Positions 1 through 26,444 of a stretch of 26,444 nucleotides of DNA are shown in pieces. The position numbers and the translations under genes are program-made. Origin of the DNA: a virus; the IMG/VR virus record IMGVR_UViG_3300030943_000149, positions 1 to 26,444 of that record; one strand, given 5' to 3'. Below the pieces are notes generated by a model. It was not told the origin of the DNA, did not search any database, and saw only the letters and a program-made list of their open reading frames with translations. Positions within the stretch are counted from its first letter, which is position 1, and every line of letters begins with the position of its first letter.

Positions 1-221
1 TTTGCGAAGACTGCACGGAATACTGTGACATATGCGGGACACAGCACGACCCTGAGGTTAAAGAGATGCACCAATGCGCTCAGTGCGTAGATGTGCGATT
101 CTGCAAATACGCGCTCGGCATAATCAACAAGTACGACATGTGGTTCTGTAGTCTCGACTGCCTGAACGAATACGAAAGAGATAATGACCTTCCGGTAACG
201 GAGGCAGGTGATTTAGCATGA
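1..221 (+). CDS. Partial cysteine-rich (zinc-finger-like) protein, C-terminal end
   Basis: Open from the window edge in the frame starting at base 3 and ending with TGA at 219-221, which overlaps the ATG of the JAMM gene (ATGA). The 72 visible residues contain nine cysteines, arranged as CxxC, CxxxC, CxxC, CxxC and a final FCSLDC, plus histidines at partial residues 15 and 23. This pattern fits at least two structural zinc sites, such as a treble-clef or MYM-like finger. The acidic tail after the last cysteine looks unstructured. The N-terminus is missing, so the whole domain cannot be named. The 4-base overlap places it in the same transcript as the JAMM/E1 pair, so it may be a partner of that system. 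Function not recognised. Confidence 0.7.
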   Translation, partial: CEDCTEYCDICGTQHDPEVKEMHQCAQCVDVRFCKYALGIINKYDMWFCSLDCLNEYERDNDLPVTEAGDLA

Positions 222-1288
222 GCAAAATGAAACCGCATAATGCGAAACCGCGGGTAGTTTGGGTGGGGGCAAAGGGCATCAAGCTGTTCTTCACACCTAC
301 CGCCATTGCTAAGATACAGTGTTACATTGAGGAATGCAACAAGGAAGTCGGGTGGCTTGGTAAGGTGACAGAGTACAAGGTGGCAGAGTACAAGGACAGC
401 CTGTACCTGTGCGACGAAACTTACCTGCTACATCAGGATGTAGGATCGGCAACAACGGAGATCACTCCGGCAGGGCTTGTAGCATTTGCAGAGGAAGTCG
501 GACTTGAGGAGATGGGTAAAGCGCATCTATGGGGGCACTCTCACGTAGACATGGGGACTTCACCTTCCGGTCAGGACAACTCGCAGATGTCACTGTTCAA
601 AGAGAACGGAATGGAATGGTTCTTCCGGATCATAGGGAACAAGAAGGGTGAAATCACGGTAACGTACTACAACTGGACAGCAGGCGTGGTAGTCGAGGAT
701 GTTCCGTGGGATGTATACGACCCTTTGGCAGACACTCTGCGCGAAGCAATCAAAGCAGAGATAGCCGAAAAGGTAAAGGATATCGTATACACACCCGACA
801 CCTATGTAGGATTTAACAGAAAGTGGGATAGAATGTTCGATGGGTATGACGATAAAGTGTGGGACAAGAAACATCAGTGCTGGGTATCCAAGGATTCCGA
901 CAATACGCAGACGCGCATAGTAACAGCGCCAGCCAGGCCGGACAACAAGGCCCCCGTAAAGATAACGTATAACACGCCTCTTGAAGAGGAGACGTGGTCA
1001 TTCAAGATCGAGGCGGCCTCCATACTTCCGGAATGGGTAAAGAGAAGGATATACGCAGGATCATACGGAGACTGTAGTAAGTACATAGATGTCAAAGAGG
1101 TCATGGAAGACTGGGCGATCAGCTATGAGGAGCTAGCAGAAGGAGTGTGCGCCCTGCTCGACGATATGGCGCTCGCAGAGAAGATGTTAGTAGCGGCTAG
1201 GAGTAAAGGGTACTCGGTATCCACTCTGATAGAGGGAGAAGGAGGTGTAGACGATAATGGACTACAGCAGACAGCTCAAGGAGTTTAA
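218..1288 (+). CDS. JAMM/JAB (MPN+) zinc metalloprotease domain protein
   Basis: The 356-residue product carries a complete JAMM zinc site: Glu43 in the strand EVGWLG, then His107-Ser-His109, seven residues, Ser117, two residues, Asp120 (HSHVDMGTSPSGQD). In this family the two His and the Asp bind zinc, and the Glu activates water to cut isopeptide or peptide bonds at the C-terminus of ubiquitin-like proteins; some members act in cysteine release or phage tail maturation. The domain covers about residues 20-155. The remaining 200 residues are an unrecognised extension: a helical stretch near 170-190, a Trp/Asp-rich part near 205-230, and a helical C-terminus. The ATG at 218 has AGGTGA six bases upstream and overlaps the previous stop. 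The last 32 bases overlap the E1-like gene, so the two are translationally coupled. It does not sit among tail genes, so a role in tail maturation is unlikely; deconjugation or counter-defence is inferred. Fold and active site are well supported; the substrate is unknown. Confidence 0.88.
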   Translation: MSKMKPHNAKPRVVWVGAKGIKLFFTPTAIAKIQCYIEECNKEVGWLGKVTEYKVAEYKDSLYLCDETYLLHQDVGSATTEITPAGLVAFAEEVGLEEMGKAHLWGHSHVDMGTSPSGQDNSQMSLFKENGMEWFFRIIGNKKGEITVTYYNWTAGVVVEDVPWDVYDPLADTLREAIKAEIAEKVKDIVYTPDTYVGFNRKWDRMFDGYDDKVWDKKHQCWVSKDSDNTQTRIVTAPARPDNKAPVKITYNTPLEEETWSFKIEAASILPEWVKRRIYAGSYGDCSKYIDVKEVMEDWAISYEELAEGVCALLDDMALAEKMLVAARSKGYSVSTLIEGEGGVDDNGLQQTAQGV

Positions 1289-1919
1289 CCCGGAAGACTT
1301 CAAACTTCCGGTACACGTTATCGGGTGCGGCGCAACGGGGTCATGGGTAGCCATGATCCTAGCCAAGCTCGGCGTGAAAGATATTCACATTTGGGACTTC
1401 GACATTGTGGAAGAGCACAATATTCCCAATCAGTTATTCGCTATGTCGGACATCGGCAAGTTAAAAACGGATGCTTGCATGGAAAATATGCTAAGATGCT
1501 CTGCATTAGAAAAGGTGATGGTACACTATGAGAGGGCAGACAAGGATTCGATGCTTTCAGGAATCGTGTTCCTGCTGACTGACACCATGAAGAGCCGCGA
1601 CGAGATATTCCGGAAATGCTTGAAGAACAACCTCGCCGTTCCGCTGTTTATCGAGACACGAACGTGCCTAGAGGGGGGAAGAGTATATGCGCTGAACCCA
1701 AGCAACAAGTCACAGTGTACCGAGTATGCGAAGACGCTGTACACGGACGAGGAGTCAGCAGTTTCGGAGTGCGGCACATCACAGTCCATGGCACCCACGT
1801 CGGCGCTGATTTCCAGCTTGGCGGTGTGGCAGATGGTGAAGTGGCACAAGGATGTGGAGATTGACAACGAGGTTCTGATCGACGCGAAGTACAACACATT
1901 CCTGGCACGCAAGTTCTAG
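1257..1919 (+). CDS. E1-like/ThiF-MoeB family adenylyltransferase
   Basis: 220-residue Rossmann-type protein with the E1/ThiF/MoeB nucleotide-binding signature. It has the glycine loop GCGATG at 23-28, then WDFDIVEEHNIPNQ (Asp47 and Asp49, Asn55), then DIGKLKTDA with Lys68/Lys70, and LTDTMKSRDEI with Asp109. Family members adenylate the C-terminal glycine of a ubiquitin-like protein or sulfur carrier. The Arg expected in the N-x-x-R-Q element is Asn58 here, and no pair of CxxC zinc knuckles is visible. Cys172 (SECGTSQSMAP), at the crossover-loop position, is the best candidate for a thioester cysteine; Cys154 and Cys137 are alternatives. At 220 residues it is short, close to a bare adenylation domain without E2, rhodanese or ubiquitin-fold appendages. 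GGAGG lies upstream of the ATG, inside the JAMM gene's end. The family is firm; whether it activates a modifier or has become a decoy is unknown. Confidence 0.88.
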   Translation: MDYSRQLKEFNPEDFKLPVHVIGCGATGSWVAMILAKLGVKDIHIWDFDIVEEHNIPNQLFAMSDIGKLKTDACMENMLRCSALEKVMVHYERADKDSMLSGIVFLLTDTMKSRDEIFRKCLKNNLAVPLFIETRTCLEGGRVYALNPSNKSQCTEYAKTLYTDEESAVSECGTSQSMAPTSALISSLAVWQMVKWHKDVEIDNEVLIDAKYNTFLARKF

Positions 1920-1929
1920 GAGGTGTAAC

Positions 1930-2220
1930 ATGATAGAGATTGAAAGAGTAAGGGACGATTCAATAAGACGCCTGCACGAAGTGTTTTCAGAAACAGGTAT
2001 GGGTGTCGTTGCAATGTTAAGAAATATTTACAACGACGAAGCGAACGGTGGAACGGCCTGCTCCGCACATAACGGAAGAGAGGGTAGGTGCAGGAAGAGC
2101 GTATCCCAAAAATGCTGTTCCACGATGATAAAATCGGGAAGCAAGGAATGCTTCGACTGCGACGAGCCATGCGCCGCCACAAAAGCTCTGCTTGAACATA
2201 TCAGGAAGGAGGGTTTATAA
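1930..2220 (+). CDS. Small cysteine-rich hypothetical protein
   Basis: 96 residues; the ATG follows an AGGAGGTG Shine-Dalgarno ten bases after the E1-like stop. Residues 1-35 look helical. Residues 44-81 hold seven cysteines (44, 54, 62, 63, 74, 77, 81), including adjacent Cys62-Cys63 and a CFDCDEPC motif, which suggests a zinc or iron-sulfur cluster site or a redox-active surface. No named family is recognised. The stop overlaps the next start by one base (TAATG), so it is cotranscribed with the E1/JAMM pair and the following small genes. It has no C-terminal Gly-Gly, so it does not look like the modifier of the E1-like enzyme. Confidence 0.72.
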   Translation: MIEIERVRDDSIRRLHEVFSETGMGVVAMLRNIYNDEANGGTACSAHNGREGRCRKSVSQKCCSTMIKSGSKECFDCDEPCAATKALLEHIRKEGL

Positions 2221-2480
2221 TGATAACGATAGCAAAAAGGAAAGAACACTGGGAAAAGTTGAACTCTCACGACGCGTGGCCGCCGGTAGTCGGCGAGACG
2301 TGCCGGATAACGTCGAAAGGGTGGAGATACCGATACCCGGAAGACCGCAACGCCGTAGTCATTGACTTCCAATACAAGTACAGTCTGCCCGGAATACTAG
2401 ACCAAGTACTTGTGAAGTTTGTTGAGGACGGAAGAACAAGGCGGTTCACGGCACTGAGCACCGTGGAGGTGAGAAGATGA
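2220..2480 (+). CDS. Small SH3/KOW-like barrel protein, paralogue 1 of 3
   Basis: 86 residues starting MITIAKRKEHW. It has an N-terminal helix-like segment and then alternating strand-like segments around GETCRITSKGWRYRYPED, AVVIDFQYKY and VLVKFVEDGRTRRFTALSTVEVRR. The last part ('V-V-F-x-D-G ... A-x-x-x-V-E-V') matches the layout of the two downstream neighbours. The fold is inferred to be a small SH3/KOW-type beta barrel that binds nucleic acid or protein; no catalytic motif is visible. It starts by a one-base stop/start overlap with the gene before. This is the most diverged of the three tandem copies. Confidence 0.7.
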   Translation: MITIAKRKEHWEKLNSHDAWPPVVGETCRITSKGWRYRYPEDRNAVVIDFQYKYSLPGILDQVLVKFVEDGRTRRFTALSTVEVRR

Positions 2481-2722
2481 TTACCATTGAGAAGTGTTCT
2501 ATATACGATCCACTAACCTACAATCAGTTAAGGCGGGGTATGCGCGTAAAAGCGATGTACAATGTGTCAGACATCGCCACAAATCTTGGTAGGGAAGGTG
2601 AGATAATCGATGTGTTTAGTAGCCCACGCCCTAACCATAATGTGTGTTTTGTGAGGTTTGACGGGGGAAACAGGTCAGCGTGGGCCTGCGCCGCGGAGGC
2701 GCTGGTGGAGGTGGATACATGA
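2477..2722 (+). CDS. Small SH3/KOW-like barrel protein, paralogue 2 of 3
   Basis: 81 residues beginning MITIEKCSIYD. Core elements are RRGMRVKAMYNV, NLGREGEIIDVF and VCFVRFDGGNRSAWACAAEA. These align with the next gene's VGMKVRVVRDV, HLGREGEVTKVY and DALVRFDEMR...WWVSAKAVE. A basic strand, a 'GREGE' turn and a 'VRFD' strand recall the KOW/SH3-like barrels of small phage proteins; this is inferred from pattern only. Perfect Shine-Dalgarno GGAGGTGA. ATGA overlaps with both neighbours imply translational coupling. Function unknown. Confidence 0.75.
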   Translation: MITIEKCSIYDPLTYNQLRRGMRVKAMYNVSDIATNLGREGEIIDVFSSPRPNHNVCFVRFDGGNRSAWACAAEALVEVDT

Positions 2723-2967
2723 TAACGATTGAGCGTGAGATCGAGCCTGAAATACTAAAACGTTCCGACCTGAAAGTAGGAATGAAGGTAAGGGTAGTGC
2801 GAGATGTGATTGACGCACATAACCACCTCGGAAGAGAGGGAGAAGTAACTAAGGTGTATCCGGAAAGCGCATCGTCCGAATATGACGCCCTGGTTCGATT
2901 CGACGAAATGCGAGAGGGTCACTCGCGTACTTGGTGGGTGTCAGCAAAAGCGGTGGAGATAATATAG
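2719..2967 (+). CDS. Small SH3/KOW-like barrel protein, paralogue 3 of 3
   Basis: 82 residues from the ATG at 2719 (MITIEREIEPEIL). This start is preferred over an in-frame start further upstream because GGAGGTG lies just before it, because it forms an ATGA overlap with the preceding stop, and because it restores the MITI N-terminus shared by all three copies. The barrel core VGMKVRVVRDV-HLGREGEVTKVY-VRFD-WWVSAKAVEII closely matches the preceding gene. Likely arose by tandem duplication. No catalytic residues are evident. Confidence 0.75.
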   Translation: MITIEREIEPEILKRSDLKVGMKVRVVRDVIDAHNHLGREGEVTKVYPESASSEYDALVRFDEMREGHSRTWWVSAKAVEII

Positions 2968-2993
2968 TCTCTATTTAAAAAGGAGGACGAAAA

Positions 2994-3233
2994 ATGAAAG
3001 ATGTAAAATGTATGAAGGCTGAGGATTTCGGATGGGTTGTTGGTAAGTCAATAAACGGTATCACATTGAACCAACTCGAATACCTTGCGGATGATGGTGG
3101 AAAAGAAATGACCTTCCCGTCAAAAGAAGCCGCCGTCGAGTTTTTAAAGTCCCATGGTGTTTCAAACGAAGAGATTGAGTTTATGAGATTCTTTGTCCAT
3201 ACTCAGCGTTCGAATTGCAGAGAAAGTTGCTGA
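2994..3233 (+). CDS. Small hypothetical protein
   Basis: 79 residues, MKDVKCMKAEDFGWV..., with a strong AAGGAGG Shine-Dalgarno. The middle holds TFPSKEAAVEFLKSHGVSNEEIEFMRFFV, which looks like two short helices joined by a turn, as in small alpha or alpha/beta domains. The C-terminus is basic and cysteine-containing (HTQRSNCRESC). No family is recognised. It is the last gene before the 3274 promoter, hence probably the end of the left accessory cassette, though no terminator follows it. Confidence 0.65.
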   Translation: MKDVKCMKAEDFGWVVGKSINGITLNQLEYLADDGGKEMTFPSKEAAVEFLKSHGVSNEEIEFMRFFVHTQRSNCRESC

Positions 3234-3273
3234 TTTAATCAAACAATGATTACTAATTTATGAAAACTACTGA

Positions 3274-3302
3274 TTGACAAATTGTTAATCGTGGGTTATA
3301 AT
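3274..3302 (+). promoter_or_regulatory. Consensus sigma-70/sigma-A promoter
   Basis: TTGACA at 3274-3279, a 17-base spacer, then TATAAT at 3297-3302. Both hexamers match the bacterial vegetative consensus exactly and the spacing is optimal. It sits in an AT-rich gap 23 bases before the TTG start at 3325. It would let host RNA polymerase transcribe the replication module on phage entry. Three TGATT words (3231, 3247, 3271) and two TTAATC words (3235 and 3285, the latter inside the spacer) surround it and could be repressor half-sites; this is only a suggestion. Confidence 0.85.
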
Positions 3303-3324
3303 ACAAGAAAAAGGGGGCGATAGT

Positions 3325-3753
3325 TTGGGAGAAGTATTGGAAATATTCTCGCAGATAGACAGTAAGGCTAAGTTCATACGCGTGCTGGCGATCTACAATA
3401 AATTGGAGGAGGCACGCCGCGTCGCAGAGATGGACGACATCGAGTTCAAGAAGCTCCTGCCCACACTGACAAAGAGCATCACCAAGCTCAATGCACAGTG
3501 TGACGGCATGTACGGATCTGTAAAGGAAATGTTGAAGGGCATGACTGACGAGGCTGGGATGCTTGAGGTGGCAATTTCTGTGCTATCACTAGCAGACGGC
3601 TACACAAGGTCGCTGTCAAGCGCAAAGGTTGGTAGCATAGTAGCTACAGACACGTGCGCTGAGGTGGCGCAAAAGCTAAAGACATCTATGATAGTCGAGA
3701 GATTATCAGAGTGTGTGGGGGTAAAGAAAGATGGCGACAATAAGCAAAGTTGA
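3325..3753 (+). CDS. Hypothetical alpha-helical protein upstream of the helicase
   Basis: 142 residues with a TTG start at 3325, supported by the AAGGGGGCGA ribosome site just upstream and by the promoter 23 bases before it. The sequence is almost entirely helical by appearance (FSQIDSKAKFIRVLAIYNKLEEARRV and similar stretches), with no motif recognised. The next ATG in frame would remove over 30 residues and has no comparable ribosome site. It overlaps the helicase gene by 23 bases. As the first gene after the promoter it is an early gene, perhaps a regulator or helicase accessory factor; that role is inferred from position only. Confidence 0.68.
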   Translation: MGEVLEIFSQIDSKAKFIRVLAIYNKLEEARRVAEMDDIEFKKLLPTLTKSITKLNAQCDGMYGSVKEMLKGMTDEAGMLEVAISVLSLADGYTRSLSSAKVGSIVATDTCAEVAQKLKTSMIVERLSECVGVKKDGDNKQS

Positions 3754-5431
3754 CGACAAGATACAGCTATTCACAGAGTATTCTGACATTGAGAAATGCC
3801 GTAGTATCCCATGCGGAAAGTGGAATAAGAAGGTTTCGTGCTGGGAATACCCACTTGAAGCACTGCCAAATGTGATTGGAGCTTTCCCAAGAGCGACTGT
3901 GGACAGTATATTGAAGGGGCAGTTACGCAGGTTTGATGTGATAGAGCGCAACGTATCGGCGTTGGTGCGCGGAGAAACGGAGCCGCGAGACCACCCGTTC
4001 CTGATGGCACACCAACGTAAATGCCGCGACATTGCGATATTCAAGAACAAGTACGCTTGGTACATGGATACCGGAACAGGCAAGACGCTGACGGCATACG
4101 CCGTTATCGAAGACAAAATAACCGCAAAGTGGCTTGTAATATGCCCGCGTTCTATCATCAAGACGGCGTGGGTGGAAGACCACCTACACTTTTTTCCGTA
4201 CCTTAAAGTCTTACCCATGTCGACGAACATGAAGAAGAAGGACTACCTTGAGGTTGCGGAACGGTGGGGGCTTGGGTATCTAGGAAAGTTGAAGACTGCC
4301 GATATACCAAAGTACCTGATGCAGTATGCAGATGTAATCGTAATCAACCCGGAGTCGTTCAAGATACGGGACGACGTGAGGACGTGGCCACACGCAGGGC
4401 TTATCGTAGACGAGTCTTCGATACTGCGTGACATGAGATCGCAAATAACCAAATCGGTAATCGAGCACGCCGACAGGATGCAATACACTTATCTCCTTTC
4501 AGGGAAGCCGGCGCCTAACAGTGACTTGGAATACTTTGCGCAAATGCGTGTCGTGAACCGCGCGCTGTTAGGCGACAGCTTCTTTAAATTCAGAGACACG
4601 TTCTTCAAGCCGATAGACTACTTCGGAAGGGATTTTAGAATGATTCCTGAGATGAAGGAGGCCTTCTCGCAGAGACTTGCGAAGTCGTGCATCTACATAT
4701 CCAAAGGAGAATGTTTAGATTTGCCGAAAGATATGCCTCCGATCATCCGTAGCGTAGAGCTACCGAAAGACGCGATGCGGCAGTACCGTCAGATGGAGAA
4801 GGACTCTATACTGCTGCTACAGGATAAGTCAGTTGCGGCAAGCAACAAGCTGGCGGCAATGATGAAGCTAAGGCAAATGACGTCGGGATTCATCATCGAC
4901 ACGAACGACGACAGCAAGGTGATGCAACTGCATCACGCGAAGCTGGACGAGCTACGCAGTGTTATTACAGAACTTGGAGACAACAAGGCTGTGATATGGA
5001 TCAACTTCAAGCACGAGGTAGCGGACATCATGGAACTCGTGGCATCAATGGGAAAGACGGCTGTTACAGCATACAGCGGAACGAAGAACACAGACGACAG
5101 TATTGACGACTTCAAGAGCGACAAGGCACAGTTCATCATAGCGCACCCAAAGACGCTGAAATACGGCGTCACGTTCACCGGGGAAAGCATGGTGAAGAAC
5201 TGCACCTACGCGATATACTACAGTATGTCCCACTCATTTGAGGACTACTACCAGTCACACGATAGAATCTACAGAAAGGGGCAGACGGAAGCCTGCACTT
5301 TCATTCTTCTGATAGCAGAGCACACCATAGACGAGGATATCTCTGCTGTCGTAACAAGAAAGGGGAGCAATGCAGAAGTGATGGAAAATATGATTAGGAG
5401 GTGTGGAGATGCCGAAATCAGCGAAGACTGA
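3731..5431 (+). CDS. SNF2-type superfamily 2 DNA helicase/translocase
   Basis: 566 residues with the SF2/SNF2 motif series: a Q-like motif LMAHQRKCRD (91-100), Walker A MDTGTGKT (112-119), motif II LIVDESS with Asp227-Glu228 (DES in place of DEAH), motif III LLSGKPAPNS (255-264), motif IV VIWINFKHE, and motif VI QSHDRIYRKGQ (508-518) with the arginine finger. Members use ATP to translocate on double-stranded DNA and remodel protein-DNA or branched structures. About 85 residues precede the helicase core and may be an HARP-like or substrate-binding segment (WNKKVSCWEYPLEALP resembles the DNA-annealing-helicase type, inferred). It lies among replication genes next to a VRR-NUC nuclease, a pairing common in phages. 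No other replicative helicase is visible, so this may be the phage's main DNA motor for initiation or recombination. Confidence 0.92.
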   Translation: MATISKVDDKIQLFTEYSDIEKCRSIPCGKWNKKVSCWEYPLEALPNVIGAFPRATVDSILKGQLRRFDVIERNVSALVRGETEPRDHPFLMAHQRKCRDIAIFKNKYAWYMDTGTGKTLTAYAVIEDKITAKWLVICPRSIIKTAWVEDHLHFFPYLKVLPMSTNMKKKDYLEVAERWGLGYLGKLKTADIPKYLMQYADVIVINPESFKIRDDVRTWPHAGLIVDESSILRDMRSQITKSVIEHADRMQYTYLLSGKPAPNSDLEYFAQMRVVNRALLGDSFFKFRDTFFKPIDYFGRDFRMIPEMKEAFSQRLAKSCIYISKGECLDLPKDMPPIIRSVELPKDAMRQYRQMEKDSILLLQDKSVAASNKLAAMMKLRQMTSGFIIDTNDDSKVMQLHHAKLDELRSVITELGDNKAVIWINFKHEVADIMELVASMGKTAVTAYSGTKNTDDSIDDFKSDKAQFIIAHPKTLKYGVTFTGESMVKNCTYAIYYSMSHSFEDYYQSHDRIYRKGQTEACTFILLIAEHTIDEDISAVVTRKGSNAEVMENMIRRCGDAEISED

Positions 5432-5990
5432 AAAGCTGTGGACAATGCTGTACGACCTGCTTATGGCTATGGCAGATCCGAAGACAGGAGTTGTGCTTGC
5501 AAACTCAAAGGAACTGGAAGCGATGCTTGGTAGAAAGTACAACACAACGCAGATATGTAACGGGCTGTTGCACTTGGTAAAAACCGGTGAGATTAACACG
5601 CACAGAGACCGCGGTACGATGGGAAATGAATACGTAGTTCCGGAGCTTACGAAAGGGAACACCGTGACAACAAAGATACACGACACGGTGACGATGGAAG
5701 ACTTTGGAAAGCCTTACGAGAAGTTCGTAATTCCGGAAACGCAGGAACCTTCGACATACGAAAAGAAGTACGCACCAATCGTACTTCCTGAGACAGAGAA
5801 GAGCAAAGAGGAGAAGTCGCGCACACCAGTGGAATGCGTAATGGATAGCTGGGATTATGCCAATGCGGCAGAGTACGCCCGTAAGACTCTGAGAGACACA
5901 GACCACATAGTGGGTGATGTTTTATCAGCATTTATACAGATGCGAGATGCGCTGGACAGGATGATTCGAGAGGTAGACAAACATGCTTGA
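5409..5990 (+). CDS. Winged-helix-like DNA-binding protein, possible replication factor
   Basis: 193 residues from the ATG at 5409; AGGAGG six to seven bases upstream favours it over a GTG two codons earlier. The N-terminus (about 1-80) has the layout of a winged helix: a helix LWTMLYDLLMAM, then VLANSKELEAMLGRKYNTTQ-ICNGLLHLVKTGEI as a helix-turn-helix, then a wing with THRDRGTMGNEYVVPE. The middle is low-complexity and acidic/basic (about 90-145). The C-terminus is helical (VLSAFIQMRDALDRMIREVDK). This shape resembles phage replisome-organiser or DnaD-type proteins, but no defining motif confirms it. It overlaps the helicase and VRR-NUC genes at either end. It could be an origin-binding initiator or a transcription regulator. 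Confidence 0.6.
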   Translation: MPKSAKTEKLWTMLYDLLMAMADPKTGVVLANSKELEAMLGRKYNTTQICNGLLHLVKTGEINTHRDRGTMGNEYVVPELTKGNTVTTKIHDTVTMEDFGKPYEKFVIPETQEPSTYEKKYAPIVLPETEKSKEEKSRTPVECVMDSWDYANAAEYARKTLRDTDHIVGDVLSAFIQMRDALDRMIREVDKHA

Positions 5991-6276
5991 GAAGGACTTT
6001 CAGCGGAATGTAATCAATATGATGAAACGTGACTTCCCCGATCTGTGGTTCTTCAAAGTGTCCGACCGGTTCATGGGCGGAATACCCGACATCATAGGAT
6101 GCTGTCGGGGCAGGATGTTCGGTATCGAGCTCAAAGTAAGCCCGAACAAAACGACAAAGCTACAAGACTTCACGATAGACCTGATGCGCAAGGCCGGGGC
6201 GCGTGTCGCCGTAGTATCAGACGACGTGGATAAAGCTAGGTTATTTCTGCTATCACTGTATCACGGAGAGGAGTAG
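5983..6276 (+). CDS. VRR-NUC domain nuclease
   Basis: 97 residues, a stand-alone VRR-NUC domain of the PD-(D/E)xK superfamily. The active site is visible as GGIPDII (Asp36), GIELK (Glu49, Lys51) and a downstream Gln61 in TKLQDFTIDLMRKAGA, with VAVVSD forming the last strand. Phage VRR-NUC proteins are structure-specific or nicking nucleases that often sit beside SF2 helicases and act in replication, recombination or junction resolution. Length is normal for the phage single-domain form. It has an AGAGGT ribosome site and starts inside the end of the previous gene. Confidence 0.93.
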   Translation: MLEKDFQRNVINMMKRDFPDLWFFKVSDRFMGGIPDIIGCCRGRMFGIELKVSPNKTTKLQDFTIDLMRKAGARVAVVSDDVDKARLFLLSLYHGEE

Positions 6277-6279
6277 CAA

Positions 6280-6822
6280 ATGTCGAAGTTCATTGATCTT
6301 TCGGGAAGGCAATTTGGGTTCCTGCTAGTAGTAGAGCCCACAGAACATAGGGAGTTCGGATCGGTGGTGTTCAAATGCTTGTGTACAAGATGCGGCTCCA
6401 CCTGCTACAAGGCAGGGCACGCTATATCATCAGGGCAGGTTAAGTCCTGTGGATGCGCAGATAGGAGGGGAAAATCATTGAAAGTGTCAAGAGAGGAGTA
6501 CCTTGCTAAAGTAAAGGAAGATGCTAGGATACGTCGCAGTTTACTGGACGCCGCTCACTACCATGAGAATACACAGAAGGCTACATGTATGTTGTATGAG
6601 CCAAACCGGAAAGAGCGCAGGCACCCGATAGACGAGTGCTACGCCGCGGTCGAGCTTATATGCGATGACCGTAACTGCACACTATACAAACCAATGGAGG
6701 AGAAAGAAAATGACAACGAAAAGAGTAAAGACGATAGAGGAGAGGCTGACCTTCCTATACGAACAGCGTCAGAAGATCAAAGCGTTGGAGGAAGAGAAGT
6801 CTGGCCTGCAAACAGAGTATGA
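6280..6822 (+). CDS. Zinc-ribbon protein related to the N-terminus of HNH/AP2 homing endonucleases
   Basis: 180 residues. Residues 1-62 match the domain that opens many phage HNH/AP2 endonuclease-like proteins: FIDLSGRQFGFLLVVE, then CLCTRCGSTC, and AISSGQVKSCGC, with metal ligands Cys33, 35, 38 and Cys57, 59. The HNH or AP2 part that usually follows is absent. Instead there is a helical, basic stretch (70-95) and a second cysteine set (103, 120, 128, 133). The last 40 residues overlap the next gene by 113 bases and read like out-of-frame coding, so the true protein may effectively end near residue 140 or the stop may have been lost. Probably a DNA-binding remnant or adaptor without nuclease activity. 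Confidence 0.72.
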   Translation: MSKFIDLSGRQFGFLLVVEPTEHREFGSVVFKCLCTRCGSTCYKAGHAISSGQVKSCGCADRRGKSLKVSREEYLAKVKEDARIRRSLLDAAHYHENTQKATCMLYEPNRKERRHPIDECYAAVELICDDRNCTLYKPMEEKENDNEKSKDDRGEADLPIRTASEDQSVGGREVWPANRV

Positions 6823-7096
6823 TGACCAAGAGTATCTACTGATTCAGGCCATGCAGGAAGCCGGGATGACAACATGCGGAATATCGAACTGCACAGCGTC
6901 TCTGAAACTTGAGAAGTATCCGAAGATCGATGACATGGAAAACTTCGTGCAGTGGTGCGCCGACAACGGGCAAGCCGGTATGTTGCAGAAGAGAGTGTCC
7001 AAGGCTGTGTTCGACGAGTTCTTCAACCTAAACGGGGAATATCCCGAAGGGATTGATACCTACGACAAGCTGACGCTCGGACTCAGAAAGAGGTAG
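6710..7096 (+). CDS. Conserved phage-type coiled-coil protein
   Basis: 128 residues from the ATG at 6710, which follows a GGAGGAGA ribosome site; this start is preferred over one 15 codons upstream. The N-terminus (about 5-45) is a charged coiled coil (ERLTFLYEQRQKIKALEEEK). A compact domain follows with AGMTTCGISNCTASLKLEKYPKI and MENFVQWCADNGQ. The helix-then-small-barrel layout recalls phage Gp157/Gam-like accessory proteins of the replication module, but the match is by shape and not by a diagnostic motif. It is between the zinc-ribbon and glycosyltransferase genes in the same transcript. Confidence 0.7.
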   Translation: MTTKRVKTIEERLTFLYEQRQKIKALEEEKSGLQTEYDDQEYLLIQAMQEAGMTTCGISNCTASLKLEKYPKIDDMENFVQWCADNGQAGMLQKRVSKAVFDEFFNLNGEYPEGIDTYDKLTLGLRKR

Positions 7097-7100
7097 CGCC

Positions 7101-7742
7101 GTGAAGACAAAGATAGTAATCGGAGTACCAATCGGTGACAATGCGCCGAGTGGGTTCATGCAATGCCTAAGCGACCTGCTTGTGTATATGGCAGGAAAGA
7201 AGTATGATGTAGAGGTGCGGATGCACGAGGGGTCTATCGTGGCCACATCTAGGCAGAGGATAGCAGAGTACGCGCTATCGGTCAAAGCATCCCACCTGAT
7301 GTTCATAGACTCGGACATGGTATTCCCAAAGAACCTGATAGAAAAGTTGCTGTTAGACGGAGAGGACATCGTATCCGCCAAGTTCTTCAAGAGGTACACT
7401 CCGTTTGAACCGTGCTTCTACATCTACACTGACATAACAGAAGTACCGCCCAAACTGTGTATACCCACTACTTGGGTAAGCAATGGAATGTGCCCGGTAG
7501 ACGCCACCGGTCTAGCCTCTACGCTGATTGACTGCAATGTTTTGAAAGGTATGAGTGGTGACATGTTTACACCTAGGGTGGCAGGTATCGGTGAGGACAT
7601 CGAGTTCTGCGCACAGGCAAGGGAGGCAGGATTTCGTGTGTGGGTAGACCTAAGACTTGAGGCCGGTCACATAGGTCGCCGAGTTGCAGGGGAGGCACAA
7701 TACTTGGAGGTGAGAGGCTGTGATAGCGATAGCAAGGGATGA
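7101..7742 (+). CDS. GT-A fold glycosyltransferase (family 2-like)
   Basis: 213 residues from a GTG with AGAGGT upstream. Signs of a GT-A enzyme: KIVIGVPIGD at the first strand, VATSRQRIAEYAL, the metal-binding FIDSDM (Asp70-x-Asp72) with the following MVFPKNLIEKLL, a mid-domain VDATGLASTLID, and the acceptor-side GIGEDIEFCAQAREAG (Glu165-Asp166) with late His190. These enzymes move a sugar from a nucleotide donor. In phages they modify virion proteins, DNA bases or the host surface. No base-modifying partner such as a hydroxymethylase is in view, so the target is unknown. It overlaps the next gene by 23 bases; the last residues (after about 190) are loosely structured. Confidence 0.85.
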   Translation: MKTKIVIGVPIGDNAPSGFMQCLSDLLVYMAGKKYDVEVRMHEGSIVATSRQRIAEYALSVKASHLMFIDSDMVFPKNLIEKLLLDGEDIVSAKFFKRYTPFEPCFYIYTDITEVPPKLCIPTTWVSNGMCPVDATGLASTLIDCNVLKGMSGDMFTPRVAGIGEDIEFCAQAREAGFRVWVDLRLEAGHIGRRVAGEAQYLEVRGCDSDSKG

Positions 7743-8259
7743 TGAATACGAGAAGTCATGCCAAGCATTTGAAGGATTTGAAGGAACTGCGGTCTTCGAT
7801 GAAAGGCTGATGCAACACCTAGACGGCAGGCTCAGGGAGCGAATAAACGAATATCGAGCAACTCTTCCTGGTTGGGGTGCTGTAGTTGTTGATGCCCCTA
7901 CTATGAGAATGGTGACTACAGCACCGCTGAATACTATAACAACAGGCGGCCCTAGGGGTGGTATGGCAATATTTGGGGATGGAGACCCGCGCAGACTGGC
8001 CACACGCTTCGACGATGATTTTATGCACGCTCCTGTGCATCACGAAGTAAATGCATTTGACCGCGCGCAGTATGAAACTGTTATAGAGGCCATGCGGTGC
8101 GACATCAGGAGGCTTCAACGAACGCTTGAGGAAATGAAAGTAGAGCAGTGCAGAGATACGCCCTTCATAGTCAAGTTACGGAGGGAGATGCGCAATCCTG
8201 CTCCAACGATTAAGGAATTTATCAAATGGTTGTTCCGGGCTGAAAAGCCCGTGCAATAA
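7720..8259 (+). CDS. Hypothetical protein next to the glycosyltransferase
   Basis: 179 residues from a GTG at 7720 that follows an excellent GGAGGTGA site six bases upstream. The first half contains DERLMQHLDGRLRERINEYRATLP and then a Gly/Thr-rich linker (TTAPLNTITTGGPRGGMAIFGDG). The second half is a helical coiled-coil-like segment (EAMRCDIRRLQRTLEEMKVEQ) and a basic C-terminus. N-terminal GFEGTAVFDERLMQHLDGRLRE is reminiscent of small virion or head-associated proteins, but nothing diagnostic is seen. The end of the gene folds into an RNA hairpin with a GAAA loop (8236-8251). Function unknown. Confidence 0.66.
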   Translation: MIAIARDDEYEKSCQAFEGFEGTAVFDERLMQHLDGRLRERINEYRATLPGWGAVVVDAPTMRMVTTAPLNTITTGGPRGGMAIFGDGDPRRLATRFDDDFMHAPVHHEVNAFDRAQYETVIEAMRCDIRRLQRTLEEMKVEQCRDTPFIVKLRREMRNPAPTIKEFIKWLFRAEKPVQ

Positions 8260-8298
8260 AGAAGAATCTCACGATATAGCACCGCGTACAGTGTACGC
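8236..8298 (+). promoter_or_regulatory. Two short hairpins/palindromes upstream of the zinc-binding protein gene
   Basis: A perfect 6-bp stem with a GAAA tetraloop lies at 8236-8251 (CGGGCT-GAAA-AGCCCG), across the last codons of the preceding gene. A second perfect inverted repeat, GCGTAC-AGT-GTACGC, lies at 8284-8298, ending 17 bases before the ATG at 8316 and just before its AGGAGG. No T-run follows either, so they are not ordinary terminators. They may be RNA processing or stability elements, or the second may be an operator or translational control site. Confidence 0.45.
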
Positions 8299-8315
8299 AA
8301 CAAGGAGGAAACCAC

Positions 8316-9101
8316 ATGACAACGAAAAAGGACGAATTAGCGCTCGTAGAGCAAGAAACAGCGGTAACGCAGGCGCCGAGAACTACAGGCAGAGGTTTTG
8401 AGAACGTGGACTTGGAAACGATCACAATGCCGAGAGGGAAGTTGCTCCAAAGCAATAGCCCTGAGGTAGCGGATCGTGACTACAACATGCGGGCAGGTGA
8501 TATCATTCACACACTTCTCATGGAGAAGGTTCCTGAGAAGTTTATCCCGCTCTCTATCTTCGACACTAACATCATGTTCGTTCCTAGAACAGAGGAACGC
8601 AAGGCGGCAATGAAAGCAAAGCTCGGCTTGAGTGACGAGGACATGGCGGGGCAGATCGTATGTCGGGCAGACGATGGGAAGCACGGAACTCGGTACGGAA
8701 GTTGTGTCGAGTGCGGATTATGCAAGTTCAACGGGAACGAGAAGCCGTGGTGTAACGCTACGATCAACGTGCTCGCTGACCCAGTGAATGAGGACAAGCT
8801 CGATATGCCGGTGGTGTACCAGTTTGCCAACACATCGTACAAGCACGGAAAGAAATTCCGCGACACCGCGTTCTACGCATCTCTCGGTCAGGATTTGTTC
8901 AGCAGAATTTACAAGCTTGAGTCCTTCCTTGCTCAAGCCGCAGGCAACTCATGGTTTGAAATGAGAGTAAAACCGGCAGGATTAGTGTCATCGGAACTCT
9001 ACCCTGCTGTCGAGGCGCAGTATAACGCCTTTGCGAACAAGAACATCATAGTTGATGCTGAGGAAGACGCTCCTATTACGTCGGACAAGCCGTCTTACTA
9101 G
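8316..9101 (+). CDS. Zinc-site phage protein upstream of DNA polymerase, possible single-stranded DNA-binding protein
   Basis: 261 residues with a strong AAGGAGG site. The N-terminus is disordered and charged, followed by ITMPRGKLLQSNSPEVADRD and RAGDIIHTLLMEKVPEKFIPLSIFD, a layout shared by a class of phage proteins encoded next to DNA polymerases. A cysteine cluster (116, 130, 133, 136, 146: C-x13-CxxC-xx-C-x9-C) probably binds zinc. Then comes a stretch (TINVLADP... PVVYQFANTSYKHGKKFRDTAFYA) that looks like OB-fold strands. The tail is acidic (VDAEEDAPITSD), as in phage SSBs whose acidic C-terminus contacts partner enzymes. The SSB role is inferred from position, layout and acidic tail; it is not shown by a named motif. 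Confidence 0.65.
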   Translation: MTTKKDELALVEQETAVTQAPRTTGRGFENVDLETITMPRGKLLQSNSPEVADRDYNMRAGDIIHTLLMEKVPEKFIPLSIFDTNIMFVPRTEERKAAMKAKLGLSDEDMAGQIVCRADDGKHGTRYGSCVECGLCKFNGNEKPWCNATINVLADPVNEDKLDMPVVYQFANTSYKHGKKFRDTAFYASLGQDLFSRIYKLESFLAQAAGNSWFEMRVKPAGLVSSELYPAVEAQYNAFANKNIIVDAEEDAPITSDKPSY

Positions 9102-9174
9102 TAGTAACCTGTAGTTAAAAACCGAGGCTCTAATTTGACTTCTAAGCGTCTTTTTAGAGCCTCGGCTACTACTA
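9099..9174 (+). other. Large RNA hairpin in the polymerase leader; intrinsic terminator on the minus strand
   Basis: A perfect 12-bp stem CCGAGGCTCTAA/TTAGAGCCTCGG pairs 9122-9133 with 9154-9165 around a 20-base loop. An outer 8-bp pairing, TAGTAGTA (9099-9106) with TACTACTA (9167-9174), encloses it with a bulge on the left. Read on the + strand no T-run follows. Read on the - strand the stem is followed directly by TTTTT (complement of AAAAA at 9117-9121), so it has the form of a Rho-independent terminator for antisense transcription. On the + strand it may instead act as an mRNA leader structure for the polymerase. Confidence 0.65.
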
Positions 9175-9198
9175 TTACCTGTAAAAAGGAGACATTAA

Positions 9199-11286
9199 AT
9201 GCGCATTAAGGAATTTCCGGTATATGACACACCAGTTGACAGATTTAAGTCTCTCGATGCACCCGGACACGCCAAACTGGCAAAGTTTATTATAGCTAAC
9301 AGCATTATGGTGGCGATAGACACAGAAACTTACTACGACCCTGAGCTTAGGGCTGTTGTTAGATTCGTACAAGGTTCGCCAAACAACAGGCCATTCTGCA
9401 TGACACTTACTTACGTGTCTGAGGATGGTGAGTACAACAGCTTCTATGCTGAGCAGGACTGCATCACTATGTACAAAGACATGCTGTACAGCGGGAACGT
9501 GGCGAAGATACTTCACAACGCCAAGTACGACATGCACATGCTGATGAATATCGGGCTAGAAGTTCGGGGGAAGATTTGGGACACCATGCTGATGATACAC
9601 CTGATAGATGAAGAGCACGTGTGTAATACGCCATCAGGCGGTAAGGTTGAGTCGAAGAAGCTGAAAGACCTTGCATACCATTACCTAGGTGAGGACGGGC
9701 ATAAGTACGAAGACCTTGTGGACGAGGTGCGTCACTGCATCGCGCTACGCAGGGAGTGCGCAAAGAACCTCGTGTCCTACAAGGACGCGGCGGATGCGTG
9801 CCCTCTGATAATGAAGGACTATGCCTGCTCTGATACCGAGTTCACATACCAGTTGTTCGTGCTGTTCTACGAAGAGCTCGTCAAGCAAGAGTTGCTTGAA
9901 GCATACGACGTTGACTTCAACGCCACGATGGCGACACTCTATCAGGAGCGAGATGGCATACTCGTAGACATAGACTACTTCGACGCCGTTGAGGCAGAGT
10001 TGCAGGCTAACATGGACGAGACCACAGCGCTGATAATCGAGCTGATACCAAAGGGCCTGAACATCAATTCGGGCCGAGACTTGGTAGAAGGATTCGCTAC
10101 ACTAGGGCTGACATGGAGATGGTACACAGAGAAGGGGGAGGTGAAGACAGATGACAAGATACTTAGGAACCTGAACAATCTGTACGTGGGAACACCGCTA
10201 GCAGAACTGGCGTCCTTAATAATGCAATACAGGGAGTCATCAAAGCTCGTCGGTACTTTCATCGCACAGATACGGCAGTTTACACAGTGGGACGGGAGAA
10301 TACACCCTAACTTCAATGTGTCGCCGCGTGACGACGGTAAAGGTGGTACCGTAACTGGTCGCCTGTCTAGCTCCGACCCCAATCTGCAAAACATGCCGAA
10401 GGACGACAAGCGTATCCGCAAGGGCATCATACCTACGCCGGGGTACGTATTCGTGGAAATGGACTACTCTCAACAGGAGTACCGGCTGTTGGCGCACTAT
10501 GCGCAGGACAGGAACTTCATGCAGATCGTTCATGACGGGAAAGACATCCACGCGGGCACCGCTGAGCTACTGCTTCACGTAAGCATGGCGGAGTCCATGA
10601 TGAAGAAGTACCGTGACGTTGGAAAGCGTCTCAACTTCGCTTTAGTCTACGGCCTAGGCCTAGCCGCGCTTGCCGCGTCGCTGGGACTCAAGATAGACGA
10701 GCCCACATACAAGAAGGCTAGCTTCTTTCTGAGAAACTACGGGTGTGTTCCATGGGGCATGCCAACACTGGACATCGCCCTCAATTTATGTCATAATGAG
10801 GGCGAGAAGGAAATAGTTACATACTACTATTCCGACGAGGCTAAGGGTGCAATCGCAGAGGCCGAGAGAATCAAGTCTGAGTATTTCAGACAATTCCCAC
10901 AAATTCAAGACTTACTCAAAGCGTGCATCAACACGGCAAAGTATCGTGGATGGATTAAGACATGGACTGGCAGGAGACGGCACTTCAAGAACCCAAAAGC
11001 AGATGGCTATAAAGCACCAAATGCTCTGATACAGGGGGGGTGCGGCGACATCACGAAAATTAAAATGTGGGAGTGTGTGCAATACCTGAAACCCTACAAA
11101 TCGAGGCTAATCAACAACATCCACGATGCCTTGCTATTTGAGATTCACAAGAGCGAGATGCGCCTGATACCTGAACTTGCCGCTATCATGAAGGACTTAG
11201 ATTTCAGCGTCCCTATGGATTGCAGTATCGAAATGTCTGAAAAGTCATGGGGGGATATGAAAGATTATGAGTATGAACAAAATTAG
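9199..11286 (+). CDS. Family A DNA polymerase with 3'-5' exonuclease domain
   Basis: 695 residues, the size of a T7-like phage replicative polymerase. The proofreading domain shows ExoI AIDTET (Asp41, Glu43), ExoII HNAKYDMHML (Asn107, Asp111) and ExoIII YACSDTEF (Tyr208, Asp212). The polymerase domain shows TGRLSSSDPNLQNMP (386-400), motif A VEMDYSQQEYRLLA (Asp422), motif B RDVGKRLNFALVYG (Arg472, Lys476, Phe480, Tyr484) and motif C NNIHDALLFEI (His642, Asp643). The usual Glu after the catalytic Asp in motif C (HDE) is Ala644. Phe480 at the fingers position matches the Phe of E. coli Pol I rather than the Tyr of T7. It has an AGGAG site nine bases before ATG. It lies directly after the putative SSB and overlaps a small acidic gene, and no primase or primase-helicase is seen in the window. 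Confidence 0.96.
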   Translation: MRIKEFPVYDTPVDRFKSLDAPGHAKLAKFIIANSIMVAIDTETYYDPELRAVVRFVQGSPNNRPFCMTLTYVSEDGEYNSFYAEQDCITMYKDMLYSGNVAKILHNAKYDMHMLMNIGLEVRGKIWDTMLMIHLIDEEHVCNTPSGGKVESKKLKDLAYHYLGEDGHKYEDLVDEVRHCIALRRECAKNLVSYKDAADACPLIMKDYACSDTEFTYQLFVLFYEELVKQELLEAYDVDFNATMATLYQERDGILVDIDYFDAVEAELQANMDETTALIIELIPKGLNINSGRDLVEGFATLGLTWRWYTEKGEVKTDDKILRNLNNLYVGTPLAELASLIMQYRESSKLVGTFIAQIRQFTQWDGRIHPNFNVSPRDDGKGGTVTGRLSSSDPNLQNMPKDDKRIRKGIIPTPGYVFVEMDYSQQEYRLLAHYAQDRNFMQIVHDGKDIHAGTAELLLHVSMAESMMKKYRDVGKRLNFALVYGLGLAALAASLGLKIDEPTYKKASFFLRNYGCVPWGMPTLDIALNLCHNEGEKEIVTYYYSDEAKGAIAEAERIKSEYFRQFPQIQDLLKACINTAKYRGWIKTWTGRRRHFKNPKADGYKAPNALIQGGCGDITKIKMWECVQYLKPYKSRLINNIHDALLFEIHKSEMRLIPELAAIMKDLDFSVPMDCSIEMSEKSWGDMKDYEYEQN

Positions 11287-11584
11287 ATCGGATATATCAA
11301 AGACAGCAAAGAGCGAGCTCCTATCGGCTATGTTCATATACGGAGAGCACCACTCAACACACGAGGCTTACGCAGTGCTTCTTGAGGAAATGGAAGAGAT
11401 GGAAGAAGACCACGCGCGATGCCGCGGCGGGATAGAAAAAGCTTGGGCTAGTGTTCGTTCAAATGACGCTGATAAGTTGAGCTCCACATTAACACTGCTA
11501 CGCAACGACCTGCTCAACATGACAGCAGAAGGGGTGCAATGTATTGCAATGGTGGACAAATGGATAAGGTTACTCAATCGCTGA
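11267..11584 (+). CDS. Small acidic conserved phage protein downstream of the polymerase
   Basis: 105 residues from ATG at 11267, with GGGGGG about 12 bases upstream inside the polymerase end; an ATG two codons later is possible. The core AKSELLSAMFIYGEHHSTHEAYAVLLEEMEEMEED resembles a recurring Bacillota-phage protein with the pattern 'YG-x-xHS-x-HEAYAVLLEE-x-EE'. The glutamate-rich helix recalls the metal-binding helix of MazG-type all-alpha NTP pyrophosphohydrolases, but the full ExxE...ExxD set is not clearly present. The rest is helical. It could be a nucleotide-pool or polymerase-associated factor; function unproven. Confidence 0.7.
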   Translation: MSMNKIRSDISKTAKSELLSAMFIYGEHHSTHEAYAVLLEEMEEMEEDHARCRGGIEKAWASVRSNDADKLSSTLTLLRNDLLNMTAEGVQCIAMVDKWIRLLNR

Positions 11585-12039
11585 TCGCAGTTATCTTTGT
11601 ACTTTTACTGGTATTCATGTCAGAATATGTCATCGAACGTCAGGATGTGGCCGCTCTGAAATCCGAAAATAAGGAGCTACGCTCCGAGGTTACCAAGCAG
11701 ATTGCGGTGACCAAGGAGTTCTCGGATAAGAACGCTCGCCTGAGAGTCGTCATCGACCGGCTTGAGGGCATCAAAGGCGTCACCGTGGCATCGGTATCCT
11801 ACTACGCGCCTACTGGAAACAACACAGCGACAGGGGTAGCACCGAAGACAGGCGAGACTGCCGCAGTAGACCCTACACTGATACCGCTAGGCAGTGAGGT
11901 ATACATACAGGGTGAGGGTTGGCGCAAAGCAGAAGACACCGGGGGGTACATCAAGGGAGCTAGAATAGACGTATTCGTTAATACAGAGGAAGAGGCTATC
12001 GACCGCGGACGCGTCAATAGACTTGTACTATGGAGGTGA
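11539..12039 (+). CDS. Membrane-anchored 3D-domain (double-psi beta-barrel) cell-wall protein
   Basis: 166 residues from ATG 11539 (AAGGGG upstream); the ATG at 11560 (residue 8, GGTGG upstream) is an equal alternative. Order: a transmembrane helix at about 13-31 (SLIAVIFVLLLVFMSEYVI), a coiled coil at about 36-75, and a 3D domain at about 82-166. The 3D domain shows VDPTLIPLGSEVYI, AEDTGGYIKG and ARIDVFV with the three diagnostic aspartates Asp111, Asp133 and Asp144. The 3D domain is the MltA/RlpA-like fold found in Bacillota wall-active proteins such as YocH, which act on peptidoglycan. It is the last sizeable gene of the + strand block, on the opposite strand from the phage's own endolysin, so a role in the host envelope during replication or in lysis timing (spanin-like) is possible. 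Confidence 0.88.
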   Translation: MYCNGGQMDKVTQSLIAVIFVLLLVFMSEYVIERQDVAALKSENKELRSEVTKQIAVTKEFSDKNARLRVVIDRLEGIKGVTVASVSYYAPTGNNTATGVAPKTGETAAVDPTLIPLGSEVYIQGEGWRKAEDTGGYIKGARIDVFVNTEEEAIDRGRVNRLVLWR

Positions 12040-12143
12040 CTACGGATGGAACAGACTGCACATTGCACGCGCCTGAAACCGGATGCCCCGGAAACACAAG
12101 TAAGAAGGATGCACTGAATGACATCACGGCAAATATTAGCTAG
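12030..12143 (+). CDS. Tiny ORF (37 codons) or alternative 23-codon ORF at 12046-12117
   Basis: Two overlapping small frames compete between the 3D-domain gene and the terminator. One starts ATG 12030 (MEVTTDGTDCTLHAPETG... ending NDITANIS, 37 residues, TAG at 12141) with no clear ribosome site. The other starts ATG 12046 (MEQTAHCTRLKPDAPE..., 23 residues, TGA at 12115) and is preceded by a perfect GGAGGTGA with six bases of spacing. The first has the more protein-like composition, the second the better start. At most one is likely real; neither is recognised. Confidence 0.3.
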   Translation: MEVTTDGTDCTLHAPETGCPGNTSKKDALNDITANIS

Positions 12144-12154
12144 CAACACAATGT

Positions 12155-12189
12155 AAAAGCCCCGGAGCTGTAATGGCTCCGGGGCTTTT
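12155..12189. terminator. Bidirectional Rho-independent terminator between the convergent gene blocks
   Basis: An 11-bp GC-rich stem AGCCCCGGAGC/GCTCCGGGGCT pairs 12158-12168 with 12176-12186 around a 7-base loop, extended by AAA/TTT. A run of seven T (12186-12192) follows on the + strand and a run of four A precedes it, giving a shorter T-run on the - strand. It ends the early/replication transcript from the left and the late transcript from the right. Confidence 0.93.
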
Positions 12190-12194
12190 TTTCG

Positions 12195-12221
12195 TCATTT
12201 TTTTGGCTTACACTTGCTCAT
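12195..12221 (-). CDS. Possible 8-residue microORF after the late operon
   Basis: Downstream of the 1161-residue gene the minus strand reads AAGGAGGG, seven bases, ATG and then eight codons (MSKCKPKK) before TGA. The ribosome site is as strong as those of the large late genes although there is nothing else left to translate before the terminator. The peptide is basic with one cysteine. It may be a genuine micropeptide or a decayed remnant of a longer gene whose ribosome site survived. Confidence 0.3.
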   Translation of the reverse strand: MSKCKPKK

Positions 12222-12233
12222 TTTATACCCTCC

Positions 12234-15200
12234 TTACTTCTGCTGATTGTAATAGTCAGGGTTAATTTGGTAGGTATCGTACCAGTCTCCGTTATTAGAG
12301 CCAGTGGCCTGATTGATGGTCTTGATTACTGCCCCCATCTTCTTCTTGTTGCCTATGAGTGCCGCAAGCTGTGACGCGTAGTCTCGGTCGCGATTCGTTG
12401 CGGCCTGCTGGGGGTCTAGGTATTTGACCATATTCGATGTGGTCATTCTCTGCACTGCGCCGCGGACTCCCGGTGTCGTGTTGGCGTCGCGCGACCCCTG
12501 CACTGATCCCGGCACACGGTCAGCAGGTGCTAGGTATTTGTTGAGGTCGTTCAGTGCGCCCGTAGACCCTGCGACGCGGTCAATCGCTGTCGCGGCTTTC
12601 GGGTTCTTTGCGAGTATATTTTGCAGGTACGGGTTGTTTGCTATCAGCCTGCCTGTTGCAGTGGATGGTGACGCCAGGTCTGTCATGGCTGTAGCTGACC
12701 CGTCCTGTGAGTACAGCGATCCGCCTGTAAGGAAATTGTACCCTGTTCCTACCTCGATGGGTATCTTTATCATCGGATTCAGCATGGAAGCGGCATCTGC
12801 ACCGTTGAAGTATAAATCTCCAGCGGGTGCGCCGAAGTCAAGCATCTTGGTTCTTCCGTCTGCCGTATTCTCATACGGAACGGCGAAGTTTCTACGCTCA
12901 TAATCAGGCACATCTTCGTAGTTGGTTCCGGTTACTTCGGAGCCTACTTTTGTTGCTCTTGACAGCGCCACATATGGCCTAGGGTCGTTCAGTATGCTTT
13001 CTACCTGCAATGGGATGTTTTTCCTTGCCCATGTGTAGAACGGCAACACGAGCTTGATGTTCTTCTCAAACTCGCTGATGTCCTGATAGTCAAACTGATA
13101 CTTCTGCACCATTTCTGCCGCCACTTCCGGCGATAATCCTGCTTTTCGGTTCGCGATGTAGTTGACAGCACGGATGTATTCCTCGGCCCTGTTTCCTACG
13201 GCTCTGCTTCCGGCCGACACCGTTGCCGCTGGGTGACTTACCAGTCTCTCCCCCAGCCCGCCAGAGTTTCTACGAAGCATATCCTCTGCTGTGCCGTGTT
13301 TCAGCGTGTTGCTGTCAGTCAGCATGAAGGTTCCGAGGGCGTTGTTCTGCACCATCTCTTCGTAGATTTCCTTTGCAGTGTACTCTTTACCGCTGATGTT
13401 TATCAGGCTTTTTCCTGCGCTACCCCCACCATGAGCCGCTACCATAACAGCGGCTCTTTGTGTTGTGGGGTCTGCGATGGCAGTTCCTAGGTTCAGGAAG
13501 TTGTTGAAAGTACCGGACGCGATGTTGCGCAGGTGGTACTTGACGTTCATGCCTGTTACGAGTGGTTTCCATGCTCCGTAGAACTTGTTCACCACATTAA
13601 CCATGGCGCTCGCCCCGTTGGTGAGCTGTACTTTAGAAGTTCTGTTGTACTTGTCAGCCATTCCTTTTGGGAGTGCGTACATCTCCAAATCAGCGCTTCC
13701 CACGAGATTCTTTGCATCCTGCTCACTGATTTTCGTCAGCGCATCTCCATGATTTTCAAGCAGTTTCTGTAATGCAGACGCCTCTTTGGTTCCGGTAAGA
13801 TCGGTGAAGCCTGCGCTGAACCCCTCCGGCATCTGTGTAGTTCCTACACTTCCTGGAAGGTTGTCAGTGTACTGCTTGATTCCTTTTTCTAACCCGTCTA
13901 CAGAGAACATCTTGACCTTAGCCACAGGTACTACGATGTCATACCCCTCATACATTGCCTGCTTAGCATCTGACGCGCTTTTTATGCGTTTCCCAAAGGT
14001 TCCGAGAGCCTCATTGATCGTCGTTCTATCTGCTACCATCTTGTTTGAGCTGAGCTGTCTTGTCATAAATGAGGCGAGGGCTGACTCCTCAAGAAACTTG
14101 TAGTCATCAGGTACGGTTTTGCCCGAGCTGTTCAGCTTGTCGCGTATCTTGGCGTTGATCTCCTCTGCTGTAAGATTCTTGTATTCTGCATTTCTAGCAG
14201 TGTTGAATGTATTCTGAATATTCAGGTTACGCGTCATTCCGCCCTTGCGCATCTGCGAGTTGATCTCATGGTTGATGACTCTAGGGAAGTACGTGGGAGC
14301 ATCTTTCCCCGTCTTGTCGATACCCTTAACAAACTGGTCTTCCACATTGTGAAGGATTCCGAGCGATTTCTCGTGCATCCCTACGCCTTTCAGGGACGAG
14401 GTGTAGATGTTCTTTAGGTCAAGCAATGTCATATTGGCAGGGTCTTTTACGATGTCAGGGAACTGCTGTGCGAGCTCCTCTGCGGCTTTCACTTTTCTCG
14501 GAGTATCCGTGATGACGGTGTCCCACTCTTCGGTTGTGAGGCCAGCCCCCTTCTTGACGATCAGCCTATCCATGACTTTGTCTACATCATGGCCGCGAAC
14601 CAGCGTGCCGCGTTGCAGTGCCGCTATATTCCGGAATACCTTGGACGAAGTGTGGTCGGCTAGATTCTGCATGCCCTGCTGGGTGTTGTTAAACTTCTTG
14701 AACAGCGTCTCTTCCTGCGGAGTCAGGCCTGCTACGTGTGAATTACTGAAAGCATCCCCGGCTAAATTACCCGCCTTGCTAAGTGCAGTATCTGAATTAT
14801 GGGCTCCTCCTAAAGAAATTCTAGCGTTGGCTCCGATATCCTGCATCTTCTTTCCCGAGACGAGCTGTTTTCCGGCGATCTTTATTCCAGCTCCTGCATG
14901 AGCGTCAGCAGACGCTTGCGCCGCAGCGCGTGATTGTGCGGCGTGCTCGGATACCTTAGCGGCGTGTTCCGTGGTACCTACCGACTTCGCATCTAGCCCA
15001 AGGGAATGTGCATAGATGTTCTCGTCAATGGTTGCGTAGGGAACATCCAATGACTTCGCTAGGTCACGCTTCGATGTGACGCCGTGAATCTTCTGCAACT
15101 CCTCAGTAGCCTTTGTTATTTTCTTCGCCTTTTCGTACTTCTCATATTTCGACAGGGTTTCCTCTGCAAGCGTGGCTCTGCGTCCTGTTGCGGCACCTTT

Positions 15201-15719
15201 TACAAGGGAGCCTACTCCGGTTCCGCCTATCAGGTTGATTGGGTCAGTCAATATCTCTGCCGCTATTCCGCCAATTACCTGACCCTTCTGACTCTTGACG
15301 CCCATGTCTTTCATCATGTCAGCGCCGGAGTATTTCTGCTCACCCGTCCAACCCTTCTTAAGAGCGTCGGCTACATTAACATTTCCTCCATGCAGGTCGT
15401 CCCTAACGGCTCTGAGTCCGACACGAACAGCGTCACCGGGCTTCTGTAGTGCTTCAAGCCCTTTATTCAATTCATGACCAAGACCGGAAAGTCCAAGCTT
15501 AGCGTCTTTATTCTGCACGGGAACACTCTGCCCGGAAGACTGTAGCCTGACCGTACCCATTGCAATCTTACGCTTAGCCGCCTCGGCGTCCTTTGCGGCC
15601 TTCGCTTTGTTAGCGGCGATCGCCGCGGCAACAGCCGCGGCGTCGTGTGTGTTATGAGCTCCGCCAAGAGCATCTTTTACTTTATTGAATCCCTTAGCTA
15701 TTGTGCTGAATATGCTCAT
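12234..15719 (-). CDS. Large internal virion (ejection-type) protein
   Basis: 1161 residues; AGGAGG upstream of the ATG. The N-terminus is Ala/Lys-rich and helical, followed by GGIAAEILTDPINLIGG (about 150-170), a membrane-active or packing element seen in large phage virion proteins. The centre is long and helical. The C-terminal half has TGMNVKYHLRNIASGTFNNF, a helical ANRKAGLSPEVAAEMVQKYQ, and the motif LPFYTWARKNIPLQ at 892-905, typical of the LPD38-like part of large phage polyvalent/internal core proteins. No transglycosylase (SLT) Glu motif is recognised. By comparison with podoviruses such proteins sit in the capsid and are ejected to carry DNA across the envelope. Last gene of the late operon, directly after the 948-residue protein, with which it probably forms the ejection complex. 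The structural class is supported; the exact role is inferred. Confidence 0.78.
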   Translation of the reverse strand: MSIFSTIAKGFNKVKDALGGAHNTHDAAAVAAAIAANKAKAAKDAEAAKRKIAMGTVRLQSSGQSVPVQNKDAKLGLSGLGHELNKGLEALQKPGDAVRVGLRAVRDDLHGGNVNVADALKKGWTGEQKYSGADMMKDMGVKSQKGQVIGGIAAEILTDPINLIGGTGVGSLVKGAATGRRATLAEETLSKYEKYEKAKKITKATEELQKIHGVTSKRDLAKSLDVPYATIDENIYAHSLGLDAKSVGTTEHAAKVSEHAAQSRAAAQASADAHAGAGIKIAGKQLVSGKKMQDIGANARISLGGAHNSDTALSKAGNLAGDAFSNSHVAGLTPQEETLFKKFNNTQQGMQNLADHTSSKVFRNIAALQRGTLVRGHDVDKVMDRLIVKKGAGLTTEEWDTVITDTPRKVKAAEELAQQFPDIVKDPANMTLLDLKNIYTSSLKGVGMHEKSLGILHNVEDQFVKGIDKTGKDAPTYFPRVINHEINSQMRKGGMTRNLNIQNTFNTARNAEYKNLTAEEINAKIRDKLNSSGKTVPDDYKFLEESALASFMTRQLSSNKMVADRTTINEALGTFGKRIKSASDAKQAMYEGYDIVVPVAKVKMFSVDGLEKGIKQYTDNLPGSVGTTQMPEGFSAGFTDLTGTKEASALQKLLENHGDALTKISEQDAKNLVGSADLEMYALPKGMADKYNRTSKVQLTNGASAMVNVVNKFYGAWKPLVTGMNVKYHLRNIASGTFNNFLNLGTAIADPTTQRAAVMVAAHGGGSAGKSLINISGKEYTAKEIYEEMVQNNALGTFMLTDSNTLKHGTAEDMLRRNSGGLGERLVSHPAATVSAGSRAVGNRAEEYIRAVNYIANRKAGLSPEVAAEMVQKYQFDYQDISEFEKNIKLVLPFYTWARKNIPLQVESILNDPRPYVALSRATKVGSEVTGTNYEDVPDYERRNFAVPYENTADGRTKMLDFGAPAGDLYFNGADAASMLNPMIKIPIEVGTGYNFLTGGSLYSQDGSATAMTDLASPSTATGRLIANNPYLQNILAKNPKAATAIDRVAGSTGALNDLNKYLAPADRVPGSVQGSRDANTTPGVRGAVQRMTTSNMVKYLDPQQAATNRDRDYASQLAALIGNKKKMGAVIKTINQATGSNNGDWYDTYQINPDYYNQQK

Positions 15720-15730
15720 ATCCAGTCCTC

Positions 15731-18577
15731 CTATTTCAACCCTGCGTTAGTAAGAGCTACACTTACCGCGTTCTGAACATCAGACTCCGTTCCTCCGTAC
15801 AGTGCGGCCGCGGCTCTAACTGCGGACTGTACTGACGATTTGGTTGGATGCCCTACATGGAGAGCGTTGCTTGCGGCCTCCACCAGTTTGGCTAGCGCAG
15901 TAGTTGATACCGACTTTGCTCCTGATGATTTGTGTGTAGCGCTGTACTGAGAAGTGTTGGCTTTCTGCTGTTGAATCTTGAGTGTTCCCTGCTTGTACGC
16001 GGCGTCTATGGCGTTCTTCTTTTGTGTCTCAGAGAGTGCCGCCCACTTGTACCCCATTGCGGCGGCGTTTGCTTTAGCATCAGCAATCGCCTTCGCCTCT
16101 GCTGTTGCAGTATCCGCGTCTGTTTCGTACTTTGACTGCTCCAACGTCTGCTGTTTCTCCACATAGTCAAGCGCTGTGGAGTAGGCCTGATTTATTAGGT
16201 TGCCTTTCAGGGTATCCTTCTGCGACTCTGCGTTATCCTTGATTTTCTGCTCCATTGATAGCTCTAAGTCAGAGTTGAACATTCCTCTTGCCGCCATAGT
16301 CTCTTTCAGTGCGGCGATGTCATCCTCTGCCTGTGCGTCGATAGCGGCGTACTGCGAGTCAAGATACTCCTGATTTGCGTCAAGTATCTGACCAACAATA
16401 TCGCTGATTGTGGTATCCTCTTCTGCCGTGGTGTCTTCCAATGTCGGGTCTTGCGATGCAAATCCGCCGGTGTTAGGAAGTCCGTTTTCATCTAGTGTCG
16501 TCTCGCTACTACCTCCGTTGCTTGCGGTGTAGTCAGGATTATTGTACCAAAAGTGCTGTTTTCCGGAGGCATCAACCGTAGATACTACTGAATCTGTTGG
16601 GATTGGCTGTGACAAAGCCTCGTCTACATAGGTGTGCCCGTCAGGGCCTATATACCCGGAGTTTTCGTCATACCCACCAGCAGAGTTCAATGTGTAATAC
16701 TTCGTAGGAGTTGCTCCACCTGCCCCGGTATAAGCACTTCCCGTACCAGTTCCACCAGTCATACCAGTAGGTGAGTATGTGCTACCGTAAGCCCCTTCTC
16801 CCATACCAGTATCGCCTCCAGTTCCTATCCCAGTATCCATCGATGACGTTGACATAAGCAATGGGCTCGCGCTTCTAGCGATGGTTGCGGAAGTATTGGC
16901 AGCAGGTACGGCAGTATCCGCACCAGTATCCTCACCATTGGAATAGTCTATGATATCCTGCAAGTCTTGATCTGTTGTTTTTCCGGTGCCATCACCATTT
17001 TTCTGATCTTTAGAAGTGCTACCAAGCATGTACAAACCTAGCCCGCCTAGCCCGCCTACTGCCGTGGCCGCCCTACCAATTTTAAAAGCCTTACTGCTTT
17101 TTATTTTCTGAAATACACTCTTAGGTGTCTCTACTTTATTCTTCAAATTGCTTGCGGCATCGTCGGCGGCCTGCTCTTCTGCGGTGAGCGGAAATCCTTC
17201 TGTTCCGTTATTCGCGTTGTCAATTGCCACGTCTTTTACGGAACTCGGAGTCTCACGTTCCTTTGATTTTGCCTTTTCCGCCATTATGCCATCAGCCTCT
17301 GTTGTATTCACAGCCGCTGGCGGCTCTGTGGTAGTCTTTCCTAGTCTCACTCTAGACTCTTCTATGAGTTTAGCGTCGGCGGAGTCTTGCGCGGCGAGTT
17401 GAGAAGGCGTCATGGATTCGGGCGCTGATGGTTTAACAGTTTGCTTCTTCCCCGGATCCCTAGTTGATCTCGGCAACTCTGCTGATTTTGGAGCCTCCGT
17501 GACGGCTTGTTTTACTGCACTTGCGGCGGCGTTTGCGTTTTTAAGGGCATCGCTGGCCGTTTTGAATGTTGTAGCGTCAAGTTGCCCGTTGTGCGCAAGA
17601 TTTGATATCATGCTTTGCGCTGATGTTAGTGAGACTTTATCTGCAACCATCTTGTTCACCATAGCCACCACTTCTGCCTTGGTTTCCAATTTTACACCCG
17701 CATCTGAGATGGCCTGAAATAAATCTCTTCCGGGCACACTTTCTATAATTTTCGATGCCTCGCTTATAACGGCCTTTCCAACTCCCTTGAGCGCCTTTGC
17801 CCCTACTTTTTCAACGCCGTTTATACTTCCGAGCACCATGTTCATAGCACTAGGCTGTGCCGCGGCACCTAAGGCAAGTACGTTCTTCTTTTGCGCCGAC
17901 TGAATTACCGCCTTGTTTCCCGATTTCACCGCCTGCTTAAACGCCAAGTCTGCGGATGCTTTGTTTGCATCAAGAGTTGATTGCTCTTTTGTTGGCGCAT
18001 ACAGCGCCTTAGCGACGCCGTTTACCTGCTCCCATACCTTTTTTGCCCCAGTGTCAGCTGTCAGCACGTCGCCGCCAAACTTCTTCACGGCGGAGACAGC
18101 GGAAGTTAGCGCAGGTGAATAATTGCTTTTCACAGCGGAAGATGTAGGCGCCCCTGTTATAGACGCCCTTGTAGGTGTTACCGCCTTTGCTGATGTTACT
18201 GGCGATGCTACCGTAGACGTTGCAGGGGCCTTTACTGTTGTAGATGACGAGGAAGAGGGCATTCCAGACATAGACGCCCTAGTAGGTGTTACTGCCGCCG
18301 TAGTGACCTTAGGTGCGGTATACGCTGTATCTACAGCCTTGAATCCAGCAGATGTTGGAGTTTCCAGCTTCACGCTGTACAGCCCACTTTCCTTGTTATA
18401 TTGTGCTCCAGCGGTTCCCTTTGCTACTACTTGATAGTTTCCGCCCTGCGTTTTTACAACGGCTCCTACAGCGGGCTTAGTCGGAACGACCGCCTTCGGG
18501 AGCGTCTCTTGGTTTGATGTGCCTTTCTTGTAAGCTGTATCTACAGCCTTGAACCCAGTAGAACTTAATGAGGCCAT
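15731..18577 (-). CDS. Large internal virion protein with low-complexity N-terminus and coiled-coil C-terminus
   Basis: 948 residues with an AAGGAGGGG site. The N-terminus is Ala/Thr/Ser/Pro-rich and contains internal repeats: GFKAVDTAY at 8-16 and 78-86, and TPTRAS at 97-102 and 134-139. A single hydrophobic segment (about 494-519, ATAVGGLGGLGLYMLG) could cross a membrane. A Gly/Thr-rich linker follows (about 575-640), then an acidic region, then a long coiled coil (about 730-867) with DIAALKETMAARGMFNS, a pattern common in phage internal-core and ejection proteins. No enzyme motif is seen. The gene sits between lysis genes and the 1161-residue virion protein. The most likely role is a minor internal protein that forms part of a DNA-injection conduit; this is inferred from size, repeats and position. 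Confidence 0.72.
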   Translation of the reverse strand: MASLSSTGFKAVDTAYKKGTSNQETLPKAVVPTKPAVGAVVKTQGGNYQVVAKGTAGAQYNKESGLYSVKLETPTSAGFKAVDTAYTAPKVTTAAVTPTRASMSGMPSSSSSTTVKAPATSTVASPVTSAKAVTPTRASITGAPTSSAVKSNYSPALTSAVSAVKKFGGDVLTADTGAKKVWEQVNGVAKALYAPTKEQSTLDANKASADLAFKQAVKSGNKAVIQSAQKKNVLALGAAAQPSAMNMVLGSINGVEKVGAKALKGVGKAVISEASKIIESVPGRDLFQAISDAGVKLETKAEVVAMVNKMVADKVSLTSAQSMISNLAHNGQLDATTFKTASDALKNANAAASAVKQAVTEAPKSAELPRSTRDPGKKQTVKPSAPESMTPSQLAAQDSADAKLIEESRVRLGKTTTEPPAAVNTTEADGIMAEKAKSKERETPSSVKDVAIDNANNGTEGFPLTAEEQAADDAASNLKNKVETPKSVFQKIKSSKAFKIGRAATAVGGLGGLGLYMLGSTSKDQKNGDGTGKTTDQDLQDIIDYSNGEDTGADTAVPAANTSATIARSASPLLMSTSSMDTGIGTGGDTGMGEGAYGSTYSPTGMTGGTGTGSAYTGAGGATPTKYYTLNSAGGYDENSGYIGPDGHTYVDEALSQPIPTDSVVSTVDASGKQHFWYNNPDYTASNGGSSETTLDENGLPNTGGFASQDPTLEDTTAEEDTTISDIVGQILDANQEYLDSQYAAIDAQAEDDIAALKETMAARGMFNSDLELSMEQKIKDNAESQKDTLKGNLINQAYSTALDYVEKQQTLEQSKYETDADTATAEAKAIADAKANAAAMGYKWAALSETQKKNAIDAAYKQGTLKIQQQKANTSQYSATHKSSGAKSVSTTALAKLVEAASNALHVGHPTKSSVQSAVRAAAALYGGTESDVQNAVSVALTNAGLK

Positions 18578-18589
18578 GTGTACCCCTCC

Positions 18590-18874
18590 TTACTGCGGCG
18601 AAACGCCTAATTTAATCGCTATGTATCCTAATACGATTAGTATACACCAGTTACGAACCATTGTGGTAGTGCTTTCCCATCTGATACCCGGCTTAGCCTT
18701 TAGTATGCTTACGTCAGTCTGTATGTTGATTATAGCAGTGGCTATCCCATCAATCTTTACATTCATACCTGAGAAATTGATGGCAGTCTCGTAGCCCCGT
18801 TCGCTTACCTTGTCGATGTCATCCTGCGCCTTAAGCAATGCCGGGCACGGGCATACTCTCTCTTTCTCTTCCAT
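18590..18874 (-). CDS. XhlA-like holin-associated membrane protein
   Basis: 94 residues with AAGGGGGG upstream. The N-terminus is hydrophilic, followed by an amphipathic coiled-coil part (about 35-60, VKIDGIATAIINIQTDVSIL). A KPGIRWES motif precedes one C-terminal transmembrane segment (76-90, WCILIVLGYIAIKLG). This is the layout of the phage hemolysin XhlA family: N-terminal amphipathic helix, 'KPxxRWE', then membrane anchor. In such phages XhlA-type proteins work with a holin and an endolysin in lysis. Here holin and endolysin genes lie immediately upstream in the same transcript, which supports the call. Confidence 0.8.
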   Translation of the reverse strand: MEEKERVCPCPALLKAQDDIDKVSERGYETAINFSGMNVKIDGIATAIINIQTDVSILKAKPGIRWESTTTMVRNWCILIVLGYIAIKLGVSPQ

Positions 18875-18885
18875 GTCGTCCCCCC

Positions 18886-19131
18886 TTATTTACACTCTTC
18901 CTCAAGTTCCTCTACCGCGTCTATAGCAGAGTTGATAACCTTCCTAGCTAATTCTAAATCAATTTTTCCCTGCGTGATAATTGCTACAGTGGAGGGAACA
19001 ATTGCTACAATTGCCCCGACTACTATATCAGCTACCGATTGCCGCATTCCAAATATCATCATAATTCCTGTGATGGTGGATGCTGAGGCGAGTAGGAACT
19101 TCCTACTCGCGAACTTCTTTAATGCCTTCAT
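18886..19131 (-). CDS. Phage holin (two transmembrane segments)
   Basis: 81 residues, GGAGGT upstream. A basic start (MKALKKFASRK) is followed by transmembrane helix 1 at about 12-28 (FLLASASTITGIMMIFG), a short loop, helix 2 at about 34-53 (DIVVGAIVAIVPSTVAIIT), then the sequence QGKIDLELARKV and an acidic tail. The size, two helices and 'x-G-x-(I/V)-D' after helix 2 are typical of small Bacillota phage holins, which form pores that release the endolysin. It lies between the endolysin and the XhlA-like protein. Confidence 0.87.
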   Translation of the reverse strand: MKALKKFASRKFLLASASTITGIMMIFGMRQSVADIVVGAIVAIVPSTVAIITQGKIDLELARKVINSAIDAVEELEEECK

Positions 19132-19142
19132 ATGTACCTCCT

Positions 19143-19598
19143 CTACCCCATTATTGGGGCATACTTCCTGAATACAGCGGATGACGTGGTGTTTGTCTCA
19201 ATCGGCTGAATGTGCCACACCTCGCCTTTTTTTATAAGAGGCTTGCAGAGCCCATACTTAGCCAGCTCCGCATTTGTTGCCTCATAGAGCGGTGATCCGA
19301 TCAGGATATCTACAGCTAGGCGGTATTCGTGCGCCGAGCTTCCCGGCTTCGCGGCGAGCTTGATTCCGCGCTTGCCGAGTTTCTTGGTCTTCTTGTACAC
19401 TAGGTACTCTTGATAATATTCATTTTGCACTGCATACGATCTGTACGGATTTCCGTTGATGTGTGACTGCTCTTCCTTGTCCCTAGAGAACGCCGCCAAC
19501 CGGTGGCAGAACTCAGGGTCGAGGTCTTTCCACATACCAATCAGCCATACATACGGATCTGCCTGCGGATATTTACCTGTTACTAGTCTAGTCTTCAT
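19143..19598 (-). CDS. M15-family D,D-/L,D-peptidase endolysin
   Basis: 151 residues, a full single-domain zinc peptidase of the VanY/L-Ala-D-Glu peptidase (M15) type. Substrate-binding NPYRSYAVQNEYYQEYL carries Arg53; the zinc site is SSAHEYRLAVD (His90, Asp97) and GEVWHIQP (Glu126 catalytic, His129). It cuts peptide stems or cross-links in the cell wall to release progeny. There is no signal peptide, consistent with export through the holin, and no separate wall-binding domain. Ribosome site AGGGGGG. The gene is followed by holin and XhlA-like genes, giving a compact lysis cassette in the middle of the structural operon. Confidence 0.93.
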   Translation of the reverse strand: MKTRLVTGKYPQADPYVWLIGMWKDLDPEFCHRLAAFSRDKEEQSHINGNPYRSYAVQNEYYQEYLVYKKTKKLGKRGIKLAAKPGSSAHEYRLAVDILIGSPLYEATNAELAKYGLCKPLIKKGEVWHIQPIETNTTSSAVFRKYAPIMG

Positions 19599-19613
19599 TG
19601 TTGTACCCCCCTA

Positions 19614-22600
19614 TTATGCTTGGGTGTTAAGTTGTAGCAAGTCCCACGTTGAGTCGGTCGAGTTATACATGAAAGTGCAATACATTGTCTTGCTTAGTAC
19701 GGTCGTCGTGGGAAGTGTCGCCCCCATACTGCGGAATATGGCGTTCCATGTAAGTGCTCTTGCGGTAGCGTTGTCTTTAAATCGAATGACAAGCTCCTGA
19801 CCGTTAGTGGGTGTTCCGGTTGGAGCGGATATCGTTGCGGCGACAGCTAACGCAGTGACGGTATACAGGTCCGTGGTGTCCCCGTTGATCGCGATCGGTG
19901 TTCCGGACGCCACGGTATTGACTCTCTTTGTGATACGCTTGTTCGTTAGGGTATCCGTGGTCGCTCTTGCTACAACAGTATCAGCAGAAGTCGGGAGAGT
20001 GAGTGTATTGGTGGGAGTCAATATGCTTGTGATCTTTGGGGTGGTCAGGGTTTTATTTGTAAGTGTTTCTGCCCCCGTCAATGTCGCCCCAGATATTCCC
20101 TCAATACAGACTTGGGCTAAATCCCACCGCGTATCTACGGCATTATAGACCAACCATATTATCATCATTTTTCCGAGTACGGTTGTTGTTGGGAGTGCTG
20201 TCCCTACCCCGCGATAGATCGCGTTCCAAGCTAGGGTCTGTGCGGTACCATTATCTTTGATTCGGATAATAAGTTGCTGTCCCTCCGTCGGTGTCCCGGT
20301 CGGCGCGCCGAAAGTCGCGGTACCCGCTAACGCGGTAATAACGTATACATCGGCGGCGGTCAGATCGGGGATCGGTGTCGCGCTTGATACAATCGTAGTA
20401 ATTCTAGGGTTTATTCGTTTGTTTGTCAGCGTGGTGGTTAGACTGTCATAATAGGTTTTAATCAAAGCCTTAACATTGGCCCACCCTGACTTCTTTTCAT
20501 ACTTAGCGCTCGTATCGAAAAACCGAATCATATCGTCGTCAGCGAGGTCATTGAACTCCTGTGTTTGCCCATAGGTGTTATGGAGCGGTCTGTCTGCTCC
20601 GAGAACGAGGGGGTTCGTTCCTTTCGGATAATCCGTACCGCCCCAATCAACGCTAATGGAGTTGTTATTGCAGGATATTACCTTCGTACCTAATCCTCCG
20701 GGTATATACATCGAAACGGAATTTTCGTTGCCAGTAAAGATATTATCATCAATCGTGATATTGCTGGCGTAAGCATCCGTGATATCGATAAATAGGCCTT
20801 TATCCATTCCAATACAAGTGTTGTGCCTAAATGTGATATTGCTGGCATGATGCCCAGTATATTGTGAAAGCCACATAGAAGCATATCCGCAATCTACGAA
20901 GTGGTTATCGTGCACATTGATAGTGTCGCTTGTTCCGCCAGTCTCAGCGGATATGATTAGTCCCTGCACGCAGTTCTTTACTGTGTTGTTGCTGATTTCT
21001 ATGTACTGATTTGTTGCCGCAGTAGCGTCACAGTAGATTCCTACACCAGCGTTATTTGGCACATCATAAGTGTCGTTGTACCCGTACTCATATGAGTCGT
21101 GCACGAAATTGTGGAATATTAGACCGTGCGTACATCCGTCTTTAAAGTCTATCCCCTCGCGTCTCATGCCTCCTACATCACAGAACGAAACCGTTACATT
21201 AGAGCTATGCACGATGGAAAGGGCCTCCTGCTCATTGAGGTAGTTAGAGTTTTCTATCTTACAACCGTCAATCAACACGTTGTCACTGTACCAAAAATGT
21301 ATACCGGACATAGCGGTGTTATTCGTACTGCATCCCCGGATGACAATGTGCGAGTTATTGGTTGTATCGTCAACGTCTCCGATTCCCATACCGTCACAGT
21401 TTACAACAGCCATGTCGAAAACCCTGACCCATGACTGGCTGTGGATATCTATGTACGGCTGATAATGGTAAGACGATGCTATCCCAGTGCCGTCCACTAC
21501 TACTTTTTCGCTTGGGAATGGTCTGAGTGTTATGAAACTGTTAGTGCTTCCGCTCTTATAGAACTTCACACGCTCGTTGTACGTTCCTTCACGGACATAC
21601 ACAGTATCGCCTCCTGTAACGGGAGACGCCGCTTCTAAGGCTTTATTGATGGTAAGCCAAGGAGCGGAAAACGATCCATTTCCAGACGTATCGTTTCCTG
21701 TTTTCGCAACAAAATAGCAGTGAGCTTTGTCGTATCTTATGATATCTGCGAAAGCGAGGGCGTCGCTCAATGTGGTTGCTGTTACTCCGCCTCCTCCTGC
21801 CGCGTTTAACTGTGCTTGAATAGATGATGTAACACCATCTAAGTACCCAAGTTCATCGGAACTCACATTTCCTATACTTGTAGTCGATGGGAGGACTACG
21901 GTTCCTGTAAGTGTTGGGCTATCGGATCCCACTTTGGCATTTAACTGTGTTTGTATAGCCGAGGTAACTCCAGCTAGGCAGTTAAGTTCTGCGGGGGATA
22001 TTGCCGCAGCTCCTTGCGCGAACCGAATATCTGTCACATTTGCGTCACCTATCACCACTTGGTTGTTCGCCGTTGTATAAGTGTTAGCGCCAAGCGCCAT
22101 GCTATTACTGGCGTCTACCTTTTGAGATGTATGGTTTCCAGCCCCGTAACCGACTCCAGTATTTAAGTGCCCTGTTGTTATTTTTCCCAAGGAGCCGACT
22201 CCAGCCGCCGTATTCTCTCCCCCCGACGTGTTATACGCTAAAGCGTCCTCCCCTACTGCCACATTATAACTACCGTTTATGTTGTAAAAAAGAGCCGACT
22301 CGCCAACGGCTGTATTTGAATTGCCTGATGTATTCTCGTGTAAGGCGCTTGATCCTATCGCTGTATCTAAGTTTCCGTTTACGAGTGAAATTAAAGCATT
22401 TTTACCAAATTTGGTATTGGCGGTAGTTGGGGTAGTCACTTTTCCTGCGAGAGATGTTCCAACCTCCTGCAATGCTAACTCTACAGTAGCCCCAGTATAA
22501 TAATACCCAGCATCGGCAATTGATACCGCCGCCGCCGTTGATGCCCCGCCATCTCCCCTGTCTCCCTTTATCGCCACTGGAACCCAGTAGTTGGTATCGG

Positions 22601-23834
22601 TAGGCAAATGCCCAAGCGACGGAGCCACCTCACAACGATATGAGGAACCGTTGTAATATACACAGTTCTCATAGTTATACGAAGTAGTAGGGCTATACGC
22701 CCCAAAATATGATCTGTTCATCTGCGAAATATCTCGTATATTCTCATTTTCTACTCTGATCGCCTCCCCGGACTCTCGCGTATCCTCCGCACCTGCGCGA
22801 CTCTGTTCCGCACTTACCCTAATGTATTCCGCTCCAAGGCGCGTGATCTCTTGTGAGTTTCTTAATATCTCTGCGTTAGACCGGTTTCCCTCTGCCGTGT
22901 TTCTAATACCCTCAGAAGTGACACGGGTACTCTCGTTACTGATACGTGTATTCTCATTGCCAGTTCTCGTATTCTCATTGCCAGTTCTCGTATTCTCATT
23001 GCCAGTTCTCGTATTCTCATTGCCAGTTCTCGTATTCTCGCTAGCAACACGGGCCGACTCTGCCCCGACTCTACCGGTTGATCCGGAACCTTCTGCCGAT
23101 ACCCTTGCATTTTCCTGCGTTACGCGTGTAGCTTCCTCGGAAGCCCAGTCAATATCTCCTATCTTTGCCCACTGCTGATACACAGCACCTGTAATAGCAA
23201 TGCAGGTATATGCGGACTGTTTCCCGTCACCGTCATCAAGCACGATTCTCTGATCTGTTAATGTATTCCCAGTGAGTGGCAATGCCTCTTTATTAGCCAC
23301 AGAGGTCTTCCAAGAAGCATCCGCCATATTCGGCTTATTTGTCAGGTTATTCCAATGAAGCAGAGCCCCCCCGGAAGCCTGCATTTCAGACTTTGTATAG
23401 CGCAAAGAATCCGCAGAATCAACATACGCTTTATTTGCCACCTGTGTTCCAGTTGTAGGCGTGGGTACAATAGGGGACAATGGGAATGTCTTTACACCCC
23501 CTATCGACTCACTTTCTATCAGGCTTACCTTTTGCGTCAGTTGTAGCTGTACAGGGCCCACCACATCATTGATGAAGTTAAGCTGATTTGTTGTCGTTGT
23601 TACTCCGTGCAACTTATTAAGCTCTGTGGCTGTAGAAGTAAGAGCAACATTCTCATTGATTTTAGGTGACATAAGTGTCTTTCCTGTCAGCGTCTCTGCC
23701 TTTGTAGGCAATGCTATGATAGCGTCACTATTGCTATTATGCGCTGACACCAATTGATCAAGCTCGGCATCTACCTGCCCGCTGTAAGCCTTGTCCCCCG
23801 GGTTTAAATTATATAGCCTAGAAATTGTTGACAT
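19614..23834 (-). CDS. Mosaic tail fibre/tailspike with right-handed beta-helix (putative receptor-binding or depolymerase protein)
   Basis: 1406 residues with AAGGAGGG upstream. Order: an attachment-like N-terminus (1-150) with TLTGKTL and an ELNKLHGVT segment; a linker; a 7-residue-period R-x-x-x-E-rich coiled region (about 235-375) with four identical RTGNENT heptads; a short GDRGDGG stretch; a trimeric-adhesin-like block of NTAVGESAL-type repeats (about 490-600); two ELNCLAGVTSAIQTQLN-type repeats (616-634 and 661-678); a right-handed parallel beta-helix (about 705-1070, opening with KTGNDTSGNGSFSAPW and YVREGTYNE, as in DUF1565/NosD-type proteins); and two copies of a C-terminal domain (about 1134-1246 and 1294-1406). 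Homologous spikes are trimeric and bind or cleave surface glycans. No catalytic residues can be assigned by eye. It lies between the beta-propeller protein and the endolysin. Confidence 0.88.
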   Translation of the reverse strand: MSTISRLYNLNPGDKAYSGQVDAELDQLVSAHNSNSDAIIALPTKAETLTGKTLMSPKINENVALTSTATELNKLHGVTTTTNQLNFINDVVGPVQLQLTQKVSLIESESIGGVKTFPLSPIVPTPTTGTQVANKAYVDSADSLRYTKSEMQASGGALLHWNNLTNKPNMADASWKTSVANKEALPLTGNTLTDQRIVLDDGDGKQSAYTCIAITGAVYQQWAKIGDIDWASEEATRVTQENARVSAEGSGSTGRVGAESARVASENTRTGNENTRTGNENTRTGNENTRTGNENTRISNESTRVTSEGIRNTAEGNRSNAEILRNSQEITRLGAEYIRVSAEQSRAGAEDTRESGEAIRVENENIRDISQMNRSYFGAYSPTTSYNYENCVYYNGSSYRCEVAPSLGHLPTDTNYWVPVAIKGDRGDGGASTAAAVSIADAGYYYTGATVELALQEVGTSLAGKVTTPTTANTKFGKNALISLVNGNLDTAIGSSALHENTSGNSNTAVGESALFYNINGSYNVAVGEDALAYNTSGGENTAAGVGSLGKITTGHLNTGVGYGAGNHTSQKVDASNSMALGANTYTTANNQVVIGDANVTDIRFAQGAAAISPAELNCLAGVTSAIQTQLNAKVGSDSPTLTGTVVLPSTTSIGNVSSDELGYLDGVTSSIQAQLNAAGGGGVTATTLSDALAFADIIRYDKAHCYFVAKTGNDTSGNGSFSAPWLTINKALEAASPVTGGDTVYVREGTYNERVKFYKSGSTNSFITLRPFPSEKVVVDGTGIASSYHYQPYIDIHSQSWVRVFDMAVVNCDGMGIGDVDDTTNNSHIVIRGCSTNNTAMSGIHFWYSDNVLIDGCKIENSNYLNEQEALSIVHSSNVTVSFCDVGGMRREGIDFKDGCTHGLIFHNFVHDSYEYGYNDTYDVPNNAGVGIYCDATAATNQYIEISNNTVKNCVQGLIISAETGGTSDTINVHDNHFVDCGYASMWLSQYTGHHASNITFRHNTCIGMDKGLFIDITDAYASNITIDDNIFTGNENSVSMYIPGGLGTKVISCNNNSISVDWGGTDYPKGTNPLVLGADRPLHNTYGQTQEFNDLADDDMIRFFDTSAKYEKKSGWANVKALIKTYYDSLTTTLTNKRINPRITTIVSSATPIPDLTAADVYVITALAGTATFGAPTGTPTEGQQLIIRIKDNGTAQTLAWNAIYRGVGTALPTTTVLGKMMIIWLVYNAVDTRWDLAQVCIEGISGATLTGAETLTNKTLTTPKITSILTPTNTLTLPTSADTVVARATTDTLTNKRITKRVNTVASGTPIAINGDTTDLYTVTALAVAATISAPTGTPTNGQELVIRFKDNATARALTWNAIFRSMGATLPTTTVLSKTMYCTFMYNSTDSTWDLLQLNTQA
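22950..23033 (-). repeat. Four perfect 21-bp tandem repeats inside the fibre gene
   Basis: The + strand unit ATTCTCATTGCCAGTTCTCGT occurs four times without change or gap at 22950, 22971, 22992 and 23013, flanked by decayed versions on both sides. On the coding strand each unit encodes TRTGNEN, a heptad of the fibre's coiled region (residues 268-295). Identity at the DNA level points to recent slippage or unequal recombination, so copy number may vary between relatives. Confidence 0.97.
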
Positions 23835-23846
23835 TGTAGACCCTCC

Positions 23847-25394
23847 TTATCCTTTGTACGGCTTCTTCATCTTAAACATGAACGCCGTGCCGTATAAGAA
23901 CACCATATTTTTTGTCGTATCATTTGTTTCTCCGTCTATGTCTATACTTACGCGAACTACTTTTCTGTTTATCTTAAAGAATTTGGTTACGGTATCTATC
24001 CAGTCCCACCTAGCAACGTCCCACTCACCGTAGTCCCATACAAGGCTCTCGTCTGCGGACATATCTTCCATTACGATATTTGTGTCTTCATAGTCCGTGT
24101 GAACGGTTACGTCTATTGTTGTGTCCTCTACAACACCCTGATTAAGAGTAAGCCACCCGGCCTTTATCTTCTTATTATGAATAGGGGAACCTAAATCGTA
24201 AGCTTTTGTAGATAAATGGAAAACCATATTAGATCCCATGTCGCCATATTTAGAGTCATCAAATTTCCAAAATACAGGTGTTGTTGCATTAGCATAGTAC
24301 ACGGTTCCATCAGAACTGGGTAATGTGTCCCGGAATGCTATTCCTTGATACTCTGTCCAAGGCAAGCGCTTCATATCAACGTCTGCGTGGCAAACCATCA
24401 CCATGTTGTTTATCGTCATATCCTGACCTACAACGCCTGTCTCTGAGCAGTAGGATATGTAATATTTACCGTCTGTATACACCGCGCAAGCAGTGCTTTC
24501 ATAAGCGTTTGTTGCCTTATGCAATTTCTTGAACTTATCATCTACGGATATAGACACCTTTGATGTAGATATAGACCCTGAATATGTGCCTGTCATGGCA
24601 TATACTCCGTCCTCTCCTAAATAGAATAGCATTACCCCTACATTTTTTATAGTTCTTTCAGCCGAAGTTCCTGTATGCACGTTTAATTTTACAAACCTAA
24701 CATCCGTAGCGATACTGTACCCAAACCAAGCCCACACTCCTCTAGCCTTAAATACCAGCAGTGCCTCGTTGAACTCTCTCAGTCCTGTTATACAGTCTCC
24801 ATCATCAGAGGCCGCTTGCACCATGAACTGGCCGGACTTGAAGTACGTAGGGTCTCCTACTTGGCTATAATACAATGTATTTGGAGCCGCCGGATTTCCG
24901 GAACAGAATATTCTGTCTGCCCGTGCCTCGATGTACTTGCAAGACTTTATTGTGGAGAGCATACTATCGCCTTGCGCATTTGTTATCTCCGTAATAGTGG
25001 TTCCGTCATATGTATAATATGACCCCTTTATCATAAGGTACATCTTGTTGTTATACACTGTAGTAGACATAGTATACCCGGCGGAAGCCAGTATTGGGGT
25101 TGCTGATGCCCTATTGTATAAGGCATTTCCTGCAAGAACAACCTGCACTAAAGTTCCCGATACTGTGGCGAACTCTGCTGTACGATCTATTTTTACACCT
25201 GAAAGTCCTGCTGTAGCTACCCACGCGACTGTAGAAGTTCCAACTCTAGTCTTTATAGATCCACGCACTCTTACATCAAAATTAATAAGCCTCCTGAGCT
25301 CGTCATCAGAAAGATTATCCGGAGCGGCGGAAGAATTCTGCCCTCCTAGCCACTCATAATATGCTTTGAACTCCAGCGCATTTTTCGTAGTCAT
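23847..25394 (-). CDS. Beta-propeller tail protein (head-tail connector/stabilisation type)
   Basis: 515 residues. The start overlaps the adaptor stop by one base (TAATG). The opening NSSAAPDNLSDDELRRLINF followed by DVRVRGSIKTRVGTS is typical of phage tail beta-propeller proteins ('...L.d.E...l.N.d....G.l..R.G'). Repeated four-strand blades follow, for example GNALYNRASATPILASAG, KMYLMIKGSYYTYDGTTI, RADRIFCSGNP, ALLVFKARGVWAWFG, GVYAMTGTYSGS and GKYYISYCSE. In podoviruses such proteins sit below the adaptor ring in the tail, like P22 gp10 or the nozzle proteins. It lies directly downstream of the adaptor and upstream of the fibre, as expected. No enzymatic motif seen. Confidence 0.83.
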   Translation of the reverse strand: MTTKNALEFKAYYEWLGGQNSSAAPDNLSDDELRRLINFDVRVRGSIKTRVGTSTVAWVATAGLSGVKIDRTAEFATVSGTLVQVVLAGNALYNRASATPILASAGYTMSTTVYNNKMYLMIKGSYYTYDGTTITEITNAQGDSMLSTIKSCKYIEARADRIFCSGNPAAPNTLYYSQVGDPTYFKSGQFMVQAASDDGDCITGLREFNEALLVFKARGVWAWFGYSIATDVRFVKLNVHTGTSAERTIKNVGVMLFYLGEDGVYAMTGTYSGSISTSKVSISVDDKFKKLHKATNAYESTACAVYTDGKYYISYCSETGVVGQDMTINNMVMVCHADVDMKRLPWTEYQGIAFRDTLPSSDGTVYYANATTPVFWKFDDSKYGDMGSNMVFHLSTKAYDLGSPIHNKKIKAGWLTLNQGVVEDTTIDVTVHTDYEDTNIVMEDMSADESLVWDYGEWDVARWDWIDTVTKFFKINRKVVRVSIDIDGETNDTTKNMVFLYGTAFMFKMKKPYKG

Positions 25395-25960
25395 TACCTA
25401 ACCACTCCCCATTGACCGGTCTTTGCCGGCTTCCTGTGCTTATTCATAGATTGTACTGCGGCTTTTGCCTTCTCGTACTGGTCACTGAATACGTTGAATC
25501 TCTCCGTCTCGTCCTCAAGCATCATAGCTTGCGCTCCAGCAAAGTATATCAGCGCTCTGTTGCATCCAGCAGGAATATCCACCTCGGCGCCAGAGTCTAG
25601 GGTCGTAAGATATGCTGGCCTGCGGTAGAATGTGCATGTTATGGTTGTGGATACATCATTCTGTTTGTACAATTTTGTTCCGCGTAATTTATATCCTATG
25701 CTGTCGTCGTCTCCCGGCTCAAGCATTGGAATGTCTTTGTTGGTTCCGTCTACTCGTATCATAGAAAGGTATGTTTCGGGAATCGTGAATATCCCTGATC
25801 CCTCCGTGTCCTCATTTATCGTAGCGATGTCATCTAAATACAGGTAAGGAGACAGGTCATCGAGACAATTATTGAACCAGTCTACCCACTGCACATTATC
25901 GTATGTTTCATCAGTGAGGGACGTCGCTTCTGTTATTAATTGTGTGAGTGTCTTGCTCAT
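25394..25960 (-). CDS. Head-tail adaptor (connector) protein
   Basis: 188 residues, AAAAGGAGT upstream. Helical N-terminus TLTQLITEATSLTDETYDNVQWVDWFNNCLDDLSPYL has the pattern of phage adaptor proteins that bind under the portal ring (gp4/gp11-like). It is followed by a small strand-rich section (FTIPETYLSMIRVDG, KLRGTKLYKQ, TITCTFYRRPAYL, EVDIPAGCNRALIYFAG) and a final helix with AQAMMLEDETERFNVFSDQYEKAKAAVQ. The size, order (capsid, adaptor, propeller) and TAATG coupling support the call. The portal and terminase genes must lie to the right of the window. Confidence 0.83.
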   Translation of the reverse strand: MSKTLTQLITEATSLTDETYDNVQWVDWFNNCLDDLSPYLYLDDIATINEDTEGSGIFTIPETYLSMIRVDGTNKDIPMLEPGDDDSIGYKLRGTKLYKQNDVSTTITCTFYRRPAYLTTLDSGAEVDIPAGCNRALIYFAGAQAMMLEDETERFNVFSDQYEKAKAAVQSMNKHRKPAKTGQWGVVR

Positions 25961-25984
25961 ATCTGACTCCTTTTCATAGAAAGT

Positions 25985-26007
25985 AGGGAGGGGTATAGCC
26001 CCTCCCT
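25985..26007 (-). terminator. Hairpin between capsid and adaptor genes (weak or partial terminator)
   Basis: A 9-bp stem AGGGAGGGG/CCCCTCCCT pairs 25985-25993 with 25999-26007 around a 5-base loop. On the coding (-) strand it follows the capsid stop closely and precedes the adaptor ribosome site, but only ACTTTCTA follows, so the T-run is poor. It fits an attenuator that lowers transcription past the capsid gene, or an mRNA end-protecting structure that raises capsid output. Very GC-rich for its surroundings. Confidence 0.6.
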
Positions 26008-26017
26008 CGTTGTGTTA

Positions 26018-26444
26018 CTATGCGGTGATCGTGAAGATTCCATGTTTCAGCGGAAGTCTAAGTTCTACGCCCGCCTCTGTGATGTACATGTCCCTGATAC
26101 CGTCTTCGTCCGGAAGCTGTACATTAGTCATCATCTTCGTGTCTCTTCCTGCAAGAGGTCTGTAGTACAGATCTTCCATCGAAAGTGCCACGAGTTTCCC
26201 GGTGTAGCCTTGGACGAGGAGCGGGTGAAGAACGAGGTTCAACACGCCGAACGGTGTCATGTACTTGGTGATGTTTACTCCGAATGTGGAGTCCTTGTCG
26301 CTCTGAATCAACTGCACCTTTGTGCTTGCCAGTCCGGCGAACCACGAAAGGATATTAGGAGAGCAGAGGCAAGTTCTTTCTGATCCACCATAGGTGAACA
26401 GGGATTCGCAGAATGTCAGCAAGTCCTTTTCTACAACCGCGCCG
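26018..26444 (-). CDS. Major capsid protein (HK97-fold, DUF5309/SU10-type), C-terminal part
   Basis: Open to the right window edge (reading continues upstream of residue LTFCESLF as GAVVEKD), so the start lies outside and about 140 residues are seen; the TTG near 26422 is just an internal Leu codon. The visible part contains TCLCSPNILSWFAGL, then FGVNITKYMTPFGVLNLVLHPLL, then VALSMEDLYYRPLAGRD, and YITEAGVELRLPLKHGIFTI. The order of a strand pair with 'T-x-F-G-x-x-V', a long loop and a C-terminal 'E-x-G-x-E/V' strand is characteristic of the C-terminal A-domain of DUF5309/SU10-like major head proteins. It is followed by the hairpin and adaptor gene, as expected. The family assignment is by pattern; the full-length protein would settle it. 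Confidence 0.7.
   Translation of the reverse strand, partial: GAVVEKDLLTFCESLFTYGGSERTCLCSPNILSWFAGLASTKVQLIQSDKDSTFGVNITKYMTPFGVLNLVLHPLLVQGYTGKLVALSMEDLYYRPLAGRDTKMMTNVQLPDEDGIRDMYITEAGVELRLPLKHGIFTITA

Follow-up and report, generated by a model that had tools for sequence, protein, structure and literature searches.

A bacteriophage gene cassette predicted to encode a self-contained, reversible ubiquitin-like conjugation pathway

Gene content and surroundings of the cassette

The window analysed here is a 26,444-nucleotide stretch of viral DNA (IMG/VR record IMGVR_UViG_3300030943_000149), near the left end of which lie genes for a JAMM metalloprotease and an E1-like adenylating enzyme. An earlier note on this DNA had described the two as overlapping by 32 bases, and we confirmed both open reading frames at 218–1288 and 1257–1919. 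The same note had recognised no ubiquitin-like protein (Ubl) or E2 and guessed that these might lie to the left; the first statement holds for the window alone but not for the whole locus. Indeed, contig L002, which agrees with the window at every one of the 9,285 bases they share and extends further left, carries both genes there: a Ubl gene, whose product ends in KGNL and not in the Gly-Gly that had been looked for, and an E2-like gene. The gene order on this contig is Ubl, E2-zinc, JAMM, E1, and inspection of the locus found no further gene between the four. The features are as follows (window coordinates; negative numbers lie to the left of the window).

−1582 to −1373 (L002:5485-5694), left of the window: Ubl gene, 69 aa
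−1203 to 221 (L002:5864-7288), cut by the left window edge: E2-like/zinc-domain gene, 474 aa
3 to 221, plus strand: C-terminal coding portion of the E2-like/zinc-domain gene; nothing else of it lies inside the window
218 to 1288, plus strand: JAMM metalloprotease, 356 aa (zinc-site residues, PDB profile matches)
1257 to 1919, plus strand: E1-like adenylating enzyme of the ThiF family, 220 aa (Pfam ThiF, profile matches)
1930 to 2220, plus strand: small cysteine-rich protein, 96 aa with 7 Cys, one of several that begin MI(x)I
3731 to 5431, plus strand: SNF2-type helicase (SNF2-rel_dom, 1.1e-12; phrog_62, 2.5e-94)
9199 to 11286, plus strand: DNA polymerase (phrog_17, 3e-121)

The first 4 bases of the JAMM gene are also the last 4 of the E2-like gene. 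Cysteine-rich proteins do flank the JAMM–E1 pair, as had been observed, the left one being the zinc domain at the C-terminal end of the E2-like protein; searches of Pfam (to E≤1) and PHROG (to E≤0.1) gave no match for the 96-aa protein. For the structured RNA between the Ubl and E2 genes, a search of Rfam to E≤1 gave no match; an exact 24-base piece of it was found in loci belonging to this one contig and nowhere else. The annotated neighbours of the cassette are mostly replication genes (helicase, polymerase, primase) and not structural ones; SNF2-rel_dom was matched by 13 of 90 sampled neighbour proteins, the window helicase included.

Conserved residues, predicted folds and tails

The zinc site read from the window JAMM by the earlier note is complete (E43, H107, H109, S117 and D120), and E43, H107xH109 and S117xxD120 are invariant in 24 aligned JAMMs, an alignment that excluded the crAss-like and Flavobacterium phage proteins, where the Glu lies within EWSG and was left unaligned by MAFFT. 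The Pfam Prok-JAB score of the window protein was 13.7 bits, under the cut-off of 25, and the JAMM family profile matched Rpn11 (best E 0.01), BRCC36 and JAMM1 in the PDB. Pfam matched no NlpC family in the window JAMM.

The E1-like enzyme is a single 220-aa ThiF domain (Pfam ThiF, E 1.8e-23), and its profile matched UBA5 (3e-17) and ThiF (3.8e-14), as well as NEDD8 E1 and MoeB. The ATP site is intact, in agreement with the earlier reading: G23, G25, D47, D49, K70 and D109 are invariant in 26 aligned E1s, as is C172. The one departure is Asn58, which aligns with an Arg of UBA5.

The 474-aa protein carries an E2-like motif, HPHCSSEGSPCLG, at residues 284–296, with Cys294 inside it. Among 84 distinct HMM-aligned E2-like domains, Cys294 is present in 83 (one has Val) and His286 in 83 (one gap), and the first His of the HPH is kept in 40, the other 44 being without this His or having a gap. 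In the VIA structure comparison, residues about 201–345 of the AlphaFold2 (AF2) model matched E2 enzymes (Z 6.0–7.0, rmsd 3.7–5.2 over 99–122 residues), and 47 of the 50 matches listed were E2 enzymes or E2 fusions by title; the model itself is modest (pLDDT 66, pTM 0.45), and Foldseek with it returned nothing at E≤0.001. Since the coiled coil dominated a profile built over the full protein, we used one of the domain only, built from 38 E2 domains hand-picked out of 81 distinct ones after one Cys-less row had been removed, so that the invariance of the Cys among these 38 is partly built in; the 84-domain count is free of such selection. The domain profile had no significant match to known E2s (UBE2W, E 0.58), its comparison by hhalign with five Cap2-like E2 regions reached a probability of 0.3%, and neither Pfam nor NCBIfam placed an E2 or Ubl family above cut-off in the proteins of the window phage. 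We call the domain E2-like on its motif, predicted fold and context, and not on sequence statistics.

The same protein ends in a zinc domain with eight Cys, C362xxC365-x11-C377xxC380-x4-C385xxC388-x14-C403xxC406, spaced as would suit a cross-brace. Residues about 350–411 of the AF2 model matched RIM-type zinc fingers (VIA Z 7.2, rmsd 2.3 over 53 residues, under the tool's safe level), and the prediction supports a zinc-finger fold, possibly of the FYVE/RING type.

For the 69-aa protein, prediction likewise supports a Ubl fold. It is a beta-grasp protein whose AF2 model has a pLDDT of 86, and its Foldseek matches were best to TtuB, SUMO2 and NEDD8 (1.1e-4 to 2.3e-4). VIA matched the model to SAMP1 (Z 9.6, rmsd 1.9 over 66 residues), a score also reached by beta-grasp proteins with no tagging role. 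The Ubl profile matched SAMP2 in the PDB (3.9e-6), with weaker matches to SAMP2 and ThiS and still weaker ones to TtuB. The tail, ..QVKGNL, lacks GG. After removal of four Ubl-cluster ORFs as shadow-frame artefacts, [KR]G[NAGES] plus 0–3 residues formed the tail in 54 of 63 non-identical family-A Ubls, and two further ones (L040, L042) have longer tails past KGN; some phages encode tandem Ubls, the unit ending in KGN, RGA or KGS. Family-B Ubls end exactly in NA in 14 of 18 cases and in Gly only once (L087). The KGN tail and the family-B tails argue against a strict GG requirement.

Linkage of the genes and their relatives

Across loci, JAMM clusters were set at below 80% identity, the viral loci being the best 80 of 164 JAMM relatives. 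Because these loci were picked by JAMM relationship, the counts describe JAMM-bearing loci only: of 69 JAMM clusters, 68 have an E1, and an E2 and a Ubl are each present in 64; all four genes occur together in 60. In total 95 loci were listed, with L006, L093, L096 and L097, which have no JAMM match, standing outside the 69 clusters. Nine of these are incomplete (L007, L008, L023/L024, L030, L039, L064, L079, L087 and L100); L023/L024, L030, L039 and L100 are short contigs or are cut at the gene, and L007 and L008 have E2-like and Ubl-like genes assigned only by eye.

The earlier note had held that its reading would fall if related phages carried either gene alone at random positions. We found the opposite: within JAMM-bearing loci, none of the 180 matches to E1 or E2 was further than 1.5 kb away from the JAMM gene. 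Moreover, the distances among JAMMs, E1s and E2s co-vary (r 0.88, 0.79 and 0.79 over 63 loci), values as high being seen in 0 of 999 permutations. The locus searches were run with two-sequence alignments; single-protein searches of viral contigs returned only the window's own contig, and the E1 of L005 found one contig, 94% identical.

Cultured crAss-like and Flavobacterium phages have the same cassette order, as judged by eye. A tblastn search of named phages with the window JAMM, the E2-like protein and the L092 JAMM gave no matches. Dulem virus 41 has a JAMM-like gene with EWSG and HSH..SxxD in translation. The A10 JAMM profile missed this gene, so A10 negatives are not final; the rebuilt profile, A13, includes the JAMMs of Dulem virus 41 and PhiCrAssBcn18, and matches to these two are by construction. 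The Xanthomonas jumbo phage PhiXhv-12 encodes a Ubl with a free -GG end, an E2-like gene and an E1; neither of two profiles picked up a JAMM in its 227,648 bases, and six pattern matches there did not read as one either.

Relatives also occur in Methylomirabilota, where loci L093–L098 have the order E2-(JAMM)-E1-Ubl. Their E2, E1 and Ubl are homologous to those of the cassette, with KIRGG or KIKGG near the end of the Ubl. L097 adjoins genes that by eye resemble lipA and lipB, and is therefore probably chromosomal rather than phage-borne. In L096 and L097, which lack a JAMM match, the Ubls end in KGGR, one residue past the Gly, a tail that trimming by a JAMM does not explain.

A predicted pathway and its alternatives

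In our judgement the cassette very probably encodes a self-contained, reversible Ubl-conjugation pathway made up of the Ubl, the E2-zinc protein, the JAMM and the E1. A phage-made modification system was among the earlier suggestions, and as a predicted pathway it has gained ground, the Ubl and E2 genes having been found and the four-gene set recurring in phages. What was observed directly is that the four genes exist, have conserved residues, are tightly linked and co-vary from locus to locus; beyond this we infer a reaction order, a cleavage point and an E3 role. The Ubl would be made as a precursor ending in ..QVKGNL, which the JAMM would trim to ..QVKG. The family-A tails and the tandem Ubls fit such a precursor, as does PhiXhv-12, in which a Ubl with a free -GG end goes with no JAMM found. 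The E1 would adenylate the exposed Gly, and the activated tag would pass from it to Cys294 of the E2. The E2 would then join the Ubl to protein amines, its own zinc domain perhaps guiding it as an E3, and the JAMM would also take the Ubl off conjugates. Targets may be replication or host-takeover proteins.

A role in virion structure or assembly is improbable. Here the Ubl would modify, or be processed with, virion proteins, as in the case of lambda tail proteins I and K, or would sabotage rival phages as Bil does, and Bil indeed conjugates onto phage parts. Phage tail Ubl–JAB pairs are on record in PMC1779556, and lambda I and K are, like two of our proteins, a phage Ubl and JAMM. These, however, are tail genes with no E1 or E2, whereas the present cassette adjoins a helicase, with a polymerase further on, and its annotated neighbours are not structural genes.

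The counter-defence and sulfur-carrier readings proposed earlier gained no support: the locus includes an E2-like gene, and most of its annotated neighbours are concerned with replication. Somewhat less probable still than a structural role is that the phage JAMM, with or without the E1, undoes or hijacks host conjugation immunity. Bacterial Ubl conjugation is so far mainly known from systems, such as type II CBASS and Bil, that protect the host from phages, and Bil has an E2 and a JAB too. These systems pair a JAMM with an E1, and the phage E1 profile does reach Cap2 and BubCD. The loci, however, hold their own Ubl and E2-like gene, and PhiXhv-12 keeps Ubl, E2-like gene and E1 with no JAMM detected, the opposite of what a pure deconjugase would predict. 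The cassette is found in phages and Bil in host defence; both have a Ubl and an E1 gene, described for the bacterial Bil conjugation operon in PMC11354881, but BilD has, according to that paper, an inactive and an active adenylation domain, and the phage E1 has one. Cap2 of type II CBASS, which works on a CD-NTase, is described in PMC12355090 as an E2–E1 fusion, whereas here E2-like protein and E1 are separate ORFs accompanied by a Ubl, and Pfam matched no CD-NTase among 19 genes scanned around the cassette.

Least probable is a sulfur-carrier module, in which a ThiS/MoaD-like Ubl, adenylated by the E1 for thiocarboxylation, would be trimmed by the JAMM: the Ubl and E1 matches to SAMP2, ThiS, TtuB, ThiF and MoeB, and the JAB–Ubl–E1 sulfur clusters described in Iyer 2006 (PMC1779556), agree with it, but the set includes an E2-like gene with a conserved Cys, no sulfur-metabolism family is among the 25 commonest Pfam/PHROG families listed for the 90 sampled neighbours, and no rhodanese or sulfur-metabolism gene is among those scanned with Pfam around the window cassette.

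Closest in logic to the predicted conjugation pathway is the operon of Candidatus Caldiarchaeum subterraneum, likewise a compact set with a precursor-trimming JAMM, which according to PMC5654768 comprises a pro-ubiquitin, an E1, an E2 and a small RING-type E3, with an adjoining Rpn11/JAMM that trims the precursor. That operon is archaeal, with a GG tail and a separate small RING protein, whereas the present cassette is phage-borne and has a KGN tail, a zinc domain fused to the E2, and a short E1. In the bacterial operons of type 6d, set out in section 14 of PMC1779556, the Ubl (with a C-terminal Gly), JAB, E1 and E2 likewise each have a gene of their own; their JAB-N domain, extra alpha-helical protein and E2 without the usual His distinguish them, since the E2 of the window phage keeps HPH (as noted, 44 of 84 related domains have no His at its first position) and no alpha-helical partner gene lies between the four.

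A literature search of partial coverage returned no report of such a phage cassette. These compact kits suggest that some bacterial viruses mark proteins in much the same way as human cells. A wider idea, which we hold to be rather doubtful, is that phages of many hosts run a complete reversible Ubl system (tandem Ubls, an E2 with an E3-like zinc domain, a new KG/N tail chemistry) on the replication machinery, as the viral counterpart of eukaryotic ubiquitin/SUMO control of DNA replication. A phage-borne cascade that is widespread and has a tag of its own would reverse the picture of bacterial conjugation as mainly a defence, provide a minimal four-protein ubiquitin pathway for study and bacteriophage-derived tandem Ubl precursors, and account for cultured-phage genes labelled 'thiamine biosynthesis protein', 'metalloprotease' and 'hypothetical'. 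The cassette is present in a cultured Bacteroides phage, so that its targets are open to testing.

Genes to the left of the window

The IMG/VR contig IMGVR_UViG_3300028857_000012 (43,760 bases) matches the window with no mismatch across 9,285 bases in one of its pieces (locus L002) and 9,916 bases in another (L001), and reaches 7,067 bases further leftward. This extension bears two further genes, encoding a Ubl and an E2-like protein. The overlapping JAMM/E1 pair, which the earlier note had described as lacking a recognised Ubl or E2, forms the right half of a highly probable phage Ubl-conjugation cassette, which these two genes complete.

Genes of the cassette
L002:5485-5694, Ubl, 69 aa, C-terminus QVKGNL
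L002:5864-7288, E2-like gene, 474 aa; its 3' end shares 4 bases with the beginning of the JAMM gene
Window 218-1288, + strand, JAMM, 356 aa
Window 1257-1919, + strand, ThiF/E1, 220 aa; overlaps the JAMM gene by 32 bases

The 'cysteine-rich protein' noted at window positions 3-221 is indeed Cys-rich, but it is the C-terminal end of the E2-like gene rather than a separate gene. The five JAMM residues named in the earlier note are all present and, like W46 and the GHSHV core, invariant in 24 aligned relatives. The window JAMM protein alone scored 13.7 bits against Pfam Prok-JAB, under the 25-bit cut-off; the family profile matched Rpn11 (E 0.01), BRCC36 and JAMM1 in the PDB. The E1 is a clear member of the ThiF family (Pfam E 1.8e-23).

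The stretch between the Ubl and E2-like genes (L002:5690-5866) folds strongly as RNA, into a branched stem whose inverted-repeat arms measure 21 nt (folding z -3.27; none of 200 shuffles was equally stable). It had no Rfam match at E<=1, and a 24-base piece of it occurs solely in loci from its own contig. Twelve small genes, several of them Cys-rich, flank the cassette (L002:2309-5394 and window 1930-2967); all begin with MIxI, in most cases resembling ATGATAACGAT, and differ in their bodies.

The Ubl and the E2-like protein

Against PDB sequences, the Ubl family profile matched SAMP2 best (3.9e-6) and ThiS more weakly; the phage's own Ubl matched Pfam SAMP2 at E 0.019, under the cut-off. Its AF2 model (pLDDT 86) matched TtuB, SUMO2 and NEDD8 in Foldseek at 1.1e-4 to 2.3e-4, and SAMP1 by structure comparison (Z 9.6, rmsd 1.9 over 66). 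Beta-grasp proteins without a tagging role score at a similar level or higher (Z 10.3 for an RNF subunit, 10.2 for transcobalamin and about 9 for RAF RBD), so the fold by itself does not prove a tagging role.

The Ubl tails were counted in non-identical sequences of two groups, family A (n=63) and family B (n=18). [KR]G[NAGES] followed by up to 3 residues forms the C-terminus of 54 of the 63 family-A Ubls; 41 of these 54 have KGN, and 32 have no residue beyond the motif, while longer tails follow KGN in L040 and L042. Tandem Ubls, with units ending in KGN, RGA or KGS, occur as three units in L013 and as two in L015, L039, L070/L071, L072, L081 and L082/L083. The simplest reading of these tails is that the JAMM would cut a Ubl precursor after Gly, much as the archaeal Rpn11 homologue of C. 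subterraneum exposes the GG of pro-ubiquitin (PMC5654768). Against cutting after Gly stands family B, where 14 of 18 Ubls end exactly in NA and only that of L087 ends in Gly; so do L096 and L097, two loci in which no JAMM was seen and whose Ubls end in KGGR.

Among 84 distinct E2-like domains, aligned by HMM with no further selection, Cys294 and Gly296 are each kept in 83 (for Cys294 the exception is Val in the second copy of L037), and His286, with one gap, in 83 as well; just 40 retain the first His of HPH. Asp329 is invariant in a hand-chosen alignment of 38. The His-to-Cys spacing of HPHCSSEGSPCLG is, we take it, that of eukaryotic E2s (HPN...GxICL). The E2 profile aligned with PDB entry 2a7l (UBE2W-like) at its HPHV..NGHICL, a match that was weak and not significant (E 0.58), and the hhalign comparison with five Cap2-like E2 regions, though it brought the His and Cys into register, was likewise not significant. 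The AF2 model was modest (pLDDT 66, pTM 0.45), being better over about residues 200-345. Foldseek returned no match to it at E<=0.001. In VIA, 47 of the 50 matches listed carry titles of E2 enzymes or of fusions with an E2, covering about residues 201-345 (Z 6.0-7.0, rmsd 3.7-5.2), a range in which, the tool cautions (Z <8), matches may reflect a mere common arrangement. Because the sequence matches are weak or non-significant, the model modest and the VIA Z below 8, we regard the E2 fold as probable rather than proven. Two E2-like genes per locus were seen in L015, L037, L042/L059, L071 and L082/L083, the second copy in L037 being without the catalytic Cys.

Within residues 362-406 of the E2-like protein, eight Cys form four CxxC pairs separated by spacers of 11, 4 and 14, a spacing that we presume to be FYVE-like. 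In VIA this region matched the zinc fingers of RIM, at Z 7.2 with rmsd 2.3 over 53, and of Rim2, at Z 6.6; its best match in Foldseek was rabphilin-3A (E 0.27). It may play an E3-like role. A regular expression picked up cross-brace-like Cys spacing in five further E2-like proteins, those of L006, L024, L026, L069 and L078; several more have a Cys-rich tail without such spacing, and many others have no Cys-rich tail.

Spread and linkage of the cassette

Viral contigs searched with a JAMM alignment yielded 164 relatives, the best 80 of which were used; one-per-species genomes searched with E1 yielded 10 loci. Collapsed at 80% identity, the JAMMs formed 69 clusters. E1, E2 and Ubl were recovered with HMMs built inside the locus set and by clustering small neighbouring ORFs; the Ubl was the small gene family shared most widely near the cassettes, with 78 ORFs (four of them judged shadow frames) across 69 loci. 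E1 accompanied 68 of the 69 JAMM clusters, E2 64 and Ubl 64, and all four genes were present in 60. Gene orders vary (u-E2-J-E1, E2-J-E1-U, U-E2-J-E1, U-E1-J-E2 and rarer ones), yet wherever a locus has a JAMM, no E1/E2 match (180 in all) lay >1.5 kb from one. Pairwise distances correlated across 63 loci (JAMM/E1, r 0.88; E1/E2, r 0.79; JAMM/E2, r 0.79; 0 of 999 permutations as high); as shared ancestry of whole phages adds to these values, they indicate co-inheritance, not interaction. Nineteen loci share a conserved family of small proteins (for example L060:4583-4969 and L005:2692-3117); encoded directly upstream of the family-B Ubl in the eight members listed, it is a candidate partner or target.

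With E1, tblastn matched 73 phage records, by name 29 Flavobacterium and 26 Bacteroides. We translated the genes preceding 'ThiF' in cr111_1 and PhiCrAssBcn18 (crAss-like), Flavobacterium phage Fpv3 and Dulem virus 41. Read by eye, all four have a fusion of a Ubl-like domain and another domain (boundaries ..KSGG|, ..RSG|, ..KSG| or ..SSG|), an E2-like gene with HSH or similar, then C and a G two residues later, and a JAMM with EWSG and HSH..SGxD. The first JAMM profile matched Fpv3, cr111_1 and PhiCrAssBcn18 (5.4e-6 to 2.5e-9) but not Dulem virus 41, despite the JAMM read there; the E2 and Ubl HMMs had no match in Fpv3 or cr111_1. Xanthomonas phage PhiXhv-12 encodes a Ubl ending in -GG, an 892-aa protein (HPHM...GSLCLG, Cys-rich end) and E1. 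Two JAMM profiles found no match in its 227,648 bases, and a degenerate HxH-x7-S/T/C-xxD codon pattern matched at six places, none of which reads as a JAMM.

The E2 profile matched 20 of 95 genomes of Methylomirabilota, the phylum behind L097, and the JAMM profile 5 of 291 genomes sampled from the class to which the genome with the Oscillospiraceae locus L099 belongs, that genome included; the cassette is thus not exclusive to phages. Methylomirabilota MAG contigs (L093-L098) carry a related E2-(JAMM)-E1-Ubl set, with KIRGG or KIKGG near the Ubl end; in L097, E2, E1 and Ubl (..KIKGGR) lie, by eye, near lipA-like and lipB-like genes.

Known systems and genomic setting

We found no report of a phage Ubl-E2-JAMM-E1 set in a literature collection with few subscription papers and no bioRxiv preprints; phages may be touched on in later surveys of the E1 and RING families. 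In its working the phage cassette would resemble both the archaeal Ub-E1-E2-E3-Rpn11 set (PMC5654768) and the type 6d operon of bacteria (PMC1779556). On the defining features tested, it lacks those of operon type 6d, of Bil, of type II CBASS and of the lambda I/K pair; Iyer 2006 (PMC1779556) mentions phages in connection with the tail I/K pair. We consider it highly probable that this is a phage-encoded Ubl-conjugation cassette.

In the window the cassette lies upstream of SNF2 helicase, HNH endonuclease and DNA polymerase genes, and proteins matching virion and tail families are encoded on the opposite strand at 19.6-25.4 kb. In crAss-like phages it lies beside primase, uracil-DNA glycosylase and exonuclease genes. 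We sampled 90 of 167 listed neighbour proteins (two of the 90 from the window's own contig), taking the longest ORFs, which biases the sample toward replication enzymes, and tallied the 25 commonest of 123 PHROG and the 25 commonest of 37 Pfam families. Of the families listed to which a function is assigned, helicases, primases and DNA polymerases were the most frequent (SNF2 13/90, DNA polymerase A 7/90, DnaB_C 6/90). Gene position by itself points to a role in replication or early takeover; that the cassette has replication targets is a tentative reading, and we think it rather unlikely. Reverse-transcriptase-like genes with YADD lie shortly 3' of E1 in five loci (L005:6954-8291, L011:8987-10219, L060:8857-9999, L079:8578-9684 and L085:7677-8831), and the sampled neighbours included PHROG reverse transcriptase (5/90) and Pfam RVT_1 (4/90).
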